A stretch of DNA of 64,000 nucleotides, taken from assembly GCF_012932215.1 (NCBI RefSeq), contig NZ_CP048788.1, positions 1,922,001-1,986,000 of the forward strand, in the 5' to 3' direction. The notes below the pieces were generated by a model. The model made no database searches. It was not told the origin of the DNA and was given only the letters and a program-made list of their open reading frames with translations. The translations under genes were made by a program, and so were the position numbers. The DNA is from Roseobacter ponti (lineage in GTDB: Bacteria > Pseudomonadota > Alphaproteobacteria > Rhodobacterales > Rhodobacteraceae). Below are positions 1 through 64,000 of the stretch, in pieces (position 1 is the first letter of the stretch; each line of letters begins with the position of its first letter).

Positions 1-1340
1 ACCTCAATATCGAGGTCAGTGATCTTTTTCCTGAGCGTGTTCCGGTTAATCCCAAGTAAATCCGCACATTTTGCCTGATTTCCGCCGGTGGCTTCCAGAG
101 CGATTTCGATCAGGGGGGCCTCGACCTCCCTGAGAATCCGCGCATAGAGCCCTGCCGGCGGCAGCATATTGCCGTGCAGATCGAAATACCGGCGCAGGTG
201 CCTCTCCACCGACGCCCCCAGCTTTTCGGTGTTCCCCGCCGCACGCATCGGTTCCAGATCAGGCTGCGCGCCCAGCACCTGCTCGACTTCTGTGGCTGTG
301 ATCTCAGCCGCGCGGCTGGTCAGCCCGAGCCGGCGGATGGCATTTTCAAGCTGGCGGACGTTGCCGGGCCAGGAATAGTTGCGGAAAATCGTGGCGGCCT
401 CAGCGGACAACGTGCGCGGTGATGAACCTGCCGCTTCGGCGCGGCCCAGAAAGTGCTCGGCCAGCAGCGGGATATCGTCGACGCGCTCGCGCAGCGCCGG
501 CACCGTCAGAGTGGCGCCGGTCAGACGGTAATAGAGATCCTTGCGCATCTTACCTTTTTCCATCGCGGTATTCAGGTCGGACTGGCTGGTGGCCAGAAAG
601 CGCGGCGAATAATCGCCGGGCGTGTCCATCATCCGCACCAGACGCGCCTGCAGCTCGTCGCTCAGATCGCTTATCTCATCGATAAGGAGCGTGCCGCCCT
701 TGACGCGCGCAAGAAGCCTCACAGGGCCTTCGAGCTCTTCCAGATCGGTGCCGTTGGCGGGCACAAAGGGCAGGTTCCGCCGGTCGGAGAAGTCGTGGAT
801 CGCGCGCGCGATCAGCGATTTTCCGGTCCCGGATTCGCCCCAGATCAGGACCGGCAGATCAGTGTTCATCACCCGGGCGATGATCCGGTAGAGCGACTGC
901 ATGACCGCGGTGCGCCCGACCAGCGGCAGATCGTCGGGTTTGTCATCAGAAGGGTGTGGCGCGCGCCGGCTGTGCGCGCGGCTTTCGAGCGCGCGCGCGG
1001 TGCGCTTCATCAGATCGGGCAGATCGAACGGCTTGGGCAGGTAGTCATAGGCCTCGGCCTCAGCGGCCTGAATGGCCGTCATAATCGTGTTCTGTGCCGA
1101 GATGACGATAACCGGCAACCCGGGCCGGTCGGCGGATATTTTGGGCAGCATCTCCAGCCCGTTGCCGTCAGGCATCATCACGTCCGAGATCACCACATCG
1201 CCTTTGCCCTCGCCCACCCAGCGCATCAGCGTCGTGAGGCTTGACGTGGCATGCACTTTGCAGCCCGCGCGGGTCAGCGCCTGGGTCAGAACCGTGCGGA
1301 TCGTGCGGTCGTCATCGGCAACCAGTACTGTGCCATCCAT
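1..1340 (-). CDS. ntrC: Nitrogen regulation response regulator NtrC (NR-I), 3' end cut by window edge
   Basis: Two-component response regulator that activates nitrogen-assimilation genes when phosphorylated by NtrB. Translating the minus strand from the ATG at 1340 gives about 446 residues. The receiver domain has the acidic pocket near residues 9-11, the phospho-acceptor Asp53 (ISDVMMPDG) and Lys103 (YLPKPF). The AAA+ domain has Walker A GESGTGKS at about 168-175 and Walker [10 protein letters not shown] Fis-type helix-turn-helix with [19 protein letters not shown] lies near the end. The segment that should carry GAFTGA, the sigma-54 contact loop, is absent: the sequence passes from [17 protein letters not shown] to [12 protein letters not shown]. 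Rhodobacter capsulatus NtrC is known to lack this loop and to work with the housekeeping RNA polymerase; that this protein does the same is inferred. The start lies 3 bases after the ntrB stop. Only about ten residues should be missing off the edge. Confidence 0.95.
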
Positions 1341-1343
1341 GTC

Positions 1344-2432
1344 TTAAACCTCCTGAGAAATGTCCGGCGCGTCCTCTTTGGGTGCGCGCGCCAGTGAAAT
1401 GCGAAAAACAGTGTGCCCGGGCACCGAAGTTACGGAAATCCAGCCGCCGTGATCGGAAATGATCTTGCTGACGAGGGCGAGGCCGAGGCCGGTGCCGTTT
1501 TCACGGCCCGAGACAAAGGGATCGAAAACGTCGCCTTTGATGTTCTCCGGCAAACCGGGTCCATCATCGATAATCTCGATCTGCAAAGGCAGCGACTGGC
1601 CGGACCCGTCCGAGCGTCGCAGCCGGAAAGAGTGCTCGAAATAGCTGCGCAGCCGGATTGTACCCCGCGCCCCTCCCGATGCCTCGGAGGCATTTTTCAG
1701 CAGGTTGAGTACCACCTGAAGCAGCTGATCCGGATCGCCGAAGGCCATCGGCAGGGAGGGGTCATAATCCTCGATGATCTTCATATGTGCACCAAACCCG
1801 AGCAGTGCCGAGCGGCGTGCGCGGTCCAGCACATCGTGAATGTTTACCGGGCGGAAATCGGGTGCGGAGAGATTGCCGAACTGCTCGACCTGGCTCAGCA
1901 GTTTTACGATGCGGCGGCTTTCCTCCACGATCAGATCCGTCAGCTCAAGATCTTCGGCGCCGAGGTTCATGCTGAGCAGTTGTGCAGCCCCGGTTATACC
2001 TGCCAGCGGGTTTTTGATCTCATGGGCCAGCATCTCAGCCATGCCGATGGCGGATTTGGCGGCAGCCTTCACCGAATGGTTCTGCGTCATCCGGCCGGCC
2101 AGTTCGCGCGGCGAGATCATCAGGATCATATGGCCGGGATGATTGGCCAGCGGGGCGACCTGCAGATTTGACTGCATCGGCGCGCGCGACCCGCCGCCCA
2201 CATCCACGTCGTTCACAAACAGGGGTGTGCCCGCCTCGCGCGCCCGCTCAAAGGCATTCTCGAGCGGGTCATTGACCGCGATCTGGTCCCAGACGGGCGT
2301 GCCGCGCACCGTTTTGGCCGAGAGGTTCAGAAAACCCTCTGCTGCGGAGTTAATATCGACAATCCGGTCGTCCGGCCCGATGATCAGCGTGGGCACCGGC
2401 AGGCTGGCCCAGATCGACTGGTCACTGTTCAT
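1344..2432 (-). CDS. ntrB: Nitrogen regulation sensor histidine kinase NtrB (NR-II)
   Basis: Cytoplasmic histidine kinase/phosphatase that controls NtrC in response to PII signalling. The 362-residue protein has an N-terminal PAS-like domain (about 10-110), then the H-box AEMLAHEIKNPLAG with the phospho-acceptor at His137. The C-terminal ATPase domain has an N-box (LLKNASEA), a G1 box (IDDGPGLPE) and a G2 box (GTGLGLALV). There is no membrane segment, as expected for NtrB. Its ATG overlaps the dusB stop in an ATGA junction, and ntrC follows after 3 bases, so the three genes are translationally coupled. This gene order is the classic nifR3-ntrB-ntrC operon of Rhodobacter. Confidence 0.97.
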   Translation of the reverse strand: MNSDQSIWASLPVPTLIIGPDDRIVDINSAAEGFLNLSAKTVRGTPVWDQIAVNDPLENAFERAREAGTPLFVNDVDVGGGSRAPMQSNLQVAPLANHPGHMILMISPRELAGRMTQNHSVKAAAKSAIGMAEMLAHEIKNPLAGITGAAQLLSMNLGAEDLELTDLIVEESRRIVKLLSQVEQFGNLSAPDFRPVNIHDVLDRARRSALLGFGAHMKIIEDYDPSLPMAFGDPDQLLQVVLNLLKNASEASGGARGTIRLRSYFEHSFRLRRSDGSGQSLPLQIEIIDDGPGLPENIKGDVFDPFVSGRENGTGLGLALVSKIISDHGGWISVTSVPGHTVFRISLARAPKEDAPDISQEV

Positions 2433-3409
2433 GCCGCGACCTCCGGGCAGGCATCACAGGCCATGGCGATCAGGCGCAGTACAGACCTGCTGTCATCTGC
2501 GGTCAGCACCGCGCGGCGCAGATCCTGCGGGGTGCCGGCGGTATCCATGTACCAGCCGAGATGTTTGCGCGCGACCCGAACGCCAAGTGTCTCTCCGTAA
2601 AACGCGATGATGGCGCTGTAGTGGGCACCGACCATCTGCGCAAACTCACTGCCCGACGGGATCCGGGGGGGCGGCGTGCCATAAAGCCTGTGTGCGATCT
2701 CTGCCAGCAGCCAGGGTCGCCCGCGCACGCCGCGTCCGGCCATCACACCATCTGCGCCCGACAGCGTCAGCGCCTCAGCCGCCGATGCCGCATCGACGAT
2801 ATCGCCGTTGGCAATGACCGGGATCGAGACTGCGTCTTTTACCTGCCGGATGGCGACCCAGTCGGCGCGGCCCTTATAAAATTGACATCGGGTGCGGCCA
2901 TGGATGGTGATCATGGTAATGCCCGCCTCCTGTGCCCGTTGCGCGATCTGAGGTGCGTTCAGCATGCCCTCGTCCCAGCCGAGCCGTGTTTTCAGCGTGA
3001 CAGGAATATTAACCGCGCGCACAACAGCATCGATGAGCGTCAGCGCATGATCCGGCGTACGCATCAGCGCCGAACCGGAATAGCCCTGGGTCACCTTTTT
3101 CGCGGGACAGCCCATGTTGATGTCGATGACGGTGGCACCCTGCCCCTCGACCATCCGGGCGGCTTCGGCCATCGGGGCGGCTTCCCGGCCTGCAAGCTGC
3201 ACGGCTGTGCCGGTCGTGCCAAGGCCAAGCTCGGCTTTTTCGCGGCTGCCGGGGCGTGCGTTGAGCATGTCATGGCTCGCCACCATCTCGGAGACAACGA
3301 GGCCCGCACCGAAAGACGCAACCAGATTGCGGAACGGCAGGTCGGTGATTCCGGCCATGGGTGCCAGCAGAACCGGAGGTGTCATTTTGAAAGGCGGGGC
3401 AAGAGCCAT
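2429..3409 (-). CDS. dusB: tRNA-dihydrouridine synthase DusB (NifR3)
   Basis: FMN-dependent enzyme that reduces specific uridines to dihydrouridine in the tRNA D-loop. The 326-residue protein starts with the family hallmark VLLAPMAGITDLPFR. The catalytic Cys101 lies in DINMGCPAKKV, and LKTRLGWDE, ITIHGRTR and VIANGDI form the FMN-binding TIM barrel. It is the first gene of the dusB-ntrB-ntrC operon and its stop overlaps the ntrB start. The name nifR3 in Rhodobacter comes from this position; the enzyme itself is not a nitrogen regulator. The region from 3410 to 3591 separates it from the divergent ispD and must hold both promoters. Confidence 0.97.
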   Translation of the reverse strand: MALAPPFKMTPPVLLAPMAGITDLPFRNLVASFGAGLVVSEMVASHDMLNARPGSREKAELGLGTTGTAVQLAGREAAPMAEAARMVEGQGATVIDINMGCPAKKVTQGYSGSALMRTPDHALTLIDAVVRAVNIPVTLKTRLGWDEGMLNAPQIAQRAQEAGITMITIHGRTRCQFYKGRADWVAIRQVKDAVSIPVIANGDIVDAASAAEALTLSGADGVMAGRGVRGRPWLLAEIAHRLYGTPPPRIPSGSEFAQMVGAHYSAIIAFYGETLGVRVARKHLGWYMDTAGTPQDLRRAVLTADDSRSVLRLIAMACDACPEVAA

Positions 3410-3591
3410 CGCGTGCTTAATCCTTGTGCAGCATCCGTATCCCTATCAATATCGTTGGTTTTGCTCAATATTGCAGGGGATTGCAGGCCCCTTCCCGCGC
3501 ATGATTGCCTGTTTTTTAGGCGTTGAGCCCGGGTGATTGCCACCGTCTCTGCAAAGCCATAGACATTCCTGAGTGAAGACAGGGAGTTGGC

Positions 3592-4269
3592 ATGAGCGTC
3601 GGAGTGGTCATCGTTGCCGCAGGGCTTGGCACACGGGCCGGCGGCGGGGTGCAGAAACAGTGGCGACCGCTTGCGGGGGCCACTTCTGTACATCATGCGC
3701 TGCAGGCTTTTGCCGCGCATCCGGCAATTGAGACCGCCGTTCTGGTCCTGCATCCCGATATGACTGACAGCCCGCAGGCCGCCGGTATGCCGTCCGCGCT
3801 GATTGTATCCGGCGGCACCACCCGCAGTCAGTCAGTGCTGGCGGGTCTTGAGGCGCTTGAGGGCCGGTGCGACCGCGTGTTGATCCACGATGGCGCACGT
3901 CCCTGTGTTTCGCGTGCCGTGATCGATGGTGTTCTGGCGGCGCTCGAGCATGATGTGGCTGCGGCCCCGGCCCTGCCGGTGGTTGATGCGCTCTGGACAG
4001 GCGGCAAAGGCGGTGACGTCACCGGCCTTGCGGACCGCACCGGGCTTTACCGGGCACAGACACCCCAGGGGTTCCGTCTCGATCTCATCCTTGCTGCGCA
4101 CCGTGCGCATCCGGAAGGGGCCGATGATGACGTGGCGCTCATGCTGCGCGCAGGGCACCGGGTGCAGATCACTGCCGGTGACGAAGACAATCTCAAAATC
4201 ACCCATCCCGCCGATTTTGCGCGGGCCGGACGCATACTGGAGGCACGTGATGGACATCAGGCTGGGTAA
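3592..4269 (+). CDS. ispD: 2-C-methyl-D-erythritol 4-phosphate cytidylyltransferase IspD
   Basis: Third step of the MEP pathway: couples CTP with methylerythritol phosphate to give CDP-ME and pyrophosphate. The 225-residue protein has the nucleotide-binding loop [14 protein letters not shown] (about 11-24), then [23 protein letters not shown] and RAQTPQGFR, all typical of IspD. The start ATG has AGGGAG about 7 bases upstream. Its last 20 bases overlap the start of ispF in another frame. Many alphaproteobacteria carry a fused IspDF; here the two enzymes are separate, and each has its own start and stop. Confidence 0.97.
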
Positions 4270-4729
4270 CGGATTTGACGTACACGCCTTCGGGCCCGGC
4301 GAGCATGTCACGCTCTGCGGGGTTGCGATCCCGCATGATCACGGGCTGGTCGGCCATTCGGATGCGGATGTGGCGATGCACACCGTGACCGATGCGATTT
4401 ACGGGGCGCTGGCGTGCGGCGACATCGGACAGCACTTCCCCCCCTCTGATCCGCAGTGGAAAGGAGCGCCGAGTGAGATTTTCCTGCGCCACGCTGTTGA
4501 TCTGGCCCGCAGCGGAGGCTTTGAGATTTCGAATATAGACTGCACTCTGATCTGCGAGTTGCCAAAGATCGGCCCGCATGCGAACGCGATGCGCGAAAAT
4601 ATGGCGGCGCTTACGGGGCTGGATCTGACGCGCGTATCGGTCAAGGCCACAACGTCAGAGCGGCTTGGGTTCACCGGGCGCGGCGAGGGCATCGCCTGTA
4701 TCGCGACAGCCGCGCTGGTGAAGGCATGA
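4250..4729 (+). CDS. ispF: 2-C-methyl-D-erythritol 2,4-cyclodiphosphate synthase IspF
   Basis: Fifth step of the MEP pathway: cyclises CDP-ME 2-phosphate with release of CMP. From the ATG at 4250 it encodes 159 residues, the normal family length. It begins [14 protein letters not shown], with metal ligands Asp10 and His12. The motif [20 protein letters not shown] supplies the third metal ligand, and [19 protein letters not shown] is the C-terminal signature. An open frame continues upstream through ispD, but the IspF homology begins at this ATG. The stop overlaps the pgpA start (ATGA). Confidence 0.97.
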
Positions 4730-5220
4730 GCGGCCTGGCGAAGCTCATCGCGACGGTTCTGGGGGTCGGATACATCCGCCCAGCCCCGGGCACCTGGGGC
4801 TCGCTTGTGGCGCTGCCCTGGGCCTGGCTGGTGCATGTTCTGGGCGGCTTCCCCCTGTTGCTGATCGGGGTTCTCGTGGCCTTCGCCAAGGGCTGGTGGG
4901 CCACCTCGGTCATGACCCGTGACGGCGACGATCATGACCCGTCAGAAATCGTTATCGACGAGCTGGTTGGCCAGTGGATCGCATTGCTGCCGCTCTCCTA
5001 TGCTGCCTGGTCCATGGGCATCAGCATGCTGGTGATGTGGCCGGGCTGGATCGCGGCCTTTGCGTTTTTCCGACTCTTTGACATCTGGAAACCAGGGCCT
5101 GTCGGATGGGCCGACCGGCGTGGTGACGCGCTCGGGGTGATGCTCGATGATGTGATTGCCGGTATCTTTGCCGCTCTGGGCGTGCTGGCGCTGGCGGGTC
5201 TCTATCACGGGGTGCTCTGA
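4726..5220 (+). CDS. pgpA: Phosphatidylglycerophosphatase A
   Basis: Integral inner-membrane phosphatase that converts phosphatidylglycerophosphate to phosphatidylglycerol. The 164-residue protein has the family motif [11 protein letters not shown] near residue 17, the acidic stretch [14 protein letters not shown] (about 71-84) and DIWKPGP followed by [17 protein letters not shown] near the C-terminus. Several hydrophobic segments lie between these. It overlaps ispF by an ATGA junction and is followed one base later by the GTG start of cinA, so it is part of one transcript from ispD to cinA. Confidence 0.95.
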
Positions 5221-5221
5221 G

Positions 5222-5689
5222 GTGAGCCTCGCGCAGGATATTCTCGACCGGGCCCGGGCGGCGGGCGTGATGATCGCCACCGCGGAGAGCTGCACCGGCG
5301 GTATGATCGCAGCGGCTCTCACCGATATTCCGGGATCATCGGCAGTCTTTGACCGTGGTTTTGTGACCTATACCAATGGCGCAAAGCGGGAGATGCTCGG
5401 CGTGCGGGCCGACACGCTCAAAGTTCATGGCGCGGTATCCGAAGAGGTGGCGCGCGAGATGGCGACAGGCGCATTGAAGCACGCAAAGGTCGCCCTGGCG
5501 GTTTCAGTGACAGGCATCGCGGGTCCCGGCGGTTCAGAACACAAGCCCGAAGGCCGCGTCTGTTTCGGGCTCGCAAAGCCGGATCATACTTTCACGGAAA
5601 CCATCGAATTCGGCGCTCAGGGCCGGGACAAAGTACGCGCTGCGACCCGCGATCACGCGCTGCGCCTGCTGCTGGACGCCCTGCGCTAA
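5222..5689 (+). CDS. CinA-family nicotinamide-nucleotide amidohydrolase
   Basis: Predicted to deamidate nicotinamide mononucleotide to nicotinate mononucleotide (PncC activity), recycling NAD breakdown products. From GTG 5222 it gives 155 residues, the length of a stand-alone CinA C-terminal domain. Motifs seen are ATAESCTGGMIAAALT near the N-terminus, VTYTNGAKREMLGV and AVSVTGIAGPGG. The N-terminal COG1058 domain of full-length CinA is absent, which is usual for this short form. I chose GTG 5222 because it follows the pgpA stop directly and places the conserved start correctly; a further upstream start would lie inside pgpA. The 3' end overlaps ratA, which converges from the other strand, by 4 bases. 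Confidence 0.92.
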   Translation: MSLAQDILDRARAAGVMIATAESCTGGMIAAALTDIPGSSAVFDRGFVTYTNGAKREMLGVRADTLKVHGAVSEEVAREMATGALKHAKVALAVSVTGIAGPGGSEHKPEGRVCFGLAKPDHTFTETIEFGAQGRDKVRAATRDHALRLLLDALR

Positions 5690-6135
5690 CTCCGGCCGTG
5701 CAGGTCTGCGGCGCGGGCCTCAAAGGCGCGCACGATCCGGTGCATTGCCTCGTTGAATACCACGCCGATCAGCCTTTGCAGGATCATGTTGCGAAAGGCA
5801 AAATCCACAAAGAACGATACGTTGCAGCCCCCTTCGGTATCTTCGAACGCCCAGTTTGATTTCATGTACCGGAACGGCCCGTCGAGATATTCGGTGTCGA
5901 TTTTTTTGTCCCTGGGCATCAGTTCAACGCGGCTGGTGAAACGCTCGCGGAAAACCTTGAAGCTGATCACCAGATCGGCCTCCATGATCTCCCGGTCGCC
6001 CTGCTGCGTGACCGAGCGCACCCGCGCCGCCGAGCACCATGGCAGAAACTCCGGATAGCTGCCGACATCGGCCACCAGGTCATACATCTGTTGTGCGGTA
6101 TAGGGGAGTTTTCGGGTTTCAGAATGGGTTGGCAT
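5686..6135 (-). CDS. RatA/Coq10-type polyketide cyclase (START-like) protein
   Basis: The 149-residue protein has the START/SRPBCC fold typical of the RatA and COQ10 families. It begins MPTHSETRKLPYTAQQMYDLVADVGSYPEFLPWC and ends with FAFRNMILQRLIGVVFNEAMHRIVRAFEARA. Family members bind ubiquinone or help its function in respiration (Coq10), while E. coli RatA was described as blocking ribosome subunit association. In an aerobic alphaproteobacterium the Coq10-like role seems likelier, but the sequence does not decide it. It converges on cinA and diverges from hpt. Confidence 0.85.
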   Translation of the reverse strand: MPTHSETRKLPYTAQQMYDLVADVGSYPEFLPWCSAARVRSVTQQGDREIMEADLVISFKVFRERFTSRVELMPRDKKIDTEYLDGPFRYMKSNWAFEDTEGGCNVSFFVDFAFRNMILQRLIGVVFNEAMHRIVRAFEARAADLHGRS

Positions 6136-6202
6136 TGATTTGTCACGCGAGGTTGGTTAGCCATCCATGTCTCAAGTCTGTCCCTGAATTCAAGGTCTGT
6201 CG

Positions 6203-6745
6203 ATGTCCGCGCGTCCATATGTCATAGACGAGATGATCTCCGCCAAGGCCATCGCAGCGCGTATCGAAGAACTCTGCCGGGAAATTCAGGAAGAATTTCA
6301 GGGCACTGACAAGCTGGTGGTGGTTGGTCTGCTGCGCGGCAGTTTCGTTTTTATCGCCGATCTGGTGCGGGAACTTGACCTGCCGATCGAGGTCGATTTT
6401 CTCGAAGCTTCCAGCTATGGCGACGGAATGGAAAGCAGTCGGGAAGTCCGTATTCTCAAAGACTTACGGGGCGCAATTGAAGGGCGCGATGTGCTGGTGG
6501 TTGAAGACATCGTCGACACCGGGCACACGCTTAATCACGTCACAGGGCTGCTGAAAAGCCGCCAGCCTGCGCGGCTGAAATCCATCGCACTGCTCGACAA
6601 ACCGAGCCGGCGCGAGGTTGATTTTAAAGCAAGCTGGACGGGCTTTGAGATACCGGATGAATTTGTCGTCGGATACGGGATCGATTTTGCACAGCGAAAC
6701 AGGAATCTGCCCTTTATCGGATCTGTGCGCTTTACTGATGCCTGA
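6203..6745 (+). CDS. hpt: Hypoxanthine phosphoribosyltransferase
   Basis: Purine salvage enzyme that makes IMP (or GMP) from hypoxanthine (or guanine) and PRPP. The 180-residue protein has the PRPP-binding motif [17 protein letters not shown] (about 98-114), the early loop [12 protein letters not shown] and the C-terminal [22 protein letters not shown]. Length and motifs match bacterial Hpt. It is divergent from ratA across a 67-base gap and lies 12 bases upstream of a small membrane-peptide gene. Confidence 0.96.
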
Positions 6746-6757
6746 GCGGCGTCACTC

Positions 6758-6925
6758 ATGAACCTGCGCTGGCTTGTCCGGATGTCGGTCTGGCTGCGCC
6801 GCCCGCCATCGCGCGCACGGGTATATCTGATACTGGCAGTGGTCGGAGTCGGTCTGCTGATCGTGGCAGCAGAACGTGCCGGCTGGTGGCCGGAGGCAAT
6901 GACAACGCAGAAAATCCGTCTTTAG
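6758..6925 (+). CDS. Small single-pass membrane protein, 55 residues, function unknown
   Basis: A 55-codon frame from ATG 6758 to TAG 6925. The product starts with a basic segment (MNLRWLVRMSVWLRRPPSRAR), has one hydrophobic helix (VYLILAVVGVGLLIVAA, about 22-38) and a short tail ending in TTQKIRL. This is the pattern of a single-pass inner-membrane peptide with the N-terminus inside. It lies 12 bases after hpt and 76 bases before the cytochrome c' gene. I recall similar short proteins beside hpt in other Rhodobacterales, but I could not confirm this. Function is unknown. Confidence 0.65.
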   Translation: MNLRWLVRMSVWLRRPPSRARVYLILAVVGVGLLIVAAERAGWWPEAMTTQKIRL

Positions 6926-7001
6926 CGAGCAAAGCTTCGTCAAATTGTCGCAGAGCACTAAATACTGCGGCAGTCACTTTCTGATCAAAGGACGGATAGT
7001 C

Positions 7002-7484
7002 ATGAAAAAACTTTTGCTACTCCCTCTCAGTTCCGCTCTGGCACTCGCCGCACTGGCTGGTACGGCCACGGGCGACGGACATGCGGATAAGGCCCTGACT
7101 GCGGCCATCGAAGCGCGTCAGGCGCAGATGACGCTGATCAGCTATAACCTCGGTATTCTCGGCGCGATGGCCAAGGGCGAAGCAGATTATGATGCAGCGA
7201 CTGCCACCGCGGCGGCCACCACCCTTTCGGATGTGGCGCGGCTGAACCGGTCTCTGCTCTGGCCGGAAGGGTCTGTGCAGGGTGAGGTGCCTGAGACGCG
7301 CGCCAAAGCCGAAATCTGGAGCGATGCGGCCGGCTTTGAGAAATCGTCGGAAGATCTCGAAGCGGCAGCAGATGCGCTTGTCGCCGCTGCCGGGACGGAT
7401 CTTGCCGCCGTGCAGGCCGCTATGAAAGCTGCCGGCGAGTCCTGCAGCGCCTGTCACAAAGCCTATCGCGGCCCGCGCAACTAG
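7002..7484 (+). CDS. Cytochrome c' (cytochrome c-prime)
   Basis: Periplasmic four-helix-bundle c-type cytochrome. The 160-residue precursor has a signal peptide (MKKLLLLPLSSALALAALAGTATG) and a single heme site, CSACH, near the C-terminus, followed by KAYRGPRN. That heme position is characteristic of class II cytochromes c. Members of the family bind NO and are linked to resistance to nitrosative stress; the exact role here is inferred only. ATG 7002 starts the signal peptide directly. The diheme cytochrome gene follows after 8 bases, so the two are probably cotranscribed. Confidence 0.9.
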   Translation: MKKLLLLPLSSALALAALAGTATGDGHADKALTAAIEARQAQMTLISYNLGILGAMAKGEADYDAATATAAATTLSDVARLNRSLLWPEGSVQGEVPETRAKAEIWSDAAGFEKSSEDLEAAADALVAAAGTDLAAVQAAMKAAGESCSACHKAYRGPRN

Positions 7485-7492
7485 GCCGCAGG

Positions 7493-8383
7493 ATGGCGGG
7501 CGCATTCTTCAGGGCGATAGTCTTTGCAGGTCTTGTCGGGGCGGCGGCACTCTGGTGGATCACCCGCCCCGCCCCTTTGCCCGACGGCCCGGAACTGGCT
7601 CAGGGTGATGCGGAGGCAGGCGCGCTGGTGTTTGCCGCCGCAGGATGCGCCTCCTGCCATGTTACACCGGGCGCGCCCGGGACAGAGCAACCTGTACTGG
7701 CAGGGGGCAGGGCTTTTGAAACGCAGTTCGGCACATTCTTCGCGCCCAATATCACGCTGGACCCAGAGGCGGGCATCGGCGGCTGGAACCAGGCGGAATT
7801 CGCGCATGCCCTGCGAGAAGGCGTTTCACCCGAAGGCCGGCATTACTATCCCGCCTTTCCCTATACCGCCTACGCGCAGATGACACCAGGGGATGTCGCG
7901 GATCTCTACGCCTATATGCAGCACCTCCCGGCCAGTATGGAACAAAGCAAACCACATGACCTGCCCTTCCCGGTGTCAGTGCGCCGTACCCTCGGGGTCT
8001 GGAAGCTCCTCGGACAACGTGAGGATTTTCATCTTCAGGGGGATCTCAGCCCCGAAGAGATGCGTGGCCGGTATCTGGCCGAAGCGCTGGGGCATTGCTC
8101 AGAATGCCACACGCCCCGCAACGCGCTCGGGGTCCCGGACCGTGACCGATGGCTGGCGGGGGCGCCCTCGCCCACAGGTAAAGGCAAAATTCCCAATATC
8201 ACGCCGGGCGTGCTTGACTGGTCAGAGGCGGATCTTGTGGCCTATTTCACCACCGGGCTCACGCCGGACTATGACAGCGCCGGGGGTGATATGGCTGTGG
8301 TCGTGGAAAACCTCGCCCTGCTGCCCGACAGCGACCGCGCAGCGCTTGCAGCCTATCTCCTGCGGATCGAAACAGTGCGCTGA
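7493..8383 (+). CDS. Membrane-anchored diheme cytochrome c
   Basis: The 296-residue protein has an N-terminal hydrophobic anchor (FFRAIVFAGLVGAAALWWI) and two c-type heme sites, CASCH at about residue 52-56 and CSECH at about 203-207. The sequence APNITLDPEAGIGGWNQAEF after the first heme and IPNITPGVLDWSEADL after the second are typical of the diheme cytochromes that accompany alcohol, aldehyde or gluconate dehydrogenases. No dehydrogenase gene is nearby, so its electron donor is unknown. It follows cytochrome c' after 8 bases, which suggests shared expression. The convergent lipA ends 4 bases downstream. Confidence 0.88.
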   Translation: MAGAFFRAIVFAGLVGAAALWWITRPAPLPDGPELAQGDAEAGALVFAAAGCASCHVTPGAPGTEQPVLAGGRAFETQFGTFFAPNITLDPEAGIGGWNQAEFAHALREGVSPEGRHYYPAFPYTAYAQMTPGDVADLYAYMQHLPASMEQSKPHDLPFPVSVRRTLGVWKLLGQREDFHLQGDLSPEEMRGRYLAEALGHCSECHTPRNALGVPDRDRWLAGAPSPTGKGKIPNITPGVLDWSEADLVAYFTTGLTPDYDSAGGDMAVVVENLALLPDSDRAALAAYLLRIETVR

Positions 8384-8387
8384 GCGC

Positions 8388-9347
8388 CTATGCCAGCCCG
8401 AGCTTTTTGTTACGCGCCGCGCGCAGGCGGGCAAAATCATCGCCGGCGTGATAGCTTGAGCGCGTCAGCGGCGTCGCCGAGACCATCAGAAACCCTTTGC
8501 CGTAGGCCGCTTTTTCATAGGCTGCGAATTCGTCCGGATGCACGAAACGATCAACTCTGTGATGTTTCGGCGTGGGCTGCAGATACTGGCCGATGGTCAG
8601 AAAATCGATGTCCGCGGCGCGCATGTCTTCCATCACCTGAATGACAGCCTGGCGGTCTTCTCCCAGACCGACCATTATGCCCGATTTGGTGAACATCGAC
8701 GGGTCCAGTTCCTTCACGCGCTGCAGAAGCCTCAGTGAGTGGAAATAGCGCGCGCCGGGCCGGACTTCGGGGTAGAGACCGGGCACCGTTTCGAGGTTGT
8801 GATTGAAAACATCCGGGCGCGCCTCGACCACCAGCTCCAGCACGGACGGGTCGCAGCGGATGAAATCGGGTGTCAGAATCTCGATTGTCGTGCCGGGGCT
8901 GCGATGCCGGATCGCGCGGATCGTCTGGGCAAAGTGATCGGCGCCACCGTCTTCGACGTCATCACGGTCTACCGAGGTGATGACCACATGGTTCAGCCCG
9001 AGCTTTTCCACCGCATGGGCCACGCGTCCGGGCTCGAAGGCATCGAGCGCCTCGGGCGGCTTGCCGGTGGCGATGTTGCAGAAGGTGCAGGCACGGGTAC
9101 AGACCTCGCCCATGATCATCATCGTAGCGTGGCCCTGGCTCCAGCATTCACCGACGTTCGGGCAGCCCGCCTCTTCGCAGACCGTCACCAGGCGGTTTTC
9201 GCGCATGATTTTCGCGGTCTCGGTATAGCCCTTGCCGCCCGGCGCCTTCACCCGGATCCAGTCGGGCTTTTTCGGCTGCGGGTTGTCGGGGCGCCGCGCC
9301 TTTTCAGGGTGGCGTTGCTCGGGAATTTTCAGATCGCGCGGGGCCAT
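8388..9347 (-). CDS. lipA: Lipoyl synthase LipA
   Basis: Radical-SAM enzyme that inserts two sulfurs into octanoyl groups on 2-oxoacid dehydrogenases and the glycine cleavage H protein. The 319-residue protein has the auxiliary cluster motif [13 protein letters not shown] and the radical-SAM motif [10 protein letters not shown], followed by [17 protein letters not shown] and [20 protein letters not shown]. All are family signatures. It starts at ATG 9347; upstream lie about 100 bases before the methyltransferase gene transcribed the same way. The partner lipB is not in the window. Confidence 0.97.
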
Positions 9348-9454
9348 GGCTGTCGCTCCGGATTGAATACTGACCTATATGTACTGCCTTTGGCGGCGGG
9401 TACAACCGCCCGGGCTGTCGCAGGGCGCATGGCAGCTTTGCATCCCGGGCCCGC

Positions 9455-10231
9455 TCAGATGCGTCGGGCGACGGTCACGTAATGCGTGAGCGAGAAGAAA
9501 AACCGGCCCGCGCGCGCGAGATGCGTCTGCTCTTCGGCCCAGGCATCTACGTCCGCCTCGCTGAGGTGTTTTTCCTTTTTCGCATAGGCCGCCATGAGCG
9601 AGATCATCGCGCGGGCAAGACCGTCGGGCCGCAGCAGATGATCGCACAGGGTGATGGTACGGACCTCTTCCACCTCAAAGCCCGCCTGCACCATCATGCC
9701 GGGTAGCAGTGCCGGAGCGTCCAGGTGGGCTGCATGCTGTTCCCAGGATGCCATCATGGCGGCCATCCTGTCAGGGTCGTCAGAATGCCAGCAAAAGGTC
9801 CCGAAGTGCATATCTGCGATGACCAGCCGTCCGCCGGGGCGCAGCACCCGCGCAACCTCCGCCAGACAGGGCGGGATATCGGCGATATATTCAAAGACCT
9901 GAACAGACAGAGCGCGGTCGGCCGTGGTATCTTCAACCGGCAGATCCGCCGCCGTACCGGACTTCAGGATCACACCGGGTAACCCCGCGCAGCGGCTCTG
10001 TGCCGAGGCGCGCATCTGATCGCTGGGGTCGACACCGATCACCTGACCCTCTGTCCCGGCAGCGCGGGCCAGATCTGGCAGCATCAGCCCGTTACCACAT
10101 CCGATATCCACCACGGTGTCGCCGGGCCGGACCCGCAGCGCGTCAAAAGAAACCCGCCGTCGGGCGGCAAAATCGCTGCCCGCATAGACCTGATCCAGCA
10201 ACCGGGTGGTGTCTTCATCGAATTCCAGCAT
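9455..10231 (-). CDS. Class I SAM-dependent methyltransferase
   Basis: The 258-residue protein has the SAM-binding motif I VVDIGCGNGLMLPDLA, motif II-like VIGVDPSDQM and post-motif RVLRPGGRLVIADMHFG, the pattern of the UbiE/Methyltransf_11 group. The C-terminal part is helical without further motifs I recognise. I place the start at ATG 10231, which has GAGGGGG 7 bases upstream. The substrate is not identifiable. It sits downstream of the DUF6456 gene with a gap of about 57 bases and may share its transcript. Confidence 0.85.
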   Translation of the reverse strand: MLEFDEDTTRLLDQVYAGSDFAARRRVSFDALRVRPGDTVVDIGCGNGLMLPDLARAAGTEGQVIGVDPSDQMRASAQSRCAGLPGVILKSGTAADLPVEDTTADRALSVQVFEYIADIPPCLAEVARVLRPGGRLVIADMHFGTFCWHSDDPDRMAAMMASWEQHAAHLDAPALLPGMMVQAGFEVEEVRTITLCDHLLRPDGLARAMISLMAAYAKKEKHLSEADVDAWAEEQTHLARAGRFFFSLTHYVTVARRI

Positions 10232-10288
10232 CTGCAATCCCCCTCTTTGGGTGTCAGGGTAGCACGGATGCCGGAGTCGCGCACGGGC

Positions 10289-11455
10289 TCAGCCGATGAG
10301 CGGTCCGCCCGGGCCGACGGTTTCATCATAATGCCGCCTGAGGCGCATCAGACCGATACGCAGCACGATCTTGCCGGAACGCGCCGACCACCCGAGCTTT
10401 TTCTCTGCAGTTTCCAGCCCTTCGAGATAGCAACAGCACCGCAGGACCACATCCGACAGGCCCGGACCAAGTTCGGCCAGAGCATCCGCCACCCGGCGGC
10501 GCGCGTTGGACGGCCCGTCCGCGACACCGCTGTCGGCCACAAAGTTCCCCTTGCCGCCCGCAGTCAGAAATCTGTCCCAGTTCTGTGCAACGCGTGGTCC
10601 CATCTGCGCCAGCTCAAAGTCTTCGCGCAGCCGTTCGCCGGCGGTCACCAGGTCATCTCCGAGAAAGTTCTTTCCGTCCTTGTCGCGCCGCCGCGCCAGC
10701 GCCGTCAGCGGGCTTTCCGCCAGATTGTAGCGCATTCTGCGCGGCCGCCCTGTTTCCGCGTCCGGCAGGGTCTTTTCGCCCCAGTCGCGGTGCTGATCGG
10801 CAAACGGTGTCTGGCTGTCGGCAAACCCCGGCACGCCTTCGGGGGGCATTTTTTCCATCAGGCCTTCGAGTGCCGTGCGCCCGGCGGCGGTGATGGTGTA
10901 ACGCGTGATCCGGCCCGATTGTTGCGATGAAATCCAGCCTTTGAGCGCCATGGCTTCGGCAACCGCGCAATCGACAACACCTGTTCGTGTGGCCTGACCG
11001 CCTGCCCCGTCGCGCACGATCACGGCCTTTTCCATCTCTGCAGCCACCGCGAGGACGGCGCCCTTTTCACACAGGCGTCGCAGGACGCGGTGCGCTTCTG
11101 CCATTATTGTCGTGTCATCGGGTGTGCCCCTGCCAGCCGATATTTTTTCCTGAAAGCTCATACTGGACGGTTCCTCATTGGTTTCGTGACTGTGTCCCGG
11201 ACGGGGTCTGAAATGCAGCTTTCCCAGGCTGCGCAGTGCCGCATCGACAAGAGGGTCATCGCGCCGCGTTTCGATGCGTCTGATCTGGCGCATGACTGTC
11301 GAGGCATGACACCCCGCGCGCCGGGCCAGAGCCCTGATCGACAGGCCCGCTTCTGTATGGGCCAGATACATCTGAGCCGACGACGGGACCCATTCAGGCA
11401 GGGCATCGGACCTGCTCGAACAGACAGCTGATTTCGGGTGTACCTCTTCTTTCAT
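10289..11455 (-). CDS. DUF6456 helix-turn-helix protein
   Basis: The product from ATG 11455 is 388 residues. The N-terminal part (QMYLAHTEAGLSIRALARRAGCHASTVMRQIRRIE) is a helix-turn-helix resembling resolvase-type or sigma-like DNA-binding regions. The C-terminal third (from about NLAESPLTALARRRDKDG to LMRLRRHYDE) matches what I recall of the DUF6456 family of Rhodobacterales. The frame stays open to a TTG at 11512, but that start has no ribosome site; ATG 11455 has GAGG at an unusually long spacing, so the start is uncertain. It is divergent from the DUF6477 gene. The role is unknown; DNA binding is inferred from the helix-turn-helix. Confidence 0.75.
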   Translation of the reverse strand: MKEEVHPKSAVCSSRSDALPEWVPSSAQMYLAHTEAGLSIRALARRAGCHASTVMRQIRRIETRRDDPLVDAALRSLGKLHFRPRPGHSHETNEEPSSMSFQEKISAGRGTPDDTTIMAEAHRVLRRLCEKGAVLAVAAEMEKAVIVRDGAGGQATRTGVVDCAVAEAMALKGWISSQQSGRITRYTITAAGRTALEGLMEKMPPEGVPGFADSQTPFADQHRDWGEKTLPDAETGRPRRMRYNLAESPLTALARRRDKDGKNFLGDDLVTAGERLREDFELAQMGPRVAQNWDRFLTAGGKGNFVADSGVADGPSNARRRVADALAELGPGLSDVVLRCCCYLEGLETAEKKLGWSARSGKIVLRIGLMRLRRHYDETVGPGGPLIG

Positions 11456-11794
11456 ACGAACGTACCGGACCTCTTCCAAGCAGGTTGTGCTATGTTTAGA
11501 TATACAACCCAAAGGAGAATTTAGTTACCCGTTGGTTAACATCGGGCAATGTCCATAGTATTGTATCTATTGAATAAACAGTATTTAAACCACCGTCCGG
11601 CATCATCCACGTTTGCGCAACAGTGCTGCCTTATTCAGAAACAGTGGGCCGTGCCTTTGAAGTCTTAACAACTCCCTGGTCCTGACGTGCTGCCCGCCGC
11701 CTGTCAGCGCAACACCCCGCTGCACTGTGCCATAACTCTGATCAGCCGGCGAGCTCAGACGAGCCGCTGCTCACCAAGGCAAGGGAACTTAGTT
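11456..11794. other. 339-base intergenic region between divergent DUF6456 and DUF6477 genes
   Basis: No gene seen. The half near the DUF6456 gene (about 11490-11600) is noticeably AT-rich compared with the surroundings and probably carries the promoters. It includes TTAC-N7-TTAAC at 11525-11540, one base off the CtrA consensus TTAA-N7-TTAA. The half near the DUF6477 gene is GC-rich without obvious structure. Confidence 0.5.
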
Positions 11795-12085
11795 ATGCAG
11801 GATATACTTTCGATGCTTCATGCGCTGCGGCGGCCACCGCTGCTCATGCGCGCAGCCCGGATCGGCGCTGTGGATTACCGGCGCTCTGTGCATCTGCCGC
11901 GCCTGCTGGGATATGGTGTGCTGCCGCGCCACGGGGCGGCGCTCTTCCGGTTGATGGAACTCGAAGGAACGCTCAACAGCCAGCGGCTGTCAGATGACAC
12001 CAGCTACAGTCTGATCCGGCATGTGGATGTGCTGATCGCGATGGTGGGCGAGGCCCGCGTGCTGCGGGCCTCCGGAACCACCTGA
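11795..12085 (+). CDS. DUF6477 family protein
   Basis: A 96-residue basic protein from ATG 11795, preceded by AAGGGAA. It begins MQDILSMLHALRRPPLLMRAAR and contains HLPRLLGYGVLPRHGAALFRLMELE and SYSLIRHVDVLIAMVGEARVLRA. It matches my memory of DUF6477, a family largely limited to Rhodobacterales, and it has no catalytic motif. It is head-to-head with the DUF6456 gene, a pairing I believe is conserved in the order. The 3' end lies 2 bases from the end of the convergent MttB-family gene. Confidence 0.75.
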   Translation: MQDILSMLHALRRPPLLMRAARIGAVDYRRSVHLPRLLGYGVLPRHGAALFRLMELEGTLNSQRLSDDTSYSLIRHVDVLIAMVGEARVLRASGTT

Positions 12086-12087
12086 GA

Positions 12088-13629
12088 TCACATAAAGCTG
12101 TCCGGTTCGCCGGCCTTTTTGCGATCGATGTAATCCTGCAGCGATTCTGTGATTGCAGGATCCAGAACAGGCTGCTGATAGTCGTTCAGCAATTTCTCGA
12201 CCCGCAGTGAGGCAAGGGTCTGGGTGTCGCGACCGCCTTCGTCTTCCCAGGTCTCGTAGGGTTTGTAATCAAGAAGGTCCGATTTCCAGAACGCCGCTTT
12301 GAAGTTGTTCTGAGTGTGGTCGCAGCCAAGGTAGTGCCCGCCCGGACCAACCTCGCGGATGGCATCCAGCGCCTGGGCGTTCTCATCGATGGCCACACCG
12401 CGTGCCAGATGGTGCAGGATACCAAGCTGGTCCGCGTCCATGACGAATTTCTCGAAAGAGGACACCAGTCCGCCTTCCAGCCAGCCACAGGCATGCAGCA
12501 TGAAGTTCACCCCTGAGAGCAGTCCCATATTGAGGCTGTTGGAGGTTTCATAGGCCGCCTGTGCATCGGGCAGTTTCGAGCCGCAGAATGAGCCCGCCGA
12601 GCGGTACGGCAGCCCCATGCGCCGTGCCAGCTGTCCCGCGCCATAGGTGATCAGTGAAGCCTCGGGAGTGCCGAAGGTCGGCGCGCCCGAGTTCATGTCA
12701 ATCGAGGTCACGAAAGCGCCCATGATGACCGGCGCACCGGGGCGGATGAGCTGGCTGTAGGCGATGCCGGCGAGGCACTCGGCCATCACCTGCGTGAGGG
12801 TGCCCGCAACGGAAACCGGCGCCATGGCGCCGCCGACGATGAAGGGCGAAATGATGCAGGCCTGGTTGCTGGAGGCATAGACCTCAAGCGCGCCCATCAT
12901 CACATCGTCGAACGTCATCGGTGAGTTGATGTTGATGAGCGATGTCATCACAGTGTTTTCCTGCACGAAATCCTTGCCGAAGAGCAGTCCGCACATATCC
13001 ACGCTGTCCTGCGCGCGCGAGGGTTCGGTCACCGAGCCCATGAAGGGTTTGTCGCTGAGGGTCATATGCGCCATCAGCATATCAAGGTGACGCTTGTTGA
13101 CCGGCAGGTCGGTGGGCTCGCAAACGGTGCCGCCCGAGTGGTGCAGCCACTTTGACATATAACCAAGTTTCACGAATTTGCGGAAATCCTCCATCGTGGC
13201 ATAGCGCCGCCCGCCAACGGCGTCGCGCACGAAAGGCGGGCCATAGACCGGGGCAAGCACGAGGTTGCGACCGCCGACCACGACCGAGCGTTCCGGATTG
13301 CGGGCGTGCTGGGTAAAGCTTGACGGTGCTGTTTTGCAGAGTTCGCGCGCAAGGCCCTTCGGGATGCGGACGCGCTCGCCGTCGACATCTGCGCCGGCGT
13401 CCTTCCAGCGTTTAAGCGCCGCAGGGTTTTCAGGGAAATTAACGCCGATCTCTTCGAGAATGGCCTCTGCGTTGGTCTCGATGACCTCAAGGGCCTCTTC
13501 GCTCAGGACCTCGAAATTCGGGATATTGCGTTCGATGTATTTCGCCGTCTCAAACGAGACAGCGCTGCGTTCTGCCCGGCGGGCTGCTCCGCCGCCGCCT
13601 CTGCCCCGTCTGCGCTCTGCTACTGTCAT
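12088..13629 (-). CDS. Trimethylamine methyltransferase (MttB) family protein, non-pyrrolysine type
   Basis: From ATG 13629 (upstream GGGGACGGG) the product is 513 residues with the TIM-barrel MttB pattern. Examples are HHSGGTVCEPTDLPVNKRHL, HMTLSDKPFMGSV, PVIMGAFVTSIDMNSGAPTFG and HACGWLEGGLVSSFEKFVMD. True MttB reads an in-frame amber codon as pyrrolysine; here the frame is uninterrupted. Non-Pyl members demethylate other quaternary amines, such as glycine betaine or proline betaine, and pass the methyl group to a corrinoid protein. No corrinoid protein or reactivase lies nearby, so the substrate and partner are unknown. The frame continues upstream to 13722 without a better start. Confidence 0.9.
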   Translation of the reverse strand: MTVAERRRGRGGGGAARRAERSAVSFETAKYIERNIPNFEVLSEEALEVIETNAEAILEEIGVNFPENPAALKRWKDAGADVDGERVRIPKGLARELCKTAPSSFTQHARNPERSVVVGGRNLVLAPVYGPPFVRDAVGGRRYATMEDFRKFVKLGYMSKWLHHSGGTVCEPTDLPVNKRHLDMLMAHMTLSDKPFMGSVTEPSRAQDSVDMCGLLFGKDFVQENTVMTSLININSPMTFDDVMMGALEVYASSNQACIISPFIVGGAMAPVSVAGTLTQVMAECLAGIAYSQLIRPGAPVIMGAFVTSIDMNSGAPTFGTPEASLITYGAGQLARRMGLPYRSAGSFCGSKLPDAQAAYETSNSLNMGLLSGVNFMLHACGWLEGGLVSSFEKFVMDADQLGILHHLARGVAIDENAQALDAIREVGPGGHYLGCDHTQNNFKAAFWKSDLLDYKPYETWEDEGGRDTQTLASLRVEKLLNDYQQPVLDPAITESLQDYIDRKKAGEPDSFM

Positions 13630-13814
13630 AACCCGTCCCCGTTCATGATGCTTGTGTGGTGCTATCGCAATTCCCGGGGCCGGCGCGCGCCGGTTACGTC
13701 CTTGGCGGGAAAAAAGCGACATCAGGCGTCTGCGGGCCGGTGGAAACGCCAGATCATGCGCTGCGCATCATACCGGGGCTTGTCACCGGCAGCGCGCGCG
13801 CCTAATCAGCAGGT

Positions 13815-15389
13815 ATGAGCACACCTGATCACGACCGCCTCCTTATCATCGATTTCGGCAGCCAGGTCACGCAGCTGATCGCGCGGCGTCTGCGCGAGCT
13901 GAACGTCTATTGTGAGATCCACCCCTATCAGAATGTCACCATGGATATGGTGCGTGAGATGGCGCCGCGGGCGGTGATTTTTTCGGGCGGGCCGGACAGT
14001 GTGACGCGTGAAGGCTCTCCGCGGCCCCCTGAGGGAATTTTTGACTACGGCGTGCCGATCCTCGGGATCTGCTACGGACAGCAGGTCATGATGCAGGAGC
14101 TGGGCGGCCGCGTCGTCGGTGGCAAGATTTCCGGCGGTGGTGGCACAGCCGAGTTCGGGCGGGCTTTTGTGACACCTGCGGGCGGGCTTGATCTGCTTGA
14201 TGGCTGGTTTGAACATGGCCCCGAGCAGGTCTGGATGAGCCACGGCGATCATGTGGCAGAACTGGCACCGGGTTTCGAGGTTTTCGGCACTTCGCCGCAC
14301 GCCCCCTATGCCATTACAGCGGATCCCGAACGTCACTTTTATGCAGTGCAGTTTCATCCGGAGGTACATCACACCCCCCGCGGGGCAAAGCTGTACGAGA
14401 ATTTTGTGCGGCTTGCAGGTTTCACCGGTGACTGGACGATGGCGGGATACCGCGAACAGGCGGTTGAACAGATCCGTGAACAGATCGGCGACAAACGGGT
14501 GATCTGTGCGCTATCAGGCGGCGTGGACAGTTCGGTGGCCGCTGTGCTGATCCATGAGGCGGTGGGCGATCAGCTCACCTGTGTCTTTGTCGATCACGGG
14601 CTGCTGCGCAAAGACGAGGCCGAAGAGGTCGTGGCAATGTTCCGCGATAACCTGAACCTGCAGGTCATTCACGCCGATGAAACCGAGCTTTTCCTCGGCG
14701 AGCTCGACGGGCAGTCTGACCCCGAAACCAAGCGCAAGATCATCGGCCGGCTCTTTATCGATGTCTTCCAGAAATATGCCAATGAGATTGAGGGCGCCGA
14801 ATTTCTGGCCCAGGGCACGCTTTATCCCGACGTGATCGAGAGCGTGAGCTTCTCTGGCGGACCGTCGGTCACGATCAAATCACACCATAACGTGGGCGGG
14901 CTGCCCGAAAAGATGGGTCTGAAACTGGTGGAGCCGCTGCGCGAGCTTTTCAAAGACGAGGTGCGCGCACTGGGTCATGAGCTTGGCCTGCCGGCGCATT
15001 TCATTGCGCGTCACCCCTTTCCGGGCCCGGGTCTTGCCATCCGCTGCCCCGGTGAAATCACCCGCGAAAAACTCGACATCCTGCGCGAGGCCGATGCGGT
15101 CTATATCGACCAGATCCGCAAACACGGGCTCTATGACGAAATCTGGCAGGCCTTCTGTGCGATCCTGCCGGTGCGTACCGTGGGCGTCATGGGCGACGGG
15201 CGGACGTATGATTTTGCCTGTGCCCTGCGCGCGGTCACATCCGTCGACGGGATGACGGCGGATTATTACCCCTTCACCCATGAATTTCTGGGCGAGACGG
15301 CGACCCGGATCATCAACGAGGTGTCGGGGATCAACCGTGTAACCTATGACATCACCTCAAAACCGCCCGGTACGATCGAATGGGAATGA
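13815..15389 (+). CDS. guaA: GMP synthase (glutamine-hydrolysing)
   Basis: Converts XMP to GMP using glutamine and ATP. The 524-residue protein has a class I glutamine amidotransferase domain with [13 protein letters not shown] (nucleophile Cys near residue 86) and the His-Glu pair in FHPEVHHT. It continues with the ATP pyrophosphatase loop [12 protein letters not shown] and the C-terminal dimerisation domain ending KPPGTIEWE. Length and order are standard. It is divergent from the MttB-family gene and followed by a transporter gene after 75 bases. Confidence 0.98.
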
Positions 15390-15464
15390 TCCCGGACGGG
15401 CGGTCGGATACCCCGGCCGGCCTTCTGCGTCGCCGTCAGATACCCCGCCTGTGAGCCCGGTCGC

Positions 15465-16328
15465 GTGAGCCCTGTCGTCAAAGCGTGCCTGTGGATGCTG
15501 GGTTCTATTGCCTCGTTTTCATCAATGGCCGTGGCCGGACGGGAGCTGTCCGGCAAACTCGATACGTTTGAGATCATGATGTACCGCAGCCTTTTCGGTG
15601 TGCTTATCGTGGTCATCGTTGCGGGGATTGCCGGCACCTGGCGGCAGGTCAACACGCAGAGCCTCAGACTGCACACTATGCGTAACCTTGCACATTTCAC
15701 CGGGCAGAACCTGTGGTTTTATGCGGTTACGGCGATCCCGCTGGCGCAGGTCTTTGCGCTGGAGTTCACCTCTCCGCTCTGGGTCATTGTGCTCTCGCCG
15801 CTGGTTCTGGGGGAGCGGCTGACGCTGATGCGCGGGTTTGCGGCGGTCATGGGTTTTATCGGTATTCTGATCGTGGCGCGCCCGGATATGGCCGGCATAA
15901 ATGCAGGCGTGATCACCGCGGCCTCCTCGGCGATCTTTTTTGCGCTGACCATCATGTTCACCAAAAAGCTGACCCGCACGCAGAGCATCACCTGCATTCT
16001 GTTTTACCTTACCGCCATGCAGCTTGTCTTTGGCGTGATCGCCGCAGGCTATGACGGGGATATCGCGCTGCCGGACGCGACGGGTCTGCCTTTTGTGATC
16101 GTGATCGGGGCGGCGGGCCTGATGGCGCATTACTGCATGACCAATGCGCTGGCGCTGGCACCGGCCACGGTTGTGGTGCCGGTCGATTTCATCAGGTTGC
16201 CGGCCATCGCGGTTGTAGGCATGCTGCTTTACGGTGAGGCGCTTGATCTGTGGGTCTTCGTGGGCGCGCTGGTCATATTTACCGGCAATTATCTCAACCT
16301 GTGGTCTGAAACGCGCAGCCGGGCTTAA
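15465..16328 (+). CDS. EamA/DMT-family transporter
   Basis: Integral membrane protein of 287 residues with about ten hydrophobic helices arranged as two EamA repeats (roughly 1-140 and 150-285). The second repeat begins ITAASSAIFFALTIMFTKKL and ends with FVGALVIFTGNYLNLWSE. DMT exporters carry amino acids or other metabolites; the substrate cannot be read from the sequence. The start is a GTG at 15465; the first 70 bases after guaA show no terminator, so cotranscription is possible. Confidence 0.88.
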   Translation: MSPVVKACLWMLGSIASFSSMAVAGRELSGKLDTFEIMMYRSLFGVLIVVIVAGIAGTWRQVNTQSLRLHTMRNLAHFTGQNLWFYAVTAIPLAQVFALEFTSPLWVIVLSPLVLGERLTLMRGFAAVMGFIGILIVARPDMAGINAGVITAASSAIFFALTIMFTKKLTRTQSITCILFYLTAMQLVFGVIAAGYDGDIALPDATGLPFVIVIGAAGLMAHYCMTNALALAPATVVVPVDFIRLPAIAVVGMLLYGEALDLWVFVGALVIFTGNYLNLWSETRSRA

Positions 16329-16370
16329 TTCTACGTAACGTCACAAATCTCATTTCCCCTGCGTAATCGA

Positions 16371-16399
16371 TTGACCGGTAAATTATTCGTGCTTATCTG
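16371..16399 (+). promoter_or_regulatory. Sigma-70-type promoter for the FadL-type porin gene
   Basis: TTGACC at 16371-16376 and TATCTG at 16394-16399, with a 17-base spacer, lie about 60 bases upstream of the porin ATG. Both hexamers are close to consensus and the gene has a strong ribosome site (GGGGAGGAG). Confidence 0.6.
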
Positions 16400-16459
16400 C
16401 GCCAACTTTTCGGCAATGGTGCGGTTAAAGTACGGGCAATCTTCTGGGGAGGAGATTCT

Positions 16460-17581
16460 ATGAGAGTATATTTCGGAAGTGTAACAGCTTTATGTCTGGC
16501 GACAGGCACAGCTTACGCCGGTGGCATCGAACGCTCACCACAGTCTGTGGGCCCGCTCTTTGAAGAAGGCCGCTATGTCGAATTCAGCTTTGCAACCGTA
16601 AGCCCGGATGTGTCCGGTGTCGGCGGTCTGATTACCCCCGGTGTTGCCTCCGGTGACATGACGGAAACCTATCAGCAGTACGGTTTTGCCTATAAGGCGG
16701 ATCTCAACGACACACTGTCCTATGCGCTGATTTACGATCAGCCATACGGTGCCAATGTGAATTATCCCACAGGCACAGGGTACTTCGCCCAGGGCTCGCT
16801 CGCTGAGTTTGATTCCAATGCGCTCACCGCGATCCTTCAGTATAACTTTCCCAGCAAGCTCAGCGTCTACGGTGGTCTGCGTTACCAGTATATCGACGCG
16901 AATGCCTTCGTACCTTTCGTGACCGGCGGCGGCCCTCTGGCCGGTACGCCCTATGAGGCGAACGCGGAAAAGGACGGCGGTGCAGGCTATCTGCTGGGTG
17001 TTGCCTATGAGCGTCCCGAGATCGCTCTTCGCGTGGCGCTGACCTATCAGTCCACGATCAAACACGAGCTGGATACAACTGAGTCCTCCGTGCTGGGCCT
17101 GAATGTGACGTCGACCACAGAAATCGAAACGCCGCAGTCGCTGACCCTGGATTTCCAGTCCGGCGTGGCAGAAGACACTCTGGTCTTCGGATCAATCCGC
17201 TGGGTCGACTGGTCTGCCTTTGAAATCGCGCCTGAAAGCTATGTGGGCCTCGTCGGCTCGCCGCTGGTGTTCTATGCTGACGACCGCATTAAATACACGC
17301 TGGGTGTCGGGCGCCGTCTGAACGAGAACTGGTCCGTAGCGGCCTCGGTTAACTATGAGCGCACCACCGGATCCCCTACCGGCAACCTCGGCCCGACCGA
17401 TGGTCAGCTGGGTCTTGGTCTTTCTGCTGTCTATACAGTGGACAACATGAAAATCACCGGCGGCATCAGCTATACCGATATCGGTGAGGCCAACACCATC
17501 GTTGGCGCTGCCATCCCGGGCGGTGTCTTTACCGATAACGATGCCGTCGCTGTAGGCTTCAAGATCGGTTATTACTTCTGA
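16460..17581 (+). CDS. FadL-type outer-membrane transport protein
   Basis: The 373-residue protein has a short signal peptide ending TAYAGGIERS. A long run of alternating amphipathic strands follows, typical of an outer-membrane beta-barrel, and it ends in an aromatic residue (FKIGYYF). The N-terminal part after cleavage (SPQSVGPLFEEGRYVEFSF) resembles the hatch region of FadL/TodX proteins, which pass hydrophobic compounds such as long-chain fatty acids. The ligand here is unknown. It has its own promoter (16371-16399) and a terminator at 17616-17647. Confidence 0.85.
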   Translation: MRVYFGSVTALCLATGTAYAGGIERSPQSVGPLFEEGRYVEFSFATVSPDVSGVGGLITPGVASGDMTETYQQYGFAYKADLNDTLSYALIYDQPYGANVNYPTGTGYFAQGSLAEFDSNALTAILQYNFPSKLSVYGGLRYQYIDANAFVPFVTGGGPLAGTPYEANAEKDGGAGYLLGVAYERPEIALRVALTYQSTIKHELDTTESSVLGLNVTSTTEIETPQSLTLDFQSGVAEDTLVFGSIRWVDWSAFEIAPESYVGLVGSPLVFYADDRIKYTLGVGRRLNENWSVAASVNYERTTGSPTGNLGPTDGQLGLGLSAVYTVDNMKITGGISYTDIGEANTIVGAAIPGGVFTDNDAVAVGFKIGYYF

Positions 17582-17615
17582 CCGCCTAACGCGACTTCAC
17601 GTATATGCAGCATGA

Positions 17616-17647
17616 CCCCCGCAGCCCTTCGTGGCGCGGGGGTTTTT
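17616..17647 (+). terminator. Rho-independent terminator after the FadL-type gene
   Basis: CCCCCGC at 17616-17622 pairs with GCGGGGG at 17636-17642 and is followed directly by a T run (17643-17647). It lies 35 bases after the stop codon. Confidence 0.85.
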
Positions 17648-17701
17648 GTTTGAGCACGATCCGGGTCGTGCGGCCCCTGCCCCTTCGGTAAGGCTCAAAG
17701 C

Positions 17702-18625
17702 ATGATTGAACAGAAATCCATATCCGCGCGGGCCTGGGTCGCGATGCTGGCCCTTGGCACGATCTGGGGCGCATCCTTTGTTTCCATCCGCATCGCACTG
17801 GATGAAATCGGGCCGCTCACCACTGTGGCGCATCGCACATTCTGGGCGATGCTGGTGCTCTGGGGTGTGGTTCTGGTGATGCGCATCCCTCTGCCGCGGG
17901 ATCTGCGCACCTGGGGGGCGTTTTTTGTCATGGGGCTGCTCAATAATATGATCCCTTTTGCGCTGATGGCCTGGGGGCAGCTGCATGTGACAAGCGGGCT
18001 CACATCGATCTTTAATGCGGCCACAGCCATCTTCGGCGTACTGGCGGCGGCGGTTTTCTTTGCCGATGAACGGCTGACAGCGCGTAAAATCACTGGTGTG
18101 CTGCTCGGCTTTGCCGGCGTGACCACGGCGATCGGGCTGAACAATCTGACGGAGTTTGACATCCGCTCGCTGGCGCAGCTTGCGATCCTCGCCGGCACTG
18201 TATCCTATGCGCTGGCCGGGGTCTGGGCGCGCACCTATCTTTCCGGACTGCGTCCACAGATGGCTGCGGCGGGTATGCTGACCGGATCGAGCCTGATTTC
18301 GGTGCCGCTGGCCTCAATCGTCGAGGGACCTCTCAGCCTGGCGCTGCAGCCGGATACACTGCTCGCCATCGGGTATTATTCGGTGATCGCGACGGCGCTG
18401 GCTTATCTGCTGTATTACCACGTTCTGTCGCTCGCGGGCTCTGGTAACCTGATGCTGGTGACACTGATCATCCCGCCGGTGGCGATCACGCTGGGCGGGC
18501 TCCTGCGGGCCGAACAGCTCTCACCCAATGCCTGGGCAGGGTTTGCCCTTCTGGCGCTGGGGATGGTCGTGCTTGACGGACGGTTGCTGCGACGCATCAG
18601 ACGGGCGCGCGCCGGGGCGGGCTGA
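17702..18625 (+). CDS. EamA/DMT-family transporter
   Basis: A 307-residue membrane protein with two EamA repeats. It begins with the signature WVAMLALGTIWGASFVSIRIALDEIGP and continues with GLTSIFNAATAIFGVLAAAVFFADERL. The second repeat ends LGGLLRAEQLSPNAWAGFALLALGMVVLDGR. It is a different paralog from the transporter at 15465. The substrate is unknown. It begins after the terminator of the FadL-type gene, so it has its own promoter in the short gap, or one further upstream with read-through. Confidence 0.88.
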   Translation: MIEQKSISARAWVAMLALGTIWGASFVSIRIALDEIGPLTTVAHRTFWAMLVLWGVVLVMRIPLPRDLRTWGAFFVMGLLNNMIPFALMAWGQLHVTSGLTSIFNAATAIFGVLAAAVFFADERLTARKITGVLLGFAGVTTAIGLNNLTEFDIRSLAQLAILAGTVSYALAGVWARTYLSGLRPQMAAAGMLTGSSLISVPLASIVEGPLSLALQPDTLLAIGYYSVIATALAYLLYYHVLSLAGSGNLMLVTLIIPPVAITLGGLLRAEQLSPNAWAGFALLALGMVVLDGRLLRRIRRARAGAG

Positions 18626-18686
18626 TTGACGCATCACCGCCGCCCGGCTAGGAGTTGCGGAACTTCATTCAGGCGGAATCCCGGAC

Positions 18687-19535
18687 ATGCTTTATTCTTC
18701 TGCGGCAGACTGGCGCGCGGCACCGCGCAAATCGGTGCTGGTTTACGGCATGTCGGGGCTCGGCAAGACACATATGTCCAACCTGCTGCGCGCCAGCGGG
18801 TCGTGGTTTCACTATTCGATCGATTACCGCATCGGTACGCGTTACATGGGCGAATACATCGCCGACAATGCCAAGGCCGAAGCGATGAAAGTGCCGTTCC
18901 TGCGCGATCTGCTGATGAGCGACAGCATCTATATCGGCTCCAACATCACCTTTGAAAACCTCTCGCCCGTCGCCACCTATCTGGGCAAACCGGGCGACCC
19001 GGAAAAAGGCGGCCTGCCGATGGCCGAATACAGCCGCCGCCAGGATCAGTTCCGCAAAGCTGAAATCGCAGCCCTGCATGACACCGCGCGCTTTTCGCGC
19101 CGCGCCGAGGCGCTTTACGGCTATCCCAACTTTATCTGCGATACCGGCGGTTCGATCTGTGAGTGGGTGGATCCGGCGGATGAGAACGACCCGCTGCTGC
19201 GCGAACTTTCCGCGCATTGCCTGATGATCTGGATCCGCGGAGACGATGCCCATACCGCAGAGCTTATCCGCCGCTTTGACCGCGCTCCGAAACCGATGGC
19301 CTACCAGCCCGCTTTTCTGGCGGCTGTCTGGCAGGAATACCTGAGTGAAAACAAATGCTCAGAGGGTGATGTTGATCCTGACGACTTCATCCGTTTCACA
19401 TACGCCCGAGCGCTCGCTCACCGGCAGCCGCGCTATGAGGCGATGGCAAGGTGGGGAGTGACCGTGACCGCCGATCAGGTCGCAGGCTTAAAGACCCCGC
19501 AGGATTTTGACGATCTTATTGCCGGATGCCTCTGA
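18687..19535 (+). CDS. P-loop ATPase/kinase-like protein of unknown function
   Basis: A 282-residue soluble protein. A Walker A motif, VLVYGMSGLGKTH, lies at about 17-29, but I cannot assign Walker B with confidence. Other stretches are SIDYRIGTRYMGEYIADNAK, IYIGSNITFENLSPVATYLG and FICDTGGSICEWVDP. The overall layout resembles P-loop kinases that check a small substrate more than an AAA+ machine. It sits between an EamA transporter and the metA-family gene, all on the plus strand. I recall this gene beside metA in other Rhodobacterales, but no function is known to me. Confidence 0.7.
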   Translation: MLYSSAADWRAAPRKSVLVYGMSGLGKTHMSNLLRASGSWFHYSIDYRIGTRYMGEYIADNAKAEAMKVPFLRDLLMSDSIYIGSNITFENLSPVATYLGKPGDPEKGGLPMAEYSRRQDQFRKAEIAALHDTARFSRRAEALYGYPNFICDTGGSICEWVDPADENDPLLRELSAHCLMIWIRGDDAHTAELIRRFDRAPKPMAYQPAFLAAVWQEYLSENKCSEGDVDPDDFIRFTYARALAHRQPRYEAMARWGVTVTADQVAGLKTPQDFDDLIAGCL

Positions 19536-19626
19536 CACCGTCACCCCATTGTGACGGCACCCCCCTTGAGAGCGGCTGCGCCAGGCGCTATCTGACCACA
19601 CTCTGACATTTGCCGGGAACGCTTCG

Positions 19627-20544
19627 ATGCCCATCAAGATACCTGCCGACCTGCCCGCCTATGACGTGCTGACACGCGAGGGTGTGATGGTGATGGACCC
19701 CGACCAGGCCGCGCGTCAGGATATCCGCCCGCTGCGCATCGGACTGCTCAATCTGATGCCGAAAAAGATTCAGACCGAGAACCAGTTTGCGCGCCTCATC
19801 GGCGCCACGCCGCTGCAGATCGACCTGAGCCTGATCCGTATGTCCGAGCACCAGACGAAAAATACCGCAGCCGAGCATATGGAGAGCTTTTACCGCCCCT
19901 TTGAGGAGGTCCGTGACGAAAAGTTCGACGGGCTGATCATCACCGGCGCGCCGATCGAGCATCTGGAATTTGACGCCGTGACCTACTGGGACGAGCTGCG
20001 CCAGGTGATGGACTGGACGCAGACCCACGTGCATTCCACCTTTGGCGTCTGCTGGGGCGGGATGGCGATGATCAACCACTTTCACGGGGTGAAAAAGCAC
20101 ATTCTGGATGCCAAGCTTTTCGGCTGTTACAGGCACAGCAATCTCGCTCCTGCCTCGCCCTATCTGCGCGGGTTTTCCGACGATTGCGTGATCCCGGTGT
20201 CGCGCTGGACCGAGATGCGGCAGGATGAGATAGACGCTGCCCCCGGGCTCACGACACTGCTGGGCAGTGATGATGCCGGTCCCTGTCTGGTCGAGGATCC
20301 GGGCCACCGCGCGCTCTATATCTTCAACCATTTTGAATACGACAGCGACACGCTGAAACAGGAATACGACCGCGATGTGGCCGCCGGCGCGCCGATCAGT
20401 GTGCCGATGAACTACTACCCGCAGGACGATCCGTCGCGCAAACCGCTCAACCGGTGGCGCAGCCATGCGCACCTGCTCTATGGCAACTGGCTGACCGAGG
20501 TCTATCAGGACACGCCGTATGATATCGATGCGATCGGGACTTAA
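19627..20544 (+). CDS. metAA: Homoserine O-acyltransferase, MetA family, probably acetyl-transferring
   Basis: First committed step of methionine synthesis: acylates homoserine. The 305-residue protein has [18 protein letters not shown] and the catalytic Cys in [11 protein letters not shown] (about residue 142), then [16 protein letters not shown] near the end. The specificity position after ITGAP reads IEHLEF with Glu; E. coli MetA, a succinyltransferase, has Gly here. In MetA studies Glu at this site goes with acetyl-CoA use, so I favour homoserine O-acetyltransferase. It overlaps the downstream hydrolase gene. Confidence 0.92.
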
Positions 20545-21508
20545 GCGCATGGTCGTGGCGCTGCTGATCGCTCTGGCGCTTTTTGCCGTGGTCCAGTGGC
20601 GCGCCGCCGAACGCGAGATCACGGCGGAGGAGACGTATCCCGCCGCAGGGCAGTACATCGATGTGGACGGCACCCGCATCCACCTGACCGTCACGGGTCA
20701 GGGGCCGGATATCGTTCTGATCCACGGTGCGAGCGGCAGCCTGCGCGATTTTACCTTTGATGTGGTGAGCCGGCTTGAGGGCGATTACAGGGTCATCGCC
20801 GTGGACCGGCCCGGAATGGGCCGCTCTGACCGGCCGGAGGGGTATGGCGGTGCGTGGAACACCGCCGCTGAGCCGCCCGCGTTGCAGGCGGACCTGCTTC
20901 AGGGCGCAGCGAATGCAGTGGGCGCGGAAAATCCCATCGTCCTGGGTCATTCCTATGGTGGTGCGATTGCGCTCTCCTGGGCACTGACACGGCCCGATGA
21001 CACGGCAGCACTGGTGCTTCTTGCGGCGGCGTCAAACCCCTGGCCGGGCGAGCTTGGGCCCCTGTACCGGATCAACGCATCGCCTGCAGGCAGCGCGCTG
21101 GTGATCCCGCTGATCACGGCCTTCACGCCGGAAAGCTACATCCGCGACATCGTCGATACCATCTTTGCGCCCCAGCACGCGCCCGATGGCTATCTGGATC
21201 ACTTCGGGCCGGAAATGACACTGCGCCGCGGGACGATGCGCGCAAATGCCCAGCAGGTAAACAGCCTCAAACCTTATGTGACTGAGATGAAAGACCGCTA
21301 TCCGGGCCTTGATCTGCCGGTCGAAATTCTGCACGGAACCGAAGACGACACCGTGCCGATGGATATCCACTCAGAGCCGCTTTCCCGGCAGATCCCCGGC
21401 GCGGTGCTCACCCGGATGGAGGGTGTGGGGCATATGCCGCACCACGCAGACCCTGATGCTGTGGTTGACGCGATCAACCGCGCCGCCGCCCGCGCGGGTT
21501 TGCGTTAA
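20519..21508 (+). CDS. Alpha/beta hydrolase with N-terminal membrane anchor
   Basis: A 329-residue protein with an N-terminal hydrophobic segment ([17 protein letters not shown]), then an alpha/beta-hydrolase fold. It has the oxyanion region [10 protein letters not shown], the nucleophile elbow [12 protein letters not shown] and the late His in [11 protein letters not shown]. The acid residue is probably in HGTEDDTVP. The likely form is periplasm-facing and membrane-tethered. Three in-frame ATGs (20519, 20528, 20549) are possible; the first overlaps the metA-family gene by 26 bases, the last lies just after it and starts the helix. The substrate is unknown. Confidence 0.82.
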
Positions 21509-21557
21509 GCCGATTAACATCCCATATAGGTTACAGAATATAACAAACGGAGGCCCT

Positions 21558-22427
21558 ATGGAGCTGCCTTTTGACGGTGCGATCAGTGCCTTCTTCGAAA
21601 ATGATGCCCCTCAGCACGTGCGCGAAGCGATCCGTGCGCAGGATAAGGGCCCTATTCTGACCGCCGATTACCCCCATTCCGATCGTCTGGGGCGCAAAAC
21701 CTATGAGCGCGATCTGGCCGCACTGCAGATTGAGCTGGTGAAAATGCAGTCCTGGGCCAGGGAAAGCGGCGCCCGGGTGGCGATGGTCTTTGAAGGCCGG
21801 GACGGTGCGGGCAAAGGCGGCACCATCAGCCGCCTGCGCACCAATCTCAATCCGCGTGGCGCGCGCATTGTGGCCCTGCCGAAACCCACTGAAAAAGAAC
21901 AGACCCAGTGGTATTTCCAGCGCTATGTCGATCATCTTCCGGCCGCCGGCGAAATCGTGTTCTTTGACCGCAGCTGGTACAACCGTGCCGTTGTCGAGAC
22001 GGTTTTTGATTTCTGCACCGATGCGCAGCGCGCTCATTTCTTTTCTCAGGTCACCCCTTTTGAGCAGATGCTGGTGGATGACGGGATCATCCTGTTCAAG
22101 TTCTGGCTCAATGTGGGCCGCGCCGAACAGCTGCGCCGGATGCTCGCGCGCGAACATGACCCGCTGAAACAGTGGAAACTGAGCCGGATCGATGTCGAAG
22201 GGCTCAAAAATTGGGATGCCTATACGCATGCCATCGGCGATACGCTGACGCGCACCCATGTGCCGGATGCGCGCTGGACCGTGGTGCGCTCGGACGACAA
22301 ACGGCGTGCGCGGCTCAATGTGATCCGCAGCGTGCTGCATGGTATTGACTACACACACAAAGACACCGGTGCGCTGGGGGCGATCGATACGGCGATCTGC
22401 GGGGGGCCTGACATCTGGCATGCCTAA
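21558..22427 (+). CDS. ppk2: Polyphosphate kinase 2
   Basis: Phosphorylates nucleoside diphosphates from polyphosphate, or the reverse. From ATG 21558 (upstream GGAGG) it has 289 residues, typical for single-domain PPK2 class I. Walker A is [14 protein letters not shown] (about 76-89) and Walker B is [16 protein letters not shown]. The lid region includes [20 protein letters not shown], and [11 protein letters not shown] lies near the end. The frame is open far upstream through the hydrolase gene, but homology starts here. It overlaps the TetR gene by 8 bases, so regulator and kinase are probably cotranscribed. Confidence 0.95.
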
Positions 22428-23037
22428 ACGCGGCTATCATCACGGCAATCTGCGCCAGGCGCTGATCGATGCGGCGCTGCAGCTGATTGAACTGCGCGGG
22501 CCCACCGGCTTTACGCTGTCTGAGGCGGCAAAACAGGCCGGCGTCACACCCGCGGCTGTCTACCGTCATTTTGACGGGCGCGAGGATCTGATTGCTGAGG
22601 CCGCGCGCCAGGGATATGAGATGTTCGCCGAATTGATGGAATTTGCATATGAAAAAGGCCAGCCTTCTGCACTGGCGGCCTTTTCCGCGACCGGGCGCGC
22701 CTATCTGGCCTTTGCGCGCAAATATCCCGGCCACTACATTGCGATGTTCGAAAGCGGCATCAGCGTGAACCGCACGCCGGAACTGGCAGCGGCCGCGACG
22801 CGGGCCAGTGCGGTTCTGGAAAAAGCAGCAACAGATCTCAGCCAGCACATACCCGAAGACAAGCGCCCGCCCGCGTCGATGTTCTCGGCGCATATCTGGG
22901 CCATGAGCCACGGGGTCGTCGAGCTTTTTGCGCGCAACTCCCCGGGACGCGCGTCTCCCTTCCCGCCGGATGATCTTCTGGAAACAGGCATTGGCATTTA
23001 CCTGCGTGGCCTGGGCCTGATTTCACCGGATCAGTAA
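22420..23037 (+). CDS. TetR/AcrR-family transcriptional regulator
   Basis: A 205-residue repressor-type protein. The N-terminal DNA-binding domain reads [21 protein letters not shown], then [32 protein letters not shown]. The C-terminal ligand domain includes [15 protein letters not shown] and [13 protein letters not shown], which resembles the WHG-type TetR C-terminal domain. The start overlaps the 3' end of ppk2. The ligand and targets are unknown; control of its own operon or of polyphosphate use is a guess from position only. Confidence 0.88.
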
Positions 23038-23176
23038 ACGCTTACCGGAAACTCTTCGCGTATCGTCTGCGCCATTCGGCGCGCAATAATCGTTCGCCTG
23101 ATCGCCCCTTCACGAAACAATGAATTCGTGATATGCATTATTGTGCTCATCAATTGTATAGTACCGGAGATTTTCC

Positions 23177-24103
23177 ATGTCTGAATTAAAGATTCTGGCT
23201 GCAGCGGCCTGCACATTTCTCATTTCCATACCCGTCGCAGGACATACCGCGACCATCGACGTTTTGTGGACGTCCGGCACTGATGCCTATGACGCCTCCA
23301 TGCAATCAGTCGCGGACCGGGCGGCCACTTATGACCCGGACGGCGACGGTGCGCTGTCCTGGAACCTGACTTTCTGGGACGGCACGTCCGACCCCGGGTT
23401 TGAAAATTATGATGCCTTTGTCATCGGCTCGACCTGCAACTCAAACGGAACCGGCAACTGTTCCGGATCAGCGGGCTTTTTCGGCAACGGCGTATATGCT
23501 GACGGTGTACTGGCCTATGGCGACGAAATTGAAGCGGCGCGCGGGGACGACAGCCGGACGTTTCTGTCCGGCCAGGACGCGGATTTCCACCAGTTCAACA
23601 ACCTGCCTGGTGTCGACAACGGTCCGCAGGGTTTCATCATCAATGCGGTGAACTGGGCGGCGTCCGGTGTGGGACTCGGCATTGTCTCAATGACAGCAGA
23701 CATTCCTTCCTCTTTAGGCAGTGACTGGTGGACCTTGCCGGACAGCTTTCTGGCAGATGAAATTCCCGTTGCGGATGTCTTTGCCTTCAACAGCGAGACG
23801 GTCAATATTGGTGCGGGACAGGAGAACTTTCCGGTGAACGAAGGCCTGACATCGGCGGGTCTGTCGAACTGGAGCACGTCATCGCATGCCTGTTTCAATG
23901 AAATTGCGGGCTTTACCCGGATCAATTTTGCGCCACAGGGCGCCGGCGAATGCGGCGTGACAATAGTAACATCCGGCGCCGAGGGTGGTGACACGGGCGG
24001 CGGGGACAGCACGACCAATCCCATTCCCCTGCCCGCCGGGATCTGGTTGATGATGGGTGGTCTTGGCCTTCTGGGCGCTCAAAAGCGCCGCGCCAAAGCC
24101 TGA
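23177..24103 (+). CDS. Secreted protein with VPLPA-CTERM-type sorting tail
   Basis: A 308-residue precursor with a signal peptide (MSELKILAAAACTFLISIPVAGHTA). An acidic, Gly/Asn/Ser-rich body contains three Cys (CNSNGTGNC and, later, HACF and ECGV). The tail has a low-complexity linker (GGDTGGGDSTTNPIPLPAG), a hydrophobic helix (IWLMMGGLGLLGA) and a basic end (QKRRAKA). This three-part tail is the VPLPA-CTERM design, which in Rhodobacterales is thought to be processed by an exosortase (XrtD class). No exosortase is in the window. The function of the body is unknown. Confidence 0.8.
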   Translation: MSELKILAAAACTFLISIPVAGHTATIDVLWTSGTDAYDASMQSVADRAATYDPDGDGALSWNLTFWDGTSDPGFENYDAFVIGSTCNSNGTGNCSGSAGFFGNGVYADGVLAYGDEIEAARGDDSRTFLSGQDADFHQFNNLPGVDNGPQGFIINAVNWAASGVGLGIVSMTADIPSSLGSDWWTLPDSFLADEIPVADVFAFNSETVNIGAGQENFPVNEGLTSAGLSNWSTSSHACFNEIAGFTRINFAPQGAGECGVTIVTSGAEGGDTGGGDSTTNPIPLPAGIWLMMGGLGLLGAQKRRAKA

Positions 24104-24181
24104 CGGTCCCGGTCGTCTGAGCAGGGCCCTGCAGGCCGGCCGCGCTCAAACCAGTGTTCGCGCCCCGTGCCGCGAAAATGA

Positions 24182-24211
24182 AAAAGCCGCCCCCGGAAGG
24201 GAGCGGCTTTT
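24182..24211. terminator. Bidirectional terminator between the VPLPA-CTERM gene and rpsI
   Basis: AAAAGCCGC at 24182-24190 pairs with GCGGCTTTT at 24203-24211. It gives a T run on both strands between the two converging genes. Confidence 0.85.
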
Positions 24212-24251
24212 GTTATCTGTATTGCCGGCTGTGTTGCAGCCTGGCCCGGAC

Positions 24252-24755
24252 TTAACGCTTGGAGAACTGGAAGCTCTTACGCGCTTTGGCCTTACCGTAT
24301 TTCTTACGCTCAACCACACGGCTGTCGCGGGTGAGGAACCCGGCGGCTTTCAGAGCACCACGCAGCGACGGGTCGTAAAGTTGCAGCGCTTTGGAAACAC
24401 CGTGCTTGACCGCGCCGGCCTGACCGGACAGACCGCCGCCTTTAACGGTGGCGACCACGTCGAACTGGCCTTCTGTGCCGGAAACGGTGAACGGCTGTGC
24501 CAGGATCATCTGCAGCACCGGGCGCGCAAAGTATTCGTTCTGCGGCTTGCCGTTCACGGTGACCTTGCCGGAACCCGGCCTGATCCAGACACGGGCGACC
24601 GCGTCCTTACGCTTGCCTGTGGCATAGGAGCGGCCGAGGTCATCACGGACCGGCTCACGCTGGATCGCTTCTTCGGCGGCCACGCCCTGCACGGCACCGA
24701 TGTTTTCGGTCACAACGTCTTTGAGATCTTCGAGTGTGTTGATTTCGTCAGCCAT
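24252..24755 (-). CDS. rpsI: 30S ribosomal protein S9
   Basis: Small-subunit protein whose C-terminal tail reaches the decoding centre. The core begins at [20 protein letters not shown], contains [18 protein letters not shown], and ends with [20 protein letters not shown], the expected tRNA-contacting tail. From ATG 24755 it has 167 residues, longer than the 130 of E. coli because of an acidic N-terminal extension ([12 protein letters not shown]...) common in alphaproteobacteria. A second ATG at 24761 overlaps the rplM stop; I prefer 24755 because its GGAG is 9 bases upstream, while that of 24761 is only 3. Confidence 0.96.
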
Positions 24756-24757
24756 GC

Positions 24758-25219
24758 TCATGCACTCCGGGTGTTTTTGCTGTTCATGGATGCGACATCC
24801 AGAACTTCGGGGCTCTGGGCCTCGTGGGGGTGATCACCACCTGCATAGACGCGCAGGTTGGTCATCACCTGACGGCTCAGACGGTTGCCGGGCAGCATGC
24901 GCTTGACGGCAAGGGTCACGACCCGCTCAGGGTGTGCGCCTTCGAGGATCTGCGCTTTGGTGCGCGATTTGATCCCGCCGGGGTGACCGGTGTGCCAGTA
25001 ATGGTGCTCGTCGCGCTTCTTGCCGGTCAGCTGGATCTTGTCCGCGTTGATGACGATCACGTTGTCTCCGCAATCCATATGCGGCGTGAAGGACGGTTTA
25101 TGTTTGCCGCGCAGGCGCTGTGCGACGATCGATGCGAGACGGCCCAGAACAACGCCTTCAGCGTCGATCAGGATCCATTTCTTGTCGATATCTGCGGGTG
25201 TTGCAGAAAAGGTTTTCAT
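24758..25219 (-). CDS. rplM: 50S ribosomal protein L13
   Basis: Large-subunit protein needed early in 50S assembly. The 153-residue product has [29 protein letters not shown], the family start. It continues with [34 protein letters not shown] and [28 protein letters not shown]. It is followed directly by rpsI in the universal rplM-rpsI operon. A strong promoter lies at 25283-25310. Confidence 0.98.
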
Positions 25220-25282
25220 GGACGGTTCCCCGTTTAGGATGGAAAGCCGCGCAGGGCGCCCGGCTCGTAATCTGATCGGGTG

Positions 25283-25310
25283 GTTATACAGGCGAAATTT
25301 TTCACGTCAA
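25283..25310 (-). promoter_or_regulatory. Sigma-70-type promoter of rplM-rpsI
   Basis: On the minus strand, TTGACG (25310-25305) and TATAAC (25288-25283) are separated by 16 bases, about 65 bases upstream of the rplM ATG. Both hexamers are near consensus, as expected for a ribosomal operon. Confidence 0.7.
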
Positions 25311-25350
25311 GCGCGGTGATGCGGGAATAAATAAGCAAAAACAAAGAGAT

Positions 25351-25371
25351 GTAAAATAGGTAATATTTTAC
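25351..25371. repeat. AT-rich inverted repeat between the MocR-type gene and rplM
   Basis: GTAAAATA (25351-25358), loop GGTAA, TATTTTAC (25364-25371): a perfect 8-bp stem directly after the stop of the MocR-type gene, in an AT-rich patch unlike its surroundings. It may help end that transcript or bind a regulator; it lacks a clean T run. Confidence 0.4.
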
Positions 25372-25380
25372 CCCAAAATA

Positions 25381-26796
25381 TTATACGGTCAGTTGTTCAG
25401 GGGGATTATCGAGCAGATGGCGCAGGCGCAGCACGGCGGCCTCAAAACTTTTCAGCGAAACACCGGCGTTGATCGCAAGGCGCACGGCGTGCGGTGCGCG
25501 CGCGTCCCGGCAAACAAATTCCTCCGCTGTTCGGATCTGCACGCCCTGTGCCTCGGCCGCCTGACAAAAAGCCCCCGACCGCCACCCCAGCGGCAGGCGC
25601 AGCCACAAAAACGGAACATCCGCCCGCCAGGAAACGTCATAGCCGCCAAGAATATTCACCGCGCTGCGGACATACGCGCCCGAAACCCTGCTGGTCTCAG
25701 CGGCCAGCCGGTCAATCTGCGGGTGGGCAAGCAGCATCGCACAAAGGTCAATCAGCGGCGTCGCCAGCCCGAAACAGTTATATTCGGCAATCCGGCGCAG
25801 ATCGGGCGTGCGCCCCTCCGGGGCAATAGCAAAGCCGATCCGGAGCGCCGGCGTCAGCGTCTTGGCAAGTGAAGAGACATACCACCCCCGCTCCGGTGCG
25901 AGCATCCGGTAGGTGGGCGCGCGATCGACGCGCATACGGTAACAGTCATCCTCCACAATCTGCAGATCGTTGCGCCGGGCGACCCCCACCAGAGCTTCGC
26001 GGCGCGCCACGGGCGTGAAAATGCCGGTGGGATTATGAACTTCGGGCGATGTGCAGAAAACCTGTGCGTCGTATTTTTTCGCTGCTTCTTCGAGGGCTTC
26101 AGGGATCACGCCCTGAGCATCCATCGCCACCGGGATCACATCTGCCCGCAGCAGTTCCGCAGCCCTCCGGAAGCCGGGATAGGATAACTCCTCGATCAGT
26201 ACGGCTGGTTTGCTGCCGCGCAGGATCGCCTGAAAGATCAGTGACAGGCCGTTCTGCCCGCCATGAGACAATACGATGTCGGTCTCTGAAAAAGCGCCCA
26301 GCGGTGTGCCTGTGAGCCAGCGCACAACGGCCTCACGCGCAGGCTTTGCACCGGTTCGGCTGGGGTAATGCATCATCCCCGAGGGCGGATCCTGCGCGAC
26401 ACGTCCCAGCATCTCCCGGATCAGCCTGTCCTGGCCTACCGCCGGAAGGTGCGGCGAAAACATACTCACGGCAAAAGGGTTGTCGTTTTCTTCGGCGCGG
26501 TGCGAAATCACATCAATCTCAATCGGAGCCTCGGCGGCAGGCACGGGCACCGCCGGCGCAACGAATGTTCCGCGCCCGATTTCTGCGTTCAGCGTCCCGT
26601 TTTCGGTGAGGATTTTATAGGCCCGCGCGACGGTGCCCGGGGTGATCTTCAGCGTCCAGGCCAGTTCCCGCACCGGCGGCAGCCTGTCATTCTCCGACAG
26701 GAGCCCCGCTTCAATGCCGCGCCGGATCATCTCCATAACGGCTTTGTACTTGGGCCCCTGCCCTTCGACCTGTTCAGGCCGCCAAATTGTACCCAT
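25381..26796 (-). CDS. MocR-type regulator: GntR helix-turn-helix fused to class I aminotransferase
   Basis: The 471-residue protein has an N-terminal winged helix (about 15-80), with LLSENDRLPPVRELAWTLKITPGTVARAYKILTENG, joined to a fold-type I PLP domain. That domain has VLSHGGQNGLSLIFQA, CTSPEVHNPTGIF, VEDDCYRMRV and the Schiff-base Lys in YVSSLAKTLTPALRIGF. MocR regulators sense PLP or amino-compound derivatives. I chose ATG 26796 (MGTIWRPEQ), where the family starts, although its ribosome site is poor; the open frame further upstream runs through the promoter and into the DUF1127 gene. It is divergent from that gene, and operator-like repeats overlap its start codon. Confidence 0.93.
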   Translation of the reverse strand: MGTIWRPEQVEGQGPKYKAVMEMIRRGIEAGLLSENDRLPPVRELAWTLKITPGTVARAYKILTENGTLNAEIGRGTFVAPAVPVPAAEAPIEIDVISHRAEENDNPFAVSMFSPHLPAVGQDRLIREMLGRVAQDPPSGMMHYPSRTGAKPAREAVVRWLTGTPLGAFSETDIVLSHGGQNGLSLIFQAILRGSKPAVLIEELSYPGFRRAAELLRADVIPVAMDAQGVIPEALEEAAKKYDAQVFCTSPEVHNPTGIFTPVARREALVGVARRNDLQIVEDDCYRMRVDRAPTYRMLAPERGWYVSSLAKTLTPALRIGFAIAPEGRTPDLRRIAEYNCFGLATPLIDLCAMLLAHPQIDRLAAETSRVSGAYVRSAVNILGGYDVSWRADVPFLWLRLPLGWRSGAFCQAAEAQGVQIRTAEEFVCRDARAPHAVRLAINAGVSLKSFEAAVLRLRHLLDNPPEQLTV

Positions 26797-26877
26797 TACA
26801 ATATTTCCGTAGCGAGGGTGTGTGAAGTATCGTATCAGTACAGTATGGCAAATCCGCCATATTGTGTCAATACAATA
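26786..26877. promoter_or_regulatory. Operator-like repeat array between the MocR-type and DUF1127 genes
   Basis: Three direct copies of TACARTA begin at 26797, 26839 and 26871, spaced 42 and 32 bases (about 4 and 3 helical turns). Inverted repeats are also present: ATTGT-N7-ACAAT at 26786-26802, overlapping the MocR-type start codon; TATGGC-N6-GCCATA at 26844-26861; and TATTGT-N6-ACAATA at 26860-26877. MocR proteins commonly bind phased repeats in the divergent promoter of their target, so this is the likely operator. Binding itself is inferred. Confidence 0.55.
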
Positions 26878-26889
26878 CAGGAGATCCCC

Positions 26890-27123
26890 ATGACACAGGA
26901 TATGACCCTCTCGCCCCGCACGCTGGACTATCTGAACCGTACCCGTACGGTTCCGATGCTGTCGCTGATCGCGGTCGAATTCGCGGTCTGCCTGTCGCAA
27001 TGGGTCACGCGGCGCCGCACAAGGCAGGCGCTCCGGCAGCTGACGGTCTGGCAGCTGGAAGACGTGGGGCTGACACCTGAGACGGCTCATCGTGAGGCAT
27101 CAAAGGTGTTCTGGCGCGCGTAG
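26890..27123 (+). CDS. DUF1127 (YjiS-like) small protein
   Basis: A 77-residue protein from ATG 26890 (ACAGGAG upstream). The C-terminal half, RRRTRQALRQLTVWQLEDVGLTPETAHREASKVFWR, is the arginine-rich DUF1127 motif. Short DUF1127 proteins in alphaproteobacteria have been linked to RNA turnover and to phosphate and carbon metabolism; this longer form has an added N-terminal hydrophobic segment (MLSLIAVEFAVCLSQWV). It is divergent from the MocR-type gene, which probably regulates it. A terminator follows at 27157-27183. Confidence 0.88.
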   Translation: MTQDMTLSPRTLDYLNRTRTVPMLSLIAVEFAVCLSQWVTRRRTRQALRQLTVWQLEDVGLTPETAHREASKVFWRA

Positions 27124-27156
27124 CCTCCCCGGTACGCGCAACAGACCTCTTCCCTT

Positions 27157-27183
27157 CGGCCGGGCCAGTCCCGGCCGCTTTTT
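27157..27183 (+). terminator. Rho-independent terminator after the DUF1127 gene
   Basis: CGGCCGGG (27157-27164), loop CCAGT, CCCGGCCG (27170-27177), then C and a T run. It lies 33 bases after the stop codon. Confidence 0.88.
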
Positions 27184-27302
27184 ATTGTGCAGCCCGCGGG
27201 TCCGGCTACATCACAGACCAGTTGCTTTCCGCTGCTGCCGCAGTAGGCTGAGGTTACTTTAAACGGCGATCTGCCGGATCTGACTTTTCAGAAAGAACTG
27301 AT

Positions 27303-27716
27303 ATGACCCTCAAAGATACAGCAATGAAATTTTTCGATGCATGCGAAACCGGGAAAGGCTGGGCTGCCTGCGCGCAGTACTGTGCCCCGGGTGCGTCTTT
27401 TTCGGCCCAGGCCGGCGCACTGGGCGACGTTACCACGCTTGAAGGTTATGCGGAATGGATGAAGGGTCTGCTTGTTCCGCTGCCGGACGGACGGTATGAG
27501 CTTATGGCAGTCGGCGTGGATGAGGATCGCGCGAGTGTCTGCATCGCCGCCACGTTTCACGGCACTCACACTGTCGATGCGGGAGGCAACCCGCCCACCG
27601 GCAAATCCGTGGCCTCTGAATACGCCTATGTGATCGGCTTCGAGGGCGACAGGATCACCCACATGACCAAGATCTGGAATGACGTCTATGCGGTTCAGGC
27701 GCTCGGATGGGCGTAA
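27303..27716 (+). CDS. NTF2/SnoaL-like protein
   Basis: A 137-residue single-domain protein with the pattern of a SnoaL-like NTF2 fold. It begins with a helix (TAMKFFDACETGKGWAACAQYCAPGASF), then LEGYAEWMKGLLVPLPDGRYEL and strands ending SEYAYVIGFEGDRITHMTKIWNDVYAVQALGW. Such folds serve as small enzymes (ester cyclases, isomerases) or binding proteins. No signal peptide is present. The substrate is unknown. The next gene, an AIG2-like protein, follows within 45 bases on the same strand. Confidence 0.78.
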   Translation: MTLKDTAMKFFDACETGKGWAACAQYCAPGASFSAQAGALGDVTTLEGYAEWMKGLLVPLPDGRYELMAVGVDEDRASVCIAATFHGTHTVDAGGNPPTGKSVASEYAYVIGFEGDRITHMTKIWNDVYAVQALGWA

Positions 27717-27758
27717 TGCCGGTTGTTTTGCGGTGCCCGACCGCCTGTAAGGCGGCGT

Positions 27759-28130
27759 GTGACTGACGACGCAAGAAGTCACAGGCGCCTTCTTGTCTAT
27801 GGCACGCTGGCGCCCGGTGAGATCAATCACCACTTGGTGCAGGCGCTCGCGGGGACGTGGAGCCGTGCCACGATCCGGGGGCATCTGGACATCACAGGCT
27901 GGGGAGCGTCGCATGGCTGCCCGGGGTTCATTCCGGATCCCGGAGGCCTCGAGGTCAAAGTGCACCTTTTCACCTCCGATGATCTGCCGGCCCACTGGCA
28001 ACGCCTCGATGCATTTGAAGGCGCCGATTATTGCCGCAGTGTGATCGTGGCGGAGACTGAAAGCGGCCCGTGCCGGGCCTGTATCTACGCCTTTACCGCA
28101 TCGCCGGCAGGGCGTGGTGGCAGCGCATAG
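27759..28130 (+). CDS. Gamma-glutamylcyclotransferase (AIG2-like) family protein
   Basis: A 123-residue protein from GTG 27759. It has the substrate-binding YGTLAPGE loop (LLVYGTLAPGEINHHLV) and the probable catalytic Glu in LDAFEGADYCR, both typical of AIG2/GGCT domains. Known relatives cleave gamma-glutamyl peptides or gamma-glutamylamines to 5-oxoproline; the substrate here is not known. An open frame reaches back to a TTG at 27723, but GTG 27759 gives the expected domain start. The 3' end overlaps the convergent thioesterase gene by 46 bases. Confidence 0.78.
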   Translation: MTDDARSHRRLLVYGTLAPGEINHHLVQALAGTWSRATIRGHLDITGWGASHGCPGFIPDPGGLEVKVHLFTSDDLPAHWQRLDAFEGADYCRSVIVAETESGPCRACIYAFTASPAGRGGSA

Positions 28131-28528
28131 GTCAGGCCGGCCCGCGCCACGAGCTGGTCAGAGCCATCCGACCTGATCCGCACATCCGTCACCGCAAGCT
28201 GGCGCCCGAGCTTCAGCAGTGTGGCCTCAGCGATCAGATCTTTGCCTGCCGCCGGTTTGCGCATGAAATCGATCGAACAGTTTGTCGTGACCGCCAGCGC
28301 CTCCCGCCCGATCATCGCCAGCGTCACGATGTAGGCCGCGACATCGGCCAGCGCGAACATGGACGGCCCCGAGATCGTGCCACCCGGACGCAGATGTTTG
28401 TCCGCCGTCACCAGACGAACGCGCGCTGCATTCTCAGCCACTTTTTCGATGATGAAATCCCCGTCGACCTGGGGAAAAACCTCTTCGAGAAACGTTCCGA
28501 TTTCCGCGGCGCTCAGTTGTACCGGCAT
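28085..28528 (-). CDS. PaaI-family hotdog thioesterase
   Basis: A 147-residue hotdog-fold protein from ATG 28528. It contains LRPGGTISGPSMFALADVAAYIVTLAMIG (the conserved Gly-rich turn and Asp in the long helix) and TTNCSIDFMRKPAAGKDLIAEA, the PaaI pattern. These enzymes hydrolyse acyl-CoA, often hydroxyphenylacetyl-CoA or medium-chain substrates. The specificity is unknown. Its 3' end overlaps the AIG2-like gene on the opposite strand. The open frame continues upstream to 28684 without homology. Confidence 0.85.
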   Translation of the reverse strand: MPVQLSAAEIGTFLEEVFPQVDGDFIIEKVAENAARVRLVTADKHLRPGGTISGPSMFALADVAAYIVTLAMIGREALAVTTNCSIDFMRKPAAGKDLIAEATLLKLGRQLAVTDVRIRSDGSDQLVARAGLTYALPPRPAGDAVKA

Positions 28529-28893
28529 CTGTGCTCTTCTCCCTGCCCTGTTCGCCGAGTTTCGCGAAATCTGCGGCCAGAGCAACCCGTCTGCGGGCAG
28601 CAATCTGCGCAGGTGCGATTGTTTCCAATACGGGGGTTCAGCGTTTCTAAAACTATCCTTCCAATTCAGGCGGTAAAGTGGCACTTCTGAGGCGAAGGGT
28701 ATGCGTACCCTGCGACTGTTTTGGGTCGCTGCCGGCGGAGGGTCCCTCCGGGTCAGTCTCTCCTGGCCGACATTCCCGCGGCGGCGACCCCAAAAAACTT
28801 TTCATCTTTTTATCGGCGTGCTTCCGGACGGGTGGGTGTGGCATCATGCGCGACGCTGTTGCGCCGGACCCCCGGCTGTTTTAAACGGCGGGT
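28529..28893. other. 365-base intergenic region, divergent promoters with nested hairpins
   Basis: No convincing gene. Short frames exist here (for example 28678-28884), but they are Arg/Gly/Pro-rich and span the hairpins. The region holds a cluster of inverted repeats (28697-28797, listed separately) and must contain the promoters of the thioesterase and trmFO. Confidence 0.5.
28697..28797. repeat. Nested inverted repeats upstream of trmFO
   Basis: GGGTA-TGCG-TACCC at 28697-28710. A long imperfect inverted repeat follows, with TTTTGGGTCGCTGCCG-like arm 28718-28737 and CGGCGGCGACCCCAAAA-like arm 28778-28797. Between those arms, GGAGG-GTC-CCTCC lies at about 28737-28748. Together they could fold as a branched RNA or act as a mobile-repeat remnant. 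Confidence 0.45.
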
Positions 28894-30246
28894 ATGACAC
28901 AGGAACTTCATATCATCGGCGGCGGCATGGCAGGCTCCGAAGCCGCCTGGCAGGCTGCAAACGCAGGCATATCCGTCGTTGTGCATGAAATGCGCCCTGC
29001 TGTCGGTACCTTCGCGCATCAGACCGGCCTTCTGGGTGAGATGGTCTGTTCCAACAGTTTCCGCTCGGACGATCATGAGCAGAACGCCGTTGGTCTGCTG
29101 CACTGGGAGATGCGCGAAGCGGGCGGGCTGATCATGCGCACGGCTGATAAACACCGGCTGCCGGCAGGTGGCGCGCTAGCGGTTGACCGTGAGCCCTTTG
29201 CGCAATCGGTAACGGATGCATTGATGGCGCACCCCAATGTGCGCGTCGAATATGGCGAAATCCGCGCGCTGCCGCGCGACGGCCACTGGATCATTGCCAC
29301 CGGTCCGCTGACGTCGTCGGCTCTCGGCGAAGCCATCGCTGCTGAAACCGGCGCGGAAGCGCTGGCGTTTTTCGATGCCATTGCGCCGATCGTCTATCAT
29401 GACAGCATCGATATGAGCAAAGCGTGGATGCAGTCACGTTATGACAAGGGCGAGACCGAAGAAGAGCGCACCGCCTATCTCAACTGCCCGATGGACAAAG
29501 TACAGTACGAGGCTTTCATTGACGCGCTGATCGCTGCGGATAAAACCGAATTTCACGAAGGTGAAACCGCGGGTTACTTCGATGGCTGTCTGCCCATCGA
29601 GGTGATGGCCGAGCGCGGGCGCGAGACCCTGCGCTTTGGTCCTATGAAGCCTGTGGGTTTGACAAATCCGCACCAGCCGGACGTGAAGCCTTATGCCGTG
29701 GTGCAGCTGCGCCGCGATAACAAACTGGGCACGCTTTACAATATCGTGGGCTTTCAGACCAAAATGAAGTATGGCGCGCAGGCCGATGTTTTTAAATGTA
29801 TTCCGGGTCTTGAAGAGGCCCGGTTTGCGCGCCTGGGCGGCATCCACCGCAACACCTTTCTGAATGCGCCGACGCTGCTGGACGGGCAGATGCGGTTGCG
29901 TTCGCAGCCCAATATTCGCTTTGCCGGGCAGATCACCGGCGTTGAAGGGTATGTGGAATCTGCCGCTATGGGTATGCTTGCGGGTCAACTGGCCGCTGCT
30001 GAAATCCGCGGGGAGCGGCTGGAAACACCACCCGACACCACGGCCACCGGCGCTCTGATCACCCATATTTCCGGCGGGGCGGAAGCGAAAACCTTTCAGC
30101 CGATGAATGTCAATTTCGGTCTCTTTCCCCCGGTGGAAGGGCTCAAAGGCGGGCGGCGCGGCCGCAAAGACCGGTACAAAGCCTATACCGACCGGGGCAA
30201 GGGTGACTGGAAAGCCTGGCTCTCCGGGGCCATGGCGCCTGCCTGA
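28894..30246 (+). CDS. trmFO: Methylenetetrahydrofolate-tRNA-(uracil-5-)-methyltransferase TrmFO
   Basis: Folate- and FAD-dependent enzyme that makes ribothymidine at position 54 in the tRNA T-loop. The 450-residue protein begins with the FAD-binding motif [19 protein letters not shown]. It continues with [19 protein letters not shown] (with the reactive Cys region), [17 protein letters not shown] and the late [24 protein letters not shown]. Length and motifs are typical. Its own promoter should lie in the 28529-28893 region. Confidence 0.97.
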
Positions 30247-30326
30247 TGCGCAGGTGATCGCCGCGCTGGCTCGGCCTCGCGCCCTCCACTGGACAGTCCG
30301 GGCGAAACTCCTCTAACTTTGTCGCT

Positions 30327-30941
30327 ATGAGCAAAACTTATCTCGACAAGGTTTATGAGGCGCGCGATGCGGCCTCGACACGCGAACTCTATGATAAATG
30401 GGCCGGGAGCTACGAGGCGGAAACCGCCGCAAACGGCTACGCAACACCCGGGCGCTGCGCCGAAGCGCTGCGCCGGTTTACCGATGATCTCAGCGCCCCG
30501 GTGCTTGATTTTGGCTGTGGCACCGGATTGTCAGGGCTGGCGCTGAAACTTGAGGGGTTTGAGGTGATCGACGGGTATGATCTCTCTTCCGATATGCTGC
30601 GCGAGGCCCGGGAAAAGAACATCTACCGCAAGCTTGAACAGATCGGGGCAGATGACCCGCTGCCCTTTTCGCCGGGCGACTATCCGGCGATTGCGGCGAT
30701 CGGTGTCATCGGTGCCGGGGCCGCCCCGATCGGTTTGCTCCACACGCTGATCCGCAGTCTCACAAGGGGCGGTAAAATGGTCTTTTCCTTTAATGATCAT
30801 GCGCTGGAAAATCCGGCAAACGAGGCTGGCCTGTGCGAATGGCTTGATTGTGGTGCTGCCCGTTTACTGTTTCGCGAGCACGGACCGCACCTTCCGGGTA
30901 TCAACTTAAAGTCTAACGTCTACGTTATTGAAAAGGCGTGA
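30327..30941 (+). CDS. Class I SAM-dependent methyltransferase
   Basis: A 204-residue protein with the SAM motif I VLDFGCGTGLSGLAL (about 54-68), motif II-like VIDGYDLSSDMLREARE and post-motif LTRGGKMVFSFNDHALE. The N-terminal YDKWAGSYEAE is typical of small-molecule or tRNA-associated class I methyltransferases. The substrate is unknown. Its stop codon overlaps the GTG start of gluQ (GTGA), which couples the two. Confidence 0.83.
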   Translation: MSKTYLDKVYEARDAASTRELYDKWAGSYEAETAANGYATPGRCAEALRRFTDDLSAPVLDFGCGTGLSGLALKLEGFEVIDGYDLSSDMLREAREKNIYRKLEQIGADDPLPFSPGDYPAIAAIGVIGAGAAPIGLLHTLIRSLTRGGKMVFSFNDHALENPANEAGLCEWLDCGAARLLFREHGPHLPGINLKSNVYVIEKA

Positions 30942-31798
30942 GCTTTATCACGCGCTTTGCGCCGTCGCCGACGGGTCCGCTGCATCTGGGGCATGCGTAT
31001 TCGGCACTTCTTGCCCTGCATCAGGCGCGGCTGTCCGGGGGGCGGTTTCTTCTGCGCATCGAAGATATTGACCGGGCCCGGTCGCGCGCCCGCTGGGAGG
31101 CGCAGATTTACGACGATCTGGCCTGGCTCGGGATCTCATGGGAGACGCCTGTGATGCGCCAGTCCGACAATATGCCGGCCTATAATTCGGCTCTCAGAGC
31201 GCTTTGGTCGCAGGGTCTGCTCTATGCCTGCCAATGCAACCGACGCGATATTCTGGCTGCGGCATCGGCTCCGCAGGAGGGTGCGCCCCTCACCGGCCCG
31301 GACGGTGTGATATATCCCGGTACCTGCCGTGATCTGCCGCGTGATCCTGGCGTTGAGATGCCGAAAGATAAAGCGCTGCGCCTCGATCTGCGTGCAGCAG
31401 CAGAGGTATTCAGCGGCCCGCTGTCCTATGTGGAGACCGGTCGGCCCGGGCCGCCGCAGACTGTGACGGCCGATATTGCCGCTCTGCAGCAGTCTGCCGG
31501 CGATGTGGTAGTTGCGCGGCGTGACATGGGCACGTCCTATCACCTGTCCGTGGTGATCGATGACGCGGCACAGCAGATATCCGATGTGGTGCGCGGCGAG
31601 GACCTCGCTGAGGCCACGATGATCCATGTTCTGCTGCAGCACCTGCTCGGGCTGCCGGTGCCGCGTTATCATCATCACAGGCTGATCCGTGACGAGGCAG
31701 GCCGGCGTCTGGCCAAACGTGACGATGCGCGCGCAATCGCAACGTATCGCGAGGCGGGTGCAACGCCTCAGGATATCCGGTGTATGGTCGGGCTCTGA
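30938..31798 (+). CDS. gluQ: Glutamyl-Q tRNA(Asp) synthetase
   Basis: Attaches glutamate to queuosine in the anticodon of tRNA(Asp). The 286-residue protein resembles the catalytic half of GluRS and has no anticodon-binding domain. It has FAPSPTGPLHLGHAYSAL (HIGH-type), IEDIDRARSRA and the degenerate KMSKS LAKRDDA. Cys in YACQCNRRD and GTCRDL are probable zinc ligands. It starts at GTG 30938, overlapping the methyltransferase stop. hisI converges 5 bases downstream. Confidence 0.95.
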   Translation: MSFITRFAPSPTGPLHLGHAYSALLALHQARLSGGRFLLRIEDIDRARSRARWEAQIYDDLAWLGISWETPVMRQSDNMPAYNSALRALWSQGLLYACQCNRRDILAAASAPQEGAPLTGPDGVIYPGTCRDLPRDPGVEMPKDKALRLDLRAAAEVFSGPLSYVETGRPGPPQTVTADIAALQQSAGDVVVARRDMGTSYHLSVVIDDAAQQISDVVRGEDLAEATMIHVLLQHLLGLPVPRYHHHRLIRDEAGRRLAKRDDARAIATYREAGATPQDIRCMVGL

Positions 31799-31803
31799 CC
31801 GGG

Positions 31804-32190
31804 TCAGGCGGGATCTGAGAGGATGACTTCCTGGCCCTCCCGCACGCTGGTGTAAAAGCAGTTCGGTCGCCCGGTGTGGCAGGCCGGCCCGGTCTGGCGC
31901 ACAAGAACCAGCAGGCAGTCGCGGTCACAGTCCACCCTGAGTTCCACCAGTTCCTGGGCATGACCGCTGGTCTCTCCCTTGATCCAGAAGGCCTGTCGCG
32001 ACCGGCTCCAGTAGGTCACCCGGCCTGTCTCCAGCGTGCGTGCGATGCTTTCTGCATTCATCCAGGCCAGCATCAGAACCTCACCCGAGCCTGCGTCCTG
32101 AGCAATTGCGGGCACCAGGCCTGCATCATTGTAGGTCAGGGACTGCGGATCGAACGGGACCGCTCCGGGATCTTTGCTTTGATCTGTCAT
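31804..32190 (-). CDS. hisI: Phosphoribosyl-AMP cyclohydrolase
   Basis: Third step of histidine synthesis: opens the purine ring of phosphoribosyl-AMP. From ATG 32190 it has 128 residues, the length of a monofunctional HisI. It has AIAQDAGSGEVLMLAWMNAE, TYWSRSRQAFWIKGETSGH and the metal site VDCDRDCLLVLVRQTGPACH, with the second zinc Cys in RPNCFY. The HisE part of bifunctional HisIE is absent. A long open frame upstream is not HisI-like. It is divergent from the IscU-like gene. Confidence 0.95.
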   Translation of the reverse strand: MTDQSKDPGAVPFDPQSLTYNDAGLVPAIAQDAGSGEVLMLAWMNAESIARTLETGRVTYWSRSRQAFWIKGETSGHAQELVELRVDCDRDCLLVLVRQTGPACHTGRPNCFYTSVREGQEVILSDPA

Positions 32191-32265
32191 GGAAAAACCC
32201 TTTGCATCTGCGCGCGCTGTCTTATGTATTAACAGAGATGAGAAAGTGAAACCGCAAAGGCGCAT

Positions 32266-32718
32266 ATGTCTGACGAGACCGATCTTATTAAGCTCTATTC
32301 GGGCCGCATCCTGGCGCTGGCGTCGGATATTCCGCACCACGGCCGGCTGGCGGCGCCAATGGCGACCGTGCGCAAGCGCTCGCCGCTCTGCGGATCGGCT
32401 GTTACTGTTGACCTGAGCGTTGAGGACAACCGGATTTCTGAGTTTGGCCAGGACGTGAAGGCCTGCGCCCTCGGTCAGGCCGCGGCTGCCGTGACCGGTG
32501 GCGCCGTGATCGGGCGGAGCCTTGCGGAAGTCGAAACGGCGCGGGATGCACTGCGTGCGATGCTGAAAGAGAACGGTCCGGTGCCCGCGGCCCCCTTTGA
32601 CGGCTTTGAAGTGCTGGAGCCTGCGCGGGACTATAAAAACCGCCATGCCTCGATCCTGCTGAGTATCGAGGCGACCTGCGAGGCCATGTCGCAGGCGCTG
32701 CAGTCGGACTGTGCCTGA
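32266..32718 (+). CDS. IscU/NifU-like iron-sulfur scaffold protein
   Basis: A 150-residue protein of the IscU-like fold. Three Cys in the expected places (Cys42 in SPLCGSA, Cys67 in KACALGQAA, Cys138 in IEATCEAM) match the cluster-ligand pattern of IscU/SufU, although the surrounding sequence is divergent. It is not linked to other isc or suf genes here, only divergent from hisI. A role in iron-sulfur assembly is inferred from the family. Confidence 0.75.
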   Translation: MSDETDLIKLYSGRILALASDIPHHGRLAAPMATVRKRSPLCGSAVTVDLSVEDNRISEFGQDVKACALGQAAAAVTGGAVIGRSLAEVETARDALRAMLKENGPVPAAPFDGFEVLEPARDYKNRHASILLSIEATCEAMSQALQSDCA

Positions 32719-32786
32719 CCCTTTCCCATTAGCAGTTTTTAAGTAAAATCATGCGAAAACCTCCGTAAGTTTGCTTGCGGGGACCT

Positions 32787-34181
32787 ATGACTGTTCATCA
32801 GACTGTTGCGACACCGGAGAAAAACCGCGCACTGGCCCAGGCTGCGGCGGCTCTGGGGTATGAGATCGTCGATATAGCGGGCTTTCTTGATCTGGTGGAA
32901 GAGCACGCGCTGGCGCAGCGCAAGTGCCTGAAGGTGCTGACGTCGCGGGCGGGCGACATGACAAAGGCAAACAACGATGTGCGCGAGGCCGTGCGGACCA
33001 TGGCCGGCAGCACGTCAGAGACCGCGCGGGACGTTCAGTCATCGGCAGCACTGGTGCGCAGTTCCGGGGAAAAAACCCAGGCCGTGGCGGAATGGGTCAC
33101 CGAACTTGCGCAGCGTACAAACCGCGTCACCGATACGCTTGCTGCCGCCAGGGCCAATAACCAGCAGATTGCGACCATTGCCACCCAGGTGAACACGCTC
33201 GCCATCAACGCCAAGATCGAAGCGGCGCGCGCGGGAGATGCGGGCAAAGGGTTCGCGGTGGTGGCGGATGCGATTAACAGCCTGTCGGGCATGACGCGCG
33301 AGGCCGCACGGGAAATCTCAGAAAATATCGAGACGCTGACGGGCTGGATCGGGGAACTTGGCCGTGAGGCCGCCGATATCGCGGGCGAGGCTGCGAGCGT
33401 GCTGGAGCATGCCGGTGACACTGACACGGCGCTGAGCCGGATCGAAACATCCGTTGATGCCGCGAGCCTTCAGGCGCAGCGAATATCCGAACAGGCCGAT
33501 CGTGTGGAGGCGGCGATGACCGATTTTACCCCCGCCGTGAGCGAGATCAGAAACGCCGTTGAGAGCACCTGCGGCGGGATAGAGCAGACGAACAGGCGGG
33601 TGCTGAGGCTCATTGATACCTCTGAAAAGATCGTTCAGTTTACCACATTCCTGACCGACCGGTCAGTGGACACCCCCTTTATCAGCAAAGTCCGTGAAGT
33701 CGCCGCAGGCATTGGTGCGGCCTTTGAGAGGGGCATTTCGGAGGGTCGCATCACCAAAGAGCAGCTTTTCGACCGCAGGTACCGCCAGACCGCGGGCACC
33801 GAGCCGGAACAGTTCACCACTGCCGCTACGGCCTTTTTCGACCGGGTACTGCCAGCCCTTCAGGAACCGGTGCTGGCCTTTGACCCGCGTGTCGTTTTCT
33901 GTGCGTCGGTTGATGTAAACGGCTATCTGCCAACGCATAACAGGAAGTTTTCGCAGCCGCCGGGACCCGATCCGGTGTGGAACACCGCACACTGCCGGAA
34001 CCGCCGGATTTTTAACGATCGCGTGGGGCTCAAGGCGGGGCGCAATACCGAAACCTTCCTGCTGCAGGTCTATCGCCGGGACATGGGAGGCGGTGAATTC
34101 ACGATGATGAAAGACCTTTCCGCTCCTGTCATGGTCGGCGGGCGGCACTGGGGAGGTGCGCGCCTCGCCTATACCTTCTGA
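32787..34181 (+). CDS. Soluble methyl-accepting chemotaxis-type signal transducer
   Basis: A 464-residue protein with no membrane segment. The MCP signalling hairpin tip is NTLAINAKIEAARAGDAGKGFAVVADAINSLS (about 130-162), a somewhat diverged match to the usual tip. A C-terminal module (about 360-464) reads VVFCASVDVNGYLPTHNRKFSQP, HCRNRRIFNDRVGLKAGRNTETFLLQVYRRDMGGGE and ending GRHWGGARLAYTF. This PAS/Cache-like end is seen on cytoplasmic receptors in many proteobacteria; its ligand is unknown. ATG 32787 is preceded by GGGGACC. It is a single-gene unit. Confidence 0.88.
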   Translation: MTVHQTVATPEKNRALAQAAAALGYEIVDIAGFLDLVEEHALAQRKCLKVLTSRAGDMTKANNDVREAVRTMAGSTSETARDVQSSAALVRSSGEKTQAVAEWVTELAQRTNRVTDTLAAARANNQQIATIATQVNTLAINAKIEAARAGDAGKGFAVVADAINSLSGMTREAAREISENIETLTGWIGELGREAADIAGEAASVLEHAGDTDTALSRIETSVDAASLQAQRISEQADRVEAAMTDFTPAVSEIRNAVESTCGGIEQTNRRVLRLIDTSEKIVQFTTFLTDRSVDTPFISKVREVAAGIGAAFERGISEGRITKEQLFDRRYRQTAGTEPEQFTTAATAFFDRVLPALQEPVLAFDPRVVFCASVDVNGYLPTHNRKFSQPPGPDPVWNTAHCRNRRIFNDRVGLKAGRNTETFLLQVYRRDMGGGEFTMMKDLSAPVMVGGRHWGGARLAYTF

Positions 34182-34188
34182 ACGGCAC

Positions 34189-34226
34189 AAAAAAAGCGCC
34201 GCACATCCGGGACAGGATGGCGGCGC
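34189..34226 (-). terminator. Rho-independent terminator reading leftward
   Basis: GCGCCGC (34196-34202) pairs with GCGGCGC (34220-34226), and ATCC (34205-34208) with GGAT (34215-34218). A 7-base A run (34189-34195) becomes the T tail only on the minus strand, so it serves the small gene at 34352-34480, not the chemoreceptor. Confidence 0.75.
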
Positions 34227-34351
34227 AGGTAATAGCGTCTCTCATGTGGGACCCGGTCATACGGTCAGAACGGGGAACAGGCAGTGTTCGTTCTGAGCAC
34301 AGGGTTGGGACAGTGCAACAGGTATGACCGGCACGAGATCGCAGGCAGAAA

Positions 34352-34480
34352 TCAGATAAACGAAGGCAGATGCAGCGCGACCATGAGGATCACGACAAGT
34401 GCTGCAGCGCCGGCAATATCCTGAACCAGTGTGGCCTGTGACCGGGTCGCGACAGTTTTGATCATCGAAAGCGTTTGCAT
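34352..34480 (-). CDS. 42-residue membrane peptide, function unknown
   Basis: A 42-codon frame from ATG 34480, with GGAG 8 bases upstream. The product starts MQTLSMIKTVATRSQATLVQ and has one hydrophobic helix (DIAGAAALVVILMVALHLP, about 21-39) ending SFI. It is a small single-pass membrane peptide. A terminator on the same strand lies about 125 bases downstream, and neither neighbouring gene reads through, so it is an independent transcription unit. Function is unknown. Confidence 0.65.
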   Translation of the reverse strand: MQTLSMIKTVATRSQATLVQDIAGAAALVVILMVALHLPSFI

Positions 34481-34577
34481 CAGGTGTCTCCGTTTTGTTG
34501 CTTATTTGTTCTCATATCCTTACGGGTATGTAAAGAACTTTTTAAGAACATTAGTGAACATTCTGCGACCCGACCCG

Positions 34578-38794
<4,217 letters not shown>

Positions 38795-38880
38795 TCACAC
38801 ATCTTTCGTCTGATGACAGATATGCCTCTGTGGGGTGCAGGTCCAGTCGTTTCCGTTAATGCCCGCAGGCTCGGCTGTCT

Positions 38881-38912
38881 GGTCCGGAGCAGGATCGTCT
38901 CTGCTCCGGACC
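38881..38912. other. Perfect 12-bp hairpin between ctrA and ligA
   Basis: GGTCCGGAGCAG (38881-38892), loop of 8, CTGCTCCGGACC (38901-38912). It begins 14 bases after the ctrA stop on the minus strand. No T run follows on either strand, so it is at best an atypical terminator, or an mRNA-stabilising hairpin for ctrA or a leader for ligA. Confidence 0.55.
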
Positions 38913-38925
38913 GGTGCTGCATATA

Positions 38926-39645
38926 TCAGGCTCCGACGGCCAGAGGCTGCGGATCGTCGGCCAGAGAGGGGTCGGGATCGCGCAGGACATAGCCGCGGCC
39001 CCAGACTGTTTCGATATAATTGTCGCCACCCGTGGCCTGCGAGAGTTTCTTGCGCAGTTTGCAGATAAAGACGTCGATGATCTTGAGCTCCGGCTCATCC
39101 ATCCCGCCATAGAGATGATTGAGAAACATTTCTTTCGTCAGGGTCGTGCCTTTTCTCAGCGAGAGCAGTTCCAGCATCTGATACTCCTTGCCCGTGAGGT
39201 GAACAGCTTTGTTCTCGACGCTGACTGTCTTGGCATCGAGGTTCACCGAGATCAGACCGGTATCAATAACCGATTGCGAGTGACCCTTGGAGCGTCGGAT
39301 GATGGCGTGAATACGCGCCACCAGTTCTTCGCGATGGAAAGGCTTGGTCAGGTAGTCATCCGCGCCGAAACCGAAACCCTTGATCTTGTTCTCGGTGTCG
39401 TCGGCACCCGAGAGAATGAGGATCGGTGTCTCAATCCGCGACAGGCGCAGCTGGCGCAGCACCTCATGGCCGTTCATGTCAGGCAGGTCGAGGTCGAGCA
39501 GTATAAGATCGTAATCGTACAGCTTGGCAAGATCGATCCCCTCTTCGCCAAGATCTGTTGCATAGACATTCAGATTGGCATGGGTCAGCATCAGTTCGAT
39601 ACTTTTTGAGGTGGTGGGGTCATCTTCCACTAGCAGTACACGCAT
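38926..39645 (-). CDS. ctrA: Cell-cycle response regulator CtrA
   Basis: OmpR-family response regulator that in alphaproteobacteria controls cell cycle, motility and, in Rhodobacterales, gene-transfer-agent expression. From ATG 39645 (GGAG 6 bases upstream) it has 239 residues. The receiver has [20 protein letters not shown] and phospho-Asp51 in [11 protein letters not shown]. The winged helix includes [33 protein letters not shown] and [16 protein letters not shown], near-invariant in CtrA. sciP, a CtrA antagonist, lies just upstream. The promoter region carries CtrA-like sites. Confidence 0.98.
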
Positions 39646-39680
39646 CACATTCTCCACAAAGGATCGGTTTTTTGTCTTGC

Positions 39681-39716
39681 GTTAACCCTGACGAAAAAAG
39701 GTTAACTACACGTTAC
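39681..39716. promoter_or_regulatory. ctrA upstream palindrome and CtrA-like box
   Basis: GTTAACC (39681-39687) and GGTTAAC (39700-39706) form a perfect inverted repeat with a 12-base spacer. The right arm also starts TTAA-N7-TTAC (39702-39716), one base off the CtrA consensus TTAA-N7-TTAA. It lies 36-71 bases upstream of the ctrA start codon, so self-control of ctrA is likely. Confidence 0.6.
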
Positions 39717-39743
39717 CGTCACAGAAAAAGATAAGCGAACAAC

Positions 39744-40022
39744 TTAAGGTTGTCTATACTTTTGTAGGGTTGTTGTTTTGAGTGCTTCCTCTCCGTACTC
39801 GGAGACCGCTTTCACCCAGGCCTGAAATTCATCCTCGCTGAGTGAATACCGTTTCAGGGCCTCGCCCTGCGGGATCAGCCCGTACGCGACGCCCCGGACC
39901 ACGGCGGCTTTGCGCGATGCGACCCAGCGCCTTGTATTCGCGGGCGGAAGATCCGCCTGGGTCATCACTGTCCCGTCTGCAAGGGTGACAGAGCGCGGCC
40001 CGTCCACTTTCCTGAGGTACAT
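39744..40022 (-). CDS. sciP: SciP, DUF1153 small CtrA-inhibitory protein
   Basis: A 92-residue DUF1153 protein. In Caulobacter the homologue SciP binds CtrA and blocks its activation of target promoters. The key stretch RRWVASRKAAVVRGVAYGLIPQGEALKRYSLSEDEFQAW is the family helix-turn-helix. It starts at ATG 40022 (MYLRKVDGPRSV), the conserved start. The gene sits 98 bases upstream of ctrA, on the same strand, so the activator and its inhibitor are neighbours. The function here is inferred from the family. Confidence 0.93.
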   Translation of the reverse strand: MYLRKVDGPRSVTLADGTVMTQADLPPANTRRWVASRKAAVVRGVAYGLIPQGEALKRYSLSEDEFQAWVKAVSEYGEEALKTTTLQKYRQP

Positions 40023-40096
40023 AACAGATCACTCTTTACTGGTTCTTCCGTACAGCACCTTGACCTGCGGGCCTTAAAGACCCATGAAGCGCCCTC

Positions 40097-40124
40097 TTGA
40101 GAGTAATTAGACTTTTCCTATATT
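40097..40124 (+). promoter_or_regulatory. Probable promoter of mnmA
   Basis: TTGAGA (40097-40102) and TATATT (40119-40124), spacer 16 bases, 25 bases upstream of the mnmA ATG. Confidence 0.45.
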
Positions 40125-40149
40125 TCCCCGGAAAGGCCGGAGACTTTTA

Positions 40150-41292
40150 ATGGCGCTGGATCAGACCCCTCCTTTGAACTCGCTGGGCTTTGCCAAAGCA
40201 CCGGCGGATACGCGCGTGGTTGTTGCAATGTCGGGCGGTGTGGACAGCTCAGTTGTCGCAGCCATGCTGGCCGAAGAAGGCTATGACGTGGTCGGTGTGA
40301 CACTGCAGCTTTACGATCACGGTGCGGCGCTCGCGAAAAAGGGGGCCTGCTGTGCGGGTCTCGATATCCATGACGCGCGCCGTGTCGCCGAAACCATGGG
40401 CTTTCCGCACTATGTACTCGACTATGAAAACATCTTCAAAGACGCGGTAATTGACGAGTTTGCAGCGAGCTATCTTGGCGGCGCGACACCGGTGCCCTGC
40501 ATCCGGTGCAACGAACGTGTAAAATTCCGCGATCTGCTGGAAACGGCCAAAGATCTGGAGGCCGATTGCATGGCGACCGGCCATTACATTCAGCGCATGG
40601 CCGGTGATCAGGGTGCCGAGCTTCACTGCGCTGCCGACAGCAACCGCGATCAGAGCTACTTTCTGTTCTCGACCACCCGCGAGCAGCTGGAATACCTGCG
40701 TTTCCCGCTGGGTCACCTGCCGTCGAAAAACGACACCCGGGCGCTGGCCGCAAAATACGGGCTCAGCGTGGCGGATAAGCCTGACAGCCAGGACATCTGT
40801 TTCGTGCCCGATGGTGATTATGCATCGGTGATCCGCAAGCTGCGCCCCGAAGCCGCAGACCCCGGAGAGATCGTGCATGCTGACGGCCGGGTGCTGGGCC
40901 GTCACGACGGCGTAATCCATTATACCATCGGGCAGCGCCGCGGTCTGGGCATCGGCGGGCTCTCTGAGCCGCTTTATGTTGTGAAACTCGACGCGGATGC
41001 CAAAAGGGTCGTGGTCGGTCCCAAAGAAATGCTCTCCACCCGCACGGTCCCGGTCCGCGAGATCAACTGGCTCGGAGATGCGCCGCTGACCTCACAGCCC
41101 GAATGGCAGGTCAGCGTGCGGGTGCGCTCGACCCGTCCGCCCACGGAAGCCATCATCCGGCCGCTCAGTGACACCGAAGCCACGGTCGAGCTGATCACAC
41201 CGGAGGAAGGCATTTCGCCGGGACAGGCCTGCGTTTTTTACGACCGGGACAGCAGCCGTATCTTCGGCGGTGGCTGGATCCACAAAGGCTGA
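40150..41292 (+). CDS. mnmA: tRNA-specific 2-thiouridylase MnmA
   Basis: Thiolates U34 of Lys, Glu and Gln tRNAs. The 380-residue protein has the PP-loop [18 protein letters not shown] (about 24-41), followed by [13 protein letters not shown]. The catalytic Cys pair is in [14 protein letters not shown] and [19 protein letters not shown] and the C-terminal beta-barrel [12 protein letters not shown] complete the family pattern. It is divergent from sciP. lpxB converges about 84 bases downstream. Confidence 0.97.
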
Positions 41293-41376
41293 ACTTTCCA
41301 CACGCTACCTGCCGTTCGCGCCTTCCCGCCCGCAAGGGCGCAAAGCATGGTGTCAGGGGCCAGCCTGCCCGCCGGA

Positions 41377-42537
41377 TCAGTCGCGCGCGAGCCCGTCAAT
41401 CACCGCCCTTGCCGCCCGGAGACCCGGCGCTTCGCCACCCTCGCCCAGGCGCTGCATGGTCAGTTCCATGGCCGCCACCTGATCTCCCGGGGCTGCCAGC
41501 ACGCGGCGCAGGCCGCCAGCGATGTTTTCCGGCGTACAGGCCGGTCCCAGATACTCCGGCACCACCCGCGTGTCGGTCACCAGATTGACCAGCGTGACCG
41601 TATCTATCAGCGCCATGGCATTGATGATCCGGAAGGACAGCCATTGCATGTTATAGGCAATAACCATTGGTGTGCGCGCTGCGGCCAGCTCCAGCGACAC
41701 GGTCCCGGATGCGGCCAGCGCCACATCTGCGGCGCGGAAGGCCGCGCGCTTTTCCGCGATGGCCTTGTCTGCGGTCTGTTCCCGCGGGTCGAGCACCAGG
41801 GCCGGCACCGGCCAGTCACCCGCCATGTCCCGCACCATATCAGCCACCGGGGCCGCCGCCGGCACAACGATCCGCAGGTCGGGCACGTCCCTGTGCAAAG
41901 ACCCCAGGGCCGCGCCGAAGACCGGTGCGAGCCGGCCGACCTCACCGCGGCGGGAGCCCGGCAGCACCAGCGCCAGGGGCGCCTCACCGATCCCGTGGTG
42001 CATGCGGAAATCCAGGGCCTCCTGCTCACAGGCCTGGCGCTCGGCCACCACCGGGTGGCCCACGAAATCACAGTCCATGCCATGCGCGGTCATCAGCGGC
42101 GGCTCAAAGGGAAGCACAGCGAGAACATGATCAATAAAGGCCGACATCTTCCGAGCCCGTCCGGGCCGCCATGCCCAGACCGTCGGGGCCACGTAGTGCA
42201 CCGTGCGCACATCAAAGGCTGCTTTGACCCTGCGGGCCACCCGCAGCGAAAAATCGGGGCTGTCGATGGTGATCAGAACATCGGGCCGCGTATCGATCAC
42301 TGCCTGCGCGGTCTCGCGGATCCGGGCCATCAGCGCGCGGTATTTCGGCAGGATCTCGGCAATACCCATGACGCTGAGCTCTTCCATGGGAAAGCGGCTG
42401 GTTAAGCCCTGTGCCTGCATCCCGTCGCCTCCGATACCGTCAAAAGTGACACCGGGTTCCAGTTCCTGCAATCCGGCCATCAGCGCGGCCCCCAGCCGGT
42501 CTCCCGAGGGCTCGCCTGCGATGATGAAAACGCGCAT
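41377..42537 (-). CDS. lpxB: Lipid-A-disaccharide synthase LpxB
   Basis: Joins UDP-2,3-diacylglucosamine and lipid X to make lipid A disaccharide at the inner membrane. The 386-residue GT-B protein begins MRVFIIAGEPSGDRLGAALM. It has PDVLITIDSPDFSLRVAR, HYVAPTVWAWRPGRARK and LVLPGSRRGEVGRL, all LpxB signatures. It is the last gene of the long envelope operon and starts in the lpxI stop (one shared base). Confidence 0.97.
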   Translation of the reverse strand: MRVFIIAGEPSGDRLGAALMAGLQELEPGVTFDGIGGDGMQAQGLTSRFPMEELSVMGIAEILPKYRALMARIRETAQAVIDTRPDVLITIDSPDFSLRVARRVKAAFDVRTVHYVAPTVWAWRPGRARKMSAFIDHVLAVLPFEPPLMTAHGMDCDFVGHPVVAERQACEQEALDFRMHHGIGEAPLALVLPGSRRGEVGRLAPVFGAALGSLHRDVPDLRIVVPAAAPVADMVRDMAGDWPVPALVLDPREQTADKAIAEKRAAFRAADVALAASGTVSLELAAARTPMVIAYNMQWLSFRIINAMALIDTVTLVNLVTDTRVVPEYLGPACTPENIAGGLRRVLAAPGDQVAAMELTMQRLGEGGEAPGLRAARAVIDGLARD

Positions 42538-43328
42538 CAGCTGATGTCCCGGGACCAGATGACGAGCCCGGCCTTATCGGCGCGGGCGCGTGTTTCTGCA
42601 GTCTCCAGCAGGATCACTTTGCCCGCAGCGATCACCAGCCCGGCCAGTCCGGCCTTCACCAGGGCATCTACTGTATCAGGGCCAACGGTGGGCACATCGA
42701 CCCGCATGTCCTGACCCGACTTCGGCACTTTGATCAGCAGCGCACGGGACTGCACGGTGCGCGCAGGCAGCGTGGCCAGCATATGATCCGTCCCGCCGCG
42801 CGCCTCAATTCCCCAGACCTGGCCTGCGCCCACAACACAGCCCTGCCCCACATCCAGCGGTGCGAGAGCTGCCAGCACGGCAAGCCCCCGGTCGGCATCC
42901 GCGCGCATTTTATCATCAGGCTCCTGACGGCTCAGTACGCCCGCCGGTGCCAGCAGCCCGGGCGCCAGCTCATGGGCGGCGCGCACCTTAAACCCGCGTT
43001 CCTCGAAGGCACCGACCACGGCGCGCAGGGCGGCGTCATCGCCACCGCCAAGCGCGCGCACCATCGCAGGCACCAGGGGCAGCGTCGCTGCATCAAATTT
43101 CATCGGGCTGATCGACGGTCGGTCTATCGCACCGCAAAAGCAGACTTCGGTCACGCCACGCGCGCGCAGCGTTTTCAGAAAGGAGCCCAGACGCTCCAGA
43201 CGGAAACTGATATCGACGCGCAACCCGTCGGGCTCGAACCCCTCCAGCACGCAGATGAGCGGCGCGGTATCCAGCTTTGCGACCACCTGCGCCGGCAGAC
43301 CGCCGCGCCCTGCGATCAGCGCCAGCAT
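42537..43328 (-). CDS. lpxI: UDP-2,3-diacylglucosamine diphosphatase LpxI
   Basis: Hydrolyses UDP-2,3-diacylglucosamine to lipid X. The 263-residue protein (formerly DUF1009) begins LALIAGRGGLPAQVV. It contains VCFCGAIDRPSISPMKFDAATLPL, GQGCVVGAGQVWGIEARGGTDHML and VDVPTVGPDTVDALVKAGLAGLVIAAG. LpxI is the alphaproteobacterial replacement for LpxH. It overlaps lpxB and lpxA by single bases, indicating coupled translation. Confidence 0.96.
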   Translation of the reverse strand: MLALIAGRGGLPAQVVAKLDTAPLICVLEGFEPDGLRVDISFRLERLGSFLKTLRARGVTEVCFCGAIDRPSISPMKFDAATLPLVPAMVRALGGGDDAALRAVVGAFEERGFKVRAAHELAPGLLAPAGVLSRQEPDDKMRADADRGLAVLAALAPLDVGQGCVVGAGQVWGIEARGGTDHMLATLPARTVQSRALLIKVPKSGQDMRVDVPTVGPDTVDALVKAGLAGLVIAAGKVILLETAETRARADKAGLVIWSRDIS

Positions 43329-44110
43329 CAGCGCGGTGTCAGGAAATGGCGATCACTGTCGGCCAGCACGAAATCGACGATCTCGCGCACGTAATCGCTT
43401 GTTGTCTCATCGCGCAGCCGTGCTGCGCGGTTGTGAAAGGTGCCCTCGCCCTGGGCCAGCATCTGAAACCCGGCACGCAGCGCGGTGATATCGCCCCGCG
43501 ACACGCCGCGCCGTTTGAGCCCGACCAGATTGAGACCGTGCAGCTCGCCACGCGGTGCCTGTACGAGACCGTAGGGGATCACGTCATTGGTCACCATCGT
43601 CACGGCCCCGATGATCGCCCCGCGACCGATGCGCACAAACTGGTGCACGCCAGACAGCCCGCCGACGATCACATCGTCCTCAAGCACGCAATGTCCGGCA
43701 ATCGCCACAGAGTTCACGATAATGCAGTTATTGCCGATCATCGCGTCATGAGCGATGTGACAGCCGGCCATAAAAAGACAGTCATCGCCGATGCGCGTCA
43801 GCCCGCCGCCGCCTTCGGTGCCTGTGTTCATCGTCACATGCTCGCGGATGCGGTTCCGTTTGCCGATCACCAGACGGGTGGATTCGCCTTTGAACTTCAG
43901 ATCCTGCGGGATTTCACCGATCACGGAGAAGGGAAAAATCTCCGTATCCTCACCAATCTCGGTCTGGCCGGTCACGACCACATGACTTTTGAGCACAACG
44001 CCGGGTCCTACGGTCACATCCGGTCCGATCACACAGAACGGGCCGACCGTCGCGCCGGGATCAATCCGTGCGCCCTCTTCGATCACCGCACTGGGATGAA
44101 TACTGCTCAT
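43328..44110 (-). CDS. lpxA: UDP-N-acetylglucosamine acyltransferase LpxA
   Basis: First acylation of lipid A synthesis, using 3-hydroxyacyl-ACP. The 260-residue protein begins with SIHPSAVIEEGARIDPGATVGPFCVIGPDV, a run of hexapeptide repeats forming a left-handed beta-helix. Active-site His lies in DCLFMAGCHIAHDAMIGN. The C-terminal helical part begins about GLNLVGLKRRG. It shares a base with lpxI and lies 5 bases after fabZ. Confidence 0.97.
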   Translation of the reverse strand: MSSIHPSAVIEEGARIDPGATVGPFCVIGPDVTVGPGVVLKSHVVVTGQTEIGEDTEIFPFSVIGEIPQDLKFKGESTRLVIGKRNRIREHVTMNTGTEGGGGLTRIGDDCLFMAGCHIAHDAMIGNNCIIVNSVAIAGHCVLEDDVIVGGLSGVHQFVRIGRGAIIGAVTMVTNDVIPYGLVQAPRGELHGLNLVGLKRRGVSRGDITALRAGFQMLAQGEGTFHNRAARLRDETTSDYVREIVDFVLADSDRHFLTPR

Positions 44111-44115
44111 GCGCC

Positions 44116-44574
44116 TCAGCCCAGGTCCATCATTGCGGTGAATTCACATTCAGCCGCCATCTCGCCTTCTACGGACGCAACACCGCCAAACCGCCAGACT
44201 TTTGCGCCGGGTTTGCCGCGCAGCGTCTCGACTTTCATTTCAAGTACATCACCAGGGCCGACCTTGCGGCGGAACTTTGCCTTGTCGATGGCCATGAAAT
44301 AAACCTTCATGTTCTTATCCGCCATATCCATGGAGACACCCACCATTACGGCGGCCGACTGCGCCATCGCCTCGATGATCGTAACGCCGGGCATGACGGG
44401 CATGCCGGGAAAATGCCCCTGAAAATGCGGCTCGTTCATGGTGACATTCTTGATGCCGGTGGCCGAGGTCGTGCCGTCGATATCGATCACCTTGTCGACA
44501 AGCAGGAACGGATAGCGGTGGGGAAGAATGCGCTGGATCAGCTGAATATCAGCCTGCACGGGCGTGCTTGTCAT
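44116..44574 (-). CDS. fabZ: 3-hydroxyacyl-ACP dehydratase FabZ
   Basis: Dehydrates 3-hydroxyacyl-ACP in fatty acid elongation. The 152-residue hotdog protein has [19 protein letters not shown], the catalytic His and Gly-rich turn in [26 protein letters not shown], and [17 protein letters not shown]. Placement beside lpxA is conserved, because both draw on the same 3-hydroxyacyl-ACP pool. The gene lpxD, which usually lies between skp and fabZ in other proteobacteria, is not here. Confidence 0.97.
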
Positions 44575-44656
44575 TGAAGGTGTCCTTTTATCGTCAAGGG
44601 CTTGTCCCTGCCTAGCAAGTCAGATCACCGGGGGCAAGCGTCGCCCGGCAGGGGCG

Positions 44657-45235
44657 TTATTCGTCGGGCACTGTGCCTTCTTCGGCCAGTACGCTGTCGA
44701 TACGGGTGATGGCTGTCAGGGTAATATCCACCGCATTGGAGCTGATAAAGACCGAGCGACGCTCCATAACGACGGCTGCACCGGCCTCACGCATCATCTG
44801 TTCCAGCACCGGGGCCGCGGCATTTAGAAAGACCACGCGGGCCTCTTCGAGCGTATTGTTGAGCTCGCGCGCTTTGGCATCCTGTTCGCGGCGCGTGTTC
44901 TGGACCTTTTCGTCAAAGGCATCAGCCAGTTCGCGGAATTCGGCCGGGGTGATTGTCGAACGCAGATCGGTCAGGTTCTTTTCTTCGACCCCCAGCGCGT
45001 CCTCAATGCGGCGGTTTTCAGCGGCAAGATCTGCGCCTCGCGCATCAACCTCGCCGATGACCCGCCGGCCATAAGCGCTTTCCTCAAAGAGCCGTTCCGC
45101 ATCAATGGTCAGTACCGGGCTCTGGATCGTGAGCCCGCCCGGGGAGGTCTGCTGCTGCTGTGCACCGGCCAGGGGGGCAGACAGAAAGAGCGCCAGCGCG
45201 GCCAACAGCAGAGCGCCGGATGCCCGGACCGCCAC
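44657..45235 (-). CDS. OmpH/Skp-family periplasmic chaperone
   Basis: Chaperone for outer-membrane proteins on the way to BamA. The 192-residue protein has a signal peptide (SGALLLAALALFLSAPLAGAQQ). The mature part is mostly helical and coiled coil (GRRVIGEVDARGADLAAENRRIEDALGVEEKNL), followed by a C-terminal globular part. The start is GTG 45235, just 4 bases after the bamA stop. The name skp is used loosely: sequence identity in this family is low, and assignment rests on length, signal peptide, coiled coil and position. Confidence 0.88.
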   Translation of the reverse strand: MAVRASGALLLAALALFLSAPLAGAQQQQTSPGGLTIQSPVLTIDAERLFEESAYGRRVIGEVDARGADLAAENRRIEDALGVEEKNLTDLRSTITPAEFRELADAFDEKVQNTRREQDAKARELNNTLEEARVVFLNAAAPVLEQMMREAGAAVVMERRSVFISSNAVDITLTAITRIDSVLAEEGTVPDE

Positions 45236-45239
45236 CGGA

Positions 45240-47597
45240 TCAGAACGTTGTGCTGAGGGTCAGCTCGAACGACTGATCCCGGTCAAACTCTTCTTTCTGA
45301 AGCGCTTCGGTGAAGTTGAACCGCAAAGGGCCCACCGGAGTATCCCACAGAATGGCAAAACCGATCACATGGCGGAAGGACCCGCCCTCACCCACGATCG
45401 TTCCGCCGGCTGTGTTCACATCCGACAGATCCCAGAAGTTGCCGACGTCGTAGAAGAGACCGCCCTGGATGCCGTATTCCTCAGGCAGACCAATCGGGAA
45501 CTCCGCTTCAAAACGGGCGGCGATATAGAAGTTACCCCCCAGCGGGTCCTCATCACTGACCGACAGATCGCGCGGACCTATGCCGCCCGGCTCAAAGCCG
45601 CGGATGATATTGGTGTTGTTGAGAAAGCGGTCAACGGCGCGGTTGGTTCCGCTGCCCCAGCTCAGCGCGCCGCCTTCCAGCGAGGCGCGCAGGGTAACTT
45701 CTTCGGAGAGAACCCGCGTTTCGCCGATCACCTGGGCCCGGGTGCGCACAAATTCATTGTCACCGCCGAGGCCGGCGAAATCCTGACCGAACTCAAAGAG
45801 GTAGCCCGAATTCGTATCGATACCGCTGGTACGGGTATCATAGGTAAAGACATAACCCAGCGAACTGCTTGTCAGCGCACCGGCGGCAATCTCGTTGCCG
45901 ATGACCACACCGTTGCTGGCCGGGTCACGCACCAGCATTTCGCTGTCTTCATAGCTGTAGCGCAGCTGCAGCGATGAGTTTTCACCAACCGGGAAGGTCA
46001 GCGAGGGCGTGAAGACCACACGATCGGTGTCGTAGGTGGTGAAAGAACTGTCCGTCTTTGCAATGTCAAAGCGCAGACCAAAGGCCAGATCGCGCCCGAG
46101 GAATGCCGGCTCAACAAAGTTCACGCCATAGCGGCGCGATTCCTCGGCCGTTGACACGGTCAGACTGAGACGCTGGCCCCGGCCCAGCAGGTTCTGCTCA
46201 GCAAAACGGATGGCAAAACCGATACCGTCGTTGTTTGAGAAGGATGCACCGAAGGTAAGCGAGCCTGTCGGCTGTTCGACGACATCCACATCGACCACGA
46301 CCTGATCGGGGCTTGACCCCTCACGCGCATTGACCTCAGCAGTTTCAAAGTATTCCAGTGCGCGGATCCGTTCGGCCGCCTCGCGGATTTCGCGCGGATT
46401 GAAGGGGTCGCCCTCAACGCTGTTAAACTGACGCCGGATCACCTGATCGAGTGTGGTGGTGTTGCCTTCGACATCGATCCGTTCGACAAAAACGCGCGGC
46501 CCGCGGCTCAGCACATATTCGACGTCCAGTTCGAGGTTGCGCTCGTCACGGGTCACGCGCGGCTCAACCCGCAGAAAATCAACGCCGTCCCGCAGTGCCT
46601 GGCGCTCCATGCGGGCAATATCGATTTCAAGAAGCGTCGGCGAATAGACTTCGCCGTTCTTGATCGCGGCAATAGAGCGATAGATGTCGGGATCGGCGTC
46701 GCTGACTTCACTGGTGACAGAGATCTCACCAATGCGGAACTGCTGGCCTTCCTGCACATTGAAAACGAGGAAATAGCCGTCGCGCTCTTCGGTCAGTTCG
46801 GCATTGGCCGAGAGTGTGCGAAAGTCGACGTACCCTCGGGACAGATAGAAATCACGCAGCACCTGTTTGTCGAACTCGACCCGGTCGGCCACAAGCGTGT
46901 CGCGCCGCACAAAGGTCCGGAAAAGACCGGCCTGTTTTGTTTCCAGCACGCGGCGCAGCCTGCGGTCTGAATAGACCCGGTTGCCGGTGAAGCTCAGACG
47001 TTCGATCTCAATATTGTCGCCCTCGAAGATCTCAAAGACGAGATCGACGCGGTTATCCGAGCGCCGGATGATCCGTGGTGACACACGGGCTGCCAGACGT
47101 CCTTCGTTGGCATAAGCATCCGCAATCAGCGCAGCATCGCGCTCGACCTGACTTGGGTTGAAGACCCGGCGTTCGTTTGAGTTGATCGCCGCTGCGAGCA
47201 CATCGTCATCAATGCGCCGGTTGCCCTCAAAATTGATCCGGTTGATCGTGGGCAGTTCGACGACGCTGATCTGCAGGGATGACCCGCGCGGTGTAAAGAC
47301 GACGCTCTCGAAAAGCCCCGAATCCACGAGGCGCTGATAGGCGGCGTTTAGCTGACCTTCGGTCAGGGTCTGGCCGCGGGCGATTCCCGCCCGTGAGATA
47401 ATTGCGGCATTGCCGATGCGCGCATTGCCCTCCACCGAAATTGAATTCAGTGTGATCTGCTGGGCCAGCACCGCAGGGGGTGCAGCCATCCAGGCGCCTG
47501 ATAATGCCAGTGAAAACAGGCCGGCACGCATGCCGGCGCTAAGCGGTTTGTGAGCCGATAAGAAGGCGCTGCGCGCCTGCGAAATGCCCCGTGTCAT
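45240..47597 (-). CDS. bamA: Outer-membrane protein assembly factor BamA
   Basis: Core of the BAM complex that folds beta-barrels into the outer membrane. The 785-residue protein has a signal peptide ending VLAQQ and five POTRA repeats (for example ITLNSISVEGNARIGNAAI and IEIERLSFTGNRVYSDRRL). A 16-strand barrel with the lid motif IIRGFEPGGIGPRD follows, and it ends in Phe (ELTLSTTF). A probable promoter lies at 47632-47660. skp follows 4 bases downstream. Confidence 0.98.
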   Translation of the reverse strand: MTRGISQARSAFLSAHKPLSAGMRAGLFSLALSGAWMAAPPAVLAQQITLNSISVEGNARIGNAAIISRAGIARGQTLTEGQLNAAYQRLVDSGLFESVVFTPRGSSLQISVVELPTINRINFEGNRRIDDDVLAAAINSNERRVFNPSQVERDAALIADAYANEGRLAARVSPRIIRRSDNRVDLVFEIFEGDNIEIERLSFTGNRVYSDRRLRRVLETKQAGLFRTFVRRDTLVADRVEFDKQVLRDFYLSRGYVDFRTLSANAELTEERDGYFLVFNVQEGQQFRIGEISVTSEVSDADPDIYRSIAAIKNGEVYSPTLLEIDIARMERQALRDGVDFLRVEPRVTRDERNLELDVEYVLSRGPRVFVERIDVEGNTTTLDQVIRRQFNSVEGDPFNPREIREAAERIRALEYFETAEVNAREGSSPDQVVVDVDVVEQPTGSLTFGASFSNNDGIGFAIRFAEQNLLGRGQRLSLTVSTAEESRRYGVNFVEPAFLGRDLAFGLRFDIAKTDSSFTTYDTDRVVFTPSLTFPVGENSSLQLRYSYEDSEMLVRDPASNGVVIGNEIAAGALTSSSLGYVFTYDTRTSGIDTNSGYLFEFGQDFAGLGGDNEFVRTRAQVIGETRVLSEEVTLRASLEGGALSWGSGTNRAVDRFLNNTNIIRGFEPGGIGPRDLSVSDEDPLGGNFYIAARFEAEFPIGLPEEYGIQGGLFYDVGNFWDLSDVNTAGGTIVGEGGSFRHVIGFAILWDTPVGPLRFNFTEALQKEEFDRDQSFELTLSTTF

Positions 47598-47631
47598 GCT
47601 CTGCCCCGTTCCTCAGATTATTATATTTATC

Positions 47632-47660
47632 TGAGTACCGGCAAAGCATCGTCTTGTCAA
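47632..47660 (-). promoter_or_regulatory. Probable bamA promoter
   Basis: On the minus strand, TTGACA (47660-47655), then 17 bases, then TACTCA (47637-47632), about 35 bases upstream of the bamA ATG. The -35 is perfect and the -10 is weak. Confidence 0.4.
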
Positions 47661-47754
47661 AACCATGTGGTCAGAAAATGCGGAACAACTAAATGCGCGC
47701 CCTGCGGCGCGTCCGGAGCGCAGCCCGAAAGCTGCGCACCCTGTCACAAACGGG

Positions 47755-47886
47755 TCACTGAATGACTGTTCCCAGCCATGCGCCCGCTGCGAGTGCCAGC
47801 ACGATGGTGCTGACGTATAGAACGCGGTCCCAGTTCAGATCCATCAGGAGGCTGAGCCCGCGATATCCGTTGTGTACTGCCTGCAT
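47755..47886 (-). CDS. 43-residue membrane peptide between rseP and bamA
   Basis: A 43-codon frame from ATG 47886, preceded by GGAGGG at a good spacing. The product reads MQAVHNGYRGLSLLMDLNWD and then one hydrophobic helix (RVLYVSTIVLALAAGAWLG, about 21-39) before TVIQ. It sits on the same strand in the gap of the envelope operon (rseP ends 112 bases upstream, bamA begins 157 bases downstream). I recall similar small proteins at this site in relatives but could not confirm. Function is unknown; its position suggests a link with envelope assembly. Confidence 0.65.
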   Translation of the reverse strand: MQAVHNGYRGLSLLMDLNWDRVLYVSTIVLALAAGAWLGTVIQ

Positions 47887-47998
47887 GTCGGCCCTCCGTT
47901 CATTTACAGAGCCAGAAATACCGGCAGATTACGGCGTCAGTTTGTCCGATTGTGGCAAAACTGAGGCATTTTCGACCGGCGCGACGGGAAAAGCACCA

Positions 47999-49345
47999 TC
48001 ACGGACAGAAAATATCGTTGCCGAGCGCAAAGACCATCAGCGTCAGAACCATCGCAAGCCCCAGCGTCATAAGCACTTTCAGCGCGCCGTCGCTGGGTGG
48101 TTTGCCGGACACCGCTTCATAGGCGTAAAACACCAGATGCCCGCCGTCGAGCGCCGGCACAGGGAACAGGTTCAGCATCCCCACGGCGGTGCTGAGCACG
48201 GCGATGAACCAGATAAAGGATTCCGCGCCCTGGCTGGCCATCGCCCCGGATGTCTGGGCAATGCCGATGGGGCCGCTGAGATTGCAGGTGCTGATGCTGC
48301 CGGCGATCATATGACCAAGGCCCGAGAGCGAGCTTGTGATAATCCGTCCGGTCTGCTGCACGCCAAGGCCAAGTGCTTCAAAAACCCCGGGTGTTGTGGT
48401 CGCGGGTGAAAAGGCAAAGCCGCCGGCGATGCCGATCCGCCAGTAGGTTTCAAACCCGCCATCGGGCTGCGGTTCGTCCACGCGGCGCGGTGTCATGGTC
48501 ATGGCGAGCGTGTCCGCGGCACCTGCGCGCCAGACGGTCAGATCAAGCGGTGCCCCCTCGCCGCCCTCGACCGCTTCCTTGAGCTGGTCGAATGCAAAGA
48601 TCGGCGCGCCGTCAATTGCGGTAATCACGTCACCCGCCTCGAGACCTGCGTCAAAGGCTGCTGACTGCGGGCTCAGTGAGCTGACAATCGGCGGAAAAAT
48701 CCAGGACCCCTTTACGGTTTCTTCGCGCCCTGCCCGTTCCACGGTGATGTCGACGACCGGGCTGCGCTCAAGTCCGTCGAGCGCGCCGGAATAAGTTTCG
48801 TCATCCGTCGACGGCAACGGCACGCCGCCGACGGCCAGCAGTACGTCACCTGCCTGAAGACCGCGGTTTTCGACAGGAAGAGGATGCAGTTCACCCACGG
48901 TCAGCTGTCCGCGTGTGACGCCGGTACTGAGCAGGATCAGCGCAAAAACAGCGATCGACAACGCAAAGTTAAAGACCGGACCGGCCGCCACAGTGGCGGT
49001 GCGGGCCCAGAGGGGGGCGCCGTGCATCGTCGCCCGCAAGCGGACAGGGTCGTCCACGACCTCTGCCATGGCCTCTTCATCCTTGCCCGATGCCGCATTG
49101 GCGTCACCTGCGAATTTCACATAGCCGCCAAACGGCAGTGCCGCGACCTGCCAGCGCGTGCCGCGCTTATCGACGCGCGACCAGAGCACCGGCCCGAAGC
49201 CCAGGGAAAACACATCCGCATGAATGCCTGACCACCGGCCGACGATGTAATGACCGTATTCGTGGATCGCAACGATCACCGAAAGCGCCAGAACAAAGGC
49301 TGCGATGGTCCAGAGCAGGCCACCAAACTGAGGAATAAACGACAT
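47999..49345 (-). CDS. rseP: Site-2 intramembrane protease RseP
   Basis: Membrane zinc protease that cuts anti-sigma factors and leftover signal peptides. From ATG 49345 it has 448 residues, the family length. It has the zinc motif VAIHEYGHYIVG in the first helix, LPFGGYVKFAGD, one or two PDZ domains (about 125-290) and the C-terminal LFPVPALDGGHLVFY with the third zinc ligand Asp. The open frame continues to 49432 but without homology. It lies 10 bases after dxr. Confidence 0.96.
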   Translation of the reverse strand: MSFIPQFGGLLWTIAAFVLALSVIVAIHEYGHYIVGRWSGIHADVFSLGFGPVLWSRVDKRGTRWQVAALPFGGYVKFAGDANAASGKDEEAMAEVVDDPVRLRATMHGAPLWARTATVAAGPVFNFALSIAVFALILLSTGVTRGQLTVGELHPLPVENRGLQAGDVLLAVGGVPLPSTDDETYSGALDGLERSPVVDITVERAGREETVKGSWIFPPIVSSLSPQSAAFDAGLEAGDVITAIDGAPIFAFDQLKEAVEGGEGAPLDLTVWRAGAADTLAMTMTPRRVDEPQPDGGFETYWRIGIAGGFAFSPATTTPGVFEALGLGVQQTGRIITSSLSGLGHMIAGSISTCNLSGPIGIAQTSGAMASQGAESFIWFIAVLSTAVGMLNLFPVPALDGGHLVFYAYEAVSGKPPSDGALKVLMTLGLAMVLTLMVFALGNDIFCP

Positions 49346-49355
49346 AAAATCCAAA

Positions 49356-50531
49356 TTACTGACCTGCTCTTCTGTTGATGACGGACCATGCTTCTCTGCG
49401 TGCGAGATGGTCCGTTGCGGCGACGTTATCAAGGGTCATGGTGGCATCAATGTGACCTGGTTGCGCAGTGACGAGGTTCAGAACCTCTTCGACCACCTCT
49501 GCCATGCCGGTAAATCCGATCTTACCGGCGATGAACCCGTCGAGGGCGGTTTCCTTGGCCGCGTTGAACACCGCGCCCGCGAGACCCCCGGTCTGCATGA
49601 CCTCGCGGGCCAGACGCAGAGCGGGCCATCGGGTGTCACAGGGCGCGCGGAAACTCAGCTGTCCGATGGCCGCCAGATCCAGCCGTTCAACCGGCAGCGC
49701 GCGGCGCTCGGGCCAGTGCAGCGCGTAGCCGATGGCGTGGCGCATATCCGGCGGGCCGACATGCGCCATCAGCGCGCCGTCCCTGAAACCCACCATGGCG
49801 TGTATAAGTGATTCCGGGTGGATCAGTACTTCGATCTGATCAGGCGAAACGCCAAAATATTCACGGGTTTCAATCAATTCCATCGCTTTGTTAAACATAG
49901 AGGCGGAGTCGATTGTGATCCGCTGTCCCATATCCCAGTTAGGATGTGACGAAGCCTCGTCAGGCGTGGCATGCGGCAGATCATCAATGTCCCAGTCACG
50001 GAACGCGCCACCAGAGGCGGTGATGATCACCCGCTCGACAGCGTTCATATCTTCACCGGTCAGCGCCTGAAAAACGGCTGAATGTTCGCTGTCCACCGGC
50101 AACAGACGGGCCTCATGCCGTCGCGCTGTCTCAAGCATCAGGCGACCGGCGCAGACGAGGGATTCCTTATTGGCCAGCGCGAGCGTCGCGCCCTGCTCAA
50201 GGGCTGCAAGGCCGGGTGCGAGCCCTGCCGCGCCGACGATGGCCGACATGACCCAGTCTGCGGGGCGCGCTGCGGCTTCGGTCAGCGCAGCGGTGCCGGC
50301 GGCCGCTTTGACACCGGAGCCGTTCAGTGCCGTGCGCAACTCTTCCAGCAGATGCTCATGTGCGGTGACCGCGATATCCGCCCTGAGGCGTCTGGCATCA
50401 GCCGCAAGCTGCGCGATATTGCCGGCACCGGTCAGTGCCACCACGTCATAGTCGTCAGGTGCCCTGGAAATCAGATCGATTGTGTTCTGCCCGATCGAGC
50501 CGGTTGCGCCGAAGATGCTGACCCTGCGCAT
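49356..50531 (-). CDS. dxr: 1-deoxy-D-xylulose-5-phosphate reductoisomerase
   Basis: Second step of the MEP isoprenoid pathway, the target of fosmidomycin. The 391-residue protein begins RRVSIFGATGSIGQNTIDLI, the NADPH-binding motif. It contains LLPVDSEHSAVFQAL, IITASGGAFRD and WDMGQRITIDSASMFNKAMELIE (metal and substrate site). It pairs with ispD/ispF elsewhere in the window. It lies 3 bases after cdsA. Confidence 0.98.
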   Translation of the reverse strand: MRRVSIFGATGSIGQNTIDLISRAPDDYDVVALTGAGNIAQLAADARRLRADIAVTAHEHLLEELRTALNGSGVKAAAGTAALTEAAARPADWVMSAIVGAAGLAPGLAALEQGATLALANKESLVCAGRLMLETARRHEARLLPVDSEHSAVFQALTGEDMNAVERVIITASGGAFRDWDIDDLPHATPDEASSHPNWDMGQRITIDSASMFNKAMELIETREYFGVSPDQIEVLIHPESLIHAMVGFRDGALMAHVGPPDMRHAIGYALHWPERRALPVERLDLAAIGQLSFRAPCDTRWPALRLAREVMQTGGLAGAVFNAAKETALDGFIAGKIGFTGMAEVVEEVLNLVTAQPGHIDATMTLDNVAATDHLARREAWSVINRRAGQ

Positions 50532-50534
50532 GCG

Positions 50535-51326
50535 TCAGACCAGCCAGCCCGGCGTCAGAATGGGGCCGGTGATCAGCAGAAAAACCGACGCCCCCAGCAT
50601 GCCGTCAAACCGGTCGAGCAGACCGCCGTGGCCCGGGATCAGATTGGAGCTGTCTTTGACGCCGACGCGCCGTTTGATTGCGCTTTCCGCGATATCACCC
50701 ATCTGGCTCGCCATGGAGACGGCAACAGAAACGCCGATGAGTTGCGGGCCCACGCCTGTGCGGGACATGAATATGTATCCGACGAGGGCCGCACCGATCC
50801 AGCCGAACCCGGTGCCGGCCCATGTTTTCTTTGGGCTGACGCGGGGCCAGAACTTCGGGCCACCGATGGTGCGCCCGGCGAAATAGCCGACCACATCCGT
50901 GGCCACGACCACCAGCACCAGCCAGAGCATCCAGACAAAACCCATGTCGTCGCGCACCTGCATCATGCCGAAGCCGGCCAGCAGGACCATGCCGGTGAAG
51001 ACCATAAAGATCGTGCGGTATGCTGCGAGCTGCCCGAATCCCACGAGCGCAGGCGCCAGCAGCACCGGCAGCGCAAATCCCGGGGGCAGATAAATTGCCA
51101 CAAGTGTCGCCGCCCCCGCGAGACCGCCCAGTTGCAGGGCCACGGGCGGGCCGTCGGGATGCACCATGCGCACCAGTTCCCAGACCATCAGCCCGCAGAT
51201 CAGCGCCACCATGACGTGGAAAAGATGTCCGCCGACCCAGACGCCGAGCAGACCCAGCACCACCATCGCAGCACCGGAGCCCATACGGATCGCAAGGTCA
51301 GACCACTTTTCGGAGGCGCCGCTCAC
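50535..51326 (-). CDS. cdsA: Phosphatidate cytidylyltransferase CdsA
   Basis: Makes CDP-diacylglycerol, the branch point of phospholipid synthesis. The 263-residue membrane protein has many hydrophobic segments and the C-terminal signature SQMGDIAESAIKRRVGVKDSSNLIPGHGGLLDRFDG. The start is GTG 51326, 7 bases after the uppS stop. Operon position between uppS and dxr is standard. Confidence 0.96.
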   Translation of the reverse strand: MSGASEKWSDLAIRMGSGAAMVVLGLLGVWVGGHLFHVMVALICGLMVWELVRMVHPDGPPVALQLGGLAGAATLVAIYLPPGFALPVLLAPALVGFGQLAAYRTIFMVFTGMVLLAGFGMMQVRDDMGFVWMLWLVLVVVATDVVGYFAGRTIGGPKFWPRVSPKKTWAGTGFGWIGAALVGYIFMSRTGVGPQLIGVSVAVSMASQMGDIAESAIKRRVGVKDSSNLIPGHGGLLDRFDGMLGASVFLLITGPILTPGWLV

Positions 51327-51333
51327 AGCTGCC

Positions 51334-52074
51334 TCACGGCCTTACGCCACCATAGCGGCGATCGCGTCCGCCGAAGGCGGAGCACAGGCTTTCAAACTCA
51401 GTCCGGGTAAAGTCAGGCCAGAGCGTATCGATGAATTCGTATTCGGAATAGGCCGACTGCCAGAGCAGAAAATTGGAAATGCGCGCCTCGCCACTGGTCC
51501 GGATCACCAGATCCGGGTCGGGCAGAACGCAGGTATCGAGATAGCGTGGCAGGGTTTCCTCATCGACGTCTTCGGGCCGGAGCCTGCCGTCCGCCACGTC
51601 CTGCGCCAGGCGGCGTGTCGCGCGGGAGACCTCATCGCGGCCACCATAGTTGATCGCGATGGTCAGGTGAACAACATCATTCGCGGCCGTTGCCGCTTCC
51701 AGATCGTTCATCAGCGTGATCAGTTTATTATCCAGCCGGTCGCGGTCGCCGATAAAGCGCACGCAGACACCATTGGCCATCAGCGCTTTGGTTTCGCGGA
51801 TAATATACCGGCGAAACAGGTTCATCAGGCCGGCGACCTCAACCTGAGTGCGCTTCCAGTTTTCCGTCGAAAAGGCAAATATCGTCAGATATCGCACGCC
51901 GACATGCGGACAGGCTTCGACAATCTCGCGCACCCGGCGCGCGCCGGCGTGGTGACCGAACAGCCGCGGGCGGCCGCGCTGTGTCGCCCAGCGTCCGTTG
52001 CCATCCATAATGATCGCCACATGATGCGGGCAGCCGGGGACCTGGCCGTGCTGGGGTTGGCGTTTGAGCGCCAT
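51334..52074 (-). CDS. uppS: Undecaprenyl diphosphate synthase (cis-prenyltransferase)
   Basis: Condenses isopentenyl diphosphate units to the undecaprenyl carrier for cell wall and LPS. The 246-residue protein has HVAIIMDGNGRWATQRGRPRLFGHHAGARRV (catalytic Asp near residue 26), YLTIFAFSTENWKR and the C-terminal PDLVIRTSGEARISNFLLWQSAYSEYEFIDTLWPDF. Length and motifs are standard. frr ends 126 bases upstream on the same strand. Confidence 0.97.
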   Translation of the reverse strand: MALKRQPQHGQVPGCPHHVAIIMDGNGRWATQRGRPRLFGHHAGARRVREIVEACPHVGVRYLTIFAFSTENWKRTQVEVAGLMNLFRRYIIRETKALMANGVCVRFIGDRDRLDNKLITLMNDLEAATAANDVVHLTIAINYGGRDEVSRATRRLAQDVADGRLRPEDVDEETLPRYLDTCVLPDPDLVIRTSGEARISNFLLWQSAYSEYEFIDTLWPDFTRTEFESLCSAFGGRDRRYGGVRP

Positions 52075-52200
52075 ATCAGTGCTCCCTCGGTTACTGCTCG
52101 GGCATTTTTATGCCCCTCTTTTTGCGTTACCACACGCATGTAATCAACTTATTAAACGCCGGAATCTGTCATTATTATGGAAAACGGGGCGTTCAGAGCG

Positions 52201-52764
52201 TCAGACCTGCATGATTTCTGACTGTTTTGTCGCCAGCAGATCATCGATCATTTTGATATAGCGATCGGTGATTTCCTGCACTTCGCCTTCCCAGAGCTTC
52301 TGGTCATCTTCCGACAGGCCGTCGCCTTTGGCTTTGCGGATCTGGTCCATACCGTCGCGGCGCACATTGCGCACCGAAACCCGCGCGTGTTCGGCATACT
52401 GGCCTGCGACCTTGGTCAGATCGCGGCGGCGTTCTTCGTTCAGTTCGGGGATCGGCAGCATGATGATTGTGCCGTTGAGCTGCGGGTTGATGCCGAGGCC
52501 GCTTTCACGGATCGCCTTTTCCACCTTGCCCACCAGGGCTTTGTCCCAGACGTTGATGGTGACCATGCGCGATTCCGGCACGTTAACGGTGCCGACCTGG
52601 TTGATCGGTGTGCGTTGCCCGTAGGCATCGACCATCACCGGCTCCAGCATCGAGGCCGACGCCCGGCCGGTGCGCAATGAGGCGAATTCCGTTTTCAGCG
52701 ACGACATCGCGCCGTCCATCCGGCGTTCAAGATCATCGGTATCCAGCATAAAGTCATCAGACAT
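52201..52764 (-). CDS. frr: Ribosome recycling factor
   Basis: Splits post-termination ribosomes with EF-G. From ATG 52764 it has 187 residues. It has [63 protein letters not shown] and LTEERRRDL-like [27 protein letters not shown]. The open frame reaches further upstream without homology. It follows pyrH, the usual order. Confidence 0.97.
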
Positions 52765-52893
52765 GGGTAAATTTCCTGCCGCAGTGATTAAGCGCGCCCG
52801 CAGGGCGCGGTATGTTGTCATTTATATACGTCGGGACGCGCGGAAAAGGCCAGCCGCTGTTGTCCGGAGCCGCCGGTCCGTGGCCTCCCGGCC

Positions 52894-53622
52894 TCAGCCC
52901 TGCACCCTTGTATAGGTGCCCTCGCCCGCCAGAATGCCGCGGAACCCGCCCGGCTCATCAAGCGAAAAGACGATGATCGGCAGGTTATTATCCCGCGCGA
53001 GTGCAATGGCCGAGGCATCCATGACGCCCAGGCGTTTGGCCAGCACGTCATCATAGCTGACGGTGTCATAGCGCACGGCATCGTCGTGTTTGGCCGGGTC
53101 CTTGTCATAGACGCCGTCCACCTTGGTGCCTTTGAAAATGGCCTCGCAGGACATCTCATTGGCGCGCAGGGTGGCCGCCGTGTCGGTCGTGAAATAAGGG
53201 TTTCCGGTACCGGCGGCAAAGATGCACACCCGCTTTTTCTCAAGGTGGCGCACGGCACGGCGGCGGATATAGGGCTCGGCCACTTCGTTCATAGTGATGG
53301 CCGAGATGACCCGTGTGTGGATGCCCAGACCTTCAAGGGCGGACTGCATCGCCAGTGCATTCATTACCGTGGCGAGCATGCCCATATAATCGGCCGTCGT
53401 GCGTTCCATCCCCTGGGCGGAGCCCTGCAGACCCCGGAAGATATTGCCGCCACCGATCACCATGCAGATCTCGACGCCCATTTCATGCACCGACTGCACT
53501 TCTCTGGCGATCCGTTCGACCGTGGGCGGGTTCAGCCCGTAGCCCTGATCCCCCATGAGCGCCTCGCCGGATATCTTCAGCATAACCCGCCTGAAAGTGA
53601 CTTGATGCTCAGACTGGGTCAT
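52894..53622 (-). CDS. pyrH: Uridylate kinase
   Basis: Phosphorylates UMP to UDP. From ATG 53622 it has 242 residues, the family length. It has [52 protein letters not shown] and the substrate site [17 protein letters not shown], then [14 protein letters not shown] long open frame upstream lies opposite miaA and is not homologous. It is divergent from miaA across about 90 bases. Confidence 0.97.
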
Positions 53623-53711
53623 TTTGTGCTCCTGACAGGGGTGTTCCTGCCGCGCAAAATGTCGGAAAACACAGGCGACTTCAATGCACCGTGCGAGGGT
53701 CCGGGCGAAAA

Positions 53712-54608
53712 ATGGCGAATTCTGTCTCAGCGCCTGTGCACAGGCTCCCGGCCGGGTTGTCCGCAGAGCAGCCTGTTCTGATCGCAGGGCCCACGGCTTC
53801 GGGCAAATCAGCGCTGGCGCTGGAGATCGTCGCCGCGCAGGGCGGCGTGATCGTGAATGCCGATGCAAGCCAGGTCTATGACTGCTGGCGGGTGCTGACC
53901 GCGCGGCCGTCAGCAGAGGAAGAAGCACAGGCGCCGCACCATCTTTATGGCCATGTCGGCGCGCATCAGAGTTACTCTGCCGGGCACTGGCTGCGTGACG
54001 TCCGGCCTTTGCTGCAGGACGGCCCGCGTCCGGTCATTGTGGGCGGTACAGGGCTTTATTTCTCGGCTCTGACCCGGGGGCTTGCTGATATTCCCGCTGT
54101 CCCGGCAGAGATCCGTGTGCGGGGCGATGCGGCAGACCGCGCAGAAATGCTTACCGCGCTTGACGCCCCGACACGTGCACAGATCGACACGGCAAACCGG
54201 GCGCGGGTGCAGCGTGCATGGGAAGTCCTGCAGGCAACGGGGCGCGGTCTGGCCTCCTGGCAGGCAGAGACCGGTGCGCCCGCCCTGCCCGAAGCCCGTG
54301 CGCACTGTCTGGTTTTTGAGGCAGATAAAGACTGGCTCAATGCCCGCATTGAACGGCGTCTTGATCTGATGATCGCCGGCGGCGCGCTGGAAGAGGCCGC
54401 GGCGCTGCTGGCCGACTATGACCCCGCCCTGCCCGCGCACAGCGCCATCGGTGCGCCGGAGCTGATCGCGCATCTGCGTGGTGAAATGAGCCTTGCCGAA
54501 GCGCGGGAGGCGGCCGTGATCGCCACCCGGCAGTTTGCCAAGCGTCAACGCACCTGGTTCCGCTCAAAAATGCGCGACTGGCAGCGTGTCCCCGCGGACT
54601 CAGCCTGA
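53712..54608 (+). CDS. miaA: tRNA dimethylallyltransferase MiaA
   Basis: Prenylates A37 of tRNAs reading UNN codons. The 298-residue protein has the P-loop [18 protein letters not shown] (about 22-39), [21 protein letters not shown] and the family motif [17 protein letters not shown]. Later come [16 protein letters not shown] and [13 protein letters not shown]. Start is ATG 53712; a GTG seven codons upstream (53691) is an alternative. The prenyl donor comes from the MEP pathway encoded elsewhere in this window. Confidence 0.95.
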
Positions 54609-54699
54609 AAGAACTTGTCTGAAAAGAACTGACAGAGGGTCGGAACTACGCTACGCGGGTAAAAACCTGTAAATTAGCGATTATTCACGGAATAGTTGT

Positions 54700-55506
54700 A
54701 TGGATACCTCTGACCTTCATATTGTCTCCCTGTCGCAACTGGCCGGCACCCAGAACTGGCGCCTGAGCCTTGCGCATGATCGCGCCGAGCAGCTGCTGAT
54801 CTGGATCACCCGTGGCCAGGGGCGCCTGTTGCTGGACGGGCAGCGCCGCGGGGTCGGCACCCATAATGCGATCATCGTGCCGGCGCGGCATCTCTTTGCA
54901 CTTGATCTGGGGAGACAGGGCGTGGGCCAGGCTGTGATCGTGCCCGAAGGCTGTCAGATCCTCTTTCCGCAGATGCCCAGACTGCTGCGGATCCGCGAGG
55001 TCAGTGCCATGTCCGAACTGACGGTGCTGATGGAGGCGGCAACCCGCGAGCAGAGCACTGCAAGACCGCTGACCGGACAGGCGATGGAAGCGCATGGTGC
55101 GCTCATCTCGGTCTGGCTGCAGCGCCAGATGGCGCTTGAGGAACACGCACCGCAAAAGCGCAACGCGGCGGGAAGGCTGACGGCGGCCTACTGCAGGCGG
55201 ATCTCTGAACATTTCCGGGCGCCCATGACGATGGCCGATCATGCCGCGGCGCTTGGTGTTACCCCCACCCACCTTACCCGCGTCTGCCGGGCGTCGACAG
55301 GGCGCACGGCGGCGGATCTGCTCACCGAACGGGTGTTGCACGAAGCCCGGCTGCTGCTCACCTCCACGAGGGTGCCGGCACAGGATATCGCCCGGCATCT
55401 GGGCTTTGGCAGTGCGGCCTATTTCACGCGGTTCATGCAGCAACATACCCGCATGACGCCAACCGGACTGCGCCGTGCAGCACAGCCGGCAGCCGAGGCT
55501 GCCTGA
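54700..55506 (+). CDS. AraC-family transcriptional regulator
   Basis: A 268-residue regulator. The N-terminal part (about 15-110) resembles a cupin sensor. The C-terminal double helix-turn-helix runs from about 160: YCRRISEHFRAPMTMADHAAALGVTPTHLTRVCRASTGRTAADLLTERVLHEARLLLTSTRVPAQDIARHLGFGSAAYFTRFMQQHTRMTP. The second half is the conserved AraC signature. It lies about 200 bases upstream of the ABC transporter genes on the same strand and may control them. The ligand is unknown. Confidence 0.9.
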   Translation: MDTSDLHIVSLSQLAGTQNWRLSLAHDRAEQLLIWITRGQGRLLLDGQRRGVGTHNAIIVPARHLFALDLGRQGVGQAVIVPEGCQILFPQMPRLLRIREVSAMSELTVLMEAATREQSTARPLTGQAMEAHGALISVWLQRQMALEEHAPQKRNAAGRLTAAYCRRISEHFRAPMTMADHAAALGVTPTHLTRVCRASTGRTAADLLTERVLHEARLLLTSTRVPAQDIARHLGFGSAAYFTRFMQQHTRMTPTGLRRAAQPAAEAA

Positions 55507-55705
55507 ACCGCGGCAAAGAGCGTCGCTGGCGGGACTGCGGGTTTGCGACCCGGGCATGTCGCAAAAAGACCAGTTTCGGACGTATGTTCGCGTTGACGCG
55601 CGCCCCCGGTTCATGCCTGATAGAGTTTCAATGACAAGACCGGGGGCAAAAGATCCCCGATAACAGACGTGCAAAGTCACGCCACAGCCACCAACAGGGG
55701 CACCC

Positions 55706-56755
55706 ATGGGACTATTCATACTCAGACGCCTGGGCGTGATGATACTGACGGCGTTATGCCTCACGTTCATCGTGTTCTGGCTTACCAATCTGTATCCGAA
55801 CCTTGAAAAACTTGCGAAAACGCAGGGGAACTTCCGTATGTCGGACGAGGCCGTGACCAGTTTTCTGGACAAAAACGGCTATCTCAACCCGATGCCGGTC
55901 AAATTTGGTCAGTGGCTGGGCGTTCTGCCGGGCTGGACCTGGGAGGACCCGGAGACCGGCGCGGTCACGGGCAGATGTTTTGCCTCCGGCACACCCGAAG
56001 AAGACCGCGATAGTTTTTGCGGCGTGATCCAGGGCGACTGGGGCTTTTCGACCGTCTTCAAGGAGGATGTGGGCGGTATCGTGGCGACGAGGCTGGGTCT
56101 GACGGGCAAGCTGATGTTTGCGGTGATGCTGGTGATGGTGCCGATGGCGCTTCTGATCGGTGTGCTGGCGGGCATGCGCGAAGGGTCGGTCACGGACCGG
56201 ACGCTCTCGACCTTCTCGATCGCATCGACGGCGACGCCGGAATACGTCTCTGGCGTTATCTTCATCGCGGTCTTTGCCTCATCGGCCGTGGGGCTGAAGT
56301 GGTTCAAGGGGTCGGCAACCTCCGCCATGGAGAACGCGACTTTTGAGAATTTCACCCTGCCGGTGATAACCATCGCCCTCTACGGCATGGGATATATCGC
56401 ACGGATGACGCGGGCGTCGATGACGGAAGTAATGACGGCGCAGTATATCCGCACGGCGCGCCTCAAAGGCGTGAAGTTCTCCGATATCGTTATGAAGCAT
56501 GCTCTGCGAAATGCGCTGATTGCCCCCTTTACGGTGATCATGCTGCAGTTTCCCTGGCTGCTGAACGGTGTGGTGATCGTCGAGACGCTCTTTAACTACA
56601 AGGGCTTTGGCTGGCTGCTGGTGCAGGCGGCGGGAAACAATGACATCGAGCTGCTGCTGGCGGTTTCGGTTGTCTCGGTCGCCGTGGTTCTGGTGACGCA
56701 GCTGATATCGGATATCGGCTACGTCTATCTTAACCCGCGCATCCGCATCGCATAA
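55706..56755 (+). CDS. Peptide-type ABC transporter permease (DppB-like)
   Basis: Inner-membrane permease of 349 residues. The first helix (GVMILTALCLTFIVFWLTNLYP) is followed by a long external segment of about 90 residues with two Cys (GRCFAS, DSFCGV). The transport core has TARLKGVKFSDIVMKHALRNALIAPFT, the EAA loop that contacts the ATPase. The GDWGFS stretch is typical of the dipeptide/oligopeptide/nickel class. The next permease follows after 14 bases. No substrate-binding protein gene is present. Confidence 0.93.
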   Translation: MGLFILRRLGVMILTALCLTFIVFWLTNLYPNLEKLAKTQGNFRMSDEAVTSFLDKNGYLNPMPVKFGQWLGVLPGWTWEDPETGAVTGRCFASGTPEEDRDSFCGVIQGDWGFSTVFKEDVGGIVATRLGLTGKLMFAVMLVMVPMALLIGVLAGMREGSVTDRTLSTFSIASTATPEYVSGVIFIAVFASSAVGLKWFKGSATSAMENATFENFTLPVITIALYGMGYIARMTRASMTEVMTAQYIRTARLKGVKFSDIVMKHALRNALIAPFTVIMLQFPWLLNGVVIVETLFNYKGFGWLLVQAAGNNDIELLLAVSVVSVAVVLVTQLISDIGYVYLNPRIRIA

Positions 56756-56769
56756 AGGAGGACTGAGAG

Positions 56770-57987
56770 ATGGAAGAACTTTCCTGGGTCAGCATCATCG
56801 CCCGCATGTTCATTCAGCTTGGTCCCGTGTGGATTTCGCTGATTGTCCTTTTCACCCTGTCGATCACCTACAAGCGCCGCCTGGGGCTTTATGGTAAGCT
56901 TTTCGACAGCACCATCGGCATGATCGGCTTTGGTCTTGTCATGTTCTGGGTCTTTACAGGCGTCTACGGCGGCCCGCTCGACATGCTGGTCACCCATGAT
57001 CCGCTGAGCCAGGTCTCAGGGATGAAAAACAAATCCCCCGGCACCCCGATGCGCAGCCCGGACGAGGGTGAATATGCCTATTTCCTGCTGGGGGGAGACA
57101 ACCTTGCACGTGACGTCTTCAGCCGCCTGATCAAAGGTGCCTGGGTGGTGGTGCAGATTGCACCGATTGCCACGCTCTTTGCCTTTATGGTGGGCATCAC
57201 GCTGGGTCTGCCGGCGGGCTACTATGGCGGTCGTCTGGACACGATCCTGTCGTTTCTGGCGAACCTCATTCTCGCCTTCCCGGTGATCCTGCTCTTTTAC
57301 CTGCTGGTAACTCCGGAGATCGTGCTGACGGGCATTCCCAACTATATGGCGCTCTTTCTGTTCGTCTTCCCGCTGATCTTCATGTGTATCCTGCTCAACT
57401 CGCGGTACTACACACAGCCGAAAGTGCGCACACCACTGCTCATTGGCGTGCTGGGTGGTCTGGGATGGCTTTATCTGTCGCTGGTCTCAACCGACGGCTC
57501 AGTGGTTGCAACACCGACCTATGCCATACCGGGTCTGCCGAAGTTCCTTGATCTTTTCGACATCGATCCGGGCATTCTGGTGGTTTTTGTGTCAGTTGTT
57601 TTCGTGAACTCGCCCACGGTTTTCCGGATCGTGCGGGGCCTTGCGATGGACATCAAGACGCGTGACTATGTGGCTGCAGCCCAGACGCGGGGCGAAGGCC
57701 CCTGGTATATCATGCTCTGGGAAATCCTGCCCAACGCACGTGGCCCGCTGATCGTCGATTTCTGTCTGCGGATCGGCTATACCACGATCCTGCTCGGGAC
57801 CCTTGGCTTCTTTGGTCTGGGTCTGGAATCGGAAAGCCCCGACTGGGGCAGCACGATCAACGCAGGCCGGCGTTTGCTGGCGCTTTACCCACATGCAGCG
57901 ATTGCACCCGCGCTGGCGCTTCTCACGCTGGTGCTGGGGCTCAATCTGCTGGCGGACGGGCTGCGCGAGGAAAGCCTGCGCGACTGA
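56770..57987 (+). CDS. Peptide-type ABC transporter permease (DppC-like)
   Basis: Second permease of the transporter, 405 residues, with about six hydrophobic segments. A distinctive longer central part carries LIGVLGGLGWLYLSLVSTDGSV. It has LGGDNLARDVFSRLIKGAWVVVQIAPIATLFAFMVG and the EAA loop KTRDYVAAAQTRGEGPWYIMLWEILPNARGPLIVD. It lacks the usual short DppC length of about 300, so it belongs to the longer permease subgroup. It has a ribosome site (AAAGGAGGACTGAG) 14 bases after the first permease. Confidence 0.92.
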   Translation: MEELSWVSIIARMFIQLGPVWISLIVLFTLSITYKRRLGLYGKLFDSTIGMIGFGLVMFWVFTGVYGGPLDMLVTHDPLSQVSGMKNKSPGTPMRSPDEGEYAYFLLGGDNLARDVFSRLIKGAWVVVQIAPIATLFAFMVGITLGLPAGYYGGRLDTILSFLANLILAFPVILLFYLLVTPEIVLTGIPNYMALFLFVFPLIFMCILLNSRYYTQPKVRTPLLIGVLGGLGWLYLSLVSTDGSVVATPTYAIPGLPKFLDLFDIDPGILVVFVSVVFVNSPTVFRIVRGLAMDIKTRDYVAAAQTRGEGPWYIMLWEILPNARGPLIVDFCLRIGYTTILLGTLGFFGLGLESESPDWGSTINAGRRLLALYPHAAIAPALALLTLVLGLNLLADGLREESLRD

Positions 57988-57998
57988 TCTGAGGGGAC

Positions 57999-58050
57999 GG
58001 GGGGCGCTGCCCCCCTGACCCCCCGGGATATTTACGAGCCAGAGAAGCCG
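57999..58050 (+). repeat. Hairpin and REP-like element between permease and ATPase genes
   Basis: GGGGGGC (57999-58005), loop GCT, GCCCCCC (58009-58015), then CTGACCCCCCGGGATATTTACGAG-type sequence. Elements of this form recur between genes of Rhodobacteraceae in my memory, often within operons; copy number here cannot be counted. Confidence 0.5.
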
Positions 58051-58090
58051 GAACGGGTTTCGAAAGAGATGCTCCAGAGAGGAGACAACA

Positions 58091-60181
58091 ATGCCAAAGC
58101 CAGAGTACAGCGGTCCCATTCTGGAGATCGACAAGCTTTCCATTTCATTCTTTACGCGGCTGCGGGAAATTCCGGCGGTTATGGATTTTTCCGTGGTGGT
58201 TCAGCCTGGCGAGGCCGTGGGTCTTGTTGGCGAATCCGGCTGCGGTAAATCGACGGTGGCGCTTGGGGTCATGCAGGATCTGGGCAAGAACGGCCGGGTC
58301 GTGGGGGGCTCGATTCATTTCAAGGGCCGCGATCTGGGGGCGATGAGTGACGAGGAGTTGCGCGACATCCGCGGCTCTGAGATTGCGATGATCTACCAGG
58401 AGCCGATGGCCTCTCTGAACCCGGCGATGAAGATCGGCAAGCAGCTGATGGAAGTGCCGATGATCCACGCGGGCGCTTCTGAAAAAGAGGCCTATGAGCG
58501 CGCGTTGCAGGTTGTCACAGATGTGAAACTGCCGGATCCGAAGCGGATTTTGAATGCCTTCCCGCACCAGCTTTCCGGCGGGCAGCAGCAGCGGATCGTC
58601 ATTGCGATGGCGCTGATGTCTGAGCCATCGCTGCTTATCCTCGATGAACCGACGACGGCGCTTGATGTGACCGTTGAGGCGGCGATTGTGGAACTGGTTA
58701 AGGATCTGGGGCGCAAATACGGCACCTCGATGCTTTTTATCAGCCACAACCTGGGACTGGTTCTGGAGACCTGTGACCGGATCTGTGTGATGTATTCGGG
58801 TGAGGCGGTGGAGCGCGGCTCCATCGAGGATGTCTTTGACAAGATGCAGCATCCCTATACGCAGGCGCTCTTCCGGTCGATCCCGCTGCCGGGGGCCGAC
58901 AAGAACGCGCGCCCGCTGGTCGCCATTCCGGGCAACTTCCCCCTGCCCCATGAACGTCCCCCGGGATGTAATTTCGGTCCGCGCTGCGACTACTTTGAGG
59001 CTGGCCGCTGTGATCAGGGTCAGATCCTGATGGAGAGCGTGCCCGGCAACGACCGGCATGCGACGCGTTGTTTGAAGTTTCAGGAAATCGACTGGGACGC
59101 GCCGATGGAACTTGCCGAGGTCAAAACCAAGGGCGAAATCGGCGATGTTGTCCTGAAGATGGATAACCTCAAAAAATATTATGAGGTAGCTGCCAATGCG
59201 ATATTTGGCGGCGGCGACAGGAAGGTTGTCAAAGCCAATGAGACGCTGAGTTTTGAGGCCCGCGAATCCGAGACGCTGGCGATTGTCGGAGAGTCGGGTT
59301 GTGGTAAATCCACCTTTGCCAAGGTGCTGATGGGGCTCGAGACGGCGACCGAAGGAGAGATCCTGCTGGATAACCGTTCAATCGGAAATACACCGATTGA
59401 GGAACGTGACACCAAAACGATTTCCGAAGTGCAGATGGTGTTTCAGAACCCCTTTGACACGCTGAACCCGTCGATGACCGTCGGGCGCCAGATTATCCGC
59501 GCGCTGGAGATCTTTGGCATCGGGGAGAACGAAAAGGACCGCACGCAGCGGATGCTTAAGCTGCTTGATCTGGTGAAGCTGCCGCGTGAGTTTGCAACGC
59601 GCATGCCGCGCCAGCTTTCCGGCGGCCAGAAACAGCGTGTGGGCATTGCGCGGGCCTTTGCGGGGGATGCGCGGATCGTTGTGGCCGATGAGCCTGTCTC
59701 AGCGCTGGATGTGTCGGTTCAGGCGGCCGTCACGGATCTGTTGATGGAGATCCAGCGCGAACAGAAGACCACGCTTCTCTTTATCAGCCACGATCTGTCG
59801 ATTGTGCGTTATCTCAGCGACCGGGTGATGGTTATGTATCTGGGCCATGTGGTTGAGCTTGGCACCACGGATCAGGTCTTCTCGCCGCCCTATCACCCCT
59901 ATACCGAAGCGCTGCTCTCGGCGGTGCCGATCGCTGATACTTCGGTGAAGAAAAAGCATATTGTGCTCGAGGGGGATATTCCGTCGGCAATGAACCCGCC
60001 GCCGGGCTGCCCGTTCCAGACGCGTTGCCGCTGGAAATCAGAAGTGCCGGGCGGATTGTGTGAAAAAGAAGTCCCGCCTGTGCGGCGCCTGCCCGGTGAT
60101 CACCAGATCAAATGTCACCTGAGCGATGAGAAGCTCGCGGAAATGGAGCCGGTCATCGAAATCGGTGTTGCGGCGGAATAA
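58091..60181 (+). CDS. Double ABC ATPase (DppD-DppF-like fusion)
   Basis: A 696-residue cytoplasmic ATPase with two complete ABC domains, serving both permeases alone. Domain one has Walker A GESGCGKSTVAL (about 47-58), signature LSGGQQQR and Walker B LLILDEPTTALDV. Domain two starts near 345, with Walker A GESGCGKSTFAK, signature LSGGQKQR and Walker B IVVADEPVSALDV. Each ends with an oligopeptide-type C-terminal piece with Cys (PPGCNFGPRCDYF and PPGCPFQTRC). A ribosome site (AGAGGAG) precedes the start. Confidence 0.95.
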   Translation: MPKPEYSGPILEIDKLSISFFTRLREIPAVMDFSVVVQPGEAVGLVGESGCGKSTVALGVMQDLGKNGRVVGGSIHFKGRDLGAMSDEELRDIRGSEIAMIYQEPMASLNPAMKIGKQLMEVPMIHAGASEKEAYERALQVVTDVKLPDPKRILNAFPHQLSGGQQQRIVIAMALMSEPSLLILDEPTTALDVTVEAAIVELVKDLGRKYGTSMLFISHNLGLVLETCDRICVMYSGEAVERGSIEDVFDKMQHPYTQALFRSIPLPGADKNARPLVAIPGNFPLPHERPPGCNFGPRCDYFEAGRCDQGQILMESVPGNDRHATRCLKFQEIDWDAPMELAEVKTKGEIGDVVLKMDNLKKYYEVAANAIFGGGDRKVVKANETLSFEARESETLAIVGESGCGKSTFAKVLMGLETATEGEILLDNRSIGNTPIEERDTKTISEVQMVFQNPFDTLNPSMTVGRQIIRALEIFGIGENEKDRTQRMLKLLDLVKLPREFATRMPRQLSGGQKQRVGIARAFAGDARIVVADEPVSALDVSVQAAVTDLLMEIQREQKTTLLFISHDLSIVRYLSDRVMVMYLGHVVELGTTDQVFSPPYHPYTEALLSAVPIADTSVKKKHIVLEGDIPSAMNPPPGCPFQTRCRWKSEVPGGLCEKEVPPVRRLPGDHQIKCHLSDEKLAEMEPVIEIGVAAE

Positions 60182-60201
60182 GCGTCTTGCAGACGCAAAA
60201 A

Positions 60202-60233
60202 AAAGGGCCGCGTAAACAGTTACGCGGCCCTTT
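60202..60233. terminator. Bidirectional terminator between the ABC operon and the next gene
   Basis: AAAGGGCCGCGTAA (60202-60215), loop ACAG, TTACGCGGCCCTTT (60220-60233): a perfect 14-bp stem with A and T tails on both sides, between two converging genes. Confidence 0.93.
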
Positions 60234-60254
60234 CCTGTTTGATCCCTCCAGAGA

Positions 60255-60671
60255 TCAGGCGACAAGGGCGAGCATCAGCGCGCTCAGGTAGCCCAGTGAG
60301 AAAAGCGCGAATCCAGGACGCCGGGACGCGAGAATGAGTGAGGCCAGCATCAGAACGGCGGCCAGACCCAGTGATCCCATTGCCGGCCACCAGATGATCC
60401 CGCTGAGTTCGGTGCCCGGCCCCCAGGGGGAACCTTCCCACGTCAGGCCGACATTCGTCACAGCGGCCAGCAAACCCAGCAGAGCCCCGCCGCAGAGGGC
60501 GCGCAGATGCTCAAAAACCGGGTGGCGGCGACGGCGGACCATGCCCGCGGGGGTGGCGCCGGGCATGTGCGAGCTGAGTTCTCGTACCGGCACATTGCGC
60601 ACCGGGGCCGCATTTCGGTTCTGCGATTTCTGAATACGCTCAAGGCGTGCGTGAAAGTTTGCTGTTGCCAT
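60255..60671 (-). CDS. Membrane protein of unknown function, 138 residues
   Basis: From ATG 60671 the product has a basic cytoplasmic N-terminus of about 55 residues (MATANFHARLERIQKSQNRN). Three hydrophobic segments follow: LCGGALLGLLAAVTNVGL, WWPAMGSLGLAAVLMLASLIL and FALFSLGYLSALMLALVA. No family recognised. It ends at the shared terminator, and a near-CtrA box (TTAA-N7-TTGA, 60760-60774) lies about 90 bases upstream. It is alone as a transcription unit, or downstream of the lytic transglycosylase. Confidence 0.7.
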   Translation of the reverse strand: MATANFHARLERIQKSQNRNAAPVRNVPVRELSSHMPGATPAGMVRRRRHPVFEHLRALCGGALLGLLAAVTNVGLTWEGSPWGPGTELSGIIWWPAMGSLGLAAVLMLASLILASRRPGFALFSLGYLSALMLALVA

Positions 60672-60827
60672 TTTTTGGCATCTCCCTCGTTCCCTTACCT
60701 GCAATCTGACGGGGAATTCGGGCAGGACTGTGGCCCGGACTTGAGCGTAATGTGAAAGGTTAACAGAAAGTTGACCCTCTGAGGATACAACTTTCGGGAC
60801 ACGTAAAACGGGAAGAAAGTCTCGTAT

Positions 60828-61409
60828 TTACTGGCCTGTTATGACTTTAACGTAATTCCGGGTTTCCCGGTATGGTGGAATTCCGCCATATTTCTGTACC
60901 GCTGCGGGGCCCGCGTTGTAAGCCGCCAGTGCCAGACGCCAGGAGCCGAAAGTGCGGTACTGATTTGCGAGATAGCGCGCACCGCCTTCAAGGTTCTGCA
61001 GCGGATCCATCGGATCAACGCGCAGTGCCCTTGCAGTGGCCGGCATCAGCTGCGCCAGCCCGAGCGCGCCCTTGTGAGATTTTGCTTTCGGGTTCCAGTT
61101 TGATTCCTGCTGTACCAGGCGCAGAAAGAGATCTTCCGGCACCCCGTGCTTGCGCGCGGCGGATTTTGCCATCACCAGAAACGGGCCTGTATAAGGGCCC
61201 TTATAGGCCTTGTCCCATTTTGTCGGCACGTGCACGGACTGGGGTTTGAGGCGTACAGAGTTGTTGTACTGATCAGAAGCGCGGTTATCGAGCACGCTGA
61301 TCTGCGACGAGAAGAGCTTGTTGCGGCTTTTTGTCGACACGGTCTCAGCCGACAGAGCCGTTGCCCCTGTCGCCACGGTCAGTGCCAGTGCAGTGACTGT
61401 CCGCATCAT
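60828..61409 (-). CDS. Lytic transglycosylase, SLT domain
   Basis: Cuts peptidoglycan glycan strands. The 193-residue precursor has a signal peptide ([22 protein letters not shown]). The SLT domain contains the catalytic Glu in [32 protein letters not shown], then [35 protein letters not shown], a clear GEWL-fold match. Tandem ATGs at 61409 and 61406 are both possible. Its specific cell-wall role is unknown. Confidence 0.9.
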
Positions 61410-61632
61410 CTCTTATAAAAACCCCGTCGCCTTAGACCCGGGGATCACTATAGGAAACCCGGTTGCGATACGCCACCCCGTCTGTGCGTGCCGGTGTTGT
61501 CCGTTTGTTGCCCCTGCGCGGGTTTATGCGTGTTCCAAAGAGGGGGCCAAGGGTATAGGTTCGACGCGATCACGCGCGACCGGATTCGGCCGGTGCGTCA
61601 GAACAAAAAGCAGTATGAGGGGGGGCACCAAT

Positions 61633-62142
61633 ATGGCCGGCTCAGTAAACAAAGTTATTCTCATCGGCAATCTGGGGCGTGACCCGGAAGTCCGCAGTTT
61701 TCAGAACGGCGGCAAGGTCTGCAACCTGCGCATCGCCACATCCGAGACATGGAAAGACCGCAACACAGGCGAGCGCAAAGAGCGCACGGAATGGCATTCG
61801 GTCGCTATTTTCCAGGAAGGTCTCGTGCGGATTGCCGAGCAGTATCTGCGCAAAGGGTCCAAAGTCTATATCGAAGGCCAGCTGCAGACCCGCAAGTGGC
61901 AGGACCAGTCCGGCCAGGACCGTTATTCCACCGAGGTTGTGTTGCAGGGCTATGGCGGCACGCTGACCATGCTTGACGGGCGCGGTGAAGGTGGCGGCGG
62001 TGGATTTGGCGGCGGCGGCGGCGGAGATCAGGGCTATGATGACCGCGGCGGCGACAGCTATGGCAGCGGCGGTGGTAGCGGTGGCGGCGGCACCTCCGGT
62101 CCGGCACCTTCGCGTGATCTGGACGATGAAATCCCGTTCTGA
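61633..62142 (+). CDS. ssb: Single-stranded DNA-binding protein
   Basis: Coats single-stranded DNA in replication and repair. The 169-residue protein has an OB fold (about 1-110: [45 protein letters not shown]). A glycine-rich linker with many GGG runs follows, ending in the acidic partner-binding tip DDEIPF. Start ATG 61633 is supported by the conserved MAGSVNKV start. The GNAT gene begins within its stop codon. Confidence 0.97.
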
Positions 62143-62576
62143 TGATCCGGCCTGCCATACGCCTGCTGACCCGGGCGGATACTGCGGCAGCACTTGAGCT
62201 TTACACTGACCTCACCCTCGGGCCACCGGCCTGTGACCGAACGGCCTTTCACAGGGTGCTGGAACATCCCGGCACCACTGTGACCGGTGCCTTTGAGGGT
62301 GATTTTCTTGTCTCGATGGTGACACTGCACCTGCTGCCCAATGTCACCTGGGACGCACGTCCCTATGCGCTCATCGAGAATGTGGTGACGCGAAAGGACC
62401 GGCGCGGCGAGGGCTTCGGGCGGCTGACAATCGGGGCTGCGCTGGAGCGCGCCTGGGCTGCGGATGCATATAAGGTCATGCTGCTGACCGGCCAGCGCCG
62501 CGGCGCAAAAGGGTTTTACGAGGCCGTCGGATTTTCCTCAGAGGACAAGCACGCGATGGTCATCCGCCGGCCCTGA
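62142..62576 (+). CDS. GNAT-family N-acetyltransferase
   Basis: A 144-residue GCN5-related acetyltransferase. It begins IRLLTRADTAAALELYTDLTLG. The acetyl-CoA-binding motif A is VVTRKDRRGEGFGRLTIGAALERAW, and motif B follows with YKVMLLTGQRRGAKGFYEAVGF. The substrate is unknown. Its ATG shares one base with the ssb stop, so they are probably cotranscribed, though a link in function is not obvious. The convergent aroB ends 5 bases downstream. Confidence 0.9.
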   Translation: MIRPAIRLLTRADTAAALELYTDLTLGPPACDRTAFHRVLEHPGTTVTGAFEGDFLVSMVTLHLLPNVTWDARPYALIENVVTRKDRRGEGFGRLTIGAALERAWAADAYKVMLLTGQRRGAKGFYEAVGFSSEDKHAMVIRRP

Positions 62577-62581
62577 CCGCC

Positions 62582-63688
62582 TTATCGCAACGCGTCTTCG
62601 AGTACGCGCAGCACCTCTCCCGGTGGCACGTCTGCTGTAACAAAGGCCTCGCCGATGCCCCGTGCGAGGATAAACCGCAGCTTTCCCTGCACCACTTTTT
62701 TATCCTGCCCCATGAGCTCGAGCAGTGTGGCCGCATCCGGCAGATCGCCGTCGATATCCGACAGTTCGGTTTTCATGTTCATGGCACGCAGATGCGCACG
62801 TACCCGGCCGGGTGTCTCCTGCGCGCACAGACCGAGGCGCGCGGAAAGCTCAAAGGCCAGCGCGCAGCCGATGGCAACGCCCTCACCGTGCAGCAGGCGG
62901 TCAGAATACCCTGTTGCGGCCTCCAGCGCATGCCCGAAGGTGTGGCCAAGGTTCAGCAGCGCGCGGTCGCCCTGTTCGGTCTCGTCGCGGATCACGATGT
63001 CGGCCTTCATCTGCACCGACCGGCGCACGGCTTCGACGCGGGTCGGCATGTCACCCGCCGCGAGCGCGGGACCGTTCGTCTCCAGCCATTCAAAAAATCC
63101 GGCGTCACCCAGAAGCCCGTATTTTACCACCTCACCGTAGCCTGCGATGAAATCGCGTGGCGTGAGGGTGCCCAGAACGTCGGTATCCGCCAGCACCAGT
63201 GACGGCTGGTGAAAAGCGCCGATCAGGTTTTTGCCCTGGGGCGCGTTAATGCCTGTTTTACCGCCGACAGAACTGTCCACCTGGGCAAGCAGTGACGTGG
63301 GGATCTGCACAAAACGGACACCGCGGCGCAGGATAGCAGCGGCAAAGCCCGCGAGATCCCCGATAACCCCCCCGCCAAAGGCCACAACGATATCGCCGCG
63401 TTCAGTTTTCTGATCCAGAAGCCACTCGACGCACTGCTCAAGCGGTCCCCATGACTTTGTCGCCTCACCGGGCGGCAGTACGAGGGCTTCCATTTCAATG
63501 CCTTCAGCACCCAGACCGTGGCTCAGCGCATCGAGGTGCAGGCCGGACACGGTTTCGTCGCTGATCACGACGACCCGCGGGCGTTTGAGCAAGGGTGCTA
63601 TATGTGCGCCGGACTGTGCAATCAGGCCCGGGCCGATGCGCACTTCATAGGCGCGGCCCGGCAGGTCCACTCTGACGATCTCAGTCAT
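62582..63688 (-). CDS. aroB: 3-dehydroquinate synthase
   Basis: Second step of the shikimate pathway, using NAD and a metal. From ATG 63688 it has 368 residues. It has VVISDETVSGLHLDAL, the NAD-binding GDIVVAFGGGVIGDLAGFAAA, PTSLLAQVDSSVGGKTGIN and the metal site LNLGHTFGHALEAATGY. Its start overlaps aroK by 8 bases, the usual aroK-aroB pair. Confidence 0.97.
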   Translation of the reverse strand: MTEIVRVDLPGRAYEVRIGPGLIAQSGAHIAPLLKRPRVVVISDETVSGLHLDALSHGLGAEGIEMEALVLPPGEATKSWGPLEQCVEWLLDQKTERGDIVVAFGGGVIGDLAGFAAAILRRGVRFVQIPTSLLAQVDSSVGGKTGINAPQGKNLIGAFHQPSLVLADTDVLGTLTPRDFIAGYGEVVKYGLLGDAGFFEWLETNGPALAAGDMPTRVEAVRRSVQMKADIVIRDETEQGDRALLNLGHTFGHALEAATGYSDRLLHGEGVAIGCALAFELSARLGLCAQETPGRVRAHLRAMNMKTELSDIDGDLPDAATLLELMGQDKKVVQGKLRFILARGIGEAFVTADVPPGEVLRVLEDALR

Positions 63689-64000
63689 CGGTGCGCTCCA
63701 GAACATCGGGCCTTGTCAGCAGCGCGCGCGCCACCCGTGCGGCCATCGCTTCGATCGAGACCGGCGGCGCGCAGGGCACGCGAAGATCGGCCTTACTGTA
63801 TTCCGGCACCCGTTCCGCACAGAGCTTTTCCAGTGTGGTGCGCGGATCGGGCGTGCGCAGCAGTGGCCGGGTGTCGCGGTGTTTCACTCGGCTCCAGAGC
63901 AGGTCAATATCCGCATCAAGCCAGATCGCCACACCGTGCTGGCTGATCCGGGCCTGGTTTGCAGCCGACAGAAAAGCCCCGCCACCTGTCGACAGGACGC
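63681..64000 (-). CDS. aroK: Shikimate kinase, 5' part beyond window edge
   Basis: Phosphorylates shikimate. Only the C-terminal 106 residues are in the window. They include VLSTGGGAFLSAANQARI, the shikimate-binding Gly-Gly-Gly, then GVAIWLDADIDLLWSRVKHRDTRPLL with the lid region Arg residues. The Walker A motif and start lie beyond position 64000. It overlaps aroB by 8 bases, in the standard order. Confidence 0.93.
   Translation of the reverse strand, partial: VLSTGGGAFLSAANQARISQHGVAIWLDADIDLLWSRVKHRDTRPLLRTPDPRTTLEKLCAERVPEYSKADLRVPCAPPVSIEAMAARVARALLTRPDVLERTDD

Follow-up and report, generated by a model that had tools for sequence, protein, structure and literature searches.

The short open reading frame at 47886–47755 on the minus strand of the window (the whole 64,000-nt stretch of Roseobacter ponti DNA analyzed here) is a genuine protein-coding gene, called sp below; of the three reading frames on this strand, only this one shows purifying selection. 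Its 43-codon product, MQAVHNGYRGLSLLMDLNWDRVLYVSTIVLALAAGAWLGTVIQ, represents a new family of small single-helix membrane proteins in an unusual gene setting, between rseP and bamA. The durable two-gene unit is sp-bamA, with a looser link to rseP. Judging from sequence, sp may act from within the inner membrane to help or tune outer-membrane assembly. A fuller model, in which this inner-membrane microprotein and bamA have their own ChvI-type promoter and the microprotein would have a role in outer-membrane biogenesis, is given roughly even chances.

Gene structure and distribution

The sp frame runs from an ATG at 47886 to a TGA at 47757–47755, with a Shine-Dalgarno (SD) sequence, GGAGGG, five bases before the ATG (47897–47892). 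This agrees with the first-pass annotation, which had pointed to a short frame with a strong ribosome site in the rseP-bamA gap and to a membrane peptide set amid genes for envelope assembly. Both neighbors are on the same strand: upstream is an rseP frame (49432–47999; NCBIfam TIGR00054, 250.5 bits, cut-off 147.6), a TTG-started ORF whose true start is probably further in, and the next gene downstream is bamA (47597–45240; TIGR03303, 622.9 bits, cut-off 297).

A search with a 27-row profile found sp homologs in 278 of the 394 genomes sampled from the family Rhodobacteraceae, representing 277 of 393 genera, in a sample drawn at approximately one genome per genus. A single-sequence search gave matches in 28 of 59 genomes, counting the window's own. 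With the profile, an order-level sample gave 153 of 195, all of the genomes listed being from the same family as the window genome, and a class-level sample gave five of 289, four of them again from this family. The fifth (G693, E 0.0056) is not supported as an out-of-family homolog: its locus scored only E 3.3 with a larger profile and had no match at 1e-3 in a locus scan. No convincing sp was therefore found outside the family among the 289 genomes of the class sample. A contig scan yielded 77 loci, including ones from Roseobacter, Sulfitobacter, Roseovarius, Salipiger, Maritimibacter, Aliiroseovarius, and Defluviimonas. Altogether 152 loci were gathered, 146 with sp and six without. Removal of identical copies and fragments left 119 distinct sp loci, of which the genome searches supplied 64 and the contig scan 55; two of the 119 (L030 and L031) were retrieved via bamA.

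Conservation of the frame between species, named in the first-pass annotation as the check to be made, is evident from this distribution and from the pattern of substitution. For the sp frame, dN/dS has a median of 0.27 and a maximum of 0.88, always below 1, over 780 pairs of equal length and moderate synonymous divergence; medians for the two remaining frames on this strand are 1.11 and 2.20 (778 pairs). Entropies at the three codon positions are 0.91, 0.49, and 1.39 (38 genes of 43 codons), and a core SD sequence precedes sp in 91 of 119 loci, against a mean of 34 and a maximum of 50 in shuffled sequences. These figures argue strongly against conservation of a purely non-coding kind, in which the frame would be incidental to a leader RNA or promoter that is itself conserved. 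The conserved DNA array upstream and the hairpins downstream, both described below, are what such a reading has in its favor, and it is considered extremely improbable.

The family appears in none of the collections searched. Pfam and NCBIfam have no match for the peptide (residues 2–43, 42 aa, as query), Rfam has nothing within 47000–49000, and the PDB sequence search gave no significant match, with one at E 2.4. The best PHROG match is weak (E 0.022), and there is no sign of a phage origin. No description of the peptide or of an sp-bamA unit was found in the open-access papers searched, and a literature search on ribosome profiling in Rhodobacter gave nothing bearing on sp.

Linkage to bamA and rseP

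Both neighbors, rseP before and bamA after, are present in 113 of the 119 distinct loci, and were in all 28 of the first loci. Of the six exceptions, two are cut by contig ends (L143 and L150), three have no rseP within 1,500 nt (L042, L051, and L060), and one lacks bamA (L124). In the last, sp directly follows rseP and bamA is absent within 2,491 nt; this is a 9.9-kb MAG contig, and either a true split or a misassembly could be responsible. The two links differ in how tightly they are kept. Among the 118 loci with bamA in view, none has an sp-bamA spacing of at least 400 nt, and the median gap is 141–146 nt. The rseP-sp spacing is at least 400 nt in eight of 114 loci, which together with the three lacking rseP within 1,500 nt makes 11 in which rseP is distant or out of view. 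Since bamA, where it is in view, is always less than 400 nt away and rseP is not, sp-bamA is the lasting unit. In one locus (L101) a gene labeled here as photolyase-like lies between rseP and sp.

These arrangements bear on the idea that sp is an accessory or substrate of RseP, its predicted N-in, C-out helix being held or cut by the protease. RseP is known to act on single helices of that orientation, and rseP is upstream of sp in 114 of 119 loci. However, bamA stays with sp in the 11 loci where rseP does not, and a promoter-like array sits between rseP and sp, so the two are probably under separate control. RseP is kept as a candidate partner with a looser linkage, and the accessory or substrate reading as such is quite unlikely.

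The gap between sp and bamA (47754–47598 in the window) often has structure of its own. T-tailed hairpins were found in 53 of 118 such gaps, against 11.65 in shuffled sequences, which suggests partial termination, so that in some species sp transcripts would outnumber those of bamA. The window has a GCGCAGC hairpin at 47737–47718, without a T-run behind it. Gap hairpins and a short frame just ahead of bamA, at the small median distance given above, would also fit a translated leader or arrest peptide of the SecM, VemP, or MifM type controlling bamA through the hairpins. Arrest peptides, however, conserve their C-terminal end. In sp the C-terminus varies in both sequence and length (complete copies have 40–56 residues) and has no conserved arrest motif, the conserved positions instead being residues 8–21 and one face of the helix; Rfam is also blank over this region. 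Control of bamA by such a leader is thus decidedly improbable.

A tandem array upstream of sp

Upstream of sp are repeats of a half-site, GCCnnAWT, at an 11-nt step; alignment alone defines these half-sites and their spacing to the −10. The simplest form of the repeat, GCC-N8-GCC, occurs in 91 of the 117 stretches of 120 nt scanned upstream of sp. Corresponding counts are 2/117 for rseP stretches, 15/117 after sp, and a mean of 5/117 (maximum 12) in shuffles. Distances between GCC triplets peak at 11 (104), 21–22 (94), and 32–33 nt (64). A TA step follows 15–16 nt past the last GCC; among 110 aligned loci its T is shared by 68% and its A by 87%. In the corresponding place the window has a putative −10, TATTTC, at 47920–47915. 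The window's own putative response-regulator array (47967–47928) is an imperfect tandem with one 11-nt and one 21-nt step. It consists of GCC at 47967–47965, GCCACAAT at 47956–47949, which completes a GCC-N8-GCC, and GCCGTAAT at 47935–47928, 21 nt on. A strict 22-nt array pattern gave one match, within a coding region, and misses this site because of its 21-nt step. Tandem direct repeats just upstream of a −10 are the site layout of OmpR/PhoB-family regulators.

The array goes with sp. It remains in front of sp, as GCC-N8-GCC, in nine of the 11 loci where rseP is distant or out of view. Two half-sites or GCC-N8-GCC are present in 99 of 117 loci with sp (120 nt scanned) vs. three of 29 without (140 nt scanned), for which a Fisher p of 5e-14 overstates the case, the loci being related, and is not a true probability.

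Genomes without sp

The 29 loci without sp used in this comparison are four individual loci (L033–L036, of which L036 is from another family) and 25 from family genomes that did not match the profile. Thirty of the latter genomes were examined by eye on ORF listings: 25 have no similar ORF in the rseP-bamA gap, so that some lineages appear to do without sp, and five have a candidate gap ORF. Of the candidates only L179 scores well against the profile (E 2e-5), the others scoring 0.071 (L178), 0.17 (L160), and 0.62 (L182), and the profile misses that in L167. These five loci and L032 are left out of the comparison set. In 27 of the 29 loci bamA begins within 126 nt of rseP; in one the distance is 249 nt and in one it was not determined. 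In a set of eight genomes, two carry divergent sp homologs (G009, E 0.0013; G029, E 2.5e-9), four have no sp (G019, G022, G033, and the outgroup G035), in G032 the locus ends at a contig end, and G026 has no bamA match. A C-terminal Cys in RseP, considered as a co-marker of sp (111 of 115 loci with sp, 20 of 29 without), was dropped; it is suspected merely to track phylogeny.

Candidate regulators

PMC9731502 gives the ChvI consensus of S. meliloti as N-GCC-N8-GCC and the Caulobacter form as TTGC-N3-GCAA, and reports that in Caulobacter the bam and tol genes are controlled by ChvI. The sp array, a putative tandem GCC array with an 11-nt step, resembles the Sinorhizobium promoters, and it is this form of the ChvI repeat that is found in 91 of the 117 upstream stretches. 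Unlike Caulobacter ChvI promoters, none of the 117 contains TTGC-N3-GCAA; the position of bamA, downstream of the array, does recall the Caulobacter targets, and the window genome has consecutive ChvG-ChvI-HprK-like genes, for a response regulator, a kinase, and an HPr kinase. The best model for the kinase is ChvG, with 360.7 bits where the cut-off is 740; ChvI is not named by any of the 25 NCBIfam models listed. The response regulator is found in all 19 genomes of the genus. ChvI is slightly favored as the owner of the array, which could belong to another OmpR-family regulator. CenR, whose motif is given in PMC9275681 as a TGA-N8-TGA direct repeat, was also considered as the regulator and rejected, with this motif in only six of the 117 stretches (shuffle mean 2.5, maximum 7). 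Among the papers searched, one, a Brucella review, mentions both ChvI and BamA.

Across the 19 genus genomes a strict tandem pattern gave 53 matches vs. 10 for a reversed control. Of these sites 28 were read (L192–L219), and they include pckA next to chvI, a DD-carboxypeptidase gene, a DksA-like gene (labels from Pfam on L199, L201, and L192), and sp itself. Other genes at these sites encode unnamed proteins that are membrane-bound by appearance; six of the 28 sites are inside long open frames, and further ones have no clear served gene. In the chvI-pckA region GCC-N8-GCC occurs in only five of 19 genomes, each time on the same strand as pckA (shuffle mean 0.88, maximum 4), with three of 19 on one strand in a coding control, which is a weak indication of chvI autoregulation.

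Three further sets of sites were noted in Roseobacter. In three genomes (L200, L207, and L218) an unnamed protein of approximately 110 residues, with no Pfam match for the L200 copy, starts 38 nt past the start of a GCC array, and is possibly a further target of the same regulator. In four genomes including the window's (L155, L196, L197, and L202), an unnamed 114-residue protein with one likely membrane helix, for which the L155 copy has no Pfam match, lies behind the same array. Seven loci (L194, L195, L198, L205, L210, L212, and L214) share a tandem site with well-conserved flanks, CGCCCTATTTNNGCCNNAATT.

Predicted topology and a conserved helix face

The single transmembrane helix noted in the first-pass annotation is borne out by one hydrophobic stretch at residues ~22–41 (codons at 47823–47764), and AlphaFold2 gives one helix over residues 2–42 (mean pLDDT 84.5, pTM 0.43). 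In 116 of 117 peptides Arg and Lys are more abundant on the N side of the helix than on its C side, with nearly none past residue 38, from which an N-in, C-out topology is predicted. At the N-side membrane edge, N18-W19-D20-R21 (codons at 47835–47824) is near-invariant, the residues being conserved in 114, 103, 115, and 112 of 117 peptides. Over residues 22–40 the periodicity of conservation peaks at 90 degrees per residue, with a permutation p of 0.00035 for the best angle within 85–110 degrees and 0.010 at 100 degrees. The conserved face comprises Y24, T27/I28, A31/L32, G35/A36, and G39, within which T27, A31, G35, and G39 are small and L32 and A36 conserved; in 104 of 115 peptides, small residues occupy all three of positions 31, 35, and 39.

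A conserved helix face of small residues normally packs against another helix. A partner is therefore expected in the inner membrane, and by its sequence the sp helix should pack against an inner-membrane protein. Direct contact with BamA is unlikely, since BamA is an outer-membrane and periplasmic protein and sp, predicted to be N-in, has few residues past the helix and is conserved within the helix and N-terminal to it. The window peptide has almost no periplasmic tail. Nor does it have the features of a BAM subunit: there is no lipoprotein anchor (it has no Cys and hence no lipobox, although 28 of 119 members contain a Cys), and its few residues past the helix are not expected to reach BamA. 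The first-pass suggestion of a small partner of BAM thus stands as regards gene linkage to bamA, given that none of 118 loci has a spacing of at least 400 nt, and is unlikely as regards physical contact. For the lipid A machinery, the other partner suggested there, the analysis turned up nothing in favor and nothing against.

Comparison with known systems and a possible role

The closest parallel in overall plan is MgrB of the Enterobacteriaceae, a membrane protein of 47 residues that belongs to the PhoQ/PhoP regulon and binds PhoQ through its membrane region (PMC8404706). Like MgrB, sp is tiny, with a single helix and a short cytoplasmic N-terminus, and would be made under a likely envelope sensor system. 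By this analogy sp could be a feedback modulator, made from a ChvI-driven promoter, that binds ChvG through its helix and tunes the kinase. Its size, its single helix with a conserved face, and its probable place in the regulon of a sensor kinase system speak for such a role. Against it, a kinase modulator needs no strict linkage to bamA, and the presence of the regulator in 19 of 19 genus genomes makes co-occurrence uninformative there. MgrB also requires a periplasmic region (PMC8404706), of which sp has almost none, and the likeness is one of plan; both the regulator and the target of sp are, moreover, putative. Feedback of this kind on ChvG is rather unlikely. MgrB itself is not known to have a link to bamA. 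A variant that takes in this linkage, in which ChvI-driven sp reads or tunes ChvG by helix packing and is hard-wired to BamA as an MgrB-like loop within the bamA unit, is considered just as doubtful; if true, the loop would set outer-membrane assembly capacity and the stress signal together.

The model preferred here is that of a co-expressed helper. The sp-bamA unit would have its own promoter, with an OmpR/PhoB-type site of tandem direct repeats immediately ahead of the −10, and from this promoter the two genes would be transcribed together. ChvI of the ChvG-ChvI envelope-stress system would most likely bind the array, and envelope stress would raise BamA and the sp microprotein together. 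T27, A31, G35, and G39, with L32 and A36 and the NWDR edge, may then pack on a helix belonging to some inner-membrane protein whose task is to serve or sense the supply of outer-membrane proteins. ChvG, the Sec/YidC machinery, and RseP are candidates for this partner. Small single-helix inner-membrane proteins such as CydX, AcrZ, and KdpF, some of them made with the larger protein they accompany, are partners of inner-membrane complexes, whereas BamA, to which sp is linked, is an outer-membrane protein.

bamA is essential, and to our knowledge its control outside the enterobacteria has been little studied. In 277 of 393 sampled genera of this family a microprotein, of a family unrecognized by Pfam and NCBIfam, is locked to bamA behind a response-regulator-like array. 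As such, sp offers a simple genetic way into the question of how such bacteria might match outer-membrane assembly to envelope stress.
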